NCBI GenBank assembly: GCA_946406645.1
Contig: CAMJLD010000001.1
Span: 1 to 64,000, forward strand
Origin: an uncultured Candidatus Saccharibacteria bacterium
Lineage (GTDB): Bacteria; Patescibacteriota; Saccharimonadia; Saccharimonadales; Saccharimonadaceae
DNA: 64,000 nucleotides
Reading direction: 5' to 3'
Part shown: piece by piece, positions 1-64,000 of the stretch
How positions within the stretch are numbered: position 1 is the first letter of the stretch
How the letters are laid out: every line of letters starts with the position of its first letter
Position numbers and translations under genes: made by a program
Notes under the pieces: generated by a model
What the model was told of the DNA's origin: nothing
Database searches by the model: none
The model's input: only the letters and a program-made list of their open reading frames with translations

Positions 1-43
1 AGAGCTTTATCAGCAATATCAATTATTAAATAAAGGATTTTTT

Positions 44-457
44 GTGCCTACAATCAATCAATTAGTGCGTAAGCCACGCAAAGTCGCTGCCAAGAAGAGC
101 AAAGCTCCGGCACTCGGCTCCATCGTGAATACGCTCAAAACTCGTTATTACAAGCAGGCTGCTCCGCTCAAGCGTGGCGTCTGTGTCAAGGTTACTACCA
201 AGACTCCAAAGAAACCAAACTCCGCTCTCCGCAAGGTCGCTCGTGTGCGCCTTACTAACGGTCAGGAAGTTTGGGCATACATCGGTGGTGAAGGCCACAA
301 CCTCCAGGAGCACGCAGTTGTGCTCGTCCGTGGTGGTCGTGTCCCAGATCTTCCAGGTGTCCGCTATCATATCGTCCGTGGTACGCTCGATCTTCAGGGC
401 GTCCAGGGTCGCAAGCAGGGTCGTTCTAAGTACGGCGCGAAGAAGGAGGATAAGTAA
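44..457 (+). CDS. rpsL: 30S ribosomal protein S12
   Basis: GTG start; typical S12 sequence ([59 protein letters not shown]). Confidence 0.98.
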
Positions 458-459
458 TT

Positions 460-939
460 ATGCCACGTAAAGTAACTGCTAGCCTTCAGCGCAAGGTCTC
501 TCCAGATCGCAAGTACCAGAGCGTACTCGTTCAGCGCCTCATCAACAAGTCTATGCTCAACGGTAAGAAGCAGGTCGCAGAGCGCGCCGTTTACGACGCT
601 ATCGAAGGTGCCGCTAAGAAGCTCAAGAGCGAGAATCCAGTTGAGGTTCTCGAGACCGCTATCAAGAACATTAGCCCAGATTTCGAAGTTAAGTCCCGCC
701 GTGTCGGTGGTGCTAACTACCAGATTCCATTCCCAATCGCTGGCCATCGCCAGTTGCATTTCGCAATGAGCTGGTTGGTTCAGGCTTCCCGCGAACGCTC
801 CGGCATGCCATATGCCAAGCGCCTCGAGGCAGAAATCGTTGACGCTTACAACCAGGCAGGCAACGCCTTCAAGAAGAAGGAAGATTGCCATCGCATGGCA
901 GAGGCAAACCGCGCCTTCGCGCACTTTGCCCGCGGCTAA
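460..939 (+). CDS. rpsG: 30S ribosomal protein S7
   Basis: S7 sequence, directly downstream of rpsL. Confidence 0.98.
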   Translation: MPRKVTASLQRKVSPDRKYQSVLVQRLINKSMLNGKKQVAERAVYDAIEGAAKKLKSENPVEVLETAIKNISPDFEVKSRRVGGANYQIPFPIAGHRQLHFAMSWLVQASRERSGMPYAKRLEAEIVDAYNQAGNAFKKKEDCHRMAEANRAFAHFARG

Positions 940-1029
940 TTATCTGCGAATACAATTTAGTCCCTTCGGCTCACCGCTGGAGGGGCTTTTTGTCGGCGTG
1001 TGGAGCCTATTGCTGTTTTTTAGAACCGA

Positions 1030-1063
1030 ATAAAGTTGAACTTTTCGAAAAGTTCAACTTTAT
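1030..1063. repeat. 34-nt perfect palindrome ATAAAGTTGAACTTTTCGAAAAGTTCAACTTTAT
   Basis: Sequence equals its own reverse complement; lies between rpsG and island 1. Confidence 0.9.
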
Positions 1064-1156
1064 CTGCTGCCAGAAAGCACGAGGAAGCCCGAGTGATGTG
1101 ATATAATGAAATAAATTGCAATAATTGCAAAGTTCATTGGAAAGCGAGGTGTATAT

Positions 1157-1423
1157 ATGAGCGGAGTCTACTGTTATATGTTCGATGAAGCAAGCGTTAA
1201 AAGATCCCTGGAGCTTCGAGAGTATATTTTAGGAATGAAAAAACCATTTTGCTGGGTTGATTTGAAAAACTGCGCGCTAGATGATGGCATTCCCGAATCA
1301 GACATTGATCTCTTGAAGATAGTATTCAACAAAATGTATCAGGAGGGGCTCATTGTTTATGATGAGATCCCAGAGGAAGACAGGAAGGAAGGCTGCGCGA
1401 CTTGGGCCTTCTACGTGGCGTAG
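1157..1423 (+). CDS. Small winged-helix-like protein, family A (unknown function)
   Basis: Aligns end to end with 1441..1680: LREYILGMKKPFC...MYQEGLIVYDEI...WAFYVA vs LRKFIVDMKGPFC...LYQMGIVVYREV...WAYYIA; TATAAT and strong SD upstream. Confidence 0.75.
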   Translation: MSGVYCYMFDEASVKRSLELREYILGMKKPFCWVDLKNCALDDGIPESDIDLLKIVFNKMYQEGLIVYDEIPEEDRKEGCATWAFYVA

Positions 1424-1440
1424 GAAAGTGAGGTGATACC

Positions 1441-1680
1441 ATGTCGATGACTGAAGAACAGCAACGAATGATGCTCCGCAAGTTTATCGTTGATATGAAA
1501 GGGCCGTTTTGTCTGCTTAATCTGTATATCCGCGCTGAGAACCAGCTTAAGATAACAGATCGGCGGATGATAGACGATGTGCTAGATGAGCTTTACCAGA
1601 TGGGTATCGTCGTCTATCGCGAAGTTGACCCGCCTTCGGAGAATCCGGATGACCCCAAATGGGCATACTATATCGCCTAG
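1441..1680 (+). CDS. Small winged-helix-like protein, family A (unknown function)
   Basis: Paralogue of 1157..1423; SD GAAAGTGAGGTGA upstream; terminator downstream. Confidence 0.75.
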   Translation: MSMTEEQQRMMLRKFIVDMKGPFCLLNLYIRAENQLKITDRRMIDDVLDELYQMGIVVYREVDPPSENPDDPKWAYYIA

Positions 1681-1689
1681 AGCTGATAG

Positions 1690-1716
1690 AATCCCGCCAA
1701 GATATGGCGGGATTTT
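1690..1716 (+). terminator. Rho-independent terminator
   Basis: AATCCCGCC-aagatat-GGCGGGATT followed by TT. Confidence 0.8.
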
Positions 1717-1783
1717 CTCGTATCTGTTAATATAAAGACATTGTAGATAGAAGCACAACGTTCTTTGAAAGTGAGGTGACGAC

Positions 1784-2164
1784 ATGAAAGAAGTTGTAAC
1801 TAAAACCGTCATGTTTAACTCCGGTAGCGAAACAGGCACGGTCTCGAAACTTGTCGAAAAAGCAGTCAGAAGTGTCTTTGATGCGCATAAAGTAGACGGA
1901 GTTGTTGACATCAATGTGGAGTCTAAGGAAGCACATAAGAGTGGTTTTCGTCTCTACGTCTTCTTTTCTCACATCGATGGGCGTCAACAGAGGCCGAAGT
2001 GCCATGATTGCGATACGGTGGACTACAAAGATGGCGAATACTTGTTGACAATAAAAGTTCACGCTAATGTTGCAGATATGACAAATCCTGACAATAAAAA
2101 GATAGCTAAAACAATTGTCGATGAGATAATCGATGCAATCCAAGAAAAGACTGAAGGGGGCTGA
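1784..2164 (+). CDS. Island-1 family B protein (unknown function)
   Basis: SD CTTTGAAAGTGAGGTGA; beta-rich core YLLTIKVHANVADMTNPDNKKIAKTIVDEI matches other island-1 proteins. Confidence 0.7.
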   Translation: MKEVVTKTVMFNSGSETGTVSKLVEKAVRSVFDAHKVDGVVDINVESKEAHKSGFRLYVFFSHIDGRQQRPKCHDCDTVDYKDGEYLLTIKVHANVADMTNPDNKKIAKTIVDEIIDAIQEKTEGG

Positions 2165-2168
2165 TAGT

Positions 2169-2783
2169 ATGAGTAGTAACGGCTTAGTAAAAGAGACCCT
2201 AGATCTCTACAATCAGGATGAGTATGGTGACATTGTGAGAATAATCTGCGAAGCCATCAATGGCGCATTTGACGAATCGATTGAGGCAAAAGAAGATGTG
2301 CGCGGACGCGTATACTTCGACGCCGAAGAGAAAGATTCGGGCAAGGTCATGAATCTTGTCACATTCAACCGTAATAGCGGCGAGGAGAACCATTACAACT
2401 ATGTAATAGGCGTCTACTATCCTCATGGCTACGCCATACGCAAAATCATTATCGATGTTAACGTAAAGGACATGAATAGTGTTGGCTATGGGCGCATTAC
2501 TCTGGAAATCGGCAGAAGAATTGCGAAGAGAATGAATGCCGCAATCGCCGACAATCCGCTCCACGAGCGCGCCTACCAGGCGACGCTTCGGTGGGTAATA
2601 CTGGATTTACCCGTAGCATTCTCGAAAGAGTCCATTTATCGTATTGCTGACGAAATCGGCATTATGGACTACGGGCTCGTCGACAAGACTCTGGAAGAAT
2701 TATATAAAGAAGGAGCCGTGTCGAGAGATGGAAGTAACGGATACAGGCGCATCATCAAAACCTCAGAAGCAAATCCCGCCTAA
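2169..2783 (+). CDS. Island-1 family B core plus C-terminal family A winged-helix-like domain
   Basis: VYYPHGYAIRKIIIDVNVKDMN...LEIGRRI core; C-term LRWVILDLPVAFSKESIYRIADEIGIMDYGLVDKTLEELYKEGAVSRD resembles the whole 79-aa family A protein; start chosen at ATG 2169. Confidence 0.7.
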   Translation: MSSNGLVKETLDLYNQDEYGDIVRIICEAINGAFDESIEAKEDVRGRVYFDAEEKDSGKVMNLVTFNRNSGEENHYNYVIGVYYPHGYAIRKIIIDVNVKDMNSVGYGRITLEIGRRIAKRMNAAIADNPLHERAYQATLRWVILDLPVAFSKESIYRIADEIGIMDYGLVDKTLEELYKEGAVSRDGSNGYRRIIKTSEANPA

Positions 2784-2797
2784 TCGGCGGGATTTTT
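2771..2797 (+). terminator. Terminator whose loop contains the stop codon of the upstream CDS
   Basis: AAATCCCGCC-taatc-GGCGGGATTT; TAA at 2781-2783. Confidence 0.85.
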
Positions 2798-2813
2798 CTA
2801 GTATAATGAAATT

Positions 2814-4232
2814 ATGAATAAGCATACGCTTATCTACCAAATTTATCCTTCTTCGGTGGGCGACCTGAGAGATATCGCGGCAATCATCCCGCGAATCGCC
2901 GAAAAACTCCATCCGGACTATATCTGGTTGAACCCGTTTTTTGAGAGTCCATGGAATGACGGCGGCTATGACGTCTCGAACTACTACCGCATCGAACCGC
3001 GCTTCGGGAAAATGCAGGATTTTCGCTATCTGGTAAAAGTAGCCGAAAAGTATCATATCGGCATCCTGGTTGATTTAGTTCTTAATCATACAAGTGACCA
3101 GCATGAATGGTTCAAGCTCTCCGAGCAGCACGACCCGGAATATAAGAATTATTACGTTTGGCTCGACCGCCCGCTCAACTGGCGTTCGTTCTTTGGTGGC
3201 CCCGCTTTTGACTATTCGGCCCAGCGCGACGAGTATTATCTACATCTCTACGACAAGACGCAGCCTGACCTAAACTTCAACAACCCGAAGGTTGTCAAAG
3301 AATTCGAAAATATTGTAGACTTCTGGCTCGCTAACGGCGCGGCCGGTTTCCGCGTAGACTCCGCCAATGTCCTTGCCGAGTCGGACCTCAAGAAAGGGCG
3401 CATTCCGGGCCTTCCAGGCTTCTTTCATTACTATCAGAAGCCGAAGACTGTGAAGATTCTCGAGCGCCTCTTTGCGAAGCGCAAATGCTTCACTATTGCC
3501 GAGCCGGTCGGGGGCGAATTCTTTAGCAAACAGAAGTTCCATGAGCTCACTAAACGTGCCTTTAGTGCCAGTTTCAACGTCGGCACACTAGACATAGCGG
3601 ACTCATTTTTCAGCAAGAAGGATAAGGTCTACCCGATTCGATACAAGAAATGGCTAAAGAAGCTTTCCGAATGGGCTCCGGAGCCAAAATTCTCGATCGC
3701 CTTTGAATCACACGATGCACCGCGCGCACCTAGTCGTTTTAGCACAGATCCGCGCATCCTGGCGATGCTTCAGTTCTTGCTGCCTAGCTATAACCCTTGT
3801 ATCTACCAGGGGCAGGAACTCGGCACCGAGAATGCCGAACTCAGTAACAATATTCAAGATTATCCTGGAGTCCAATCGCGTCAGGTCTATCGCCGTCTTC
3901 GTCGCAAAGGAAAGACGAAAGAAGAGGCGATGCGCGTCGTGAAGCTTACTTCGCGCGATAATGCTCGCCAACCAATCAACTGGGGCGAGTACATCCTCCA
4001 GGGCGCTCGCGAGGAATCGGTCCTCAATTTCTACTCGCGCATCATCGAATTATGGCGCAGCGACCTAGTCATCGCCGACGGAAAGCTGAAGGTAAATAAG
4101 ATCACAAAGGGCGGCGTCTTTGATTTCGAGCGTCGCCTAGACAATAAAGTCTACAAAGTCCACCTAGATTTCACCGGTAAAACCGTATCAACGCTTATCG
4201 ACGACAAGGGCGAAACTGTCATAAAGGTATAA
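2814..4232 (+). CDS. GH13 alpha-amylase family glycosidase (oligo-1,6-glucosidase/trehalose synthase-like)
   Basis: LVDLVLNHTSDQHEWF, GFRVDSAN, TIAEPVG, ESHDAPR; catalytic D/E/D positions present; TATAAT about 7 nt before ATG. Confidence 0.9.
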   Translation: MNKHTLIYQIYPSSVGDLRDIAAIIPRIAEKLHPDYIWLNPFFESPWNDGGYDVSNYYRIEPRFGKMQDFRYLVKVAEKYHIGILVDLVLNHTSDQHEWFKLSEQHDPEYKNYYVWLDRPLNWRSFFGGPAFDYSAQRDEYYLHLYDKTQPDLNFNNPKVVKEFENIVDFWLANGAAGFRVDSANVLAESDLKKGRIPGLPGFFHYYQKPKTVKILERLFAKRKCFTIAEPVGGEFFSKQKFHELTKRAFSASFNVGTLDIADSFFSKKDKVYPIRYKKWLKKLSEWAPEPKFSIAFESHDAPRAPSRFSTDPRILAMLQFLLPSYNPCIYQGQELGTENAELSNNIQDYPGVQSRQVYRRLRRKGKTKEEAMRVVKLTSRDNARQPINWGEYILQGAREESVLNFYSRIIELWRSDLVIADGKLKVNKITKGGVFDFERRLDNKVYKVHLDFTGKTVSTLIDDKGETVIKV

Positions 4233-4264
4233 AAAATACCCGCTGACTTAGCGGGTATATTTTT
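4231..4264. terminator. Bidirectional terminator between convergent genes
   Basis: ATACCCGCT-gactt-AGCGGGTAT flanked by A-run and T-run. Confidence 0.85.
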
Positions 4265-4935
4265 TAGAGGATCGAGAATTCGCCTTTTTTCGAATCCTTG
4301 TTAATAGCGCAGGCAATTCTGCGACTACGCACGAGAGAATCGAACATGTTGATGAAATCAAACATTTTATCGCAGCCATATATCTTGCAGTACTTATCCA
4401 TGATTTCGGAAAGAATGAAGCCATTGGGCTGACATAAGATATAGGCAGACACTGTGATCCAACTATGTGTCTTGACGATAGAAGTCATCGTGTCGATCAG
4501 AGTTTGCAGGACCAGTTCACGGGCGAGCTTAGAAAGGTCTTCATAGTTTCCTTCGAATAACGCGAAATCTGCATTCACTTCCGTGATGCATACGTGGTCT
4601 GAGCCGGCGTAATCGTGGAAAGTTGTCGGAATCGTCAGGTCCTTTCTGCGGAGGCGGCCGGTCACGAAGTGGCTAGTATATACAACCCGGACGCCCTTAT
4701 TGATAGAGCGCTCGATGACATAGGTCGCCGCAGGCACAATGACTCTTTCGCCGCTTAAGCTAAAGGGAACCCGAAAATCGAGATAAATACCATCTCTCTT
4801 CTCGATATCTTTAACTCGACGGCGGAATAGCTTTGTATAGGCCTCAAAGAATTTGTCCAGATAGGCATCGATGGTAAGCTTTTCGGCGCCTTCGTAGTCG
4901 TAGCGGGCAATAATCGGAGATTTTCTCCTGCTCAT
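4264..4935 (-). CDS. Island-1 paralogue with C-terminal winged-helix-like region (unknown function)
   Basis: Start ATG 4935 after SD GTTCTTTGAAAGAGGTGA; C-terminal IVKTHSWITVSAYILCQPNGFILSEIMDKYCKIYGCDKMFDFINMFDSLVRSRRIA. Confidence 0.65.
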   Translation of the reverse strand: MSRRKSPIIARYDYEGAEKLTIDAYLDKFFEAYTKLFRRRVKDIEKRDGIYLDFRVPFSLSGERVIVPAATYVIERSINKGVRVVYTSHFVTGRLRRKDLTIPTTFHDYAGSDHVCITEVNADFALFEGNYEDLSKLARELVLQTLIDTMTSIVKTHSWITVSAYILCQPNGFILSEIMDKYCKIYGCDKMFDFINMFDSLVRSRRIACAINKDSKKGEFSIL

Positions 4936-5000
4936 AAAATCACCTCTTTCAAAGAACAATATTTTGCATATCGCAATACCATAGTTATAACATAAAAATA

Positions 5001-5021
5001 ACCCCGCATCAAGTGCGGGGT
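5001..5021 (-). terminator. Rho-independent terminator
   Basis: ACCCCGCA-tcaag-TGCGGGGT followed by TATTTTTATG on minus strand. Confidence 0.8.
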
Positions 5022-5025
5022 GTTT

Positions 5026-5586
5026 TCAGGGCGATTTTTTACCGACTATCGGCAACAGGTCAGTAGCGACGCTCAGCGTCGCCTTGCGGCATTCTTTCGC
5101 ATCCTGCGCCAATTTTTCGTCGGTGCTGGACTTAATCATGCGATTCAGGTTACTCAATGTTTCCTCCTTGATTCGAGTATGCAGATACATTGCTATCTCG
5201 TCGTGCGGGACATTGTCATTTTCGTCGAATACATTAATTTCGAAAACTACTTTTACCTTCTGGCGATGCACGCCGACCGGGTAGTAAACGGTGGCCAGTA
5301 CAGATGAAGAGTCGTGGAATTTATGCCGACTAAAGCGCTTCGCAATAAAAGATTGTCGAATAAAATCGACACCTTCGCATCCATCGTCGTTGATGTTGGC
5401 GACGATTTGGCCTGAAACGGTGCAACGAGCGCCTTTGTGCCGCTCGCATCTGTTGATGGCCTTCTTTACGATACTTACGAAGAGCAAGGAAATCTTTTCT
5501 GCCTGTTCAATAGTCGCCGGATCTCCCATCTTAATACTGCTAGCCGGGCCAACAATCCTTAAGGGCGCTTTCTTTCTTCTCGACAT
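5026..5586 (-). CDS. Island-1 family B paralogue (unknown function)
   Basis: VYYPVGVHRQKVKVVFEINVFDENDN core matches 2169..2783 VYYPHGYAIRKIIIDVNVKDMN; SD GGAGGTGATG. Confidence 0.65.
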   Translation of the reverse strand: MSRRKKAPLRIVGPASSIKMGDPATIEQAEKISLLFVSIVKKAINRCERHKGARCTVSGQIVANINDDGCEGVDFIRQSFIAKRFSRHKFHDSSSVLATVYYPVGVHRQKVKVVFEINVFDENDNVPHDEIAMYLHTRIKEETLSNLNRMIKSSTDEKLAQDAKECRKATLSVATDLLPIVGKKSP

Positions 5587-5600
5587 ATCATCACCTCCGC

Positions 5601-6263
5601 CTAGACGTAATAACCTTCAGCACGAGCTCTTGCTAAGGCTTTCTTGAATATCTCTCTGTCGGGATAGCTTACAAAACCATAGCGTCCGCCGTACATATCG
5701 GCTTCGAAATCCAACTCGAACGGTATTGGATCGTGAGCGACAACAACGTTGTAAGCGGTCTCGCTCTTAGCTTTCTTCGACAAACGGTCGTAATACTTCG
5801 AGCCAGACGGCATCCATTTAATTAGCTCTGCTATGATATGAGCTTCGAGATCGCGAGTAAAATGCTGCGTATCTACGTCTGGATGTAGTTCGTCGGCAAA
5901 AAGAATTCGTAGCGTGACGGCTTTTACATTCTTTCCGACGGGGAAGTAAACTATGATACGATCATCCTTCAAGTCGTAGTAAGTGCCGTTGCCGTAAAAT
6001 TGTGCCAACCTGTAATGTCGTTCAACTCTGCCGACGCATTCCCGCTTTTCGAAATCCTCTCCGCCCCAGATACGAATTTCGATATCGCCGTAAAAATCGC
6101 AATCAGGATACTTCAGCGCGGTCTCGTTAAAACAGCGACGGGCAATCCTACATAATAAATCAATGGTCTTAGCTAAGCTAGGACGTTTCGTATAACCCTG
6201 GAAGATTACAGAACTAATCTTTGCCGGGCGCTTCTCTAAGCGTTTCTCTTGCTCCGTGGACAA
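5601..6263 (-). CDS. Island-1 family B paralogue (unknown function)
   Basis: VYFPVGKNVKAVTLRILFADEL core; likely TTG start at 6263 after GAAAGAGGTGATTTA. Confidence 0.6.
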   Translation of the reverse strand: MSTEQEKRLEKRPAKISSVIFQGYTKRPSLAKTIDLLCRIARRCFNETALKYPDCDFYGDIEIRIWGGEDFEKRECVGRVERHYRLAQFYGNGTYYDLKDDRIIVYFPVGKNVKAVTLRILFADELHPDVDTQHFTRDLEAHIIAELIKWMPSGSKYYDRLSKKAKSETAYNVVVAHDPIPFELDFEADMYGGRYGFVSYPDREIFKKALARARAEGYYV

Positions 6264-6348
6264 ATAAATCACCTCTTTCAATGTGCAAATTTTGCATTTT
6301 CTGCAATTTGTTTCATTATATCATATTTTACGGGTTAGAAAAAGCAAA

Positions 6349-6372
6349 AGCCCCGCAATAACATGCGGGGCT
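6349..6372 (-). terminator. Rho-independent terminator
   Basis: AGCCCCGCA-ataaca-TGCGGGGCT followed by TTGCTTTTTC on minus strand. Confidence 0.8.
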
Positions 6373-6387
6373 AAATGCAGGGTGACT

Positions 6388-7035
6388 TCAGACGCAGCAT
6401 TCTGCTTCGGCGCGAAGAGATTCGTTCGATGAACGCAAAATCTCGATACACTCGTCGTTATCGAAACCGAATGATTCGCCATAAGCGAGCAGCTCCTCAT
6501 CGGATTCGAAGAACATAGGCTCATGGCTTTTCAGAATACTCAATGCGGTATTGAGTCTACAGGTTTCGACATAATGCGGACGGTCGTCGGACCATCTCTT
6601 GAGATTCATCATGGTCTTCTTGATAGTTAACGCCTCGAGTGCATTCGCAAACTCGGCGCCGGCTTCAGTATTACCATCAATATCAACCCACATCTTCAGT
6701 CGAAATTTTGACATGGCCGAGATAGAAGCGGCGTCAAAGACGATGCATTTACTATTCTGGTCATATTCTTTCGGCGATGATCCGTCATTATTGCCACTAT
6801 AGAGGGCAATCTGGTAGGGGGTACTGCCAAAGAATTCCCAAGATGAAAACTGAACGAAGATAAGGGCGTTGATGCCAAATCCTTTGTATTTCTCTGAACT
6901 AGCAAGCTCGCGATATGCGGCCCGAACGGCACCGAGAACCCTATCTATAAGCAACCAATAATCATTCGAAAAACGACAGCATAAATCGTTAAGATTTCCA
7001 TTTTCCTTCAGTGTGGGGCCTAAATTTTTGGTCAT
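6388..7035 (-). CDS. Island-1 protein (unknown function)
   Basis: SD CACATTGAAAGAGGTGAT shared with other island-1 genes; TATAAT upstream. Confidence 0.6.
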   Translation of the reverse strand: MTKNLGPTLKENGNLNDLCCRFSNDYWLLIDRVLGAVRAAYRELASSEKYKGFGINALIFVQFSSWEFFGSTPYQIALYSGNNDGSSPKEYDQNSKCIVFDAASISAMSKFRLKMWVDIDGNTEAGAEFANALEALTIKKTMMNLKRWSDDRPHYVETCRLNTALSILKSHEPMFFESDEELLAYGESFGFDNDECIEILRSSNESLRAEAECCV

Positions 7036-7175
7036 TTATATCACCTCTTTCAATGTGCATAGATTTTTGGCCTACAATATTACTATTATAGCATAAACGC
7101 GATAAAAAATCAAGAAAGTCAATACCCCTTGCGCCAAGGGTAAAAAATATGCTAGAATATTCACCAAAGCACTTA

Positions 7176-7219
7176 GGGGCTATTATTACTAATGCTTAAA
7201 ATTATTAAATAATAAAGGA
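7176..7219 (+). promoter_or_regulatory. fusA 5' leader element shared with tuf and rpsL
   Basis: GGGGCTATTATTACTAATGCTTAAAATTATTAAATAATAAAGGA resembles the tuf leader at 12722..12767. Confidence 0.6.
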
Positions 7220-7223
7220 AAAT

Positions 7224-9317
7224 ATGGCAGAAAAAGTTACAGACTTGTCCAAGTACCGCAATATCGGTATTATCGCGCATATCGACGCGGGCAAGACTAC
7301 GACCTCTGAGGCGATTCTTTATCGCACGGGTCTTAAACATAAAATTGACCTAGTTAAAGGCGACACCGGTGGTGCAACGACCGACTGGATGGAACAGGAA
7401 AAGGAACGTGGTATTACCATTACTTCCGCAGCTGTTACCGCCTACTGGAAGGGTCACAAGATTAACATTATTGATACCCCGGGACACATCGACTTTACCG
7501 CTGAGGTCGAGCGCTCTCTTCGCGTTCTCGACGGCGCAGTCGTCGTCTTCGATGGTAAGATGGGCGTCGAGGCTCAGTCCGAGACGGTTTGGCGCCAGGC
7601 TGATAAGTACGGCGTTCCACGCGTCTGCTTCATCAACAAGATCAATCAGATCGGTGGCGACTTCTACAAGTCTCTCGAATCTATTCACAAGCGTCTTTCG
7701 AAGAATGCCTTTGCAATTCATCTCCCAATCGGCTTCGAGAAGGATATCTGCGGCGTCGTCGACCTCATTACGATGAAGGCTTACACCTATAAGGATTACG
7801 CAGACCATGAGCTCGTTGAGGGTGATATCCCAGCTGACATGGTTGAGAAGGCTAAGAACTACCGCTCTATGCTCGTCGAGGAAGCTGTCCAGGCAGACGA
7901 AGCATTGATGGAAAAGTACTTCAGCGAAGGCGAAGAAGCTATTACTGAGGACGAACTCAAGAAAGCTCTCCGCAAGCGTGTTATCGATGGCCAGTTCTTC
8001 CTAGTCACCGGTGGCGATGGCCGCGGTGTTATCGTTGAGAAGGTCCTTGACCTCGTTACCGACTTCCTCCCAGCCCCTACTGATATTCCTGCCATTCTTG
8101 GCAAGAATCCTAAGACCGGCGAAGACATCGTTCGCCATAGCGATGAATCCGAACCACTTACTGCACTCGCATTCAAGATTGCTACTGACCCATTCGTCGG
8201 TAAGCTTATCTTCATCCGCGTTTACTCTGGTAAGCTCAGCTCTGGTAGCTATATTCTTAACGCTACTACGGGCGAAAAAGAGCGCGTTGGTCGTCTCGTT
8301 CGTATGTTCGCAGACAAGCGCGAAGATATCGAGTCTGTCGGCGCCGGCGATATTGCCGCTGTCGTAGGTCTCAAGGATACCACTACTGGTACCACCCTTT
8401 GCGATCCAGCGCATCCAATTCATCTCGAGTCTATCGACTTCCCAGATCCTCCAGTATCTATTGCTGTTGAGCCAAAGTCCAAAGCCGACCAGGAAAAGAT
8501 GGGTATCGGCCTCGGCAAGCTCGCAGAAGAGGATCCAACCTTCCGCGTTCACACTGACGAAGAAACCGGCCAGACCATTATTTCTGGTATGGGCGAGCTT
8601 CACCTCGATATCATTATCGACCGCTTGAAGCGCGAATTTAACGTTGAATGTAATACCGGTGAGCCACAGGTTGCCTACCGTGAGACTATTCGCGGCACCG
8701 CAGAAGCTCAGGGTAAGCATATCAAGCAGTCCGGTGGTCGTGGCCAGTACGGCGACGTTTGGGTCAAGTTCGAACCAAACGAAGCTGGCAAGGGCTTCGA
8801 ATTCGTCGACGCCATCAAGGGTGGCGTTGTCCCTCTCGAATACCGCAAGCCAGTTATGGAAGGTATCAAGGAAACCCTCGAAGGTGGCGTTATTGCTGGT
8901 TACCCAGTACTCGATGTCAAGGCTACGCTCTATGATGGTAGCTACCACGATGTCGACTCCTCTGAGCTCGCATTCCACCTTGCTGGTGTTCTCGCAACTC
9001 GCGAAGGTATCAAGAAGGCAAAACCAGTGCTCCTCGAGCCTGTTATGAAGATTGAAATCACAACCCCAGAAGACTTCATGGGTGATGTTATCGGCGACCT
9101 TAACAGCCGCCGTGGCCGCATCGATTCGATGGAAGACCGCGACAATGGCGTCAAGGTTATCACCGGCTTCGTGCCTCTCGCAAACATGTTTGGCTATACC
9201 TCGGATCTCCGTGGTATGTCCCAGGGCCGTGCAGCTTCTACTATGGAGCTCTTCGGTTACGAGGAAGTCCCACCAAACATCTCTGCTGAGATTATAGAGA
9301 AACGCAACGCTAAGTAA
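7224..9317 (+). CDS. fusA: Elongation factor G
   Basis: NIGIIAHIDAGKTTTSEAILYRTG, DTPGHIDF, full-length EF-G. Confidence 0.99.
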   Translation: MAEKVTDLSKYRNIGIIAHIDAGKTTTSEAILYRTGLKHKIDLVKGDTGGATTDWMEQEKERGITITSAAVTAYWKGHKINIIDTPGHIDFTAEVERSLRVLDGAVVVFDGKMGVEAQSETVWRQADKYGVPRVCFINKINQIGGDFYKSLESIHKRLSKNAFAIHLPIGFEKDICGVVDLITMKAYTYKDYADHELVEGDIPADMVEKAKNYRSMLVEEAVQADEALMEKYFSEGEEAITEDELKKALRKRVIDGQFFLVTGGDGRGVIVEKVLDLVTDFLPAPTDIPAILGKNPKTGEDIVRHSDESEPLTALAFKIATDPFVGKLIFIRVYSGKLSSGSYILNATTGEKERVGRLVRMFADKREDIESVGAGDIAAVVGLKDTTTGTTLCDPAHPIHLESIDFPDPPVSIAVEPKSKADQEKMGIGLGKLAEEDPTFRVHTDEETGQTIISGMGELHLDIIIDRLKREFNVECNTGEPQVAYRETIRGTAEAQGKHIKQSGGRGQYGDVWVKFEPNEAGKGFEFVDAIKGGVVPLEYRKPVMEGIKETLEGGVIAGYPVLDVKATLYDGSYHDVDSSELAFHLAGVLATREGIKKAKPVLLEPVMKIEITTPEDFMGDVIGDLNSRRGRIDSMEDRDNGVKVITGFVPLANMFGYTSDLRGMSQGRAASTMELFGYEEVPPNISAEIIEKRNAK

Positions 9318-9327
9318 GCATCAAAAT

Positions 9328-9356
9328 AGCTCCTCTTATTTAAAGGGGAGCTTTTT
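9328..9356 (+). terminator. Rho-independent terminator after fusA
   Basis: AGCTCCTCTT-attta-AAGGGGAGCT followed by TTTT. Confidence 0.85.
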
Positions 9357-9362
9357 GAGGCT

Positions 9363-9857
9363 TTAAACCATTCGTCTATAAAGGACCAGTTCGAGCGCTA
9401 CGAGATTTTCACCTGCTATATCGGCGGCAATGAACTCTTCGTTAGTATTAGTGCACGCGAATTTCTGCTGGTAGATATTCCCGGAAGCCATCTTGTCATA
9501 GTAAGGAAATGAAGCCCAGCAATCCTCTATGCGACGCTCGAAAGTCAAAGGCTGACCCATAGAGATATAAACTAGCTTTTCCGCAGTTCTGAAATCTCCG
9601 GAAATAGTGCCATCGAGCCTAAGAACCTCAACGACGAAAGCGAAACAGCCAAGCTTTTCGATTGCATTCTCGAAAGGCTTAGGAAGCAGATTTTTGTAAC
9701 ACTTCGCAAAGCGATAAGTGTTTACTCCGGCTCTTGCTTCGGGGGGATTTACTTCGGTGATACGTGTCTGGGGCGGAAAGACGACAATCTCTCCGTGCTC
9801 CTCGAAAAACTCGGGAGAAACCGTGATAACCTCGGTGCATTCAATTACATTTCCCAT
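9363..9857 (-). CDS. Island-2 family C protein (unknown function)
   Basis: ITVSPEFFEEHGEIVVFPP and DCWASFPYYD match 10008..11156; SD TTAGGAGGTC, TATAAT upstream. Confidence 0.65.
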   Translation of the reverse strand: MGNVIECTEVITVSPEFFEEHGEIVVFPPQTRITEVNPPEARAGVNTYRFAKCYKNLLPKPFENAIEKLGCFAFVVEVLRLDGTISGDFRTAEKLVYISMGQPLTFERRIEDCWASFPYYDKMASGNIYQQKFACTNTNEEFIAADIAGENLVALELVLYRRMV

Positions 9858-9947
9858 AATAGACCTCCTAAACAACAATTTACCTAACGGGGCGTAATCT
9901 ATGTATATTATAGCACAAACAGCACAAAAAGTCAATGAGCATCAAAA

Positions 9948-10002
9948 ATCCACCCCTGTTTAAGGGGTGGATTAGAAAACCCACCCGAACAGGGGTGGGT
10001 TT
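9948..10002. terminator. Two back-to-back terminator hairpins
   Basis: ATCCACCCC...GGGGTGGAT and AACCCACCC...GGGTGGGTT. Confidence 0.75.
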
Positions 10003-10007
10003 AAGGT

Positions 10008-11156
10008 TTAGAGCTTTCCTCGACGCATCTTCAGCTCGAGCAGGTCGTAGCCGCTAGGATCGTCAATTCGTACGGCTTTTTCCTCGGTATCGAAAATACC
10101 ACCATAAAAGCGCGCATTGGAGCCATTAATCGTAACTCTGTAACCACCGAGGGTTAAGTCCGGATAGAACTTAACTTCGCCGTAGTGGCTATCGGGGTAG
10201 CCCGTAAGGCTAGCGCGGAAATTAGTGTGGACTTCGAGCTTAGCCTGATTGCCAGGCACAATCACGACGGTAATAACGGGGATATAAGCCGACATACCAT
10301 TGCATATGCCATTATCAATGGCAAAGACGAAGTATTTATCCCTGACGCTGTCTAGATACGTTTTAAAGTCTTCCGTAACGAATGGATCGATATTCTCGAC
10401 GATTTTTGCGTAGGGCCAGTCTTTTGGTAGCTTCCCTGAAACGGGGAGGTTATCGTCTGGCACTAACTCGATGCTTCCGGATTCCGCGAGCATATCTTTG
10501 GAGATTGTAAGCTCGCTATCAGGCGTTGCAAAAATGGTGACTCCTTCACGCTTTTCGGGCTCGAAGACGTCTAGCCTCGACTGAATAAAAGTGGCAATCT
10601 CCTTTGCAAGCGCACCGAGACCCTTGTCGTCGATAACCTCGAGGGTTAATTCGTCGAGGTCCTCTAGCTTGAAGCGAGAGCTGCTAAAGCTGACATCTTT
10701 GCCGACTTTGATGACATGATCGTTGTATCGATAGGTGCTATATTGGCCGCAATCGCTATATTTAATCATGCCCAGATATCGGTCCCCGTCTTTTTCTTCG
10801 TCTGGTATCAGGCTCGCCCAAACGTCATCCTTGTACCACTTCAATGTGACGCTAGGCGCAGTTGAAATGAAGATATGAATATGGAATGAGCGCTTCATGC
10901 AATCAAAGGCGTAACCGAATGTGAATAGGTTGTTCTCCTCGACGATTCGCTTTAGCTCGGGCGAGATGAACCGGTCAACGTTTTTGAAGACCGTACACTC
11001 GCATTCTTTTATAGCGCATTCGGCAAGCACGGCTCGCGTGGCACCGCCTCTTCCGCCAAGAGAATATACATCTTTTGGCGGGATGACCGTGACTTTGTCT
11101 GAATGTTTCTGGAAAAACTCCGGCGTGACGATAACGTCCTTGTTTTGATAACTCAT
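10008..11156 (-). CDS. Island-2 family C protein with internal duplication (two domains)
   Basis: N-half NVDRFISPELKRIVEENNLFTFGYAF...DDVWASLIPD vs C-half NIDPFVTEDFKTYLDSVRDKYFVFAI...TNFRASLTGYPD; start ATG 11156 after TTAGGAGG. Confidence 0.7.
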   Translation of the reverse strand: MSYQNKDVIVTPEFFQKHSDKVTVIPPKDVYSLGGRGGATRAVLAECAIKECECTVFKNVDRFISPELKRIVEENNLFTFGYAFDCMKRSFHIHIFISTAPSVTLKWYKDDVWASLIPDEEKDGDRYLGMIKYSDCGQYSTYRYNDHVIKVGKDVSFSSSRFKLEDLDELTLEVIDDKGLGALAKEIATFIQSRLDVFEPEKREGVTIFATPDSELTISKDMLAESGSIELVPDDNLPVSGKLPKDWPYAKIVENIDPFVTEDFKTYLDSVRDKYFVFAIDNGICNGMSAYIPVITVVIVPGNQAKLEVHTNFRASLTGYPDSHYGEVKFYPDLTLGGYRVTINGSNARFYGGIFDTEEKAVRIDDPSGYDLLELKMRRGKL

Positions 11157-11227
11157 AAAAAACCTCCTAATGTGCGACAATATAGTATCCCAACACTATA
11201 TCACTAATCTGAAAAAAGTCAAAGAAA

Positions 11228-11249
11228 AACCACCCTCGAAAGGGTGGTT
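11228..11249 (-). terminator. Rho-independent terminator
   Basis: AACCACCCT-cgaa-AGGGTGGTT followed on minus strand by TTTTCTTT. Confidence 0.75.
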
Positions 11250-11263
11250 GGAGTTGGATGCTC

Positions 11264-11809
11264 CTAGCGGTCAGAGCAGGAAAGGAGTCTCATGCTAGTC
11301 GCCAACATGTCCATTCCGGTTGTATCCAAAATTGTCGCACTTGCGCAGCTCGAATCGAGATTACACTCGAACTCGCCCTTACGACCAGTGGCAATTACGT
11401 TTCCGTGGATATCAGAAAGGATGTAGAATCGATCCCAAATGAATATCCTCGCAAATTCTCCATTGTTATGCTCGGGGTAATAATCAGCCTCGAACTTTTT
11501 GTCGGGGATAAAAACCTTATATTCGTGATTTTTATCGACAAAAATCTCAACTGACGGTTTCTTAGAGATAACAACGCTGACCTCAGAGTCCTCAGGATGG
11601 AAGATAGGAACAGATCTATAAGCAAAAGCAAAATATTTCCCGAAAGCGATCTCACTCTCGACATCCCTTGTCACGAACGGCTTATAATCCGCGAGAATGA
11701 TGATGTCCCTCGGATTCTGTCCGTATTTATCTCCGCGAAGATAATATACGCCTTTGTGTCGCGCAAGAAATTTACTGTTCAGAGTAATTTTCTTCCATTT
11801 TGATCTCAT
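11264..11809 (-). CDS. Island-2 family C protein (unknown function)
   Basis: DYKPFVTRDVESEIAFGKYFAFAY...VSVVISKKPSVEIFVDKN matches C-half of 10008..11156; ILDTTGMDMLATSM vs IDDPSGYDLLELKM. Confidence 0.65.
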   Translation of the reverse strand: MRSKWKKITLNSKFLARHKGVYYLRGDKYGQNPRDIIILADYKPFVTRDVESEIAFGKYFAFAYRSVPIFHPEDSEVSVVISKKPSVEIFVDKNHEYKVFIPDKKFEADYYPEHNNGEFARIFIWDRFYILSDIHGNVIATGRKGEFECNLDSSCASATILDTTGMDMLATSMRLLSCSDR

Positions 11810-11904
11810 CTGAATCACCTCCTAATGTACGTAGAATAAGTCAAACTCTATCGCGCAAATATAGCACAGAAATCATCAGTAGTCAAAGGGGTGGGCATGA
11901 AAAA

Positions 11905-11925
11905 TCCGCCCCGGAATGGGGCGGA
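11905..11925 (-). terminator. Rho-independent terminator
   Basis: TCCGCCCC-ggaat-GGGGCGGA followed on minus strand by TTTTT. Confidence 0.75.
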
Positions 11926-11932
11926 CGACTTC

Positions 11933-12514
11933 TTAGCAGCCTTGGTAGTCCTCTACAGAACCGCCGCAGTGGCAATCGGAACATTCACCGTTGCATTTCT
12001 CGCGCGTATCGATGTTGTCAATCATGTAGTAAGTATACCCGGAGGGGTTCCGAACCTTGATTAACATCTGACTATCGTCGGGGATCTCGATAATAGCGCT
12101 GGGGCGCACGGTCGTAGAGATGTCGTCGTAGAGCATGAACTCAATCTGACCCTCATAGAAGTAAAACCGTAAGATAAGCTTATCCTCTTCGCCTTCACGG
12201 TAAGATGCTACGCAGATGGATTCTAAAAAAGGCTTCAGGAAAACGCCGTTTTCATCGAGGAAGTGCTCAGGTATAATGCCAAGCTTCTCGAAAAGCACGC
12301 GCGCCTCGTCGGACTTCTTTACGAACTCAGAAAACGGCTTAAAACCATCTGTAAAAATAAATTTATAGGGCCGAGTATCTTCGTCTCTAGAGCCGCTCGC
12401 GATATAGACCTCATAAGACTGGTCTTCTTCCCAGAAATCATCTGGCTCAAAATTGATAAGCTTGCAGGGAGTGAGCGGCCTCTTGCTAAGTTTGTCTTTG
12501 TCTAAATGTACCAT
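11933..12514 (-). CDS. Island-2 family C-like protein with Cys-rich C-terminal tail
   Basis: GFKPFSEFV... and IKVRNPSGYTYYMIDN; tail CNGECSDCHCGGSVEDYQGC; SD CAAGGAGGTG. Confidence 0.6.
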   Translation of the reverse strand: MVHLDKDKLSKRPLTPCKLINFEPDDFWEEDQSYEVYIASGSRDEDTRPYKFIFTDGFKPFSEFVKKSDEARVLFEKLGIIPEHFLDENGVFLKPFLESICVASYREGEEDKLILRFYFYEGQIEFMLYDDISTTVRPSAIIEIPDDSQMLIKVRNPSGYTYYMIDNIDTREKCNGECSDCHCGGSVEDYQGC

Positions 12515-12721
12515 TTTGCACCTCCTTGGTGTGAAATATCTTATCTTTATAGCATAAAACCGCAATAGAATCGAGCATAAGCGCAAAAAAACGAATAGAA
12601 ATTCAATATCAATACGACGAGATTGGTCTGTTATCGAAAACGCAAAATTTCAACGAAAAAACAGATAAAAAGCGCTTTACTTTATTTGCAGAATCGTATA
12701 AAATATACGCATATATAGCTT

Positions 12722-12767
12722 TGGGCTGGTTAATATTAGTGCCCAAAATTATTAAAATAATAAGGAG
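12722..12767 (+). promoter_or_regulatory. tuf 5' leader element shared with fusA
   Basis: TGGGCTGGTTAATATTAGTGCCCAAAATTATTAAAATAATAAGGAG; GGGC/GCCC hairpin. Confidence 0.6.
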
Positions 12768-12779
12768 AATAATAAAACT

Positions 12780-13961
12780 ATGGCAGATTTTGACCGTAGC
12801 AAACCGCATATCAATGTCGGTACCATGGGTCACGTTGACCACGGTAAAACTACTTTGACTGCTGCTATCACCGCTGTTCTCGCGAAGAAACTTCCTTCCG
12901 AGATCAACAAGCCAGTCGCTTACGACCAGATCGATAACGCTCCAGAGGAAAAGGCTCGTGGTATTACCATCGCTACTTCCCACCAGGAGTACGAATCTGA
13001 GAAGCGTCACTACGCTCACGTCGACATGCCAGGCCACGCCGACTACATTAAGAACATGATCACCGGTGCTGCTCAGGTTGATGGTGCTATTCTCGTCGTT
13101 GCTGCTAACGATGGTGCACTTCCACAGACCCGCGAGCACGTGCTTCTTGCTCACCAGGTGAACGTTCCAAAGATCATCGTCTTCTTGAACAAGATGGACC
13201 TCGCTGATCCTGACCTCGTCGAACTCGTCGAGGAAGATATCCGCGACCTTCTCGAGAAGAACGGTTTCGATCGCAACTGCCCAATCATCAAGGGTTCCGC
13301 AACCAAGGCTCTCGAAGGCGATCCAGCCAACGAAGACGCTGTCATGGAACTCGTCAAGGCTATGGACGAATACTTCGATATTCCAGAGCATGATCTCGAC
13401 AAGCCATTCTTGATGCCAATCGAGGATGTCTTCTCCATTAAGGGTCGTGGTACTGTCGCTACTGGTCGTATCGAACAAGGTACCGTCCACATCAACGACG
13501 AAGTCGAAATCGTCGGTCTTAAGGACACTCAGAAGTCTGTCGTTACCGGTATCGAGGCCTTCCACAAGACTCTCGATCAGGGTCAGGCAGGTGACAACGC
13601 TGGTCTTCTTCTCCGCGGTATTGAGCGCGAGCAGATTGAGCGTGGTCAGGTTATTGCTAAGCCAGGTTCCATCACCCCACATACTGAGTTTGAGGGCCAG
13701 GTTTACATCTTGAAGAAGGAAGAAGGCGGTCGCCACACTCCATTCTCCAACGGCTACAAGCCACAGTTCTACTTCCGCACCACCGATGTTACTGGTGAGG
13801 TCGAACTTCCAAAGGACAAAGAGATTGTCATGCCTGGTGATACCGTCACCTTCAGCGTCAAGCTCAATGCTCCAATCGCTATGAACGACAATGACCGCTT
13901 CGCTATCCGCGAAGGTGGCCGCACCGTCGGTTCTGGTGTTGTTACTAAGATTGTTAAGTAA
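12780..13961 (+). CDS. tuf: Elongation factor Tu
   Basis: [46 protein letters not shown]. Confidence 0.99.
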
Positions 13962-13980
13962 TTAACTCTTTATAACGCAA

Positions 13981-14042
13981 AAAATCCGCCTGAAAATGGC
14001 GGATTTTTGTTGCCATGAAAAATCCCCCGAAATGGGGGATTT
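13981..14042. terminator. Two terminators between convergent tuf and island 3
   Basis: AAAATCCGCC...GGCGGATTTTT and AATCCCCC...GGGGGATTT. Confidence 0.8.
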
Positions 14043-14044
14043 AA

Positions 14045-14578
14045 TCATTCTGGAGCTTTACCGGTGATAAATTGTTCAATCAAGTGTGAGCCGACACGCA
14101 ATTCCTCTCTGAAATTAATTATATCCGCATTGGGACATAGAATATCGAAAGCGACCCCACTCTTTGTAGAATAGGGCAAATCACACTTGTTATCCTTCAG
14201 CTTGAACGTCGCAATAGGGAGATCGGGCTTTGTGATATCCCAATAGCAAATCGCGTCAGCCAAACCATGGTCCTCAAAAGAGTAAGCTCTGTCTTCGAGA
14301 AAATTGAAGTCTTTCTTGCTGCAGAAAGATTTAAACTTCTTGTACTGATACCGATGAAGGACATAATATATGCCGTTCTTTTCGACAATTCCAACCAGAT
14401 TAGTACCATCAATCGTACCGCAAGCGCGAGATACGGCATGGACGGTCTGGAATAACTCACCCATGTCCTCAATTCCGCACTCGTCGGACTCGAAATGGTC
14501 GTGGCGCTTGAATAACTTGCAGAAATCGGCCAATAATCTTGAATCGAAAGTGTTTACGGATACATAACTGTAGCTCAT
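14045..14578 (-). CDS. Island-3 family D protein (unknown function)
   Basis: YSFEDHGLADAICYWDITKPDLPIATFKLKDN shared with 14686 and 15225 genes. Confidence 0.65.
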   Translation of the reverse strand: MSYSYVSVNTFDSRLLADFCKLFKRHDHFESDECGIEDMGELFQTVHAVSRACGTIDGTNLVGIVEKNGIYYVLHRYQYKKFKSFCSKKDFNFLEDRAYSFEDHGLADAICYWDITKPDLPIATFKLKDNKCDLPYSTKSGVAFDILCPNADIINFREELRVGSHLIEQFITGKAPE

Positions 14579-14660
14579 AGTGTAACCTCCAAAAAAATAA
14601 ATGTGCGCGCGAAGCGATAGATAGATTATGCCATAAATAAGCTGAAGCGTCAATAAAAAT

Positions 14661-14681
14661 ATCCCCCGAGTTACGGGGGAT
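14661..14681 (-). terminator. Rho-independent terminator
   Basis: ATCCCCCG-agtta-CGGGGGAT followed on minus strand by TTTTTATTG. Confidence 0.75.
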
Positions 14682-14685
14682 ATTA

Positions 14686-15228
14686 CTAGTTAGGACCGAA
14701 CGCTTCATCGGGGAATCCGACGAGCTGGTAAGGCTCCCAATGCTTAATTCCGAGAAGCGAATCCAAGCGACGATGGTCTTCCAGAAAGACCGCAAAATAC
14801 GCAATCTGTTCGGCGGGTAAATCGAAAAAAATCGAATAATTATCAAGCACGATATACAAATCTCTATCCAGATGGCCGGTCTCAATATGCGCGACTTCAT
14901 CTTTCCGAGTACCATGCTTCATCCATATCTGGACGCTATCTGCGATTCCCAAATCAGACTCGCTGTAGCAGAATTTTGGTTCAGGATCGCGCTCGAGAAT
15001 GCCATCAAGATTCAAAGTAGCATATTCACTCGAGAATGCATACGCATACTTGCCCTTAGCTGCAATAGGAATTAGACGGTTCTTGCGCGCCTTCTGGAAC
15101 CCATAATCGCGAATCATCCGGGTAAGATACTGGGCAACATCGTCTAGCGTCTTCAGCTCTAAATCATGCTTATCGCAATATTTCTTCAAGGACCAAGAGC
15201 TGACTTCAGTGGGTATTCCATTTCTCAT
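14686..15228 (-). CDS. Island-3 family D protein (unknown function)
   Basis: YSESDLGIADSVQIWMKHGTRKDEVAHIETGHLDRDLYIVLDNYSIFFDLPAEQIAYFAVFLEDHRRLDSLLG aligns with 15225..15809. Confidence 0.65.
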   Translation of the reverse strand: MRNGIPTEVSSWSLKKYCDKHDLELKTLDDVAQYLTRMIRDYGFQKARKNRLIPIAAKGKYAYAFSSEYATLNLDGILERDPEPKFCYSESDLGIADSVQIWMKHGTRKDEVAHIETGHLDRDLYIVLDNYSIFFDLPAEQIAYFAVFLEDHRRLDSLLGIKHWEPYQLVGFPDEAFGPN

Positions 15229-15809
15229 GTCTTACCTCCTTCGCCCATCAAGGCTGCAGCGAATTCTTTGTCGTAAAACATCAAGGCATCTGCGATATAA
15301 CCTATCTGATCATAATAGGCCCGGAAACCCAGAAATAGGCCATAATCGCGCGCCACTAGGCTATAGTAGAAGTCGTTAGCCTTCAAAATATTCACGACAG
15401 TATGGAAACTCGTTTTCTTGTCCCAGATATAAATTTCATCGGCTCGACCATGCTTCTCTCTGGAATATGGCTCCGATTGGCTCACCAGATAGCCAAGCCC
15501 ATAATCGACGTTCATCTCGCGCGTCCGAGGCACGTCGCACGCTCGAAATGGATAGAGTTTGCCAGAATACTTATCTCTAGAGATCTCGCCGCCGCCGATA
15601 CGAACATTGATAATGAGGCGATTCTCGTTAGCGTCCGTAATTTCGCCCGCGCGTTGAATCATCTTCAAAACGCGTCCAATGTCGTGAATAGTGGGTGGCA
15701 TATATAGCTCCGGCTCTAGAGAATGCGCCTTTGCATAGGCCTTATAGAAATCCGCAATAATGCCATTCCCAAGATAATCACTAAGCTTTAAAACATCTGA
15801 ATCCGACAT
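15225..15809 (-). CDS. Island-3 family D protein (unknown function)
   Basis: YSREKHGRADEIYIWDKKTSFHTVVNILKANDFYYSLVARDYGLFLGFRAYYDQIGYIADALMFYDKEFAAALMG; overlaps next gene by 4 nt; SD TTAGGAGG. Confidence 0.65.
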   Translation of the reverse strand: MSDSDVLKLSDYLGNGIIADFYKAYAKAHSLEPELYMPPTIHDIGRVLKMIQRAGEITDANENRLIINVRIGGGEISRDKYSGKLYPFRACDVPRTREMNVDYGLGYLVSQSEPYSREKHGRADEIYIWDKKTSFHTVVNILKANDFYYSLVARDYGLFLGFRAYYDQIGYIADALMFYDKEFAAALMGEGGKT

Positions 15810-15902
15810 AAAAAACCTCCTAACTTTAAAGTGCTCACTATAAGTGTTATTCTAAATATCCTAAATATCAGGCTTCGAGTCAAGCATAAACAGAGAATGG
15901 GA

Positions 15903-15930
15903 TTGACAAAATGCGCGAAACCTGTATAAT
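15903..15930 (+). promoter_or_regulatory. rpsJ promoter
   Basis: TTGACA-16 nt-TATAAT. Confidence 0.8.
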
Positions 15931-16026
15931 AATCACATACATATTAAATTGCCGCGAAAAACTCGTGGACGCCCCGTCTAGGTGGTATCCGAGGTTACGC
16001 GGTCGTAAAGAAAGGATATATTCCAA

Positions 16027-16347
16027 ATGGCAGAAAAAGCCGAAGGTCTCAAAATTCGTATCCGCCTCAAGGCATACGATCATCGCCTCATTGACCAGAG
16101 CGCGAAGCAAATCGTCGACACCGCTATCCGTACCGGTGCTCAGGTAAGTGGTCCAGTGCCTCTTCCAACCAAGCGTTCTTCCTTCACCGTCGTGAAGTCC
16201 CCACACGTCTACAAGACTGGTGGTGAAGCTTTCGAAATGAAGGTTCACAAGCGCCTTATCGACGTGATTAACGCTACGCCAAAGACGATTGATTCTCTCC
16301 AGAATCTCTCCCTCCCAGCAGGCGTTGACGCCGAAATCAAGATGTAA
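16027..16347 (+). CDS. rpsJ: 30S ribosomal protein S10
   Basis: [40 protein letters not shown]. Confidence 0.98.
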
Positions 16348-16359
16348 TAACGCACTTGG

Positions 16360-16386
16360 AGCCACCTCTAAAGGGGTGGCTTTTTG
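16360..16386 (+). terminator. Rho-independent terminator after rpsJ
   Basis: AGCCACC...GGTGGCT followed by TTTTT. Confidence 0.85.
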
Positions 16387-16478
16387 TTGCAATTGACATA
16401 TCGTATTGCCCGTGTTGCAATAAAATATTGTATATAAAATACTACGTACATAGGGCGCCTTCTTCTATCTTTATGTAT

Positions 16479-16507
16479 TTGACAAAACAACCGGCTTATG
16501 CTATAAT
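16479..16507 (+). promoter_or_regulatory. Perfect consensus promoter of the 16557 gene
   Basis: TTGACA-17 nt-TATAAT. Confidence 0.85.
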
Positions 16508-16556
16508 AGAAGCAACCTATATTTTAGGAAATTTTGTTCTTTAGGAGGAAAAACAT

Positions 16557-17015
16557 ATGAGTACTGTCATCTGCGATATTGAGAGCATAGAGCGTAGGGT
16601 TGGAAAGATTCTGGCATTTATCGAAAAACTCGAGTCGATTAAAGAAAGTAGATCGGATACGGATATAGAAATGTCGTTCTTATACCTGAATAGCATTATT
16701 CTCGAAATGCAGTATATTATCAACGATTGGGGCAAGCTTCTCGATTCGAAAGATTACCCTGGGACCATACCTTCGACATTCCCCGCAGTAATAGATGTTC
16801 TAATAACTGCTGCGACACATGATGCGAAAGTAGGGGTTAGCTACAGTGGGTTTCTCGAAAGAATCAATAGAGGAGAAAAGGTAGGCGTAGAAGAATCTGC
16901 GTTTAGGCGCGAAGAAATCGAAAGAATGCTTAAAAATAAACCCAACTTAGTGGAGTTGAGGGATTATTATAGACGACAATACGATTATCTTAGCCCTCGA
17001 AAAGAGAGTGCCTAA
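16557..17015 (+). CDS. Singleton accessory protein between rpsJ and rplC (unknown function)
   Basis: Own promoter, SD TTCTTTAGGAGG, own terminator; coiled-coil-like N-terminus. Confidence 0.7.
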   Translation: MSTVICDIESIERRVGKILAFIEKLESIKESRSDTDIEMSFLYLNSIILEMQYIINDWGKLLDSKDYPGTIPSTFPAVIDVLITAATHDAKVGVSYSGFLERINRGEKVGVEESAFRREEIERMLKNKPNLVELRDYYRRQYDYLSPRKESA

Positions 17016-17031
17016 AAGGCACTCTTTTTAT
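17004..17031 (+). terminator. Terminator with the stop codon in its loop
   Basis: AGAGTGCC-taaaa-GGCACTCTTTTTA; TAA at 17013-17015. Confidence 0.9.
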
Positions 17032-17066
17032 GTGCTGGGAAAATGAAGAAAAACAGAGAAAAACCG

Positions 17067-17096
17067 TTGACAAAAACCCCTAAGTCGTGATACAAT
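17067..17096 (+). promoter_or_regulatory. rplC operon promoter
   Basis: TTGACA-18 nt-TACAAT. Confidence 0.7.
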
Positions 17097-17213
17097 ACCG
17101 AGGTATATTATCAAATAAACGTCACTTTGGCGCAAGAGGTAAGGTCCCAGATCGCGCAGACGAGGGATACCACTCATAAGCCAAATGATTTTAATGGGAA
17201 AGGACGCCCACAG

Positions 17214-17834
17214 ATGAAAATCATCCTCGGCACCAAGATTGGTATGACCCAGATCATCGGTGAAGATGGCGTAGTTACCCCTGTAACTATCCTTCAAGCC
17301 GGCCCATGCACGGTGACTCAGACTAAGTCTGTCGAAACAGACGGATATAGCGCTGTGCAATTGGCATTTGGTCAGGGTAAGAATCTGAGCAAGGCCGTGT
17401 CCGGACACGTTAAAAAATCCGGAAAAGATATCAACCCTAAGTACATCCGTGAGTTCCGCGTCGACGAAATTCCAGAGGAAGTTACCCTCGGTAGCGAATT
17501 GACCGTCGCAGAATTCAGCCTTGGCGACAAGGTTCAGGTCACGGGTACGAGCAAGGGTAAAGGTTTCGCTGGCACTGTCAAGCGCCATAACTTCCAGGAA
17601 TCCCGCAATACGCACGGTTTTAAGGGAGATATTCGCAAGGTCGGTTCCATCGGTTCCATGTACCCACAGAAGGTTTTCAAGGGTAAAAGAATGGCTGGCC
17701 GCATGGGTCATGACCAGGTTACCGTTAAGAACCTCGTCGTATCTTACATTGACTCGGATAACAACCTTATTGGACTTAAAGGTGCAGTCCCTGGTCCAAA
17801 CAAAGGTCTCGTAATGGTGGAGGGAAAGGACTAA
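17214..17834 (+). CDS. rplC: 50S ribosomal protein L3
   Basis: MKIILGTKIGMTQI...GTSKGKGFAGTVKRH; start chosen at MKIILG. Confidence 0.96.
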   Translation: MKIILGTKIGMTQIIGEDGVVTPVTILQAGPCTVTQTKSVETDGYSAVQLAFGQGKNLSKAVSGHVKKSGKDINPKYIREFRVDEIPEEVTLGSELTVAEFSLGDKVQVTGTSKGKGFAGTVKRHNFQESRNTHGFKGDIRKVGSIGSMYPQKVFKGKRMAGRMGHDQVTVKNLVVSYIDSDNNLIGLKGAVPGPNKGLVMVEGKD

Positions 17835-17835
17835 T

Positions 17836-18447
17836 ATGGCAGACGCTAAGTTAAACAAAGACGTCTTCGGTCTTTCCGTCGACAATCACGAATTGGTTAA
17901 GCTCGCTTATGACGCTTACCTCGCCAACAGCCGCAGCTCTCACGCTAAAACCTTGAAGCGTGGCGAAGTCCGTGGCGGTGGCAAAAAGCCTTGGAAGCAG
18001 AAAGGTACTGGTCGTGCTCGCTTCGGTAGCACCCGCAACCCTATTTGGCGCCATGGTGGTGTAGCCTTCGGCCGCACCGGTGAAGAGAATTTCACCAAGA
18101 AGATCAGCAAGAGCGCAAAGCTCCAGGCAGTTCGCCAAGCTTTGAGCATGCAGAACAAAGATAAGAATGTTGTCCTCATTGACACGTTCTCCTGCCCACA
18201 GGGTAAGGTTAAAGAAACTATCGCTATGTTCGAAAAGAACAAACTCGATGCTAAGCAGAATATCTTGCTCGTAGTTAGCGAAAAAGACGAACTCGTTCTT
18301 CGCGCAACCAATAACGTCGCGAACCTCAAGGTCGTCCGTCCAACCTATCTAAACGTATTTGATATTCTCAATGCCGACAAAGTCGTCATCACTGAGAAAT
18401 CTCTTCCAGTTATCGAAAACTGGCTACTCGGAAAGGAGGCTAAGTAA
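17836..18447 (+). CDS. rplD: 50S ribosomal protein L4
   Basis: GGGKKPWKQKGTGRARFGSTRNPIWRHGGVAFG. Confidence 0.97.
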   Translation: MADAKLNKDVFGLSVDNHELVKLAYDAYLANSRSSHAKTLKRGEVRGGGKKPWKQKGTGRARFGSTRNPIWRHGGVAFGRTGEENFTKKISKSAKLQAVRQALSMQNKDKNVVLIDTFSCPQGKVKETIAMFEKNKLDAKQNILLVVSEKDELVLRATNNVANLKVVRPTYLNVFDILNADKVVITEKSLPVIENWLLGKEAK

Positions 18448-18833
18448 TGTTAGTTCGTTCTATCGCTACTGAGAAAGCCTACCACGAGCAGACTAAGCGC
18501 ACTTACATGTTCGTCGTCCCAGCAGGCGCAAGCAAGCAGGCCGTCGCACAACAAGTCGCAGATCAGTACAAAGTTACGGTTCTCGGTGTCCGCATCGTTA
18601 TCCGCAAAGGCAAAGCTACTAAGTTTAGCCGCGGCAAGCATGCATATCCAGGCACCACCTATCGCCAAGACAAGCGCATCGCCTACGTCACTTTGAAGGA
18701 AGGCGACAAGATCAAGGTCTTTGACGAAGAACCAGTCGAAGAAGAAAAACCAGCCGACAAAAAGGCTGATAAGAAAGCCGAAAAGGCAGCCGAGAAAGCT
18801 GCTAAGAAAGCCGACAAGAAAGGAGACAAGTAA
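18447..18833 (+). CDS. rplW: 50S ribosomal protein L23 with Lys/Ala/Glu-rich tail
   Basis: RSIATEKAYHEQTKRTYMFVV; tail EEKPADKKADKKAEKAAEKAAKKADKKGDK. Confidence 0.95.
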   Translation: MLVRSIATEKAYHEQTKRTYMFVVPAGASKQAVAQQVADQYKVTVLGVRIVIRKGKATKFSRGKHAYPGTTYRQDKRIAYVTLKEGDKIKVFDEEPVEEEKPADKKADKKAEKAAEKAAKKADKKGDK

Positions 18834-19669
18834 TGGCTATTAAAGCTTACCGTCCAACTACGCCGGCTCAACGTCAGAAAACTACGCAGGACTTCGATGA
18901 AATTACCACTCGTAAGCCATTGAAGAGCCTCGTTAAGAGCAAAAAGCAGCAAGCTGGCAAGAACAACTCTGGCCGCATCACTGTCCGCCATCGTGGCGGC
19001 GGCGTCAAGCGTCATTATCGTATCTTGACCCACAATCTTCCTGCAGGTCTTACCCTCAAGATTGAGGAGATTGAGTACGATCCAAACCGCAGCGCACGTA
19101 TTGCTCGTGTTAAAGACCAGAACGGTGTATATTATTACATTATCGCTGACACCAACATGCAGAAGGGTGCAGAGATCAAGACTGGCGAAGAAGCTCCAAT
19201 CGAGACTTCCAACCGCCTCGCTCTCGAGCAAATCCCAGTTGGTACTCAGATTTACGCAATTGAACTTACCCCAGGTAAGGGCGCACAGTTAGTCCGCGCC
19301 GCTGGTGCAACCGCACAGCTCATGGCTAAGGAAGACGGCTATGCCACCATCCGTATGCCATCTGGCGAGGTCCGCAAGGTTCTCACCGCTTGTAGCGCAA
19401 ACATCGGTGTCGTTGGCAACATTCAGCACCAGAACATCAAGATCGGTTCCGCAGGACGCAAGCGCCGCAAGGGTATTCGCCCAACCGTTCGTGGTGTCGT
19501 GATGAACGCATGTGATCACCCTCATGGTGGTGGTGACGGTGGTCGCCACGGTTCCGGTAAGGCTCCTCGCAGCCCATGGGGCCAGCTCACTTTAGGTTAC
19601 CGCACTCGTCATAATAAGAAAACTAACAAGATGATTGTTCGCAGTCGTCATGAAGGAAAGAGGAAATAG
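18833..19669 (+). CDS. rplB: 50S ribosomal protein L2
   Basis: L2 sequence incl. GVVMNACDHPHGGGDGG. Confidence 0.98.
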   Translation: MAIKAYRPTTPAQRQKTTQDFDEITTRKPLKSLVKSKKQQAGKNNSGRITVRHRGGGVKRHYRILTHNLPAGLTLKIEEIEYDPNRSARIARVKDQNGVYYYIIADTNMQKGAEIKTGEEAPIETSNRLALEQIPVGTQIYAIELTPGKGAQLVRAAGATAQLMAKEDGYATIRMPSGEVRKVLTACSANIGVVGNIQHQNIKIGSAGRKRRKGIRPTVRGVVMNACDHPHGGGDGGRHGSGKAPRSPWGQLTLGYRTRHNKKTNKMIVRSRHEGKRK

Positions 19670-19672
19670 TCT

Positions 19673-19966
19673 ATGTCTAGATCTCTTAAGAAGGGCCTCT
19701 TTGTGGACTACAAGCTTCAGAAGAAAGTCGAAGCTCTTTCCGCAGAAGACCGCACTATCGTAAAGACCTGGGCTCGCTGTTCTACCATCAGCCCAGAAAT
19801 GGTTGGCCGCACGATCGCTGTTCATAATGGCCGCGTCCACGTCCCAGTATTCGTAACTGAGAACATGGTTGGTCATAAGCTCGGCGAATTCGCCCCAACT
19901 CGTAAATTTAAGCGCCATGGCGGCAAGAAAGCCGCTGAGGCCGCTGCAGCAAAGAAGGGAGCATAA
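19673..19966 (+). CDS. rpsS: 30S ribosomal protein S19
   Basis: [19 protein letters not shown]. Confidence 0.98.
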
Positions 19967-19969
19967 CAT

Positions 19970-20362
19970 ATGGCCCAGAAAACTGCACACGCATATATTA
20001 AAGGAATTGACGCTCAGCCACGCAAGGTTAGCATCGTTGCTAGCCTCGTCCGTGACCGCTATGTCGCCGACGCTGTCGTGATCCTCGAGAACACCCCACG
20101 CCGCGCTGCAAAGCCAGTCATGAAGGCTATCCAGTCCGCAGCTGCTAACCTTATCAACAGTGGTAGCATCGATACCAAGACGATTGCGATTTCTCGCATC
20201 TCCGTCACCGCTGGTACCCGCATGCGCCGCTATGTTCCAGCTAGCCGCGGTCGCGCACTTCCTTACGAAAAGATTTCGAGTAACATCTTCGTCGAGGTCG
20301 TAGGCGATGAGAAAGTTAAGAAAGCTGCCCCAAAGGCAGAAGATAAGAAGGAGAACAAGTAA
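19970..20362 (+). CDS. rplV: 50S ribosomal protein L22
   Basis: QPRKVSIVASLVRDRYVADAVVILENTPRRAAKPV. Confidence 0.97.
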   Translation: MAQKTAHAYIKGIDAQPRKVSIVASLVRDRYVADAVVILENTPRRAAKPVMKAIQSAAANLINSGSIDTKTIAISRISVTAGTRMRRYVPASRGRALPYEKISSNIFVEVVGDEKVKKAAPKAEDKKENK

Positions 20363-20988
20363 TGGGTCAGAAAGTTAACCCAGTCAGCTACCGTCTCCAG
20401 GTTAATAAGAACTGGAGCAGCAAGTGGTTCTCCCGCAAAGCCGACTTCAAGAACTGGCTTATCGAGGATATCAAGATCCGCGAAGCCGTTGAGAATCGCT
20501 TCAAGAGCCGCCCAACTGTTGATCGTATCAGCATTGAGCGCAGCCCGAACCTTACTACCATCACTATCCGCACCGCTAAGGCTGGTGCCGTGATTGGCAA
20601 GCAGGGTGCAGGTATCAACGAACTCAAGAAAGAGCTCGAGAAAATTACCAGCGCACCACTTCGCATTAATGTCGAAGAGGTCAAGAAACCAGAACTCAGC
20701 GCAAAGCTCGTTGCCGAGAACATCGGCTTCCAGCTTGGCAAGCGTATGAACTTCCGCCGCGCCGTCAAGATGGCATGTGCTTCTACGATGAACGCAGGCG
20801 CTAAGGGTATCCGCGTCGAGGTCTCCGGTCGTCTTAATGGCGCCGAGATGAGCCGCCGCGAGAAATTCATTGAGGGCTCCGTTCCTCTCCATACGCTCCG
20901 TGCAGATATCGACTTCTACGTCGAACACGCACAGACTATCGCTGGTATCGTTGGTGTTAAAGTTTGGATCTACAAGGGGGAGAAATAA
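20362..20988 (+). CDS. rpsC: 30S ribosomal protein S3
   Basis: MGQKVNPVSYRLQVNKNWSSKWF. Confidence 0.98.
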   Translation: MGQKVNPVSYRLQVNKNWSSKWFSRKADFKNWLIEDIKIREAVENRFKSRPTVDRISIERSPNLTTITIRTAKAGAVIGKQGAGINELKKELEKITSAPLRINVEEVKKPELSAKLVAENIGFQLGKRMNFRRAVKMACASTMNAGAKGIRVEVSGRLNGAEMSRREKFIEGSVPLHTLRADIDFYVEHAQTIAGIVGVKVWIYKGEK

Positions 20989-20991
20989 ATT

Positions 20992-21411
20992 ATGGCACTT
21001 ACACAACCACGCAAGGAAGCGCACCGCAAGGTCCGCAAAGGCAAGAACGAAGGTTCCGCAACCCGCTGCAACTACGTTGCTTTCGGTGATTACGGCCTTA
21101 TGAGCCTTGATAATGAACGCGTCAACGGCCGTCAAATTGAGGCAGCCCGCCAGGCAATTACCCGCTACGTCAAACGTGGTGGTAAGATCTGGATTCGCAT
21201 CTTCCCACATACCCCAGTCACCAAGAAACCTCTTGATGTCAAGATGGGTAGCGGTAAGGGTGAACCACAGTTCCACGTTGCCAAGGTTAAGGCCGGTACC
21301 GTTATGTTCGAAATCGCAGACGTTACTGATGAGCAGGCAAAAGAGGCTCTTCGCCTTGCTAGCCACAAGCTCCCAGTTCGCTGCAAGATCGTAAAGAGAG
21401 AGGAGCTCTAA
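20992..21411 (+). CDS. rplP: 50S ribosomal protein L16
   Basis: RQAITRYVKRGGKIWIRIFPHTPVTKKP. Confidence 0.97.
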   Translation: MALTQPRKEAHRKVRKGKNEGSATRCNYVAFGDYGLMSLDNERVNGRQIEAARQAITRYVKRGGKIWIRIFPHTPVTKKPLDVKMGSGKGEPQFHVAKVKAGTVMFEIADVTDEQAKEALRLASHKLPVRCKIVKREEL

Positions 21412-21412
21412 T

Positions 21413-21622
21413 ATGGCAAAGGCAGACAAGAAAGCCGTCAAAGAGGCTAAGGTTGTCTCGAGCAAGCCACTCGATGAGCAACTCAAAGAAAAGCAAGAAG
21501 AGCTCTTGATTGCACGCCAGGGTCTCGGCACTACGCTTCAGAACCCACATCATATCAAGGCTCTCAAGAAGGAAATCGCTCGTATTTATACGAAGATTAA
21601 CGCCACGAAAGGAGATAAGTAA
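21413..21622 (+). CDS. rpmC: 50S ribosomal protein L29 with N-terminal extension
   Basis: Position; LDEQLKEKQEELLIARQGLGTTLQNPHHIKALKKEIARIYTKI. Confidence 0.93.
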   Translation: MAKADKKAVKEAKVVSSKPLDEQLKEKQEELLIARQGLGTTLQNPHHIKALKKEIARIYTKINATKGDK

Positions 21623-21927
21623 TGGCACGCACACTTACAGGAGTAGTGTCCTCCGACAAGCGTGACAAGACGATTACCGTCGAGATCACCTCTCGTGAGA
21701 CACATCCAATTTACAAGAAGCAGTATAGTAAGACGCGCAAGTACACTGCTCATGATGCCAACAACGAGGCTCATGAAGGCGACGTCGTTATGATCGCCGA
21801 AACGCGCCCAATCAGCAAAACCAAGACCTGGACTCTCGTCAAGATTGTCGAGAAGAGCCGTGGTAAGGTTGAGCTCAAGGAAGAAGTCACTGAGGTCGTA
21901 AGTGACAAGAAAGAAGGAGAAAAGTAA
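21622..21927 (+). CDS. rpsQ: 30S ribosomal protein S17
   Basis: RTLTGVVSSDKRDKTITVEI. Confidence 0.96.
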   Translation: MARTLTGVVSSDKRDKTITVEITSRETHPIYKKQYSKTRKYTAHDANNEAHEGDVVMIAETRPISKTKTWTLVKIVEKSRGKVELKEEVTEVVSDKKEGEK

Positions 21928-22296
21928 ATGATTCAGCAAGAAACCCGCTTAAAGGTTGCCGACAACAGTGGCGCTAAAGAGCTTGGTGTTATCCGCGTTC
22001 TCGGTGGCACCCGCGCTCGTTACGCTCACGTTGGCGATATCGTCACTTGTTCCGTCAAGGACGCATCCCCAACCGGTAACGTCAAGAAAAAAGCCGTAGT
22101 CCGCGCTGTTATCGTTCGCACTCGTCAGGCTATTCGCCGTCCAGATGGTTCTACTATCCGCTTCGACGACAACGCCGCTGTACTCGTTAACGAAGACAAG
22201 ACGCCAAAAGGCACCCGCGTCTTCGGTCCAGTACCACGCGAACTCCGCGACCTCGGTTTTAGTAAGATTATCAGCCTTGCGCCGGAGGTCCTATAA
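21928..22296 (+). CDS. rplN: 50S ribosomal protein L14
   Basis: [27 protein letters not shown]. Confidence 0.98.
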
Positions 22297-22616
22297 TGAG
22301 TGTTCGCATCAAGACCGGTGATACCGTAAAGATTATCGCAGGCGCCGCTAAGGGCCAGACCGGTAAGGTCACCAAGGTTCTTCCAGCCGAAAATAAGGTT
22401 TTCGTCGAAGGTTATGGCAAGCGTACTCGCCACATGCGTGGTAGCGCATACCGCCAGGCCGGCAAGAAAGATATTCAGGTTGGTATCGACATGAGCAACG
22501 TCGCTCTCGTCATCGACGAGAAGGCCGGCAAGACTAGCCGCGTTGGTTATGCCAAGGACAAAGACGGCAAGACTGTCCGCATCGCACGCCAAGCTAATAA
22601 TAGGGAGATTAAGTAA
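22296..22616 (+). CDS. rplX: 50S ribosomal protein L24
   Basis: KTGDTVKIIAGAAKGQTGKVTKVLP. Confidence 0.97.
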   Translation: MSVRIKTGDTVKIIAGAAKGQTGKVTKVLPAENKVFVEGYGKRTRHMRGSAYRQAGKKDIQVGIDMSNVALVIDEKAGKTSRVGYAKDKDGKTVRIARQANNREIK

Positions 22617-23188
22617 TGGCTGAAGCTAAATATGAAGCAAGACTCAAGACTCTCTACAACTCGGAGATTCAGAAGAAACTCCAGAAGGAGCTTGGTCTCA
22701 AGAATATCAATCAAGTACCAAAACTAGAGAAGATCATGGTCTCCGCTGGTGTTGGTAAGAAGCGTGAAGATAAGCGCTTCACCGAAACTGTCGAGCTCAC
22801 GCTCACCAAGATTACCGGCCAGGCAGTTACTAGCCGCCTCGCAAAGAAATCTATTGCACAGTTCAAGATTCGCAAAGGTATGGGCGCACCAGTTGGTTAC
22901 GTTACCACCCTTCGCAACGACAAGATGTATGAATTCATTGATCGTTTGGTTAACATCACGCTTCCACACGTCCGTGACTTCCACGGCGTTCCAACCGGAA
23001 GCTTTGACGCTCAGGGCAACTACAGCCTTGGCCTCAAGGAACAGACTGTTTTCCCAGAAATCAGCTTCGAGGATGCAGCCGTTCTCCACGGTCTCGAGAT
23101 TACATTTGTTATTAAGAACGGTTCGAAGGAAGGCAGCAAGTTGTTGCTAGAGAAATTCGGCATGCCGTTTGAGAAGGAGGCTAAGTAA
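22616..23188 (+). CDS. rplE: 50S ribosomal protein L5
   Basis: [11 protein letters not shown]...[34 protein letters not shown]. Confidence 0.97.
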
Positions 23189-23189
23189 T

Positions 23190-23459
23190 ATGGCTAAAAC
23201 TAGTGCTGTTCTTCGCGACGAAAAACGCCGCAAGATGTATGAAAAATACGCTACAAAGCGCGCCGAACTTAAGGCAGCTGGCGATATCGAGGGACTTCAG
23301 AAGCTCCCACGCAACTCCAGCCCAACCCGCCTCAAGAACCGCGATATGCTTGATGGCCGCCCACGCGGTTACATGCGTCGCTTCGGCCTCAGCCGTATTA
23401 ACTTCCGCGAAAAAGCAAGCAAGGGTGAAATCCCTGGCGTAACAAAGAGTAGTTGGTAG
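23190..23459 (+). CDS. rpsN: 30S ribosomal protein S14 (long, zinc-free form)
   Basis: [51 protein letters not shown]; no CxxC motif. Confidence 0.97.
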
Positions 23460-23475
23460 GAGAAAGGAGAAGATT

Positions 23476-23877
23476 ATGTCAATTCAAACCACTGATCCAG
23501 TAGCTGACTTGATTACTCGCATCCGCAACGCTATCGCTGTCGGCAAGACCGAAGTTCGCGTCCCAACCAGCAAGCTCAAGTTTGCGATTGCAGAGAAGCT
23601 ACAGAAGACGAATTACATTGAGAAGGTTGAGCTCGAGAAGGCTGAACCACGCAACATCCTCCATGTTGTCATCAACAAGGAAGGCGAAAACGCTCGCATC
23701 AATGAAATCAGCAAGGTTTCTACTCCGGGCCGCCGCATTTACGCTGGCGTCTCTGAGATTCCAAAGGTCAAATCTGGTCGCGGTACTGTCCTCGTTTCGA
23801 CGAGCAAGGGTATCATGACTGGCCAGGAAGCCGTCAAGAACAAGCTTGGCGGAGAGATCCTCGTCAAAGTTTGGTAA
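23476..23877 (+). CDS. rpsH: 30S ribosomal protein S8
   Basis: DPVADLITRIRNAIAVGK. Confidence 0.97.
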   Translation: MSIQTTDPVADLITRIRNAIAVGKTEVRVPTSKLKFAIAEKLQKTNYIEKVELEKAEPRNILHVVINKEGENARINEISKVSTPGRRIYAGVSEIPKVKSGRGTVLVSTSKGIMTGQEAVKNKLGGEILVKVW

Positions 23878-23891
23878 TAAACCACAAAATT

Positions 23892-23915
23892 GCGCCTCAA
23901 TCGGGGCGCTTTTTT
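23892..23915 (+). terminator. Rho-independent terminator after rpsH
   Basis: GCGCC-tcaatcg-GGGCGC followed by TTTTTT. Confidence 0.8.
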
Positions 23916-24001
23916 GTTGCTTAAGCTTGCACCCGATAAGCCCAATATGAAACAATAAAATCACTATTCGAAGAATACGAGCTCTTTAGGAGGTGATTTT
24001 A

Positions 24002-25192
24002 ATGAAAGCACGTATTTGGGCTTCAACGAAGTTGGGCTATGTCTGTCCCAAGAAAGAAGCGATGCAAATCTCGGGCATCGCGTCTAATGTCTGCTATGCA
24101 GAAGGCGATTTCGATCAAATTCTAGAACAACCGCCAAAGAAAGCAGAGGAGCGCGTCGAAGGTAATATAGAAGCTGGTCATCACAGTGTCACTGGACACG
24201 TAGACTATGTCTTCGGCCTCTCCGGTATTCCGAAAATTATAGCAATGCTGCTAAATAATGAGAAGGAATACAACACTAGCGAGCGATCTGCCCGCTATGT
24301 CAGAATGCCGCTAGAAGGCATTGAGAAGGAACTCTATGAGAAATGGCGAGAGATATTCGCCAACGTCATCAGGGAGAAACTACCGAAACTGGCAGAAATC
24401 GAGAAAAAAGAGTTGGAGGAAATTCCTAACAGGAAGCAAACGACAGTGACAAAACTCGCGCAGGAAAATGCGAGGTACTTCATTTCGATTTTTACTCCAT
24501 CGACGAATATGGCCTACAAGACCTCTATTCGCCAGGCGGGCTATCTAATTCACTGGGCAAGAAATTTGGCCAAGAGGAAAGATACACCGTTCTATCAGAT
24601 GCTTAGTCCGTATCTAACCGAAGTCGCAGACAACATGTCGAAGTGCCTAGAGGGGTTCGAGCTAGATGACTGCAAGAACCGTGAATTCTCCCTATTTGCG
24701 ACCAGAGTACGCAAGGAGAGTTTTGACGAGACATACTGCGTTAACTATGAGGGAACATTCTCGCAACTCGCTCAGGCGCAAAGGCACCGCACAATCAGCT
24801 ATGAGATGATAGTCCCTGATCCGGAGACGGCAACGTTTTTTGTCCCGCCGATAATTGCGGATAACGACGAGCTAGTACAAGAATACCTTGATGACATGCA
24901 GAAGGTTAAGCATCTCTATCCTCAAGGTATGCTTATCCAGATCAACGAACGCGGTACTCCGGAGGCCTTTATCTTGAAGTGCTACGAGAGAAAGTGCGGC
25001 GCAGCGCAACTCGAAATCTGTCTCCAGACCGAGAAAACACTCATACGCTATGTTGCCGAAACAATCAACGAGTATATCCGAGAGATGCTCAGGCCATACA
25101 TTGGCAAAACTAAATGCCAATTGTGTAAGAATTTCAAGTGCAAGCGACCTTGTCCTTCAGGACCCGATCACGCTTTCGACCGAATCATCTGA
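24002..25192 (+). CDS. thyX: FAD-dependent thymidylate synthase (ThyX) with two tandem ThyX-like halves and Cys-rich C-terminus
   Basis: N-half HHSVTGHVDYVFGLSGIPKIIAMLLNNEKEYNTSERSARYV; C-half QLAQAQRHRTISYEM...FFVPPII...ERGTPEAFILKCYERKCGAAQLEI; tail CQLCKNFKCKRPC. Confidence 0.85.
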   Translation: MKARIWASTKLGYVCPKKEAMQISGIASNVCYAEGDFDQILEQPPKKAEERVEGNIEAGHHSVTGHVDYVFGLSGIPKIIAMLLNNEKEYNTSERSARYVRMPLEGIEKELYEKWREIFANVIREKLPKLAEIEKKELEEIPNRKQTTVTKLAQENARYFISIFTPSTNMAYKTSIRQAGYLIHWARNLAKRKDTPFYQMLSPYLTEVADNMSKCLEGFELDDCKNREFSLFATRVRKESFDETYCVNYEGTFSQLAQAQRHRTISYEMIVPDPETATFFVPPIIADNDELVQEYLDDMQKVKHLYPQGMLIQINERGTPEAFILKCYERKCGAAQLEICLQTEKTLIRYVAETINEYIREMLRPYIGKTKCQLCKNFKCKRPCPSGPDHAFDRII

Positions 25193-25196
25193 ATTA

Positions 25197-25217
25197 TCCC
25201 CCTCGAGAGAGGGGGAT
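25197..25217 (+). terminator. Terminator after thyX
   Basis: ATCCCCCTC-gaga-GAGGGGGAT followed by TTTT. Confidence 0.8.
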
Positions 25218-25235
25218 TTTTGTGGACAGAAGAAA

Positions 25236-25259
25236 GCCCCCTTTGCTAATCAAGGGGGC
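25236..25259. terminator. Second hairpin between convergent thyX genes
   Basis: GCCCCCTT-tgctaatc-AAGGGGGC. Confidence 0.55.
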
Positions 25260-25292
25260 CTTCGGGAGGAGGGAAACTAATGAAATTAGTTA

Positions 25293-26171
25293 TTACGTGG
25301 CACAATTGGGGCAATAGATACCTAAAGCATCCTCGCATATATTAGTAATCTCAATTCTAGTAGCAGGATGATTTTGGGCGTCAGAACTCTTCTCGAGCAA
25401 AGCTTCGATAGTCCCAGATTCCGCAATAGTAGCATAAAGAGCACTCGGCCATAAGCCTTCTTCGACTTCTTTGGCCAAATCCGAAAGATACTCAAAGGAA
25501 AGCATCGTGTTACTCTCAAGGATATTGGGCTGATAGAACGAGAGGTCGCCAGGATTAGACACACCAGTTACCCGATAGCAAATTCCGGAGGAACCCATCT
25601 CGACAGAGAGAATTGCCGAATTGAATGACAAATCATATCCGAAAGAATACAAGATACTAGGATCCGATGCATCAAAATCTGGCTTTTCAAAAAGAGACAA
25701 CTTAACGCTATGGTCGATTGACCTTTCGCCTAGAATATCTCCAAAGTATCCTTTCAGCCAAGCGGCAAATTCCCGGAATAACCTACTAAGAAGCAGCTCA
25801 AACTCGGATTTTCCACAACTCGACGCGTAATTGTTGATCTTATTCCATATATCAACAATTTCGTCGCTGCTAGCTATATACGTACAGTCAAATGCTGGTG
25901 AAAAAATCGAGATAAAATACATCGCATAGTATTCGCTCGATTCATCGTCTCCATATTTTTCAAGCTCCCCATCAAACTTGCCATTCCACTTATTATAGAG
26001 TTCCCTTTCAAGAGGGCTCAATGATTGTCTATTCACGCGTAAAGAGTCTATCTCGTAAGAATGAGAAAGACCTTCGCTGTTCAAGACCATCAAGAGTATC
26101 ATCGGCGCACCTTCTATCCTGAGCTGATGATTACACGGTCCTCCCTTAGATGCAGTTACTTTGAGTTTCAT
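25293..26171 (-). CDS. Divergent ThyX-like paralogue lacking the RHR motif and the HHS motif
   Basis: VLNSEGLSHSYEIDSLRVNRQSLSPLERELYNKWNGKF vs LLNNEKEYNTSERSARYVRMPLEGIEKELYEKWREIF; YFISIFSPAFDCTY vs YFISIFTPSTNMAY; EYLSDLAKEVEEGLWPSALYATIAESGTIEALL vs EYLDDMQKVKHLYPQGMLIQINERGTPEAFIL; start ATG 26171 after AAGGAGGTGAA. Confidence 0.75.
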   Translation of the reverse strand: MKLKVTASKGGPCNHQLRIEGAPMILLMVLNSEGLSHSYEIDSLRVNRQSLSPLERELYNKWNGKFDGELEKYGDDESSEYYAMYFISIFSPAFDCTYIASSDEIVDIWNKINNYASSCGKSEFELLLSRLFREFAAWLKGYFGDILGERSIDHSVKLSLFEKPDFDASDPSILYSFGYDLSFNSAILSVEMGSSGICYRVTGVSNPGDLSFYQPNILESNTMLSFEYLSDLAKEVEEGLWPSALYATIAESGTIEALLEKSSDAQNHPATRIEITNICEDALGIYCPNCAT

Positions 26172-26247
26172 AAAAAATTCACCTCCTTGTAAAGTACTTA
26201 CACCTGTACTGTATCTAGTATAACAGACGAGCCGGAGCGCCCCCACA

Positions 26248-26276
26248 TTGACTTTTCCGCTAATCTGTGCTATAAT
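26248..26276 (+). promoter_or_regulatory. Near-consensus promoter upstream of rplF
   Basis: TTGACT-17 nt-TATAAT; followed by hairpin CTCC-tttta-GGAG and TTTTT at 26283-26307. Confidence 0.7.
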
Positions 26277-26370
26277 GAAAATATACGCTCCTTTTAGGAG
26301 TATTTTTCTTGCAAAAAAGCTACAGATGTGATAAAATAGCCAAGATATTATTAACAAGAAGGGACTTATA

Positions 26371-26907
26371 GTGAGTCGTATCGGAAAACTACCTGTAGAG
26401 GTTCCTGCAGGCGTGACAATTACGGTCAGCGACAAGGAAATTACCGTCGCTGGACCTAAGGGCACGCTTACGGTTCCTGTCCAGGCCAATACCCAGACTA
26501 AGGTCGAGGGTAATCAAATCATCATTACTCGCTCTGATGACGAGCCAAAGTCAAAAGCTTGGCATGGTCTTCAGCGTGCGTTGCTCAACAACGCCGTTCA
26601 GGGCGTTACCAAAGGTTTCGAGAAGAAACTCGAGATCAATGGTGTCGGTTTCCGCCTAAGTGGTGGTCCAAAAGAAATCGAAATGGCTCTTGGCTTTAGC
26701 CATCCAGTCAAGTACAAAGCTCCAGAAGGTATCGAGCTTAAGACTGACAAGATGACTATTACCGTCTCTGGCATCGACAAGCAGAAGGTCGGCCAGGTCG
26801 CAGCTGAGATCCGCGCACTTAAGAAGCCTGAACCATACAAGGGCAAGGGTATTAAGTACGTTGACGAATATATTATCCGTAAAGCCGGTAAGGCAGGGAA
26901 GAAGTAA
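26371..26907 (+). CDS. rplF: 50S ribosomal protein L6
   Basis: SRIGKLPVEVPAGVTITVSDKEITVAGPKGTL; GTG start. Confidence 0.98.
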   Translation: MSRIGKLPVEVPAGVTITVSDKEITVAGPKGTLTVPVQANTQTKVEGNQIIITRSDDEPKSKAWHGLQRALLNNAVQGVTKGFEKKLEINGVGFRLSGGPKEIEMALGFSHPVKYKAPEGIELKTDKMTITVSGIDKQKVGQVAAEIRALKKPEPYKGKGIKYVDEYIIRKAGKAGKK

Positions 26908-26909
26908 AA

Positions 26910-27239
26910 ATGAAAGCAGAATTTAGAGCGAATCGCACTCGTGCAAAGATTCACGGCACTGCTGAACGCCCACGCCTTAGCGTAAATATCAGCAATCTTC
27001 ACGTTACCGCACAGATTATCGACGATGATAAGGGCGTAACGCTCGCCTATGCTACTACCGTTGGCAGCAAGCAGAAGGGTAGCAAGTCCGAACTCGCCGC
27101 ATTCATCGGTAGCGAAATCGCAAAGAAAGCAAAGAAAGCCAAGATCTCGAAGGTTGTCTTCGATCGCGGTTCTCGCCTTTATGCAGGTCGCATGAGCGCT
27201 CTCGCTGATGCCGCACGCAAGGAAGGATTGGAGTTCTAA
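26910..27239 (+). CDS. rplR: 50S ribosomal protein L18
   Basis: RPRLSVNISNLHVTAQIIDDDKGVTLAYATT. Confidence 0.97.
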   Translation: MKAEFRANRTRAKIHGTAERPRLSVNISNLHVTAQIIDDDKGVTLAYATTVGSKQKGSKSELAAFIGSEIAKKAKKAKISKVVFDRGSRLYAGRMSALADAARKEGLEF

Positions 27240-27240
27240 T

Positions 27241-27885
27241 ATGGAAAACAAGCAACCAAAAGTTATCAATAAGTCTGGTACTACCAAGCTTACCGACGAA
27301 GCAATGGCTGCCAAAGAAGCAAAGGCAGAGCGCGACTTCAAGGGTCGCCGCCGCGACAATCGCCGCAACCGCCGTGCAGCCGAAGAAGGCAAGAAAGAGT
27401 TTGATACCGTAAACATTTCGATTAACCGTGTTTCCCGCACCGTCGCCGGTGGCCGCCGTATGCGCTTCCAGGCCCTCGTTGCTATGGGCGACCACAAGAA
27501 TCGTATCGGTATCGGTCTTGCTAAGGGTAATGACGTTACGAGCGCTGTTCAGAAGGCTGAACGCCGCGCAAAGAAGAACATGATTACCTTCAACATTAAC
27601 AAAGACACCATCTGCCACGAAGTCGAAACCAAGATCACCGGCGCTCATGTTCTCATGAAGCCAGCTGCTCCTGGTACCGGTATTATCGCCGGCGGCGTCG
27701 TCCGCTCCATCATCGGTCTTACCGGCGTGAAGAACCTTATTAGCAAGTCTCTCGGTTCTACGAATAAGGCAAACATCGCCTACGCAGTTATCGAAGGTCT
27801 TCGCCAACAGGTTCCAAAAGCAGAATGGAACGGCAGCAAGAAGGCTGAAAAAGCCGAAAAGCCTGCCAAGAAGGAGGCTAAGTAA
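27241..27885 (+). CDS. rpsE: 30S ribosomal protein S5
   Basis: VAGGRRMRFQALVAMGDHKNRIGIGLAKGNDV. Confidence 0.97.
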   Translation: MENKQPKVINKSGTTKLTDEAMAAKEAKAERDFKGRRRDNRRNRRAAEEGKKEFDTVNISINRVSRTVAGGRRMRFQALVAMGDHKNRIGIGLAKGNDVTSAVQKAERRAKKNMITFNINKDTICHEVETKITGAHVLMKPAAPGTGIIAGGVVRSIIGLTGVKNLISKSLGSTNKANIAYAVIEGLRQQVPKAEWNGSKKAEKAEKPAKKEAK

Positions 27886-28355
27886 TGAAATACAATCAGT
27901 TAGTCGTTGAAAAGAACAGCGACCGCAAGCGTGTCGGTCGTGGTATCTCCGGCGGCCAGGGTAAAACCGCTGGTCGTGGTACTAAGGGTCAGAAATCCCG
28001 TACCGGTCATCATAAGCTTCCTGCTACCTTCATGGGTGGCCAGCGCGCTATGATGCAGGCCGTGCCAAAGCTTAAGGGCTTCAAGTCCATTCATGCTAAG
28101 GCTCAGGTTGTCTACACCGATGCTTTGAACAGCCTCAGCGGTAAGGTTGATAACTTCACCCTCGCCGAAAAGAACCTCATTGCTGATCCATTTGCAAGCG
28201 TCAAGATCATCCTCCGCGATGAGCTTACTGCAAAGATCGAGCTCGAGACTCAGTTTGCTTCGAAGACTGCAATCGCAGCCATCAAGAAAGCTGGCGGCAG
28301 CTTCAAGAAAGTCGCCGTTCCTGCTCGCAAGAAGCAAGCAAAAGAAGACAAATAG
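27885..28355 (+). CDS. rplO: 50S ribosomal protein L15
   Basis: KRVGRGISGGQGKTAGRGTKGQKSRTGH; no rpmD between rpsE and rplO. Confidence 0.97.
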   Translation: MKYNQLVVEKNSDRKRVGRGISGGQGKTAGRGTKGQKSRTGHHKLPATFMGGQRAMMQAVPKLKGFKSIHAKAQVVYTDALNSLSGKVDNFTLAEKNLIADPFASVKIILRDELTAKIELETQFASKTAIAAIKKAGGSFKKVAVPARKKQAKEDK

Positions 28356-28370
28356 TCATTCAGATAATAA

Positions 28371-28407
28371 AAGAACGCCCCGCATAACTCAGGGCGTTCT
28401 TTTTTTG
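28371..28407. terminator. Rho-independent terminator after rplO
   Basis: AAGAACGCCC...GGGCGTTCTT followed by TTTTTT. Confidence 0.85.
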
Positions 28408-28416
28408 CGGCTCGCG

Positions 28417-31158
28417 CTATTTGCCATCGTCGTAATCATCCCAGAAATGCCTGAGAAGATTATCAATCCAGATATATGAGTGTTTCTCGGAGTCGGGAAC
28501 AGAGGCGTATTCGAATGAATCGGAAAACTCGATATTGTTTGTACCGACACCCATCTCATCCAAGTAGAAGTAGGAGCACTGAGACGACGAGCAATCGTCT
28601 TTAATTCGCTGCTGCTCCTCAAGCATAAGCTGGATATGCTGATTAAGAATCGGAGGAACTTTTACTTTCTCCGGATCGGGGTAATAGACCACCAGGTTCT
28701 GATCAAAGTTCCGGAGCGCATAATCTTTGTACCAGGAACTACCCCTGATGAGATTTCGAGAATATTCTAAAATCTTTGACATATCCCGGATGTGGTTACC
28801 CTCAAATCGATAGATATTATCGGGCAAATACTGCAAGTCTGGGAGCTTAGTTAGTTCATTGTAGGACAAATCTAGCTCAACGATATTGGAGAAAAACTTT
28901 AGCTCGGAAGCGTCCGCTATGCCGCGATTCGACAAATCGAGGCGCAAATCCTTCTCGACGTCCACTGTTATGGAACGATTATCTTCGTCGCTTGAGAACG
29001 AGAAATTATCCGGATACTGGGAGAAATAGCCCACAAGAGCGTCGAAGAGCGCAGGGTCGCTTACGGTAAACGTCTTTATATTTTTTTCGCGAACCGGTTT
29101 CTTTTCGCCATCAATTATGAACGGATTTAGCGCGGAACCGTCGCCTATGACCACCTTGTTTGAATTGGCGAGCGTGATCACGGGCAGCAGAGGCAACCCA
29201 CGACCAGCTCCGACGCCATTCCCGGCAGTCGTAGATTCCGCACTTGAATATTTCGTTAAATCGAAAATACGATAAGTCATGTTCATGGCGTCCGTATCGG
29301 TGGACTTCATTGTAGCGGGGCTCATCGTGATGGACGATAAATCTCCAGAAACCCAAGACACGGGATTAACTGTCCCGACCAGTAAAGAATCCGACAAATT
29401 CATTAACGCAACGGGGTATTTAAGCTTGCCGTTTCCGCGATACGCGCTGACGGTGTACTTATCGGTTTCTAGGCAACTAAAAGATGGCTCCATCTGGTTT
29501 AGGTTGTAGGTTAATTCGGTCGAGCCGGAAAAAGATAAGGTCGGGTGCGAGACCGCTCCGCCACAATAGACGTCATCAGCAAGCCTATCTGTATACTCGG
29601 ACAGATTGCGCTCGTACCAATCCTCAATCGCTACTTTCTGAGGAGAATCGTTTTCGCCACTACCAGTAATTCTTGGCTGTCCAGTGATCTTCTTGAATGG
29701 CCTAGCATTGCCGCCATAGAGATTGTAATAATAATACTCCATCGAATTGCCGCAATCCACGCGCCCATCTGGGAGTTTTACGGCGCCTAAGCTTGCTAGA
29801 CAAATATAGTTATCGCTCAATTGTCCCACTAATCTCCGAACGACATCGGAAGGGTTATCGCCGTCCTCTGCATTGGGCGCCGTATAGGTAATATAAGGAT
29901 TCTTGCTGCAGGTTTTAGGAGTGACATTATAGCTGGTAGAGCACCAAAGCTTTCCTTTAGGAAACTCTGGCGCATCATGGCTGTCTATTAGATAATAGTG
30001 GCCATCCTCGTAATCGAAAGACTTGGAATAATACTGATGTCCGGTATCTATATTGCAGGTGATCGAGCTATTGCCAATCTGCATCCCTTCATAGTCTTGG
30101 GACATAAGGCGTTTATAACAATCAGATTCCTTGTAATCACGCAACATAGCCGGTGCGTTCATATATGGTTTATACGGATTCAGGGAAGCACGGTCGTCTT
30201 TCTCGACCGTCACATCGGAAAGAAAATCGTCGTCGTATGTATAAAAACCATAAGAATAAGCGGTATCGGCGGCATCCAGTCTCGGAATAGACGAGTCGCG
30301 ATCGGTATTATAGTAAGTCCCATCTGTTCTCGCCAGACCGTAATCGGATGTATTGAATGGTTCACAAGTGCCATAGTCCGTTACTTCACCATAATAAACC
30401 ATGCGAACGCCGCCGGACTCGGTAGTACGCGTGATTCGCCAGCACTTATCAGCAAACACGACATGGTTTTTGTCGGAACTGCCGCCGTCATTACTATAAT
30501 GAAAAACCGTAGGATAGGTATCACTTTCGGTTCCGGCGAGTGTATAGTAGCCACTTTCGGACCTATTCGCCAAAGGGCTATCGGGGGTGCCACTAACGCG
30601 AGCCGCCGCAGCGGTTACTGTTTCATAAATATTTTTACTATCAGGGCCAGCGACATACCTATCACTCGCGGCATTCGTCGACGAAAAGATGAGCGATGAA
30701 AACACGCCAACAAGGGAAAAGACTAATACTACTGGAAGCAACCTCTTGTAACTGATTCGGTTCTTCCGGCAATAATATAGCAATACGGCAATAGCCAAGC
30801 TCAATATTGATATAATCGCAACATAAGTAGCAATATCATCTAGAGTACGAGCATTTTCGGGGATCGCAGCGGACTCAGAATCGTTATCTTTATTAGAGTC
30901 ATGGTCCGTCGCGGGGTTAGGTTGATCTTCGCCGCTCGGGTCAACCGGGTCATCAGTAGTGGAGCTATTTATTTCATCATCATACGGTTGCGCATTTGGG
31001 TCGTAAATAAACTCAGTATTCAAAACCGTCCAATCTGGAGACGTAGCGTCTCTTAGGACGGGGACATTTTCGACAAAATACGAGGGGTCATAACCATCTG
31101 GATACTCAACCCCGTTAATTGGCGATATAGCTCCAACCAATAATAGAAGATTAAACAT
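28417..31158 (-). CDS. Large surface protein with two TM helices, FADKCWRITRTTESGGVRMVYYG region and C-terminal leucine-rich repeats
   Basis: TM pair IATYVAIISILSLAIAVLLYYCRKNRISYKRLLPVVLVFSLVGVFSSLIF; LRR LRLDLSNRGIADASELKFFSNIVELDLSYNELTKLPDL. Confidence 0.8.
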   Translation of the reverse strand: MFNLLLLVGAISPINGVEYPDGYDPSYFVENVPVLRDATSPDWTVLNTEFIYDPNAQPYDDEINSSTTDDPVDPSGEDQPNPATDHDSNKDNDSESAAIPENARTLDDIATYVAIISILSLAIAVLLYYCRKNRISYKRLLPVVLVFSLVGVFSSLIFSSTNAASDRYVAGPDSKNIYETVTAAAARVSGTPDSPLANRSESGYYTLAGTESDTYPTVFHYSNDGGSSDKNHVVFADKCWRITRTTESGGVRMVYYGEVTDYGTCEPFNTSDYGLARTDGTYYNTDRDSSIPRLDAADTAYSYGFYTYDDDFLSDVTVEKDDRASLNPYKPYMNAPAMLRDYKESDCYKRLMSQDYEGMQIGNSSITCNIDTGHQYYSKSFDYEDGHYYLIDSHDAPEFPKGKLWCSTSYNVTPKTCSKNPYITYTAPNAEDGDNPSDVVRRLVGQLSDNYICLASLGAVKLPDGRVDCGNSMEYYYYNLYGGNARPFKKITGQPRITGSGENDSPQKVAIEDWYERNLSEYTDRLADDVYCGGAVSHPTLSFSGSTELTYNLNQMEPSFSCLETDKYTVSAYRGNGKLKYPVALMNLSDSLLVGTVNPVSWVSGDLSSITMSPATMKSTDTDAMNMTYRIFDLTKYSSAESTTAGNGVGAGRGLPLLPVITLANSNKVVIGDGSALNPFIIDGEKKPVREKNIKTFTVSDPALFDALVGYFSQYPDNFSFSSDEDNRSITVDVEKDLRLDLSNRGIADASELKFFSNIVELDLSYNELTKLPDLQYLPDNIYRFEGNHIRDMSKILEYSRNLIRGSSWYKDYALRNFDQNLVVYYPDPEKVKVPPILNQHIQLMLEEQQRIKDDCSSSQCSYFYLDEMGVGTNNIEFSDSFEYASVPDSEKHSYIWIDNLLRHFWDDYDDGK

Positions 31159-31295
31159 ATTTGTGACCTTATATTATGCTTAAGTATATTATTACATATA
31201 ATAAGGAAAAGCAGAAGCGTAATAATTTGTTCTAAATTTGCTACATAATGCGCGGCAAATATGATAATATAGAGAGAGTAAAAACAAGAGGTAAT

Positions 31296-32708
31296 ATGAA
31301 TTTTAAGACAATTTTCCGTTCTTTCAAGAATAAGGACATGCGCAAGCGTATCCTGATTGTTGCTGGGATTCTCGTGGCTTACCGTATTTTGGCACATATT
31401 CCAGTACCGCTCGGTGATACAACGACCTTTAAGCAGGCCGTAGACAAACTTATCAATAGCACCGATCTCGGCGGCTTCATCAACTTGATTTCCGGTGGTG
31501 GCTTAACCAATCTTTCTATTATTCTCGTCGGTCTCTCCCCATACATCACCGCATCGATCGTCATGCAGCTCCTCACGAAGGCGATTCCTCGTATGGAAGA
31601 GCTCAGCAACGATGGCGAAACTGGCCGTCGCAAGATTAACCAGTGGACTCGTATTGCCTCTATTCCTCTTGCAGTATTGCAATCTATTGCATACATCTTC
31701 ATCTTGTTCCAGACCACTCTTGGCTCTGTTTCTACCGGTACAGTAACCCTTACGCCGCACGATTGGGCGCTCGCAATTACCGCAATGGTCGCGGGTTCCG
31801 CTCTCCTCATGTGGCTCGGCGAGCTCATCTCCGAGCAGGGTATCGGCAACGGTACTTCTACCGTCATTCTTTGTAGTATTATCGCAGCATTCCCGGCGAC
31901 ATTCGCCAGCATGCTTAGCCAGCTCTTCGACACCTCACAAGGGTCGCTCAGCCTCTTTGGCTGGCTCAATCTACCGGTCAACCCAACAATGTTCTGGATC
32001 ATGCTAGGACTTGGCATAGGTCTCATAGTCGTCCTCTACTTCCTTGTGAAGCTCAACGAGGCGCAACGTATCATTACTATTAACTACGCAAAGCGCGTTC
32101 GCGGCAACTCCGCATATGGCGGCATCAAGTCCATTATGCCAATCAAGCTCATCGCAGCCGGCGTGGTGCCAGTTATTTTCGCAGTCGCCTTCCTGTCTGT
32201 TCCAGCATTTATTGGCCAGATTATTCAACGCGCCGATAGCACCAGCGTTCTTGGCCAGAATCTCGTCAGTTGGTTCTCCGCGCCTAGCGCAACGAAGTTC
32301 CAGCAAAACGGCGGCCTCCAGGGCACAGATTTCATTTACCCAGCAGTTTACTTCGTTCTCGTCGTGATGTTTACCTACTTCTATACGAGCATCGTCTTCA
32401 ACTCGAAGGAAATCGCCGAAAACCTTCAGAAGCAAGGCGGCTTCATTGAAGGCGTACGCCCAGGCCTACAGACAGAGCGCTACTTTAGCCGCACCGTGAA
32501 CCGTCTCAACCTCTTTGGCGCATTCGCACTCGGCATCATCGCAATGCTTCCATATATCGTTGACTATATCTTTATCCAGACCTTAGGTTACCCGATTGGT
32601 ATCTCCGTGTCGGGTACTGGTCTCCTCATCGTCGTCACTGTTGCTCTCGAGAATATACGCCAGATTAACTCTCGCGCCCTAATGGTTACCTACGACGATT
32701 ATCAGTAG
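31296..32708 (+). CDS. secY: Preprotein translocase subunit SecY
   Basis: RILAHIPVPLG, GLSPYITASIVMQLLT, ARALMVTYDDY-like C-term; start chosen at MNFKTIF. Confidence 0.97.
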   Translation: MNFKTIFRSFKNKDMRKRILIVAGILVAYRILAHIPVPLGDTTTFKQAVDKLINSTDLGGFINLISGGGLTNLSIILVGLSPYITASIVMQLLTKAIPRMEELSNDGETGRRKINQWTRIASIPLAVLQSIAYIFILFQTTLGSVSTGTVTLTPHDWALAITAMVAGSALLMWLGELISEQGIGNGTSTVILCSIIAAFPATFASMLSQLFDTSQGSLSLFGWLNLPVNPTMFWIMLGLGIGLIVVLYFLVKLNEAQRIITINYAKRVRGNSAYGGIKSIMPIKLIAAGVVPVIFAVAFLSVPAFIGQIIQRADSTSVLGQNLVSWFSAPSATKFQQNGGLQGTDFIYPAVYFVLVVMFTYFYTSIVFNSKEIAENLQKQGGFIEGVRPGLQTERYFSRTVNRLNLFGAFALGIIAMLPYIVDYIFIQTLGYPIGISVSGTGLLIVVTVALENIRQINSRALMVTYDDYQ

Positions 32709-32721
32709 GAGTGATTCAGGG

Positions 32722-33396
32722 ATGGGCCTCAAAATCGATCGTAAAACACAAATCATCACGAAGGTGGTAGGCTTCAGCCTGCTTGGCATTCTGATTATCA
32801 TTCTAGCGAAGATTTTCATCTGGGAACTCGGTTATTATCAGACCAAGACCGTCGAGACGCGCCCGGGCGAGCAGCAAATCGTCCTCGAAATCGGCGATCC
32901 AGAAATGCCAGTAGAGACAGAACCGAGCGAGAAAGATATCAAGAATCACAGAGCACCTGCCAATGCGCCACGCTATATCACGCTAAATAACAAGAAATCG
33001 CGCGTAATCAGCATCGCTATTGAGAATAACGTCATGCAGACGCCAGATAACATCTACGACGTCAACTGGTACGCAAATACAGGCAATCCAGGCGGAGGTA
33101 AGAACATCTTCGTGAACGGCATCATTGCAGGCGAGACAGCCCAAGGTGCTTTCTCGGGCCTCAGCGAGCTCGAGAAAGGAGCCGAAATCACCATTGAGAA
33201 TGGCGAAGGCACCAAATTCAACTACACCGTAGATAAGAACGAAACAATTGACCGCGAAGAGGCTAAAACCGTCCTTCCTAAGCTACAAACCGCCAAGAAT
33301 AACAAAGAAACTCTCACTCTCATGGCATTGACACGCAAATCGCCGGAAAGCGCCACGCACGACGCCATCATTTTAGTCCAAGCAAAGCTAAAATAA
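32722..33396 (+). CDS. Sortase-fold membrane protein with catalytic His, Cys and Arg replaced (pseudo-sortase)
   Basis: N-terminal TM; NIFVNGIIAGETAQGAFSGLSELEKGAEITI aligns with sortase (A/V)xAGHxxxxxxxxF..L..l..GD.I; LTLMALT at the LTLITC position. Confidence 0.6.
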   Translation: MGLKIDRKTQIITKVVGFSLLGILIIILAKIFIWELGYYQTKTVETRPGEQQIVLEIGDPEMPVETEPSEKDIKNHRAPANAPRYITLNNKKSRVISIAIENNVMQTPDNIYDVNWYANTGNPGGGKNIFVNGIIAGETAQGAFSGLSELEKGAEITIENGEGTKFNYTVDKNETIDREEAKTVLPKLQTAKNNKETLTLMALTRKSPESATHDAIILVQAKLK

Positions 33397-33442
33397 CTCT
33401 TTACAAAAAGCATATTTTTTGCTACAATTTTACTTGTAATTT

Positions 33443-33724
33443 ATGGCTAGTCAAAAAAGATCGAAAAAGGTCGACAGGAAGGCCGATTCTTCGGCTGTTT
33501 CTAATAACCGGAAGGAAGTTATTAAACTTACCGGTAAGGTTGTTGAGGCGCTTCCGGGGACCAAATTTCGCATCGAACTTGAGAACGGCCATATTATTAT
33601 TGGCCACATGTCTGGTAAAATGCGCAAGAATTATATCAGGCTGGTCCCGGGGGATAAGGTGGATGTTGAGTTGACTCCTTATGATCTAACTAAGGGCAGA
33701 ATCAGCTACCGCCAAAAAGATTAA
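33443..33724 (+). CDS. infA: Translation initiation factor IF-1 with N-terminal extension
   Basis: [60 protein letters not shown]. Confidence 0.97.
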
Positions 33725-33811
33725 ATTTAACCGAAAACGCAACAAAAATCTCAAATATTATTTTGCGATATTTGCGATTTTAGTGTTTTCAGAAAGGTAA
33801 TTTTCACTTAC

Positions 33812-33928
33812 ATGAAAGTTCGTGCTAGTGTAAAGAAAATTAGCCCTGATGACATCATCGTTCGCCGCAAAGGTGTTCTACGTGTCATTAATAAGAAAAA
33901 ACCTAAGAATAAACAAAGGCAGGGTTAA
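33812..33928 (+). CDS. rpmJ: 50S ribosomal protein L36, zinc-ligand-free form (absent from supplied ORF track)
   Basis: Hand translation [38 protein letters not shown]. Confidence 0.95.
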
Positions 33929-33930
33929 GC

Positions 33931-34314
33931 ATGGCAAGAATCGCCGGTGTTACCATTCCTAACGAAAAACAAGTGTGGATTGCACTTACTTCCGTCTATG
34001 GTATTGGACGCACCACGTCAAAAGCCATCCTTGCGGCGGCTAAAATTGAGCCGACCACTCGGGTGAAAGATCTCACCGAGGCTGATGAGCAAAAACTTAA
34101 CGATATTATTTCCAAATATACCGTTGAAGGTGACCTCAAACGTCTCGTGACCAACAATATTAAACGTATCAAGGATATCAATTCCTACAAGGGTCTCCGC
34201 CATAAGGCAGGTTTACCAGTCAACGGTCAGCGCACCCGCACGAATGCGCGCACTCGCAAAGGTAAAGCAATCGCCGTCGGTGGCGCCCAACCAAAAGCAG
34301 CAAGTAAAACTTAG
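33931..34314 (+). CDS. rpsM: 30S ribosomal protein S13
   Basis: [33 protein letters not shown]. Confidence 0.98.
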
Positions 34315-34323
34315 GAGTAAACT

Positions 34324-34776
34324 ATGGCAGAAGATAAAGAAGTCAAAGACGCTCCTATCGTGGAGCAAGCCGCAGCTGAAGAGGCTCCAAAGGCAGCCGC
34401 AAAACGCGGCAAGAAGGGCAAGCGCATTGTCCAGGCTGGCGAAGCACACATTCAGGCTACGTTTAACAACACCATCATCAGCGTAAGCGACAAGAAGGGC
34501 GAAATCATCGCTGCTTCCTCCGCTGGTGCAAATGGTTTCCGTGGTTCCAAGAAGGGTACTGCATACGCAGCCCAGGTAGCCGCGGAGAAAGTCGCAGAAA
34601 TCGCCAAGCGCGATCATGGCATGAACAGTGTCGACGTCTTTGTCAAAGGCATTGGTCTTGGCCGCGACAGCGCAATCCGCGCTTTCAGCGCGATGGGAAT
34701 TTCCATCAATAGCATCACTGACGTAACCCCAGTTCCACATGGCGGTTGCCGTCCTAAAGGAGAAAGGAGACCATAA
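34324..34776 (+). CDS. rpsK: 30S ribosomal protein S11 with acidic/Ala-rich N-terminal extension
   Basis: AHIQATFNNTIISVSDKKGEIIAASSAGANGFRGSKKGTAYAAQ. Confidence 0.97.
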   Translation: MAEDKEVKDAPIVEQAAAEEAPKAAAKRGKKGKRIVQAGEAHIQATFNNTIISVSDKKGEIIAASSAGANGFRGSKKGTAYAAQVAAEKVAEIAKRDHGMNSVDVFVKGIGLGRDSAIRAFSAMGISINSITDVTPVPHGGCRPKGERRP

Positions 34777-35393
34777 TGGCACGTGATATTGCACCTGTCG
34801 GAAAACAATCTCGCCGTGAAGGTTATGCTCTCGCTCCAAAAGCGCAGAAAATCATGGCAAAGAAGACCGGTATTCCTGGTCAGCACGCAGATATGCGTGT
34901 TCGCGGTGGTAGTCTTTATTTGACTCAGCTCCGCGAGAAGCAGAAGGTTCGCCGCATTTACGGCCTCCTCGAAAAACAATTCGCTAAGCTCATGCGCGAG
35001 GCACAGAGTGCCGAGGGTATGACCGGCGAAAAACTTCTAGAATATCTCGAACGCCGCGCAGACAACGTTGTCTACCGTGCAGGCTTCGCGACTACTCGCC
35101 GCGCCGCACGTCAGCTCGTCTCTCACGGTCACTTCACCCTTAACGGTAAGCGTATCGATATTCCATCCATCCGCCTATCCGCTGGTGACGTCCTCGAGGT
35201 TCGTCCAAAGTCAAAGAAAAACAGTTATTTCGTAAACTTAGCAAACATCGCCGGTGCTGCTAGCCAGGCACCTCTCTCTTGGGTGAAAGGCGACGTTAAG
35301 AATATGAAGATCGAAATCACTGGTACACCTAAGCGCGAAGAAGCTGAGGTGGGCATTAACGAACAATTAATCGTCGAGTATTACTCGCGCTAA
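34776..35393 (+). CDS. rpsD: 30S ribosomal protein S4
   Basis: LREKQKVRRIYGLLEKQF...LEYLERRADNVVYRAGFATTRRAARQLVSHGH. Confidence 0.98.
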   Translation: MARDIAPVGKQSRREGYALAPKAQKIMAKKTGIPGQHADMRVRGGSLYLTQLREKQKVRRIYGLLEKQFAKLMREAQSAEGMTGEKLLEYLERRADNVVYRAGFATTRRAARQLVSHGHFTLNGKRIDIPSIRLSAGDVLEVRPKSKKNSYFVNLANIAGAASQAPLSWVKGDVKNMKIEITGTPKREEAEVGINEQLIVEYYSR

Positions 35394-35405
35394 AGAAGGA
35401 GAAGT

Positions 35406-36329
35406 ATGACAAAAGTAATTCACGAAGCAGAGCTAGCAGAAATCAAGGATCTTGGTGAAAACAGCGCAAGCTTTGTTATCAAGCCACTTTACTACGGCTA
35501 TGGTAACACTCTTGGTAATTCACTCCGTCGTGTTCTTCTTTCTAGCATCAAAGGCGCTGCCATCACTGCTTTCCGCATTGAAGGTACCACCCATGAATTC
35601 AGCGCAATCCCAGGCATCGCCGAGGATACCGTTGATATCATGCTCAACCTCAAGAACATCCATGTGAAGTCTCACAGCGATGCTCCTGTCGAGATTCATC
35701 TCGAGAAGAAGGGCGCTGGTGTTGTCAAAGCTGGCGACATCAAGCTTCCAGCAGAGGTTGAAATTGCAAACCCACAGCAGGTTATTTGTACCATCGATGA
35801 TCCAAAGTTCACCCTCAAGATGGACATGGTCGTCGACACCGGTCGCGGTTACCTCAGCATCGAACAGTCTGGTGCAGAGCGCGTTCACAACGATATGATC
35901 GCACTTGACGCTGTCTTTACGCCAGTCCTACGCGTTCGCTACAACGCCGAGAACACTCGTGTCGGTCAGGATACGAATCTTCAACAGCTCACCCTCACCA
36001 TCGACACCGATGGCACCATCACCCCACGTGAGGCTTTCGAGGAAGCTGCTGCTATTCTAGTCAATCAGTATAAGGCTCTTGCCGGTAGCACCACGGTCGA
36101 ATCCGCACCAGCACCTACCGCAGCAGCCGCAGAAGACGAGTCTGGTCTTATGCTCCCAATCGAGGAGCTCGGCCTCAGCGCACGTACTGCGAATGCATTG
36201 CTTAACAATGACATTCACACCGTCCGCGACCTCGTCGTATTATCAGAAAGCGATCTCAAAGAGCTCAAGGGCTTCGGCGCTAAGGCTCTCGATGAAGTTC
36301 GCGAAAAACTTACGGAGTTAAAGATTTAA
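35406..36329 (+). CDS. rpoA: DNA-directed RNA polymerase subunit alpha
   Basis: YGYGNTLGNSLRRVLLSSIKGAAITAFRIEG; alpha-CTD. Confidence 0.98.
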   Translation: MTKVIHEAELAEIKDLGENSASFVIKPLYYGYGNTLGNSLRRVLLSSIKGAAITAFRIEGTTHEFSAIPGIAEDTVDIMLNLKNIHVKSHSDAPVEIHLEKKGAGVVKAGDIKLPAEVEIANPQQVICTIDDPKFTLKMDMVVDTGRGYLSIEQSGAERVHNDMIALDAVFTPVLRVRYNAENTRVGQDTNLQQLTLTIDTDGTITPREAFEEAAAILVNQYKALAGSTTVESAPAPTAAAAEDESGLMLPIEELGLSARTANALLNNDIHTVRDLVVLSESDLKELKGFGAKALDEVREKLTELKI

Positions 36330-36758
36330 ATGCATCGTCATGGTTATAAAGGGCGCAAGTTCGGTCGCGAAACCGACCAACGCACTGCACTAACACGCGG
36401 TCTGATGCGCTCCTTGTTTAAGAACAAATCGATTAGCACCACCTTGGCGAAAGCAAAAGAAATCCGTCGCCCAGCAGAGAAGCTCATCACCATCGCAAAG
36501 AAGGGTGATCTCGCTTCTCGCCGCCTCGTTATTGCACGTATCAACGATCAGTTGATCGGCAACGAGCTCGTCGACGTTATTGCTCCTCAGCTCAAGCGCA
36601 ACAGCGGCTATCTACGCATCGAGCGTACTGGTTTCCGCCGCGGCGACAACGCTGAGATGGCAACGATTTCCTTTGTAGACGAAATCAAGGAAGCTAAATC
36701 CGAGCCAAAGGCAAAGGCAGAGCCAAAAGCGAAGCCAGCCAAGAAGGAGACTAAGTAA
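36330..36758 (+). CDS. rplQ: 50S ribosomal protein L17
   Basis: MHRHGYKGRKFGRETDQRTALTRGLMRSLF. Confidence 0.97.
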   Translation: MHRHGYKGRKFGRETDQRTALTRGLMRSLFKNKSISTTLAKAKEIRRPAEKLITIAKKGDLASRRLVIARINDQLIGNELVDVIAPQLKRNSGYLRIERTGFRRGDNAEMATISFVDEIKEAKSEPKAKAEPKAKPAKKETK

Positions 36759-37183
36759 TGAAAACTTACAGCCAAAAGTCCTCCGAAATTAAGCGCGAAT
36801 GGTGGATTATCGACGCTAGCGTTATGCCACTCGGCAAGCTCGCAGTCGTAATCGCCGACAAGCTTATGGGCAAGTCAAAGGTTACTTATACCCCACATAT
36901 CGATAACGGTGACTATGTCGTCGTCATCAACGCCAAGGACCTCAAGGTTACTGGTGACAAGATGACCGATAAGCACTACTATCGCCACTCTGGTTTCCCA
37001 GGCGGTCTTACTGACCTCACCCTCGCGGAAATCATCGAGAAGGATCCTAGCCTCGCAATCGAGCAGGCAGTGAAGGGTATGATGCCAAAGAATAAACTAG
37101 CAGCTGATCGCCTCGCACGTCTTCGCGTCTTCAACGGCGCAGAGCATGCACACACGGCACAACAGCCAAAGGAGATTAAGTAA
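36758..37183 (+). CDS. rplM: 50S ribosomal protein L13
   Basis: REWWIIDASVMPLGKLAVVIADKLMGKSKVTYTPHIDNGDYVVVINA. Confidence 0.97.
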   Translation: MKTYSQKSSEIKREWWIIDASVMPLGKLAVVIADKLMGKSKVTYTPHIDNGDYVVVINAKDLKVTGDKMTDKHYYRHSGFPGGLTDLTLAEIIEKDPSLAIEQAVKGMMPKNKLAADRLARLRVFNGAEHAHTAQQPKEIK

Positions 37184-37587
37184 TGCCAGCTAAGAACGCA
37201 AAATACACCTACGGTGACGGTAGCCGCAAGGCCGCAACCGCAACCGCACGCCTCTACAAGGGCAAGGGTGATATCACGATCAACGGCAAGCCAGCTCTTG
37301 AATTCCTCTCCGGAAACAAGACTCTCATGGCCGAGGTCACTGATCCACTCGCTCTCACTCAGAAGCAAAAAGAATACGACATCACCATCCTCGTTAAGGG
37401 CGGTGGCGTCGCAGGCCAGGTTGACGCTATCAAGCTCGCTATCTCTCGCGCACTCGTTGCAGAGTTCCCAGAATTCCGCCCAGTGCTCAAGAAGGCCGGC
37501 CTCATGAAGCGCGACCCACGCGAAAAAGAGCGCAAACACTACGGTCTCCGCAGTGCTCGCAAACGCGAACAGTTCTCCAAGCGTTAA
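37183..37587 (+). CDS. rpsI: 30S ribosomal protein S9
   Basis: GDGSRKAATATARLYKGKGDITINGK...RDPREKERKHYGLRSARKREQFSKR. Confidence 0.97.
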   Translation: MPAKNAKYTYGDGSRKAATATARLYKGKGDITINGKPALEFLSGNKTLMAEVTDPLALTQKQKEYDITILVKGGGVAGQVDAIKLAISRALVAEFPEFRPVLKKAGLMKRDPREKERKHYGLRSARKREQFSKR

Positions 37588-37609
37588 TCCGCTTCTGGAA
37601 CAACAAAAA

Positions 37610-37636
37610 TACCACTCCTTTGGGAGTGGTATTTTG
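37610..37636. terminator. Bidirectional terminator after rpsI
   Basis: ATACCACTCC-tttg-GGAGTGGTAT with flanking A/T runs. Confidence 0.85.
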
Positions 37637-37649
37637 TATATCGAAAGTG

Positions 37650-38552
37650 TTATTCGACAGTAACTTCCTTAACCTCGGTAACCTCGAACTTTGCGGTCTT
37701 GAGATCGTCAAGCTTGCTGGTATAACCAGAGTTAAAGACTTTCTCTTCGCCAGTTTCACCTGGTTCAAGAAGGTCAGAGTAGAAGTAGTCGGTAGCAATC
37801 TGCTTGCCATCAGCATCTACAGCCTTGAAGTAAACAGCAAACTTAATCTTATATTCACTGCTCTTATTCGTAATCTTCACAGGAAGCTTGTAGTTGTAAT
37901 AGGTATAGAAGCGGCTACCGGATTCTTCAACTTCGAATTCACCGATTTCGACATCATATTCGCCCTTTACGGTATTATTTAGCATTTCCTTACAGCCACT
38001 AATCTTATCGTTAAGATTTTCAAGGCTGTCAGCAATCTTCTTGAAGTTGTCAGAAAGCTCACGAGTCTTACCGGTGCCGAGCGCCTCTGCGGCTGCTTCG
38101 CCAGTATGATATTCGATATTCTTTACGGATTCATAAACATCCTTATCGATGCCGAAGGTATCCTTCAAACACTTATCATGAAGCTCATTCGTACGTTTCT
38201 CGCTGCTACTATAGTAGCTCATACCGGCATCACTATAAATCGTGCGGAATGAACTTTCAAACTTATTAGCGGCGCTAACGGCTGCCTGACCGTTTTCTGT
38301 GTACTTTTCAATCGCTTCTGCGGTCATATTTGAATTAATGACCAAGAATACGATGAGGCCGGCAATGCCGAGCACTACAACGGCAATGATAATCCAGAAC
38401 CATGCCTTCTTGTAGAAGGTGATAGGTTTGCGATTTGGGTTTGGTTTAGAGTTCCCACCGAGGACACTCTGCTCTCCACTAGCAGCAGGTTTAGATTCTT
38501 TTGCTTCTGGAGCTTTTTTCTTATTCTGGGCAAAGATATTTTCTTCAGCCAT
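37650..38552 (-). CDS. Membrane-anchored protein of unknown function
   Basis: One TM (AWFWIIIAVVVLGIAGLIVFLVI) then extracytoplasmic beta-rich domain. Confidence 0.75.
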   Translation of the reverse strand: MAEENIFAQNKKKAPEAKESKPAASGEQSVLGGNSKPNPNRKPITFYKKAWFWIIIAVVVLGIAGLIVFLVINSNMTAEAIEKYTENGQAAVSAANKFESSFRTIYSDAGMSYYSSSEKRTNELHDKCLKDTFGIDKDVYESVKNIEYHTGEAAAEALGTGKTRELSDNFKKIADSLENLNDKISGCKEMLNNTVKGEYDVEIGEFEVEESGSRFYTYYNYKLPVKITNKSSEYKIKFAVYFKAVDADGKQIATDYFYSDLLEPGETGEEKVFNSGYTSKLDDLKTAKFEVTEVKEVTVE

Positions 38553-38597
38553 ATATTCTCCTTAGTTATAGGAATAGTATAACATAAGGGGAAAAAT

Positions 38598-39260
38598 CTA
38601 GCAGTTATTGAACTCGTATACTTTATTGATAATATCTGGATTCCCGCCGTTATCCTTAATAAGGCCACGAACCGCTTCAAGAATTTCCTTGGCGGCAGTG
38701 TCATTTTCAGCGCAAGCATACTCGCGAACATAAAGATTACGGTCAAGGCTGTAGCGATAAAGGCTATACTTATAGCCACTTTGGGTTGTGCCTTCATACG
38801 GCAAAAGCTTCCCGAGAACCTTCTCTAGGGTATCATCAAATTCTCCGTCACCACCTTCGCAGAAAGTATTCGGATACTTCGTCTCCGCCAGAGATGGACA
38901 AGCGACGACAATGGTCTTCTGCTCCGGATTGATACGGATGCGATAGGTTTGCTCGATAGAGTCGACATCGATAAGCGTCGAAACGAAGCCGCTCTCAGTA
39001 CGCATAGCGGAAGAAGTGCGAATCGTAATCTCCGAATTCGGATTATAATTATGATTCTTAAGAAAGCTATACATGGTCTTGCGAATCTTCGTCATCGCCT
39101 CATTGTCGATAATGGAGCCGGTAGAATAATTGACTACTTGCGCCTCATTGAGATTAAGATGCTGCGACAGAGAAAAGAGGAAAATAATCAAAACAATACC
39201 AAACACGACAAAAGAGAAGGAAACTGCGCTGACCCGATTGCGATAATTATCGTGATTCAT
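38598..39260 (-). CDS. Membrane-anchored protein of unknown function, adjacent to the PG hydrolase
   Basis: N-terminal TM AVSFSFVVFGIVLIIFLFSL; stop/start junction with the upstream gene. Confidence 0.7.
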   Translation of the reverse strand: MNHDNYRNRVSAVSFSFVVFGIVLIIFLFSLSQHLNLNEAQVVNYSTGSIIDNEAMTKIRKTMYSFLKNHNYNPNSEITIRTSSAMRTESGFVSTLIDVDSIEQTYRIRINPEQKTIVVACPSLAETKYPNTFCEGGDGEFDDTLEKVLGKLLPYEGTTQSGYKYSLYRYSLDRNLYVREYACAENDTAAKEILEAVRGLIKDNGGNPDIINKVYEFNNC

Positions 39261-41734
39261 TATTTAATCTTCCTATAAATATTATATTTGCACTGATCCC
39301 AGCCACCGCTGATATCTCTAGTGATATCCATATCACCGCGCGCGTCGGCCATTGGCGAACGGCTGCCAAGAGAAGCGGAAGCATACTCACTCTCAAAGCC
39401 ATCAACTTTACCAACATAAATCAAGATATGACCGCAGCCCGACTCAGTACCGTCCTTATTAGTACGCGTACCGTGGTTCGTAATCAAAACATCACCAGCC
39501 TGTGCTTTCGTGGCGCCACTAGTCAAATCATCGTTGATGAGTTTCCAGTCGTCACGCTTAGACGTACCATTACTATCATATTCCTGATACCACGTGCCGC
39601 TCGGGGGGAAATCCTTATCCCAACCACTTTCAATTAAGAGCAGACCAACGAAGCCACCACAGTCATTGCCATTGTAGCCACCATGGCGATAGCTCGTGCT
39701 ATTAATAAGCTCGGTATACTTTGGCATTTGCTCGGTGTAAGGGGAGCCCATATATTTTGGCCAAGCAATTTCCTTTAGTAGCGACCAGAGCGCTTGCACG
39801 TTGCCGGAAGCGCCATTCGCACATACCGCGCTATTCTCAGCCTGAAGGGCCGCAATACCATTGCTCACATTATTCCAAACATCGGACGAAATAGGCGCAT
39901 GGTTCACGCCAGTAGGGAAGGAAAGCCCCGCCTCAATGCTGATCGCATTCATGAGTTTAGCGAGATACTTCCAGCCAGACTCGGAAATCGAATCTTTCTT
40001 TCTAAGATCTGGCGTGCCGCTAGTAGAATCATATCCAATAATCGCAATCTGGATACCGGCCTCTTTGGCGTCAGTAGAACCAGCAGCCGCAGCCTTATAG
40101 ATTGAACCATGCTGATAGGTCTTCAATTTAGCCAAGTCGACAGTGAAATGCGGGACGGCACCCGAGCCACTATAAATATTTAAGATACTATTCGTTTCGC
40201 CCGCAGACGAACCAGTGACATAGAGCGAGATTTTATTCGGGCCCTTGCCGGTGCCGCTTGGCGAATCCGTAGTATAGTCAGTGCCAAATGAAGTCTTCAG
40301 GCCAGAGACGCCAGTAGAGGTTGCGATTTCCTTCGTATAGCCCTCGAAGGTCTTAATCCAGCCACTATCCCAATCGGCCGCAGAGCCACTCTTGCCAACC
40401 GAAGTGCCAGCAGATGCCGCTAGAACGCTCGAAGTAGGAGGATCAGTCTCAAGATAGCCATAGGCCTTATTACTCTTAACACCAGGGGAGCGATAATCCC
40501 AGAACATCATAGTAACGCTGCCGCTCGTAATCTTCGTGATACCGCGAAGGATTTTGCTCGAATCGTTCGCTGAGACGCTCTGACCATTATTCGTGAGCGT
40601 AGCGCTGTTGAGACCGGCAACCTCCACGTTAACCTGAGCCGGCATGATACGATTGCCTTTCACAATAATATCCTTGACGGCGTTCGTGAGAGTATCATTC
40701 GTAAAGGTGCTCTTTTCGTCTTCACCCTCTACGTATTTGCCACCGAGCAAACCCTTGATAAGAGCTTTCGCATCGGCATCCTTATTATCTTTCTCGAACA
40801 CATTCATCTTGAAGGAAAGAACCGACTTCGCCTCAGCCTCATTCGAAATGATATTTTCATTGCCGAGCACCATCTGCGCAACGTATTTCACCTGCGAATC
40901 GGAAAGCGCATAAGCCTTACCGGGATAGTTCTGATAGGTCTGAACAATGCTATTCGGATCACAACAAGTGCTACTGCTACCACCGCCAGCCCCAGCAGAA
41001 AGCTTACCGGCATACTGATTATAGAATTTCACGGCATGGCTACGACGATTGGCAACATCCTGCCAATTGCTACTACTACCTTGGCCAGAATAATACTCGA
41101 TACCTTGGCTACCGCCAATTGCGCCCTCGAAGTGAATCACGAACACCTCTGCAGCATATTCAGGCTCATGCTCAGAACCAGCGCCGGTCTGAATTTCTTC
41201 GCGCCAATCTTTCCAGCCCGCCTTCTGACGCTCTACGGACCATTTCTCCCAAGCATATTCGAACTGGATAAGCGCAAGCCTGTCTTTAATATCGTCTGGA
41301 ATATCCTTATCGCTAAAACGATACTTCGGGTCAAGATATTCGCCCATACCTTGGCTTTCGATCGTATCAAACATCTCTTTTGCATAGCCGGCATTTTTAT
41401 TCATCTGGAACAAGCCCCAATAAGTATAATCTGTAGCATCAGCTTCTGTAATTATGAAGCTAGACTCCTGCTGAATATTGCCAAGCACGCCGGCCGTTTG
41501 AGCCTCGCTTAGGCCTTTGCCCCTGAAATAATTCCAAGCCTTTTCCTGAATATTATCGCCAGAAAGACTATCGGAAGCGCCGCTATAGACACATTCCTCT
41601 GGATTATAGAAAGTAATATTGTTATTTGCAAAATGCTCGATATAATCGTCGAGAACCGCAAAAGCTGGATGCACAATCATAATTGCAGACAATAGAGAAG
41701 CGGATACAATTGGCAAAATAATCTTTTTACTCAT
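39260..41734 (-). CDS. Secreted bifunctional peptidoglycan hydrolase: phage-type lysozyme domain and C-terminal CHAP/NlpC-like amidase
   Basis: Signal peptide; AWNYFRGKGLSEAQTAGVLGNIQQESSF...YWGLFQMNK; C-term YNGNDCGGFVGLLLIESGW...AGDVLIT...GHILIYVG. Confidence 0.75.
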   Translation of the reverse strand: MSKKIILPIVSASLLSAIMIVHPAFAVLDDYIEHFANNNITFYNPEECVYSGASDSLSGDNIQEKAWNYFRGKGLSEAQTAGVLGNIQQESSFIITEADATDYTYWGLFQMNKNAGYAKEMFDTIESQGMGEYLDPKYRFSDKDIPDDIKDRLALIQFEYAWEKWSVERQKAGWKDWREEIQTGAGSEHEPEYAAEVFVIHFEGAIGGSQGIEYYSGQGSSSNWQDVANRRSHAVKFYNQYAGKLSAGAGGGSSSTCCDPNSIVQTYQNYPGKAYALSDSQVKYVAQMVLGNENIISNEAEAKSVLSFKMNVFEKDNKDADAKALIKGLLGGKYVEGEDEKSTFTNDTLTNAVKDIIVKGNRIMPAQVNVEVAGLNSATLTNNGQSVSANDSSKILRGITKITSGSVTMMFWDYRSPGVKSNKAYGYLETDPPTSSVLAASAGTSVGKSGSAADWDSGWIKTFEGYTKEIATSTGVSGLKTSFGTDYTTDSPSGTGKGPNKISLYVTGSSAGETNSILNIYSGSGAVPHFTVDLAKLKTYQHGSIYKAAAAGSTDAKEAGIQIAIIGYDSTSGTPDLRKKDSISESGWKYLAKLMNAISIEAGLSFPTGVNHAPISSDVWNNVSNGIAALQAENSAVCANGASGNVQALWSLLKEIAWPKYMGSPYTEQMPKYTELINSTSYRHGGYNGNDCGGFVGLLLIESGWDKDFPPSGTWYQEYDSNGTSKRDDWKLINDDLTSGATKAQAGDVLITNHGTRTNKDGTESGCGHILIYVGKVDGFESEYASASLGSRSPMADARGDMDITRDISGGWDQCKYNIYRKIK

Positions 41735-42383
41735 AAATCACCTCATAATCACCAACATCGAACCCGCGATCAGATAGCGCCTTCGATAACGCCTCGCGAG
41801 ACTCCGGAGAGTCGACATCGTCTACGACGATACAAAGGCGGGTCCGGCAACCATCAGAGGCATCACCGAAATCAACCTTCATCCAACCATGATGTCCAGC
41901 ATAGCCATACTTGTAATCGAACGGCGTATTATAATACAGCGCATACTTGCGCTCGAACGCAGACACAAAATTCTTCGCATCTTCATCGTTCGAGGCATAA
42001 AGAGTAGTCATATCGGAAGGATTGTCCATATAGTACTGCAGCCCATTCTCGGAGTTTAATAGATAATCATTCACGCTAGTAGTCCGATTAGCCTTCACCT
42101 CGATATCATATTCTTTAGCGACGAATCCTTCCGCCTCAATCTTTAGGCTATAAGTACCAGGTTCAATTTCGTAAGTACCATTTTTATATGGCTGACCGTT
42201 CAGCGTTATATTCGCAGCAACAGGAGTAATATTGAGGTCGACAATAGTTTTGGTCGGATGGATATTATCAGTAACGGCAAACGTCGCAATGGCAATGATC
42301 ATTACAGCAACCGAGCCCCAAACAAAAATCATTACCGCCTTAAAATGCGAAACACACCAATCTAATAGACCTCTCACATTCAT
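41727..42383 (-). CDS. PEGA-domain membrane protein
   Basis: ITPVAANITLNGQPYKNGTYEIEPGTYSLKIEAEGF after N-terminal TM. Confidence 0.75.
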   Translation of the reverse strand: MNVRGLLDWCVSHFKAVMIFVWGSVAVMIIAIATFAVTDNIHPTKTIVDLNITPVAANITLNGQPYKNGTYEIEPGTYSLKIEAEGFVAKEYDIEVKANRTTSVNDYLLNSENGLQYYMDNPSDMTTLYASNDEDAKNFVSAFERKYALYYNTPFDYKYGYAGHHGWMKVDFGDASDGCRTRLCIVVDDVDSPESREALSKALSDRGFDVGDYEVIYE

Positions 42384-42464
42384 TAATTCGATTATAGCAT
42401 AACCACAATGTCACAAGCGCAAAAATCGCAGAAAATTAGTATCTATGGTATAATTAAATCCACT

Positions 42465-42540
42465 GGGGCACTAGCTCATTTGGTAGAGCGCTTCTATGGC
42501 ATAGAAGAGGTGAGGAGTTCGAATCTCCTGTGCTCCACCA
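42465..42540 (+). tRNA. tRNA-Ala(GGC), CCA encoded
   Basis: GGGGCAC/GTGCTCC acceptor, CTTCT-ATGGCAT-AGAAG anticodon arm, TTCGAAT T-loop. Confidence 0.95.
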
Positions 42541-42576
42541 TTTTTTATGCTTAAAAATTTATGCTATAATGCGCTT

Positions 42577-43623
42577 ATGAATAACGAGCAAGAGAACTTA
42601 GGTATAAACACCAATGGAATCGAGCAGGCACCAGTAATGGAAGCCGCTCCGCAAGGCACAATCGTCACACCAGAAAAGAAATCAAATAAAGGTCTTATCG
42701 CGATCATTATTATTCTAGCCACATTAATCGTAGCGAGCGGCGTGGTAATATTTATCCTTCTTAATCCGTTCGGCGATAAGAAGACTAGCCAAGGCTCGGA
42801 CGACGACAAAAAGACCGCCATCAATACGGAAAATGCCTGCAAAGAACGCGTAAAAACCAGCGAACTAACAAAGGAGACTGCCTTCGCATTCAAGATTGCA
42901 GCCGAAAAGGACAAGAACTGTAACATTGATTATTTCCTAAAGGACCGCGACCTAAGACTAGCAGAAACCGACGCCAATAACTATACGCTTATTGATTCAT
43001 ATTCTAAGCAAACCGAAATCAATGAAATCGCAAATTATGGCGCAAACCCAGAAATCGGATTAAATATTAGCGGCTATCTAAATAACAACAATGACGATAT
43101 TAGAATTAGCTATACGACCGTTCTAAAAGACCACTACGCTATCGTGAAAGGCGATTTAAGAGGTCAGTTCGACGAAGACAAAAGCAAATTGCACAACGGC
43201 ATCACTTTCGACAAGAACTATATAGACCAGCACACAGTCGACAACGACGGGGTAATTAGTCCAAAAATTTATTTCAAGAATCTGGATAAAGAATGGGTCG
43301 AAAAAGGCATGCTATTATACCTCTCAACTACCGCGTATCTCAGCTCCGCATATGACTACGAACTCACTGAAAGCACTAAGGAATATACGTTCACGGTCAA
43401 CAGTATCGGAGCAGGCATTGATGCGACTAAAACAACCGAAAACGAAACACGTTTGCAATTAACTACATACAGCACGAGTTATACAATCGATAAAGCAACG
43501 GGAGAGCTAAAACAAACTAGGAATAGCAAGGGTAGCTTTATGACAATCAATAAGACTTGGGAGCTTACTAGCGAGGAAGAGACAGAGCTTAAAAAAGCCA
43601 ACAGTCTCTATGCGCAGCTATAA
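42577..43623 (+). CDS. Membrane-anchored protein of unknown function
   Basis: One TM GLIAIIIILATLIVASGVVIFILL; TATAAT ends 6 nt before ATG (leaderless). Confidence 0.75.
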   Translation: MNNEQENLGINTNGIEQAPVMEAAPQGTIVTPEKKSNKGLIAIIIILATLIVASGVVIFILLNPFGDKKTSQGSDDDKKTAINTENACKERVKTSELTKETAFAFKIAAEKDKNCNIDYFLKDRDLRLAETDANNYTLIDSYSKQTEINEIANYGANPEIGLNISGYLNNNNDDIRISYTTVLKDHYAIVKGDLRGQFDEDKSKLHNGITFDKNYIDQHTVDNDGVISPKIYFKNLDKEWVEKGMLLYLSTTAYLSSAYDYELTESTKEYTFTVNSIGAGIDATKTTENETRLQLTTYSTSYTIDKATGELKQTRNSKGSFMTINKTWELTSEEETELKKANSLYAQL

Positions 43624-43670
43624 TATTTGGCTAGTTTGACCAAAAACCCAAATTCTCTTATAATATTCTT

Positions 43671-43715
43671 ATGACAAATCTATCCGCATTTATACCGCAT
43701 TGGCCTCGAGCCTAA
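43671..43715 (+). CDS. Candidate leader peptide MTNLSAFIPHWPRA upstream of trpS
   Basis: TATAAT at 43659-43664 6 nt before ATG; contains one Trp codon; hairpin GCGAC-gtaatt-GTCGC follows. Confidence 0.35.
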   Translation: MTNLSAFIPHWPRA

Positions 43716-43791
43716 CAGATACGTCCGCGACGTAATTGTCGCTCATGCTTGCAAATATTTACAAAATGTGATATAATATAAGGATATACAA

Positions 43792-44817
43792 ATGAAAACC
43801 ATTCTTACTGGTATACGTGTGAATGAAGAGCCGACTATCGGCAACTTCATCGGCGCATACAAAACCATGATTAACTTAGCTAATGAACACGCTGGCGATG
43901 CGCAGATTAATATGTTCATCCCAGATCTTCATAGCTTCACCACGCCCATCGACCACGACAAGCTTTATGCTCAGGTCATCAAGGGCGTCAAATACTACAT
44001 CGCGGCCGGCCTCGACGTAAATAATCCAAATGTTCATATCTATCGCCAAAGCCACGTGCCTGCCCATAGCGAGTTGGCCATCATCCTCAATTGCTTCACG
44101 CCATTTGGCGAAGCGAGCCGCATGACCCAGTTTAAAGACAAGTCAAAAGAAAACCCGGACGCTATCACGGTCGGTCTCTTCGACTACCCGATTTTGATGG
44201 CCGCAGATATTCTGCTTTATGACGCAAATATCATCCCGCTCGGCGAAGACCAGTTCCAGCATCTAGAGCTCACCCGCAATATCGCGATTCGCATGAACAA
44301 CAAGTTCAACAGCGAATTATTTACGGTTCCTGCACCAGAAAAAGAACAGGTCGCTTTCATGCATCTCGAAAAAGGTCTCCGCATCCGCAGTCTCACCGAT
44401 CCATCCAAAAAGATGAGCAAGTCCAGCAAGGATGAGAAGTCTAAGATTAGCCTCAGCGACGACCCGGCCGCAGCCGCAAAGAAAATTATGTCCGCTACGA
44501 CCGATAGCCTCGGCAAAATCAACTTTGACATGGTCAACCAACCGGGCATCAGTAACCTCATGACTATCGAAGCAATGCTTTCCGGCCGCGATATCCACGA
44601 TGTCATTCAGCAATACGCTGGCCTCGAGCGCTACGGCGATCTTAAGCAAGAAGTCGCTCGCACCGTCTCGACCTTCCTCGAAGAATTCCAGCAGCGCGTC
44701 GCAGAGATTAGCGACGAAGACGTTGAACGCGTTCTAGAACAGGGTGAAGCCTACGCGAATAAAGTCGCAAACGCGAAGCTCGCAGAAGTTCAGCGCGCAG
44801 TAGGGTTAATCCGCTAA
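43792..44817 (+). CDS. trpS: Tryptophanyl-tRNA synthetase
   Basis: PTIGNFIGAYKTM, KMSKS (PSKKMSKSSKDEKSKISL), LFDYPILMAADILLYDA. Confidence 0.96.
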   Translation: MKTILTGIRVNEEPTIGNFIGAYKTMINLANEHAGDAQINMFIPDLHSFTTPIDHDKLYAQVIKGVKYYIAAGLDVNNPNVHIYRQSHVPAHSELAIILNCFTPFGEASRMTQFKDKSKENPDAITVGLFDYPILMAADILLYDANIIPLGEDQFQHLELTRNIAIRMNNKFNSELFTVPAPEKEQVAFMHLEKGLRIRSLTDPSKKMSKSSKDEKSKISLSDDPAAAAKKIMSATTDSLGKINFDMVNQPGISNLMTIEAMLSGRDIHDVIQQYAGLERYGDLKQEVARTVSTFLEEFQQRVAEISDEDVERVLEQGEAYANKVANAKLAEVQRAVGLIR

Positions 44818-44856
44818 TACACATGTTTAGGCTACTTATTAGCGGGGAGAAAAACC

Positions 44857-45621
44857 ATGATAAGTAGCCTATTTTTGTGCTTCCTAATCTATAGTTTTAT
44901 CGGTTGGGTCTGGGAAGGCTTTTTCTCGCTAATAACGCGCCACAAAATCGTGAACCGCGGCTTCCTAAACGGCCCATACTGCCCGATTTATGGCACGGGA
45001 GCATTACTATTTGCCCTAATCAATCATTTCTTTGATGGAAATCTCATCATCCAATTCCTGCTCGGCGGACTTATCGCATGCATCCTAGAATATCTAACCT
45101 CCTGGATTATGGAACTGATTTTCCATGCGCGTTGGTGGGATTACAGTAGCAGAAAATTCAACATCAATGGCCGCGTCTGCTTAGCCGGTTTCATATTGTT
45201 CGGCCTTGGAGCCGTCGCAGTGCATTTCGCACACCCGCATTTTATGAGTTTCGTCGGCAGCTTCGAGCACAAAGACATAATCGCCATCGTGGCCGCAGTC
45301 ATTTTCTCGCTCGACGTCATCTCGACGAACCAGAGCTTTGCGAGATTCACGCGTATCCTCAAAGATTTCCAGAACACACTAGGCCAAGGCGCCGTAATTC
45401 AATATATCCAACACGGCAAGAACCAATTCTTCGCCGAGCTGAACAAACGCACGAGCCGTATCCTAACCTACCAGCAACGCCGTCTCATCCGCGCCTTCCC
45501 AAATTACAAATCTAGCTACAACAATGCTTACCACGAAGTTAGAAAGCTCTACGCCGACACGAAATTCAAACCAAAGAAAACCGCTCATGCTCGCAAAAAT
45601 GCCAAGAAAATTGTAAAATAA
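44857..45621 (+). CDS. Putative ABC-transporter type IV/CmpB-like membrane protein
   Basis: LIYSFIGWVWEGFFSLITRHKIVNRGFLNGPYCPIYGTGALL. Confidence 0.8.
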   Translation: MISSLFLCFLIYSFIGWVWEGFFSLITRHKIVNRGFLNGPYCPIYGTGALLFALINHFFDGNLIIQFLLGGLIACILEYLTSWIMELIFHARWWDYSSRKFNINGRVCLAGFILFGLGAVAVHFAHPHFMSFVGSFEHKDIIAIVAAVIFSLDVISTNQSFARFTRILKDFQNTLGQGAVIQYIQHGKNQFFAELNKRTSRILTYQQRRLIRAFPNYKSSYNNAYHEVRKLYADTKFKPKKTAHARKNAKKIVK

Positions 45622-45629
45622 CAGATAAT

Positions 45630-46505
45630 ATGGCAAAGAAATTCAGCAAACCCACAATGTCGCGCGTCATTAATGGCGACATCGAGAAAAAAGAAGAAAT
45701 CGTAGAGACGCCAAAGCGTCGCCTCGATATGGTTTTGCTGGAGCAATATCCTCACTATAGCCGCGCCACTATCCAGAAATTCATCAAAACTGGCGCCGTC
45801 ACCGTTTCTGGCCAAATTATCAAGAAAGCCAATACTTTACTTACACTCGAAGAAGAAGGGCAAATCAGCCTTACTGAGCCGAAGAATGAATCCGAACGCC
45901 CGCCAGTCGTGTATGAGGACAACAATCTCGTCGTATTCAATAAGCCGGCAGGTATGCTTTCGATTAAAAAGGGCGCATACCTCGCGGAAAGCTCCATTGA
46001 TGATTTCGGCGAGCCAGTCCATCGACTCGATCGTGACACGTCGGGCATTATTGCCGTCGCGAAGAACCCGGAGACGAAGTCGAAACTTCAGAAGCAGTTC
46101 GCCGATCGCAAAACGCATAAAACCTACTATGCCGTCGTCGTTGGCCACCCAAAGCAACCGCACGCAATTATTAGCGTTCCACTGACACGTAACCTCAAGA
46201 AGCCTACGACCTTTATCGCCGATCCAAACGGTCGCGAAGCTATCACCGAATATCAAGTCATTGCAGAGAATAGCCGCTTTAGTCTCGTCGAGCTCAAACC
46301 GCGTACCGGCCGCACCCACCAGCTTCGTATTCATATGGCCCACATCGGAACCCCGATTCTTGGCGACAAAGTCTATAACCCGAAATCGCCAAAAGCCGAC
46401 CGCATGTACCTCCATGCAGCAAGCCTAGAAATTACCATCCCAGACAGCAAACGCGTCACCTTCACGGCGCCGCTCCCGGAGGAATTCCGCGATGCAGTTA
46501 AATAA
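45630..46505 (+). CDS. RluA/RluD-family pseudouridine synthase with S4 domain
   Basis: PVHRLDRDTSGIIAVAKNPE; KPRTGRTHQLRIHMAHIGTPILGDKVY. Confidence 0.95.
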   Translation: MAKKFSKPTMSRVINGDIEKKEEIVETPKRRLDMVLLEQYPHYSRATIQKFIKTGAVTVSGQIIKKANTLLTLEEEGQISLTEPKNESERPPVVYEDNNLVVFNKPAGMLSIKKGAYLAESSIDDFGEPVHRLDRDTSGIIAVAKNPETKSKLQKQFADRKTHKTYYAVVVGHPKQPHAIISVPLTRNLKKPTTFIADPNGREAITEYQVIAENSRFSLVELKPRTGRTHQLRIHMAHIGTPILGDKVYNPKSPKADRMYLHAASLEITIPDSKRVTFTAPLPEEFRDAVK

Positions 46506-47166
46506 TCTTGAAGAAGTCACGACTCTCGCTGCCCAGAACAATTTCTCGATTTTTGAGTTGCCACTCGGAACCGATTTCGCCGCAATTTTGCCAGCCTCGG
46601 TCCACATTAAACCAGACGAAGAAAAAAATACTATTGATATCACCAAAATCCGCGAATTATCCAACATTTCGCAAGCGAAGCAGTCTCACGATTTCTATAT
46701 TGTTATCGAAAATGCCGAGACAATGAACGCCAATGCCGCCAATGCCTTCCTAAAGGCGCTCGAGGAGCCCAACGACAAGCTCCATTTCGTTTTCCTAAGC
46801 AACAATACTAGCCAGATTCTGCCGACCATCAAATCTCGCGCCAGCAATTACTGTCTAAAGAACGATTCGAAGATTTCTGACGCGCCAAACTATGACGCCG
46901 AAACAATCGCACTTGCGAAGCAATATCTCTCCGCAACCAAAGCAAATCTCCCAGAATTGGCCGACAAAATCGCTAAACTAAATAAAGAATCCAGTCGTCA
47001 AGGCGCACTCAAGATCCTCGAATGCGCCATCGAGCTCTCCTACAAAACTTACTTCCTTACCGGCAACGCTCAATTCCTCCAGAAGCTCGAAAAGCTGCTG
47101 ACAATCTCAGATAATATCGCCGCCAACGGCCACGTGAAGCTCCAGCTTGTCGCCGGTATGCTATAA
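46492..47166 (+). CDS. holB: DNA polymerase III delta-prime-like subunit
   Basis: ENAETMNANAANAFLKALEEPNDKLHFVFLSNNTSQILPTIKSRA. Confidence 0.75.
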   Translation: MQLNNLEEVTTLAAQNNFSIFELPLGTDFAAILPASVHIKPDEEKNTIDITKIRELSNISQAKQSHDFYIVIENAETMNANAANAFLKALEEPNDKLHFVFLSNNTSQILPTIKSRASNYCLKNDSKISDAPNYDAETIALAKQYLSATKANLPELADKIAKLNKESSRQGALKILECAIELSYKTYFLTGNAQFLQKLEKLLTISDNIAANGHVKLQLVAGML

Positions 47167-47174
47167 TAGTACTT

Positions 47175-48074
47175 ATGTTAGCCGCCGTGCTTCTACTATT
47201 ACTATGTCTATTTATCATCTTTTTCATTCCAAATTACCGCAAGGAATCTGAAGAGGAAGAAATCGATGAAATCCGCAAGAATCCACAGATTAAGAAGCTC
47301 TGGGGCCTCGCTCAAGGCGCTATGCGCGAGCAGAAGCCGATGAAGGCCGAAAAAGCTCTTCTCACGATTTTGCGTTTCGATGAAAAGAACGCCGCCGCCT
47401 ACAACCGCCTTGGCATTCTTTACGCAAAAGAGAAGAAGTACAAAGAAGCAGTGGAATGTTTTGAAATTGCTCAGTCGCTCGATAATAACGCTTCGAGCAT
47501 CCATAACGTCGGCCTCATCTACTTCGAGACGAAGAAATATGAACAGGCAGCCATGGCGTTCAGCAAGGCTATCGAGATGGAAGGCGACCAACCAGGCCGT
47601 TATATTGCCTATGCTAAGGCGCTTGAAAAGCTCGGCGAACGCAGCAAGGCCATCGAAGCTCTAGAAACCGCCTACAGCCTTAGCCCAACCGCAGTGGTCC
47701 TGCGCTATATCCTCGAAATTTACGAGAATGCCGGCGATCAAGATAACGCTGAGGCAACACGCGCCCGCATCGACGAGCTACAAGCCGCTCGCGCCGCTGC
47801 TGCCGAAAGGGAAAAGAACAAGAACCGCCAGAAGCGTCTCGAAGCCAAGCAGACCCGCATCGCAAACCGCGCCGCCGCCGCGGAGAAACGTCGCGAGCAA
47901 AGACTCGCCCGCCAAGCCACGCGCCCACAGAGACCAACACTTATCCGCAAGCCAGCAAATCTAATTCGCCCACGTCCAGTCGCCAAGCCAAATACTGTTA
48001 CGAAGACAAGCGATATTCGCCCAGTAAAGAAGCAGCTCGACATCAAGAAAAACATTTCTGTCAAAGATAACTAG
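47175..48074 (+). CDS. TPR-repeat protein with basic C-terminal tail
   Basis: AYNRLGILYAKEKKYKEAVECFEIAQSLDNNASSIHNVGLIYFETKKYEQAAMAFSKAIEMEG; leaderless TATAAT. Confidence 0.85.
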   Translation: MLAAVLLLLLCLFIIFFIPNYRKESEEEEIDEIRKNPQIKKLWGLAQGAMREQKPMKAEKALLTILRFDEKNAAAYNRLGILYAKEKKYKEAVECFEIAQSLDNNASSIHNVGLIYFETKKYEQAAMAFSKAIEMEGDQPGRYIAYAKALEKLGERSKAIEALETAYSLSPTAVVLRYILEIYENAGDQDNAEATRARIDELQAARAAAAEREKNKNRQKRLEAKQTRIANRAAAAEKRREQRLARQATRPQRPTLIRKPANLIRPRPVAKPNTVTKTSDIRPVKKQLDIKKNISVKDN

Positions 48075-48118
48075 TTTCATCTTCCAAAAACTACGAAAAA
48101 AGTATAGAATATACCTAT

Positions 48119-48194
48119 GCCGCAATAGCTCAGTTGGTAGAGCAGCCGCCTTGTAAGCGGCAGGTCATCAGTTCAAGTCTGATTTGCGGCTCCA
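48119..48194 (+). tRNA. tRNA-Thr(TGT), CCA encoded
   Basis: GCCGCAA/TTGCGGC acceptor; CCGCC-TTGTAAG-GGCGG anticodon arm region. Confidence 0.95.
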
Positions 48195-48210
48195 CGAGGA
48201 AAAACTAAAA

Positions 48211-48236
48211 ACGCAAATTTATTTGCGCTTTTTTGT
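48211..48236 (+). terminator. Terminator after tRNA-Thr
   Basis: CGCAAAT-tta-TTTGCG followed by CTTTTTTG. Confidence 0.75.
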
Positions 48237-48245
48237 TTTTCAGAG

Positions 48246-48280
48246 TGGAGGAGTAAATATCGAAGATATTTACGGCTCCA
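48246..48280 (+). repeat. Hairpin repeating the tRNA-Thr 3' end
   Basis: TGGAG-ga-GTAAATATC-gaa-GATATTTAC-gg-CTCCA; TTTACGGCTCCA vs tRNA TTTGCGGCTCCA. Confidence 0.6.
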
Positions 48281-48361
48281 TCGATGCGCCAACAAATTCC
48301 GCTTATATTTATTGAAAAACCTAACGCGCTCATGTATAATTAATGCAAATTAGGAGGTGTT

Positions 48362-51300
48362 GTGACGACAGAGTATATAACCTTTGTCAGTGTTTCTACT
48401 GTTTTGGGTGCTCTACGCTGGATTGCGGCAATTTTGTTTGTGCTGTTCGTCATTTTCATGCTCATTCGCCAAGTTAAGACGAAGAAATCTTTTGCTTTTA
48501 TTGCCTCATTTATCTCCGCACTAGCAATCGTGCCGTTCCTCGTCCTAACACCGGTCACGCTCACAATTGAGCAGGGCACTACTCCAGAACCAACACCAGT
48601 AAATCCAATCCCAAACAAAGATCCAGAACCAGAACCGCAGCCAGAACCAGAGCCAATCATTCCAATCGAACCAGTCAAACCATCCGGCGATACTCCTAAC
48701 TACCAGCCTCCCGTGGCGCCAGAGCGGCCAGCAACGCCGACTGAGCCAGAAGAACCAGAAGAACCAGAAGTCACCGCCACCTACAAAGTCATTCACCGCC
48801 AGCAAAATCTTGATAATGACGAGTACTCTGCCATTGAATCGGAGACCAAGACTGGCATTGTAGGCAAAACCGTCACGCCAGAGACGAAGACATATACTGG
48901 CTTCGTAGCACCAGCCGCAAAGACCGTCACCCTTGCCGAAAGCGGCACCGAGGTCATCTATGATTACAAGCGCGCAATGATTGCTTTCTCAGTCGAAGAC
49001 GACGAATACGTTATTTCCTCGCTCCCAGAAGATAGCTATAAATATGGCACAGAGGTCACATTGACCGCGAAAGACCGCGACGGCTATACTTTTGATCACT
49101 GGAACGATGAGTCGTCATCGACCGAAAACCCGGCCACTATCGCAATCGAATCCGCAGCCCCAATCAAACCAATCTACACTCCAAATAACTACCGCATAGT
49201 CTTCTATAAGAACGACGACACAGCCACCGGCAGCATGGCTGCACAAACACTCACCTACGACGAGTCAACGCCGCTCAACGCAAATACATTTGCTCTAGCG
49301 GGCTATTCATTTGACCACTGGGGCGACAACGACGCTGACACTGGCGCAAGATACGCCAATCAGCAGTCCGTAAAGAATCTCGCAACCGAAGGCGACTTTG
49401 CGCTCTACGCCTTCTGGACAGCAAACAACGATACCCCATACACCGTCAACCATTACAAAATGAAAGTGGGCGGCACCGGCTATGAATTGGCTGAATCCGA
49501 GCCAAAGACTGGCACGACCGACACGATGGCAACCCCAGATCGCAAGTCATATGCTGGCTTCACTGCGCCCGCCGCCGAGAGCAAGAAAATCACCGGCGAC
49601 GGCGAAATGCATATCGACTACTATTATTCTCGCAATCAATATACAATTACCTTCACGGAAAACGCGGCAAATATCACTAGCGATACTTTCACGAGCGGCG
49701 AAAAATACTACTATGAACAAAGCGGCAACCTCACAGCGGGCAGCAAAACAGGCTACACATTCGAAAACTGGACCGACGGCGCCACCGACACTACTCGCAG
49801 CTTCACGATGGGCGCAGCAAACGCTGAAATCGGCGCAGAGTATCGCGCAAACACTTATACCGTTATCTTCCACGCGAACTACCAGGGTAACTCGGCAACC
49901 GCAACACAAAGCTTCACCTACGATCAGGCCCTAACAGCCCTTAGTGCGAACGGCTTCAACCGAGCTGGCTACGATTTCGCGCACTGGAATACTAAAGCAA
50001 ACGACTCCGGCAACAACTACGACAACCAAGCAGAGGTTCGGAATCTTACTACCGCAGACGGTGGCGAGTTCCATCTTTACGCCCAATGGACGCCAAGAGA
50101 CGACACTCATTACATAGTTCACCACCAATTAATGAACATAAACGGCCAAGGCTACGGCAGAGGCGTAGACGAAGATGGATATGGTACGAGCGATACCGAA
50201 GTGACACCAGCCGTAAAGACATTCAACGGTTTCACCGCACCGCAACCACAAACTATTACAATCGCAGCAGACGGCTCAACGGAAGTCTACTATAAATACG
50301 ACCGCCAGAAGAGAACGCTCACAATCGAAGACGCAGAATTTGTCGAAACAACGACGCCGTCCGACGAGTACTATTTCAATACCTATATCACACTAAAAGC
50401 AAAAGATAGGGGAGGCTATACCTTCGTAAGATGGAGTAATCGCGAAGATAACACTAACCAGACATACTCCTTCAATCTCTCGGACAATACAACTATCCGC
50501 CCAATCTATACCGCAAACACATATAATGTCGTATTCCATTCAAACGTCCCGGGAAACGATCAGACATCCACCCAATCATTCACCTATGATGACGCATACA
50601 AGGCACTCGCCGCCAACGAATTCACCTACACTGGCCATGAGTTCAACAAGTGGACCACGAATGCCGATGGCACGGGCGATACCTACGACGACGAAGAGAC
50701 CGTCCGCAACCTCACGACATCGGGCGATTTCCCGCTCTACGCAAAGTGGACCGAGAGCGCTCAGCCAGTCTATGTTTGCCGCAAGGCGACAACGCTACAC
50801 GAAGCTCCAAACGGATACTTTGGCCAACTCCCTGACGACAATAACCCGAAGCAACCTGGCGACGCATACGATTGCCAAGTGAGCGATACTGTTACCCAAA
50901 GGTTCTACTACATAGGCAAGAATGGCAATAACGCAGTACTTCTATCAAGCGAGGGCATTGATTACAGCAACAACTATTCATACGATAACGCATATAACCT
51001 TCTCTATACCAGTGCAACATGGAATAACGACAAGCTTGTCGAATTTGATGACGGCAAAGTCACCCGCTTCATTACATACCAAGAAGTATTAAACGCATGT
51101 CCTAATGCAAAGAACGATAATGCATTATTAGATTGTTCTTACTTCCTCGAGGGGACGGCATACGACCCAATCACAACCGGCAGATCGGCATATTGGATCA
51201 AGATCGAAGGAACACAGCTCTGGCGTATTCATAATAACGGCAAAAAGCTAGTCACGGCACAATCCTCGAACACTTCCGTTTCTCGCCCGGTCATTGAAGT

Positions 51301-53611
51301 GCCGACCGAATATATAGAAGGGCTCGCAGAGCTGCCAAAGTACACAATCACCTTTAATTCGAAAGGCGGCAGTGCGGTCGCAGATAAAATAGTCGAGGCT
51401 GGAGACCCAATCGGCACACTAGAAACGCCAGAATATCTCGGTTATACCTTTGAGGGCTGGTATACTAACGAACAATACGACCAAGCCGTGACCGCAAGTT
51501 ATATTGCCACTGACGACATAGAACTATTAGCAAAATGGGCGCAGACCAATGTTGCGGCTATCACTAACGGCGTAACTTACGAAACTCTTCAGCTAGCCAT
51601 CAATGCCGTCCCGACAAGCGGCGAGCAGACAGAAGTCACCCTCCTCAAGAACGTATCAGAGAAGCTTGACGTCGAGGATGGGCGCTACGTTTATCTGACT
51701 ATAGGGAACAATACTATCAGTAACAGCGGCTCCAACAACGTTTTCAACGTCAACGAAAACAGCACACTCGAAATCCACGACGGCAAAATAGAATCGAATA
51801 CCAGCCAGGGAGTTATTAACGTTAATAAGAAAGGGAAGCTAGTAGTAACGGGTGGCAAAATCTCTGCCACGGGTTCAAAGCAGGCTATCTATACTAAGGG
51901 CGGCAATACAACAATTAGCGGTAATCCTATCATTACTGCAACATCTGGAGATCGCGCGGCGGTCCAAGTTCTGAACGATGGTTCTACTGTCGGCACAACT
52001 ACCATTCTAGGCGGCACCATCATTTCGACCAATTTCAATGCCGTCTATGGGGAAAGCGGTACATTAGTAATCGGCGCAGAGAACGGCCAAGCCGACAGCA
52101 ATGAACCGATAATGATTGGCAAGAAATTTGGCATCGCATCGGCCGTACCATATAGCTTCTATGGTGGCAAGGCAATGGGTGAAACCTTCTCGATTGGCTC
52201 CTCGGCTACGGCTTCCGATACGACACATAGTAGAATCAGCAATATCGAAAGCGGGTTATCGCTGATCGACGGCGAAGAAACAATAGATAGCACCACTTAC
52301 AAAACGCTCTATCTATCGACAACCGCACCTACTCAATCCAACATCACATTCAACGCAAACGGCGGGACAATTATTGGACAATCCAGCAAAATAGTTGCCG
52401 CAAATGATCCGCTCTCAATCCTCCCAGATGCAACCTACGCCAAACACTCCTTCTTGGGCTGGTTTGACGGCAACGGCGACGAAATTGACGAATCGACCGT
52501 CCCGACAGGCGATGCTGAGTATATTGCTCATTGGCAAGAATTGGCGTCGAGCGATATCGACTATTACAACATCCAGAGCAGCGCAGTAACGCGCTACATG
52601 AATAATATCAATAGCTGGAAAGCCCCAGAAGAAACCCTCCTCACCGAGCTACGCGACAATTTCAATTTCTATAATTGTAAGATTTCGGCTAGCGAAGATA
52701 TATCAGGGAGCTTTCCTACCACCTATCGATACATTACAACTGGAACAAATTTATGCGACCAACCAAGAGGCTACGACACCGGCGCAAACGGCGCAATTGC
52801 CGTCTATCAGTCTAGCGAAAGTCAAAAAGAGAAGGGCGCGCACATCGCATACCTCGACTCATCTAATGGCGTCATTGTCAATATGATCCCTAACCAGACA
52901 TACTATTGGGAATCGACTAGCAATCCAGACGAACATGGCTACGTAAAAGCTATCGGCGAAAGACGCCAAATCGCCTTGCCTAACACGCGAAACGCTCGCG
53001 ACATCGGCGGGCTCGCTGCCGCTGATGGCAAAACCATCAAATACGGCATCATCCTACGCGGCGAAGAGCTTGCTTCTGCTGCCGACGTCGCAGCGCTTAG
53101 CAATCTGGGAATCACTCAAGAGTACGACGTCCGCACTTCAAGCAAAAACGGCTCGCACTTCCCAACGGGTCACTACCGCACGAATGTCGGTATGCATAAT
53201 TACGATATTATGTATAGCAACAAACCCGACTACTACGCAGAAGCTAGAAACGCTCTCACCCAACTCATGACCGACATCGCCGCAGGTGAAAGTGTTTATA
53301 TTCACTGTTCACACGGCGTAGACCGCGCAGGCACACTTGTATACCTAGCCGAAATGCTTCTAGGCGTAAGCGTCGATGATATCGATATTGACTACGAACT
53401 ATCTTCGTTCAGCGGACGCGCAGACCGCACGCGCTATTATAGGCACAAAGACGGCAATAGCTCGGAGTTCAATCCTGACAGGAAATATGAGTATCTAAAG
53501 CAAAACCTCGGCTCATATCAAGAGGTTTATAACTGGTTCATCGACCAATCTGCTGATCCCGTTGCCGACGCACAACTCATCGAAGACTTCCGCACCGCAG
53601 CACTCGAGTAA
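48362..53611 (+). CDS. 1749-aa surface protein: two TM anchor, Pro/Glu stalk, MucBP/InlB B-type repeats, beta-helix region, C-terminal tyrosine-phosphatase domain
   Basis: TMs near N-term; PEPEPQPEPEP stalk; YTFDHW/YDFAHWNT repeats; C-term NARDIGGLAAADGKTIKYGIILRGEEL and VYIHCSHGVDRAGTLVYL (HCxxGxDRxG). Confidence 0.85.
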   Translation: MTTEYITFVSVSTVLGALRWIAAILFVLFVIFMLIRQVKTKKSFAFIASFISALAIVPFLVLTPVTLTIEQGTTPEPTPVNPIPNKDPEPEPQPEPEPIIPIEPVKPSGDTPNYQPPVAPERPATPTEPEEPEEPEVTATYKVIHRQQNLDNDEYSAIESETKTGIVGKTVTPETKTYTGFVAPAAKTVTLAESGTEVIYDYKRAMIAFSVEDDEYVISSLPEDSYKYGTEVTLTAKDRDGYTFDHWNDESSSTENPATIAIESAAPIKPIYTPNNYRIVFYKNDDTATGSMAAQTLTYDESTPLNANTFALAGYSFDHWGDNDADTGARYANQQSVKNLATEGDFALYAFWTANNDTPYTVNHYKMKVGGTGYELAESEPKTGTTDTMATPDRKSYAGFTAPAAESKKITGDGEMHIDYYYSRNQYTITFTENAANITSDTFTSGEKYYYEQSGNLTAGSKTGYTFENWTDGATDTTRSFTMGAANAEIGAEYRANTYTVIFHANYQGNSATATQSFTYDQALTALSANGFNRAGYDFAHWNTKANDSGNNYDNQAEVRNLTTADGGEFHLYAQWTPRDDTHYIVHHQLMNINGQGYGRGVDEDGYGTSDTEVTPAVKTFNGFTAPQPQTITIAADGSTEVYYKYDRQKRTLTIEDAEFVETTTPSDEYYFNTYITLKAKDRGGYTFVRWSNREDNTNQTYSFNLSDNTTIRPIYTANTYNVVFHSNVPGNDQTSTQSFTYDDAYKALAANEFTYTGHEFNKWTTNADGTGDTYDDEETVRNLTTSGDFPLYAKWTESAQPVYVCRKATTLHEAPNGYFGQLPDDNNPKQPGDAYDCQVSDTVTQRFYYIGKNGNNAVLLSSEGIDYSNNYSYDNAYNLLYTSATWNNDKLVEFDDGKVTRFITYQEVLNACPNAKNDNALLDCSYFLEGTAYDPITTGRSAYWIKIEGTQLWRIHNNGKKLVTAQSSNTSVSRPVIEVPTEYIEGLAELPKYTITFNSKGGSAVADKIVEAGDPIGTLETPEYLGYTFEGWYTNEQYDQAVTASYIATDDIELLAKWAQTNVAAITNGVTYETLQLAINAVPTSGEQTEVTLLKNVSEKLDVEDGRYVYLTIGNNTISNSGSNNVFNVNENSTLEIHDGKIESNTSQGVINVNKKGKLVVTGGKISATGSKQAIYTKGGNTTISGNPIITATSGDRAAVQVLNDGSTVGTTTILGGTIISTNFNAVYGESGTLVIGAENGQADSNEPIMIGKKFGIASAVPYSFYGGKAMGETFSIGSSATASDTTHSRISNIESGLSLIDGEETIDSTTYKTLYLSTTAPTQSNITFNANGGTIIGQSSKIVAANDPLSILPDATYAKHSFLGWFDGNGDEIDESTVPTGDAEYIAHWQELASSDIDYYNIQSSAVTRYMNNINSWKAPEETLLTELRDNFNFYNCKISASEDISGSFPTTYRYITTGTNLCDQPRGYDTGANGAIAVYQSSESQKEKGAHIAYLDSSNGVIVNMIPNQTYYWESTSNPDEHGYVKAIGERRQIALPNTRNARDIGGLAAADGKTIKYGIILRGEELASAADVAALSNLGITQEYDVRTSSKNGSHFPTGHYRTNVGMHNYDIMYSNKPDYYAEARNALTQLMTDIAAGESVYIHCSHGVDRAGTLVYLAEMLLGVSVDDIDIDYELSSFSGRADRTRYYRHKDGNSSEFNPDRKYEYLKQNLGSYQEVYNWFIDQSADPVADAQLIEDFRTAALE
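48773..50760 (+). repeat. Three tandem ~220-aa protein supra-repeats (about 660 bp period)
   Basis: Repeat starts at ATYKVIHRQ, DTPYTVNHYKM and DTHYIVHHQLM, each followed by GFxAP..., a BIG/InlB-type unit and a YxFxHWxT unit. Confidence 0.7.
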
Positions 53612-53656
53612 TTCTTGCTATCCTACCGCCCTTGTGCTAAAATAATTAGGTACTTT

Positions 53657-53742
53657 GCTGGGATAGCGAAGTGGTCAAACGCATCAGACTGTAAATCTGC
53701 CGGCTTCGGCCTTCGTAGGTTCGACTCCTACTCCCAGCACCA
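53657..53742 (+). tRNA. tRNA-Tyr(GTA), class II, CCA encoded
   Basis: GCTGGGA/TCCCAGC acceptor; CAGACTGTAAATCTG anticodon arm; long variable arm. Confidence 0.95.
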
Positions 53743-53752
53743 AGCAAAAAGG

Positions 53753-53777
53753 CCCGAGATTCATCTCGGGATTTTTG
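53753..53777 (+). terminator. Terminator after tRNA-Tyr
   Basis: CCCGAGAT-tc-ATCTCGGG followed by ATTTTTGC. Confidence 0.8.
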
Positions 53778-53781
53778 CTTC

Positions 53782-53915
53782 CTGGAGCAGGAGGAGAACC
53801 GTAGGTTCGGGCGAAGCAGGAGCCGAGCGAAAATGCGATTTTATTCGCTGTTTTCCGAGGCGACGCCCTGAGCAATAGCAATTCGAAGAATTGCGCTCTC
53901 CTACTCCCAGCACCA
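53782..53915 (+). ncRNA. Candidate structured RNA with closing stem, three internal hairpins and a copy of the tRNA-Tyr 3' end
   Basis: Closing arms CTGGAGCAGGAGGAG / CTCTCCTACTCCCAG; hairpins GAACC-gta-GGTTC, GGGCG...CGCCC enclosing AGCGAA...TTCGCT, GCAATTC-gaa-GAATTGC; ends CACCA; terminator at 53923-53955. Confidence 0.4.
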
Positions 53916-54020
53916 AAAGAAATGCCCGAACTTCGGTTCAGGTTTTTCTTTTGGTAAATACTATACTTTCAATCTCGTTTATGCTTTAATAGAAATAGAT
54001 ACAAAAAGAGGGTCATTTTT

Positions 54021-57000
54021 GTGAAAAAGAGAGGTAGATTACTAAGTGCGTGCTTTGGCGCGTTTTTTGCGTCCTTAATAATAGTCGCAATCGGAAGCAA
54101 CGCATTTGCTGAAAGCGGTGTCTTTAAGCTAAAAAGCGCTGAGATAAAAGAAAAATCAGCAGCAACCGAAGCCGAGATTTCGGTCAAAAACGAAACCACG
54201 GCAACAAACACAGTAACCTACCATAACCTAGGCGAATTCGTCGAATATAAGCTAGCTCTCGAGAATACCGATGCGAAGACCCGACGCGTCCTCAGCGCCA
54301 CGATTAGTTCGAGTATTGAATACGTTAGTTACAAATACGATAGTAAGATCGAAACAAACGTCAACTCTGGCGACAGCTTCGATTTCGTATTTAAAATGAT
54401 TTACGACAACGAGGTCGAGAGCGCAGCCAAGGCTCAACAACAATTCGACGCGACCATAACAATTACCTACGAAAATGATAGCGGGGAACCAGAAACCACC
54501 ACGCTAGCCATAACGACAGACCCAAAAGTCGACAACCCAAGCACCGATTCCGACGCAATAATGATAACGCAGTCAGTTATTATCCTCATCGCCTCAGCAA
54601 GCGTTATTATTGCAGTCTTTTACTATTCGAAAAAGCACAAAAAAGTGGCCCCAGTCGCGATAGCCATCATCGCAACAGCGGCAGTTACTTTTATCGCCAT
54701 CCGTACCGACGCTACATCGACGAGTAGTGACGATATCACGATCGACAACAACGTCACTTTCTATTACAAAGACTGCCAAGGCATCTGCTACAACGCCAAC
54801 AGCGGCACTGCAAAGGGCACCATGGCCGACCAAAGCGCAGCCGCAGGTCAAGAGATTACGCTATATGCATCAAATTTCAGTCTAGAAAACCACGGCTTTG
54901 CTGGCTGGAATACGAAAGCTAATGGCACCGGCACCATGTACGGCCCTAATCAAACGATTACTATGCCATCGAGCGGCTCGTTGAAGCTCTACGCCACATG
55001 GATCGAGTCAGTCGGCAACATGGTTGGGTTCTCCTGCGACGATATCCGAGATGGCGATATTACGGCCTTAAACGACATCGACGGCCAAACCTATGCCGTG
55101 ACCAAGCTTGCCGACGGCAATTGCTGGACAATCGAAAATAGCCGCAAGGTAACCGCAACATCGGTCAACGAAAACACCGCCGAAGATAGAGCGGGCGAGC
55201 CGACCGAAGACGGCGCAGTGTACGCATACGGCAACTACTACGACGAAGATGACGCTCGAAACGACGCAATTTGCCCAACCGGCTGGCGCCTGCCGAGCGG
55301 CGGCAGCGACGGAGATTATCGCAACCTCGAGTCCGCACTCGACCCAAGCGAAACGCAAACAGAGGCAGAACAAGTGATGGCATGGACGAGCTTCCCGAAC
55401 AACTTCATTTACTCTGGAGTTTATGCACCAGGCTATGGAGCATACATGGGGTCCAGCACTGATAGCATCTATCGAGGAGGCGTAGGCTATTATTACGGAA
55501 GCGACGCTCTATACGACCACGGCAACAGTAGCTATAATCTCTATGCCACAATGCTTTCGAAACCTGGCTATATGGGTATCAGCGCAACATTCATTGCTGG
55601 GCAAAACATAGGAAGCGGATCAGGCATCTTCATGCCAGCCCGCTGCGTAACCGGCCAATCTTATGGCACGGAGAAAACCTTCACCCTGAATTACGACGCA
55701 AACGGCGGCGATAGCGCGCCTGAGGCCCAAACCGAAACCGCACGGGGCAATACTTATTCATTTACGATTACCGACGAAGAACCGACCCGCCACCATTACC
55801 ACCTATACGCTTGGGTCGAGGAGAGCAATAAAGACAAAGATATTACTCAAGAATATATCTATGAAGATGAGCGCTTCCATGCGGGCGACACGTATATGGT
55901 TTCAAACACTGCGACACTATATGCTATCTGGGAAGAGAACTGTACGAACATCCACTACCTACCAAATGGGAACTCCGTCGAAGGCGAAATGCCAGTCCAG
56001 CAAGTTTGCCCGCCAAAACAGTCCGCAACACTAATTGCGCCAAACTTCAGTCTCGCTGGTAACGGCTATATCGGTTGGAACACTAAAGCCGATGGCACCG
56101 GCACGATGTACGGGCCAAACGAATACATAACCCTACCCGACGAAGACGACATTTATCTCTACGCGCAGTGGCAACCAGCAGAACAAGGCATCACCATGCA
56201 AACCTTTAATGAAAACAATGAACCATACGCCTCGGCGCCACGGAACACAGTCATCGCTCTCCGCGACGAGCGCGACGATAACGTCTATGCGATTGCAAAG
56301 TTAGCCGATAACCATTGGTGGATGATCGAGAACCTTCGCCTCGACCTTAACAACCCAAATATCACTATTAACAGCACGAACACTAATAACCCGACCCAGG
56401 CGTTCTTAACAGAATACAATAATCAATTCCACGGGAACGCCACAAATACAATCGCTCCGTGCCAAACCCTCGGCGAAGAATGCGAGGATAGGATTTCCTT
56501 TAGCACGGCAGACGTAGACCGTAGCAACCCTGCAAGCTACAACGACAACGATAATGCCACTTCGTGGTATGGTTATGGCGCACACTACAACTGGTACACC
56601 GCAACCGCCGGCCACGGCCTATACTATACGAACTCCACATATGCCGGTGGCGATATTTGCCCAGCAAACTGGCATATCCCAACCGGAAGAACTGGCGCAC
56701 AAACATCTGCCCTAGACATCGCAATGGGCGGGAACGGTTACAAGAATACGACTCACGATATCACCAATAACTGGCTTTCATACCCAGTGAACCTAACGCT
56801 CGCTGGTTCCTACAGCGTCGACGACACCGGCTCATCGCGCGGGACACAAGGTAAAATTTGGACAGGAAGTTCAAAACCAGAAATGAACCAATACGAACAA
56901 GGTCTAACAATCGTCATAAATAATGCAGGCGATTCTTACTTCGGCAACAATCAATCTACGACAAACAAGTGGTACGCCTTATCCGTACGCTGCATGGCGG

Positions 57001-57029
57001 GGCATCAGGAGCGCGATGTCGACGATTAA
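54021..57029 (+). CDS. 1002-aa surface protein: signal peptide, two TM anchor, InlB-type repeats and Fibrobacter-succinogenes-type (TIGR02145-like) domains
   Basis: GFAGWNTKANGTGTMYGPN / GYIGWNTKADGTGTMYGPN; ICPTGWRLPSGG and ICPANWHIPTGR. Confidence 0.8.
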   Translation: MKKRGRLLSACFGAFFASLIIVAIGSNAFAESGVFKLKSAEIKEKSAATEAEISVKNETTATNTVTYHNLGEFVEYKLALENTDAKTRRVLSATISSSIEYVSYKYDSKIETNVNSGDSFDFVFKMIYDNEVESAAKAQQQFDATITITYENDSGEPETTTLAITTDPKVDNPSTDSDAIMITQSVIILIASASVIIAVFYYSKKHKKVAPVAIAIIATAAVTFIAIRTDATSTSSDDITIDNNVTFYYKDCQGICYNANSGTAKGTMADQSAAAGQEITLYASNFSLENHGFAGWNTKANGTGTMYGPNQTITMPSSGSLKLYATWIESVGNMVGFSCDDIRDGDITALNDIDGQTYAVTKLADGNCWTIENSRKVTATSVNENTAEDRAGEPTEDGAVYAYGNYYDEDDARNDAICPTGWRLPSGGSDGDYRNLESALDPSETQTEAEQVMAWTSFPNNFIYSGVYAPGYGAYMGSSTDSIYRGGVGYYYGSDALYDHGNSSYNLYATMLSKPGYMGISATFIAGQNIGSGSGIFMPARCVTGQSYGTEKTFTLNYDANGGDSAPEAQTETARGNTYSFTITDEEPTRHHYHLYAWVEESNKDKDITQEYIYEDERFHAGDTYMVSNTATLYAIWEENCTNIHYLPNGNSVEGEMPVQQVCPPKQSATLIAPNFSLAGNGYIGWNTKADGTGTMYGPNEYITLPDEDDIYLYAQWQPAEQGITMQTFNENNEPYASAPRNTVIALRDERDDNVYAIAKLADNHWWMIENLRLDLNNPNITINSTNTNNPTQAFLTEYNNQFHGNATNTIAPCQTLGEECEDRISFSTADVDRSNPASYNDNDNATSWYGYGAHYNWYTATAGHGLYYTNSTYAGGDICPANWHIPTGRTGAQTSALDIAMGGNGYKNTTHDITNNWLSYPVNLTLAGSYSVDDTGSSRGTQGKIWTGSSKPEMNQYEQGLTIVINNAGDSYFGNNQSTTNKWYALSVRCMAGHQERDVDD

Positions 57030-57711
57030 AACCTGGCTCAGCGACTTCAGGCGCCTGTCGTACGTCGATATGAAATGGCTCATTATTTGGGCTAGCATCT
57101 ACATCAGCTTTTTATTCCTCGATCTCATCGTTCCGGACTTCATTGGCACTTCAGTCATCAAGTATGCCGGCATATTCCTCTGCGTTATCTACGCCAACAA
57201 AAAATACCGCAACGATTATTTGCTCCAGCTCGCTCTGCTGTTTACCTTCCTAGCCGACACAATCCTCGTCTGGACACCTTTTGTCGTGCCAGGCGTGTTC
57301 GTATTTAGCTTCGCGCAATTCATGCACCTTATGCGCCAAACGAAGCTAGAACCGAAAGCCCTCGGCTATTACGTCTGCGCGATTAGCCTTCTTTGCGCAC
57401 TCGGCGTCGCATTCGGCCTTCAGCCAATCTATGCCATTGCTACGGTTTACGGCCTGCTTCTCATCTGTAACCTCGTCACTGCCGCCAAAAACAATAATAA
57501 AAATAACCGCCGTTTCCAAACCCGCTGCGCTTTCTATGGCTTCATCGCCTTCATTTGCTGCGACATCTGCGTCGCTTTACGCTTCTTGATCCTCGACGGT
57601 ACAATCCCAGGCTTCCTCTTGCCGATTCTTTCGTATCTCGTCTGGTTCTTCTACTACCCAAGCCAGGTTCTCATCGCAAACTCCTCAAATACCGCCAAGT
57701 TTGCAAAATAA
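57016..57711 (+). CDS. YhhN/TMEM86-like membrane protein
   Basis: LLFTFLADTILVW... multi-TM; overlaps the preceding CDS by 14 nt. Confidence 0.6.
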   Translation: MSTIKTWLSDFRRLSYVDMKWLIIWASIYISFLFLDLIVPDFIGTSVIKYAGIFLCVIYANKKYRNDYLLQLALLFTFLADTILVWTPFVVPGVFVFSFAQFMHLMRQTKLEPKALGYYVCAISLLCALGVAFGLQPIYAIATVYGLLLICNLVTAAKNNNKNNRRFQTRCAFYGFIAFICCDICVALRFLILDGTIPGFLLPILSYLVWFFYYPSQVLIANSSNTAKFAK

Positions 57712-57735
57712 ATCGCTATCCACTACAATGAAACT

Positions 57736-58227
57736 ATGATTAATGGGAAGAAAAAACCATACGCTATCTTAGTTTTTGGCGCTCCTATGAGCGGCAAAAC
57801 CAGTTTTGCAGAGCATTTCAGCATTTCCATCGAGGCTCCATTTATCAATTTCGATAAACTCCAGCGCCAATTCAAGCTCACGCGCAAGGCCACAATTGAA
57901 TTCATTCGCATTATGGCTCGCGGCAAGCAGACCATCGTCATCGAAGGTATGGGCGAGACCGAAAACGACCGCGAAGAGATGCGCAAACTTTTCATCGAGC
58001 TCGGCTACAGAACGGCCCTCGTCTGGGTCCAGACCGACATGAATGCTATCAAGCAGCGCATGCTTCATCGCTATAAGAAACTCGCCGACGCCAAGGCCGC
58101 CCTCAGTGCTTCCTACGAGCACCTCGAAGCGCCAACCGAAGAAGAGGCCCCTATCGTTATCTCCGGCAAGCATACGCCACAGACTCAGATTAAAAACGTC
58201 CTCAGCCGTCTTGCTGACATTAAGTAA
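57736..58227 (+). CDS. P-loop kinase/ATPase-like protein
   Basis: Walker A GAPMSGKTS; leaderless TACAAT. Confidence 0.8.
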   Translation: MINGKKKPYAILVFGAPMSGKTSFAEHFSISIEAPFINFDKLQRQFKLTRKATIEFIRIMARGKQTIVIEGMGETENDREEMRKLFIELGYRTALVWVQTDMNAIKQRMLHRYKKLADAKAALSASYEHLEAPTEEEAPIVISGKHTPQTQIKNVLSRLADIK

Positions 58228-58775
58228 TGTCGAGTTTTAAAGATCCAGATTTTGGTGAAGTAGTCGTACGCCACAGCGCTTGGTCTACGCGTGCCAAATT
58301 TTCCGTCGCTACATCCGGCAAACTCACCATCACCGTACCGAGCGGCGTCTCAGATTTTCTCGCCAAACGCTTCTTAAACTCTATGCGCAAAGAAATCAAA
58401 GAGAAACTTCCAGTCAAAGATCCATCAACGCAACGCGCGCGCGATGCGCAGAAGAAAATCCTCGCCAAGAAGGCGCGCGAATACCTGCCGTATCGCCTCG
58501 AATTCTGGGCAAAAAAATATGGCTATAAATATACCGGCGTGCGCCTCAGCCACGCTAACACGCGTTGGGGTAGTCGTAGCAGCTCGGGCACAATATCGTT
58601 AAACATCGGACTCATGAAAGTCCCGGAGCCACTCCGCGATTACGTTATCATCCATGAACTAGCCCACATCAACCACATGGACCACTCCGACGCCTTCTGG
58701 CGCGAGGTCGGCAGCCATGATCCGCTCTACAAGCGCCACCGCGAGCAGTTAAAACAATTCTCGCCTGGTGTATAA
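58227..58775 (+). CDS. YgjP/SprT-like M48-type metallohydrolase
   Basis: VIIHELAHINHMDHSDAFWREV. Confidence 0.9.
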   Translation: MSSFKDPDFGEVVVRHSAWSTRAKFSVATSGKLTITVPSGVSDFLAKRFLNSMRKEIKEKLPVKDPSTQRARDAQKKILAKKAREYLPYRLEFWAKKYGYKYTGVRLSHANTRWGSRSSSGTISLNIGLMKVPEPLRDYVIIHELAHINHMDHSDAFWREVGSHDPLYKRHREQLKQFSPGV

Positions 58776-58783
58776 TATAGGCA

Positions 58784-59139
58784 TGAGCAGAATCATCGAT
58801 ATTATTTCGCCAATTTACCAAGATCTTATTGAGAAATGCGGTCGCCGCAAAATTTCTGTTAATCTCGATTTTCAAGATTTATCTCTAAATGTAGCCGACG
58901 ACGAAGCCATCTCATCTTTCTTCACGGCCGAAATTAAACGCGCTTTGAAGAATTGCGAAGCAGGCGACAAAATCACACTGTCCCAAGCTACATCCGCCAA
59001 CGGAATTCGTTTTAGCGTTAAGAATAGCGCCCAGACTCCGCTAGATGCCGAGACGGCCGACAAGCTCCGCGAAAAAGGTTACGAAGTCCGTTCTCGCTTC
59101 GGCTACGATACTATTATTTCTCTCACTATTGCTTCTTAA
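58784..59139 (+). CDS. Unknown small protein
   Basis: MSRIIDIISPIYQDLIEKCGRRKISVNLDFQDLSLNV; TATAAT just upstream. Confidence 0.6.
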
Positions 59140-61093
59140 GATGTATCGCGAAACCACCGCCTGGTGCGATATACATTTCCATTTTGTCACCGTGGCGCAC
59201 GATGCGTTCCTCGATGACATAGCCTAGCTGATGGTCGCGGTAATGCGCATCATCTGAATCGCGGTATATAACAGCTACGTAGTTCACGCCTGGTTCAAGG
59301 TAATCAAAGTAGAGGTCAAGCTTGCGGCCTTCTTCGTTCGTCACGCCACCGACGTACCAGTCAGTACCTTCCCATTGCTGACGCGCCACGACATAGTATT
59401 TGCCAATCTCACCAAGAAGCGGCACGGTCTGCTCCCAGCGCGTAGGGACTTCGCGGATGAAGTGGAATAGATCCGGATGCTGCGTTTCATAAACCTGCGG
59501 CCTATCAGCAGCCATCTGCATCGAAGAATAAATCGTAACATAGTAAGCAAGCTGACGTGTCAAAGTCGAGGCAATGCGCTTCGAGAAATTCGAAACATCG
59601 AGAATACCTGGCGTATAATCCATGCCGCCACTTAAGAGACGTGTAAACGGTAAGAAACAGGCATGCGACGGTGCCAAAGCGCCACCTTCATATTCCTGGC
59701 CACGCGCACCTTCGCGAGTCATTAAGTTCGGCCAAGTGCGCTCGATACCGGTGCCTTTAATTGGCTCATGGACATCAAGCATAATATGATATTTCGCCGC
59801 GAGCTCAAGTGCCTTCTGATAGTGCAAAACACCGAGCTGCGAATGGTGGAATTCTCGATGGCCATTAATCGTCATCTTCGTACCGGCGTAGCCAGATTTA
59901 ACATAGCGAATACCATACTGCGCCAAGAACTTATACGCATCTTCAAGTTGAGCCTCATAGTTATCGATGTAGCCAACTGTCTCGTGATGACCGATAATTT
60001 CAACGCCGTTTTTGCGACCATACTCAGTCACCGCCTTCATGTCAAAATCAGGTGTCGACTCCATGAACTTATTATTCACGCCATTCTCGAGCCAATCGCC
60101 CTCCCAGCCATCATTCCAGCCCTCGATGAGGAGAGCGGTGATACCAAGATTACGACAAGAATTGATATACTGCATTGCGTGTTCGGTCGTAGCACCATGG
60201 CGTTCACCTGGAGCCCAAGTCCATTCGCCAACAAACATCGCCCACCAGATACCCATGAACTTCGTCGGCTCAACCCAAGAGAAGTCATCGCGCGGAGGCT
60301 CATTTAGATTTAAAATCATGCGGGATGTCGTAAGATCAAGCGCATCCTGAGCAATTGTAATCGTACGCCACGGCGTAGAGAATGGTAGCTCGACATAGGC
60401 GCGCATGCCATCCGAAAGCGGTGTAATGTCTGCTTTGAGCGACGAGTTGTTGAGTTTCAAAGTCATCGAGCCATAGTTATAAAGCGCCGCCTCGTGAATT
60501 GCGACAAAATAGCCAACTGGCGTCTGAATCGTAATCGGCGTATGGACGGAATCCGTCAGAGAATAAACCGGATGCTCAGTATAGTCATATTCGTAGCGGT
60601 CCGGCTGATAAGCTGGAATGCTCCACGAACGGGAATTCGAATCAACTGAAAACTCAGTAATCTCATCAGCAACAATCATATTCTCCATATCAGGCTGAGC
60701 TGGCACCTCGTAGCGGAATGCAACACCATCATTAAATAGGCGGAAACGAACCGTCAGCAAGCGATTTGGCTTATCTATTTCCTCGAGATAGAAAGCAGTC
60801 TCATTGTAATTATTGCGGATGACACGTTGCTCGCCCCAGAAGGCCTTCCATGTTTCGTCGGCCGAACGAGAATACGCGCGAACCACGGAAAAATTATCCG
60901 CGAGCGGGGAAGCATCTTTTAGAAGAAGCCCCAAGCGGGATTTACGCAAAATAATCTTGTCATCTTTTTTGACGAAATAAGAAATTTGTCCATGATCAAC
61001 CATGAACGTCGCCACCACCCTACGATCAGGGGATTTAACCTCATAGACCGCATCGGTTTTCGGTTTTTTAAAGAGATTACCGAAGAAGCCCAC
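59126..61093 (-). CDS. Glycoside hydrolase family 97-like enzyme, no signal peptide
   Basis: VYEVKSPDRRVVATF...FRLFNDGVAFRYEVP; FMGIWWAMFVGEWTWAPGERHGATTEHAMQYINSCRNLGITALLIEGWNDGWEGDW. Confidence 0.85.
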   Translation of the reverse strand: MGFFGNLFKKPKTDAVYEVKSPDRRVVATFMVDHGQISYFVKKDDKIILRKSRLGLLLKDASPLADNFSVVRAYSRSADETWKAFWGEQRVIRNNYNETAFYLEEIDKPNRLLTVRFRLFNDGVAFRYEVPAQPDMENMIVADEITEFSVDSNSRSWSIPAYQPDRYEYDYTEHPVYSLTDSVHTPITIQTPVGYFVAIHEAALYNYGSMTLKLNNSSLKADITPLSDGMRAYVELPFSTPWRTITIAQDALDLTTSRMILNLNEPPRDDFSWVEPTKFMGIWWAMFVGEWTWAPGERHGATTEHAMQYINSCRNLGITALLIEGWNDGWEGDWLENGVNNKFMESTPDFDMKAVTEYGRKNGVEIIGHHETVGYIDNYEAQLEDAYKFLAQYGIRYVKSGYAGTKMTINGHREFHHSQLGVLHYQKALELAAKYHIMLDVHEPIKGTGIERTWPNLMTREGARGQEYEGGALAPSHACFLPFTRLLSGGMDYTPGILDVSNFSKRIASTLTRQLAYYVTIYSSMQMAADRPQVYETQHPDLFHFIREVPTRWEQTVPLLGEIGKYYVVARQQWEGTDWYVGGVTNEEGRKLDLYFDYLEPGVNYVAVIYRDSDDAHYRDHQLGYVIEERIVRHGDKMEMYIAPGGGFAIHLKKQ

Positions 61094-61148
61094 GAAAATT
61101 CCTCATTAACATAAGCTTATTGTAGCACATTAATGTATAATAATGCTA

Positions 61149-62057
61149 ATGCTTTGGATAATTTTATGTCTGATTGCGGCGGCGCTCTGGAGCCTCGGAG
61201 TATTCTTCGACAACTACCAGACTGACGTGATTTTCCGCAATAAATTACCGCAGGCCATGAAGCGCATCAACGGCCCATTTTATCTGATAATTGCCGTCGT
61301 AATCGCAATCGTCTGCCGAATTCAGCTACCCGCGCTCGACCAAATCGGATTCCTTTTGCTTTCCGGTATCGTCAACAGCATCGCAACGCTTTTCTACTAC
61401 GCCGCACTCAAGAACGAAGAGGCGACTGGTGCTACAATTTTCTATCAGCTCCAGCCAATCATGTTTCTCATTCTAGAATTCGTATTATTCGGCGAGAGCA
61501 TCAGTCCAATGCAAATTATTGGCCTCGTCCTCATTCTAGCCGCACCAGTGATCGTCGTTTTCTCACGCAAGCGTGCTAGTGCTAGGCGCACCGAAATGCG
61601 CGCAGCTATCCTGCTCATAATCTACGTCCTCATGGCGACCGTCTCGGGCGAAATCGCCATCCGCATGGGGCGTGGCCTCGACTTTATTCCAGTCTTTGTA
61701 TTCTACTTAATCGGCCGCGGCGCCAGTGATACAATCATTAGCTTCCTCCCGTCGCTTCGCCGTCGTCACAAATACGTCATGGCGCACAACAAGAGAATCT
61801 ATTTGTCGTGCACGCTAATTAACCAGTGCATCTGCACCATCGCAGAGTTCATGTACCGCTACGGACTTATCATTGGCGTCGCCGCACTCGGCTCCGCCAT
61901 CACAAATGCAACCGAGCTAATTCTGACCTTCATTTTCGGAATTATTCTTTCGATAATTTGGCCAAAATTCGGTCGCGAAAAGCTCCGACGTCGCGAGGTC
62001 ATCGCGCACATCCTCGCCGTGATTCTTTGCGCGATTGGCATATTTGTCATACAATAA
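61149..62057 (+). CDS. EamA/DMT-family transporter
   Basis: 10-TM drug/metabolite-transporter pattern; EATGATIFYQLQPIMFLILEFVLFGESISPMQIIGLVLILAAPVIVV. Confidence 0.8.
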   Translation: MLWIILCLIAAALWSLGVFFDNYQTDVIFRNKLPQAMKRINGPFYLIIAVVIAIVCRIQLPALDQIGFLLLSGIVNSIATLFYYAALKNEEATGATIFYQLQPIMFLILEFVLFGESISPMQIIGLVLILAAPVIVVFSRKRASARRTEMRAAILLIIYVLMATVSGEIAIRMGRGLDFIPVFVFYLIGRGASDTIISFLPSLRRRHKYVMAHNKRIYLSCTLINQCICTIAEFMYRYGLIIGVAALGSAITNATELILTFIFGIILSIIWPKFGREKLRRREVIAHILAVILCAIGIFVIQ

Positions 62058-62061
62058 GCAT

Positions 62062-62613
62062 ATGAATTTTGATTTAAGTTTTCTATCGGGCTACGAAGCA
62101 ATCATCGCCATAGCCATCGGCGTATTTCTCGCCCTCTTCGGTTACAAACTAAAGCGCGTCGCGTTCGTAATAATCTGGTTTGTCATCGGCTACTATCTCG
62201 CAACACTCGTCGTGCCAAATATCACATCCGACCCAACCTGGCAAAAGCTAATCCCAATCTGCGCCGGCGTCGTACTTAGCGTCTTCGGCTTCAGCATCGA
62301 AAAACTCTGCATCTTTGCCGTCGCCGCATTCTCGGTCGCTACAACCCTCATAGATGCCTTCCAAATGACCGAACCGATCTGGATCACGCTCGCTATTGCA
62401 GCCGGCGTCATCGTCGGTATGATCGCCGTTTCCTTCATCAAGCCACTCGGCATCATCACGACCGCGCTCTCAGGCGGTAAACTCATCGCAAAATACTCGA
62501 TAATCCAGTTCCCGAATCTGCTCTCACATTACCCAAGCTTCTTCATTATTCTCGCCGTTAGCGCCGCCATCGGTATAATCTTCCAGTTCAAGTCCTGCAA
62601 ACATCTAGAATAA
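62062..62613 (+). CDS. Multi-TM membrane protein of unknown function
   Basis: Hydrophobic; start chosen at MNFDLSFLSGYEAI. Confidence 0.7.
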   Translation: MNFDLSFLSGYEAIIAIAIGVFLALFGYKLKRVAFVIIWFVIGYYLATLVVPNITSDPTWQKLIPICAGVVLSVFGFSIEKLCIFAVAAFSVATTLIDAFQMTEPIWITLAIAAGVIVGMIAVSFIKPLGIITTALSGGKLIAKYSIIQFPNLLSHYPSFFIILAVSAAIGIIFQFKSCKHLE

Positions 62614-62668
62614 AAATATCCCCTTTCGGGGAACCATAATTACATTATACCACAGATTGACGAAAAAG

Positions 62669-63097
62669 TCAAGCGTGATGGTATGGATGTCCGAGCGCAA
62701 TCTCTTGTGCACGGTAAATTTGTTCAGCCAAAATTAAGCGACAAATCTGATGCGGAAATACTAATTTAGATAAGCTCCAGACGAGATTTGCGCGCTCAAC
62801 CATCTCAGTAGAGAAATGGCCAAAAGCGCCGCCAAGCACAAATACGACTTCGCGCCCAGTTTCGAGCGGTTTCAAGATACGATTCGATAACTCTGGCGAA
62901 GATAGAATTTCGCCATGCTCATCGAGTAAAATAACAAAGGCATCACGCGGTAGACGCATTACGCGATCGGCAAGCTTTTCCTCGTCAACAAAATCCCAAC
63001 TGACCACAAACGGCTTCTTTAGGCGCTTCTCATATTCGCCGCAAGCCTCGACCAGCCAACCATTGGATTTCTTTCCACCCGCAATAATACGAATCAT
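62669..63097 (-). CDS. rlmH: 23S rRNA (pseudouridine1915-N3)-methyltransferase
   Basis: MIRIIAGGKKSN...VFVLGGAFGH...LSLSKLVFPHQICRLILAEQIYRAQEIALGHPYHHA-type C-term. Confidence 0.95.
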   Translation of the reverse strand: MIRIIAGGKKSNGWLVEACGEYEKRLKKPFVVSWDFVDEEKLADRVMRLPRDAFVILLDEHGEILSSPELSNRILKPLETGREVVFVLGGAFGHFSTEMVERANLVWSLSKLVFPHQICRLILAEQIYRAQEIALGHPYHHA

Positions 63098-63269
63098 ATT
63101 GCATAATTTTAACATTTTTGCTATAATATCGAAAGTTACCAAAGACAGTGGCGGTGTTCAACACTTAATTATGCCACCGAGGATTCTTAAATCTTTTGTC
63201 TAGATTATTGGTGACGAGCCTTAACATTTTCTGGCGAAAACAATAATAACCAAAAGGAGATTTCTATCT

Positions 63270-63794
63270 ATGGCAATTAGCAAAGATAAGAAACAACAAT
63301 TGGTTGCCGACTTAAACGAGATTCTTTCCGATGCCAAGATGACCGTTTTTGCAAAGTACCAGGGCCTCACGGTCAAGGAAATGCAGGAACTTCGCGCTTT
63401 GGCTCGCGAAAGTGGCGTACAAATCAAGGTTGTCAAGAACCGCCTCGTCCGTGTTGCTATGGGCGAAATCGCGGCCTACAAGGACACCGATACTACCGCA
63501 CTCGAAGGCCAGCTTCTCTACGCTATTTCTAGCGACGACGAAGTTGCTCCAGCACAGGTCCTCGCAAAGTTTGCGAAGGAACACACGATGCTCGAGCTTA
63601 AGGGCGCCTTCTCCGGCGATGGTAAAAACCTATCCGAGCAGGAAGTTCAGGATCTTTCCAAGCTTCCAAGCAAAGAGCAACTTATTGGCCAGGTTGTGGA
63701 CATGCTCCTCAGCCCAGTCAACGACGTTACGAGTGGCCTTTCTGGCAACTTGCACGCCTTGCTCGATGGCATTGCCGACAAGGCAAACGCCTAA
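63270..63794 (+). CDS. rplJ: 50S ribosomal protein L10
   Basis: VFAKYQGLTVKEMQELRALARESGVQIKVVKNRLVRVAM. Confidence 0.96.
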   Translation: MAISKDKKQQLVADLNEILSDAKMTVFAKYQGLTVKEMQELRALARESGVQIKVVKNRLVRVAMGEIAAYKDTDTTALEGQLLYAISSDDEVAPAQVLAKFAKEHTMLELKGAFSGDGKNLSEQEVQDLSKLPSKEQLIGQVVDMLLSPVNDVTSGLSGNLHALLDGIADKANA

Positions 63795-63848
63795 GTTTGC
63801 AATCTATTCAGGGGGACTATCAACTATTAATTTGAAAAGGAGTCAATC

Positions 63849-64000
63849 ATGGCTGCTGATGTTAAGAAAATCGCAGAGGAATTGGTTAAGCTCACCGTCC
63901 TCGAAGTTAACGAGCTTAAGAACGTCCTTAAGGACGAATATGGCATTGAGCCTGCTGCTGCTGTAGCTGCAGTTGCTGCTCCAGCTGCTGAAGCTGGCGC
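63849..64000 (+). CDS. rplL: 50S ribosomal protein L7/L12 (truncated by window end)
   Basis: [38 protein letters not shown]. Confidence 0.95.

Follow-up and report, generated by a model that had tools for sequence, protein, structure and literature searches.

In the ThyX of Mycobacterium tuberculosis, each active site is built by three subunits and FAD is bound by RHR 95-97 together with Ser71 of a neighbouring subunit (PMC6514825). A second copy of the gene need not keep this role, as in Streptomyces the ThyX paralogue PolB is a UMP/dUMP methylase (4p5a; PMC5003785). In trypanosomatids, catalytically dead paralogues of AdoMetDC (the prozyme) and DHS are retained beside a live enzyme, on which they act (PMC6221367, PMC3663545). 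A literature search, with subscription papers mostly outside its scope, found no ThyX-family pseudoenzyme. The gene described here resembles PolB in being a second, repurposed ThyX copy and the trypanosomatid proteins in being a dead paralogue beside a live enzyme; however, PolB remains an enzyme, with methylase activity, and the present gene persists without ThyX in two of its three carriers. Saccharibacteria have very small genomes and are host-dependent, so one would not expect them to retain a copy of an essential enzyme that no longer catalyses.

The gene (P0001) lies in the window, a stretch of 64,000 nucleotides from a genome (G000; 0.67 Mb, 81% complete) whose named relatives are Candidatus Saccharibacteria MAGs, many of them from the guts of ruminants or other animals. 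It is convergent with a thyX gene (P0002) across a gap of 100 bp, and both sit between rpsH and rplF within the spc ribosomal-protein operon (Table 1). The reading frame is intact, as the preliminary description had stated; orthologues in two other species (G023 and G065) and codon bias rule out a chance ORF, and a phage or virus origin was rejected on zero matches in phages or viral contigs. The ribosomal cluster also holds a gene for a 913-aa protein with a hydrophobic segment (28417-31158, minus strand); G023 and G065 have counterparts at this position that are only 57% identical to each other.

Table 1. Features of the P0001-thyX region, in coordinates of the window.
Feature	Position	Strand	Remarks
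Long two-domain ThyX (P0002), 396 aa	24002..25192	+	first half carries HHS, second half RHR
Terminator-like stem after thyX	25196..25217	+	promoter/terminator scan
GC-rich stem, then T-rich tract, 3' of P0001	25236..25259	-	resembles a terminator on inspection; absent from the scan output
P0001 ORF, 292 aa	25293..26171	-	ATG 26171, stop 25293; putative short, catalytically dead ThyX paralogue
Leader helix, 3' arm	26148..26162	-	within codons 4-8; Shine-Dalgarno and AUG in loop
Shine-Dalgarno AAGGAGGTG	26180..26188	-	strong; AAGGAGGTG in G023, GAGGAGGTG in G065
Leader helix, 5' arm	26191..26205	-	pairs with codons 4-8
Extended -10 TGTTATACT	26217..26225	-	shared by three species; lacks a good -35; received no score in the scan
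Divergent promoter 5' of rplF, TTGACT-17-TATAAT	26248..26276	+	scan

Taken by itself, P0001 matched none of the Pfam families, gave no NCBIfam match to ThyX and no match of note in PHROGs, and a scan of the genome contigs with it as the only query found nothing; its homology to ThyX therefore rests on its neighbour P0002 and on the family profile. P0002 scores 48.8 bits against PF02511 (cut-off 24.8), with P0001 below the curated cut-off. BLASTP aligned the two over 278 columns at 26% identity (E=9e-16), and long ThyX proteins were retrieved at E-values down to 4e-21 by a profile built from P0001 and one orthologue. The alignment with ThyX reported earlier thus holds for P0002 but not for the Pfam and NCBIfam models. 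Grouping P0001 with P0002 in one clade gave a p-AU of 0.30. P0001 is a direct homologue of the long two-domain ThyX, with the same domain order and about 25-28% identity, although it is some 100 aa shorter, having neither the N-terminal helices nor the Cys tail and missing a stretch in its interior; it would descend from the long form of gut Saccharibacteria. Compared with ThyX at large (PF02511, TIGR02170), it shares ancestry through P0002 and a predicted fold whose best matches are ThyX chains, but not the motifs described below.

The N-terminal stretch of about 55 residues that bears HHS is deleted in P0001, together with the HxS helix and its conserved histidine (H53 of T. maritima), and none of the three orthologues has RHR (R261-H262-R263 of P0002; E/E/D, S/S/A, S/S/P instead); both losses had been correctly recognised in the preliminary description. 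P0001 also lacks the NxR/ER residues and the Cys tail, and the orthologues have lost R177 and E329-R330, except that one member retains an R of E329-R330. The YCPNC tail noted earlier is present in P0001, but its reading as a shrunken Cys cluster was discarded because the orthologues end without it (...KLCHLSSVV and ...AKMNIAI). As judged from its residues, P0001 has lost the FAD site, the folate site and most of the dUMP site, and would not make dTMP by ThyX chemistry. Twenty-seven of the 77 columns invariant among long ThyX proteins are retained in all three orthologues, mostly in the core (YxKW, A-YFIS-F-P, LF, Y, P and D, plus S96/R98 of SxRY). The SxRY loop keeps its S and R in all three, with Y changed to V, and S43 and R45 of P0001 align with the Ser and Arg of SxRY in M. 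tuberculosis ThyX. A further 41 positions are invariant among the orthologues yet rare in ThyX, a sign of new constraint.

An AlphaFold (AF2) model of P0001 built from a 21-row alignment reached a pLDDT of 87.4 and a pTM of 0.86. The best 50 PDB matches returned by Foldseek were all ThyX-family chains, with probability up to 0.98; these matches were weak (E >= 0.058, best 0.058; TM 0.21-0.41), probably because one chain spans two shortened domains. The beta-alpha core of the two ThyX domains would be preserved in P0001.

The long ThyX is itself unusual, Thy1 being matched twice within the 396 aa of P0002. Throughout this family HHS and SxRY are found in the first half, where the RHR position reads NNE, and the second half carries RHR, NxR and AQxEI, from which we infer a fused, asymmetric form with complementary half-sites. 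Weak Thy1 matches were found in the second domain of 10 of 16 members, in addition to its RHR/NxR motifs; since a profile-profile comparison of the halves detected no internal duplication, the fused form is read from the motifs. Ten genomes of the genus encode ThyX without ThyA, which suggests that the long form is active. It occurs in Saccharibacteria and in some gut Bacilli and Clostridia (Clostridiaceae) MAGs (L077, L081, L082). Eroded full-length copies were observed in G025 (L026; RHR region changed), G009 (L023; NNE changed) and G297 (L036; RHR to RYR, HHS lost), possibly further steps towards dead copies. Three canonical high-scoring ThyX matches take the place of the long form in one genome of the genus, G021 (C6, C10).

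The rpsH-rplF interval (23877-26371 in the window; loci L043-L072) accepts varying insertions across the genus, and thymidylate genes (thyX, thyA, folA) are frequent among them. A long thyX lies on the same contig near rplF in about 11 genomes, and the interval carries thyA in G061, G028, G020, G004 and G068, DHFR in G061, and assorted other genes elsewhere.

A search of 45 genomes of the window's genus recovered the P0001 gene in only three, namely G000, G023 (CAMZEA010000021.1) and G065 (JAFWSJ010000014.1), the latter two at the same rpsH-rplF locus and on the same strand. The orthologues form one fully supported clade on a long stem and share 43-51% of their amino acids pairwise, the N-terminal half being better conserved than the C-terminal half (only 32-44% identical between species). 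Differences at the three codon positions (about 0.44/0.32/0.62) show a strong third-position bias. Codon-based maximum likelihood gave omega values of 0.017-0.039, which are indicative only because dS is saturated, and rejected omega=1 (2dlnL 94-116); the G023-G065 divergence was likewise under purifying selection. Neutral simulation at 0.2 substitutions per site predicted about five stops per lineage, with a probability of about 0.003-0.004 of no stop. The frame is intact in G000 and G023, and that of G065 contains one in-frame TAA at codon 104. Changes specific to G065 are third-position-rich both before and after this codon, which points to a stop of recent date or to a mistake in the assembly; unless it is such a mistake, the gene is dispensable in G065.

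An enzyme homologue whose catalytic residues are lost in all orthologues, and which is under purifying selection, has both properties of a pseudoenzyme. A pseudogene would be marked by a broken frame or a lack of codon constraint; here the G065 codon is the one break. Degradation in close relatives, which the preliminary description had set against its own proposal, was accordingly seen in one relative and not in the other, and its proposal of a retained non-catalytic paralogue is upheld by the orthologues, the selection, the kept fold and the lost catalytic residues. The gene diverges faster than neighbouring genes. Other non-ribosomal genes on the contig also show high or saturated dS (57-78% amino acid identity), so this divergence calls for nothing special beyond weaker constraint. 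Cassette exchange was considered and is unneeded, the non-ribosomal neighbours being similar and the low ribosomal dS fitting codon bias.

The promoter and Shine-Dalgarno previously attributed to the gene are conserved: the three species share the extended -10 (TGTTATAcT or TGTTATAaT), the leader and the Shine-Dalgarno. The leader and first codons have 90% mean column identity. A 13-bp helix is formed by 13/13 pairs in every orthologue (39/39 cells), compared with 33-49% when slid by 1-3 columns; with zero two-sided pair changes and three sequences only, it is a lead rather than proof, and translational control of P0001 by looping of the Shine-Dalgarno and AUG is at most suggested. Among 54 start sites, a set that includes P0001 itself, leaders of this type fall within the top few per cent. 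The helix was rejected as a general feature of thyX genes, its occurrence across long ThyX genes being inconsistent, as was AGTAC..GTACTTT as a regulon operator (one other, unrelated site each in G023 and G065, none in G000). In G023 and G065 a promoter related to that upstream of rplF precedes a gene for a 445-aa protein that is oriented divergently to the P0001 orthologue (L004:2191-3528, L096:6587-7945; 78% identical). This protein has no assigned family, is absent from the window genome and has weak relatives in G018, G063 and G021.

PF02511 was not found in G023 or G065, both carriers of P0001, and as G023 is 89% complete a thyX may have been missed there. All three carriers encode ThyA (282 aa, about 97% identical among them). 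Across the genus, 5 genomes have both synthases, 10 ThyX only, 21 ThyA only and 9 neither, so the two tend toward mutual exclusion (Fisher p=0.027). Barring an assembly gap, the role of P0001 in the G023 and G065 lineages cannot need ThyX. For this orthologue group the earlier suggestion of a regulator or partner of ThyX consequently fails, the gene being under purifying selection without PF02511; of the expected conserved pair, the short gene is kept in both species and ThyX in neither.

A partner role deserves consideration nonetheless, in which P0001 would be a non-catalytic subunit or regulator in a mixed oligomer with P0002, like the trypanosomatid prozymes. P0001 adjoins thyX in the window, and activation of a partner by a dead paralogue has precedents (PMC3663545, PMC6221367). 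G315 (C6; L110:1049-4322), which belongs to a different genus of the family, has two short ThyX-like genes (328 and 319 aa) directly behind an intact long thyX, the trio lying between rplJ and rplA with gaps of 15-16 bp, likely as one operon. Both short genes lack the N-terminal stretch, RHR and the Cys tail, as P0001 does, and a partner role within that operon is possible. However, these paralogues are only about 19% identical to P0001 and resemble the thyX of their own operon more closely (the first at about 32%). No short paralogue was seen in 13 other long-ThyX genomes of the window's genus, and a prozyme-like protein would always accompany its live enzyme, whereas P0001 persists under purifying selection in G023 and G065. 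A partner role for P0001 itself thus seems unlikely. Trees placed all five short paralogues together (support 84/92), a grouping made unsafe by long branches, and searches of 394 genomes of the family, 393 of the order and 174 of the genus of G315 brought up no more short copies.

The gene might instead be the remnant, in slow decay, of a ThyX whose place ThyA has taken. The presence of ThyA in every carrier, the mutual exclusion of the two synthases, the nonsense codon in G065 and the rapid divergence would all fit such a history, but the persistence of an open frame in G000 and G023 while third positions have become saturated, the strong rejection of omega=1, the conserved promoter, leader and Shine-Dalgarno and a confidently predicted fold make it quite improbable that P0001 is without current function. 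Some enzymatic or nucleotide-handling activity other than dTMP synthesis, kept or gained, would accord with S43, R45 and the 41 newly invariant positions, and PolB offers an analogous case of neofunctionalisation (PMC5003785, PMC5954106), yet with RHR, the NxR pair and the conserved ER/AQxEI residues eroded and no coherent new catalytic set seen in the sequence, it is very unlikely.

The reading we favour, with a probability of roughly 60%, is that P0001 is a kept ThyX-derived pseudoenzyme, now independent of ThyX, that acts by binding rather than catalysis. Selection has maintained it as a folded protein with its own extended -10 promoter, and it probably has a non-enzymatic job. Since two of the three carriers have ThyA instead of ThyX, that job in the window's genus would be independent of ThyX. 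The most likely ligand would be a protein, a nucleotide or RNA, perhaps with a tie to thymidylate supply.

More tentatively, short paralogues of the fused ThyX without an active site might constitute a new, recurrent class of non-catalytic, thymidylate-synthase-like proteins in Saccharibacteria, one that arose more than once (in the window's genus and in G315). They would have begun as subunits or sensors of ThyX and, after takeover by ThyA, outlived it as independent binding proteins. The five short proteins are of interest either as an ancient family or as a case of repeated origin. The pair of P0001 and P0002 offers a direct test bed for subunit, sensor or RNA-binding roles, and P0001 would illustrate the fate of a thymidylate synthase gene once another family takes over.
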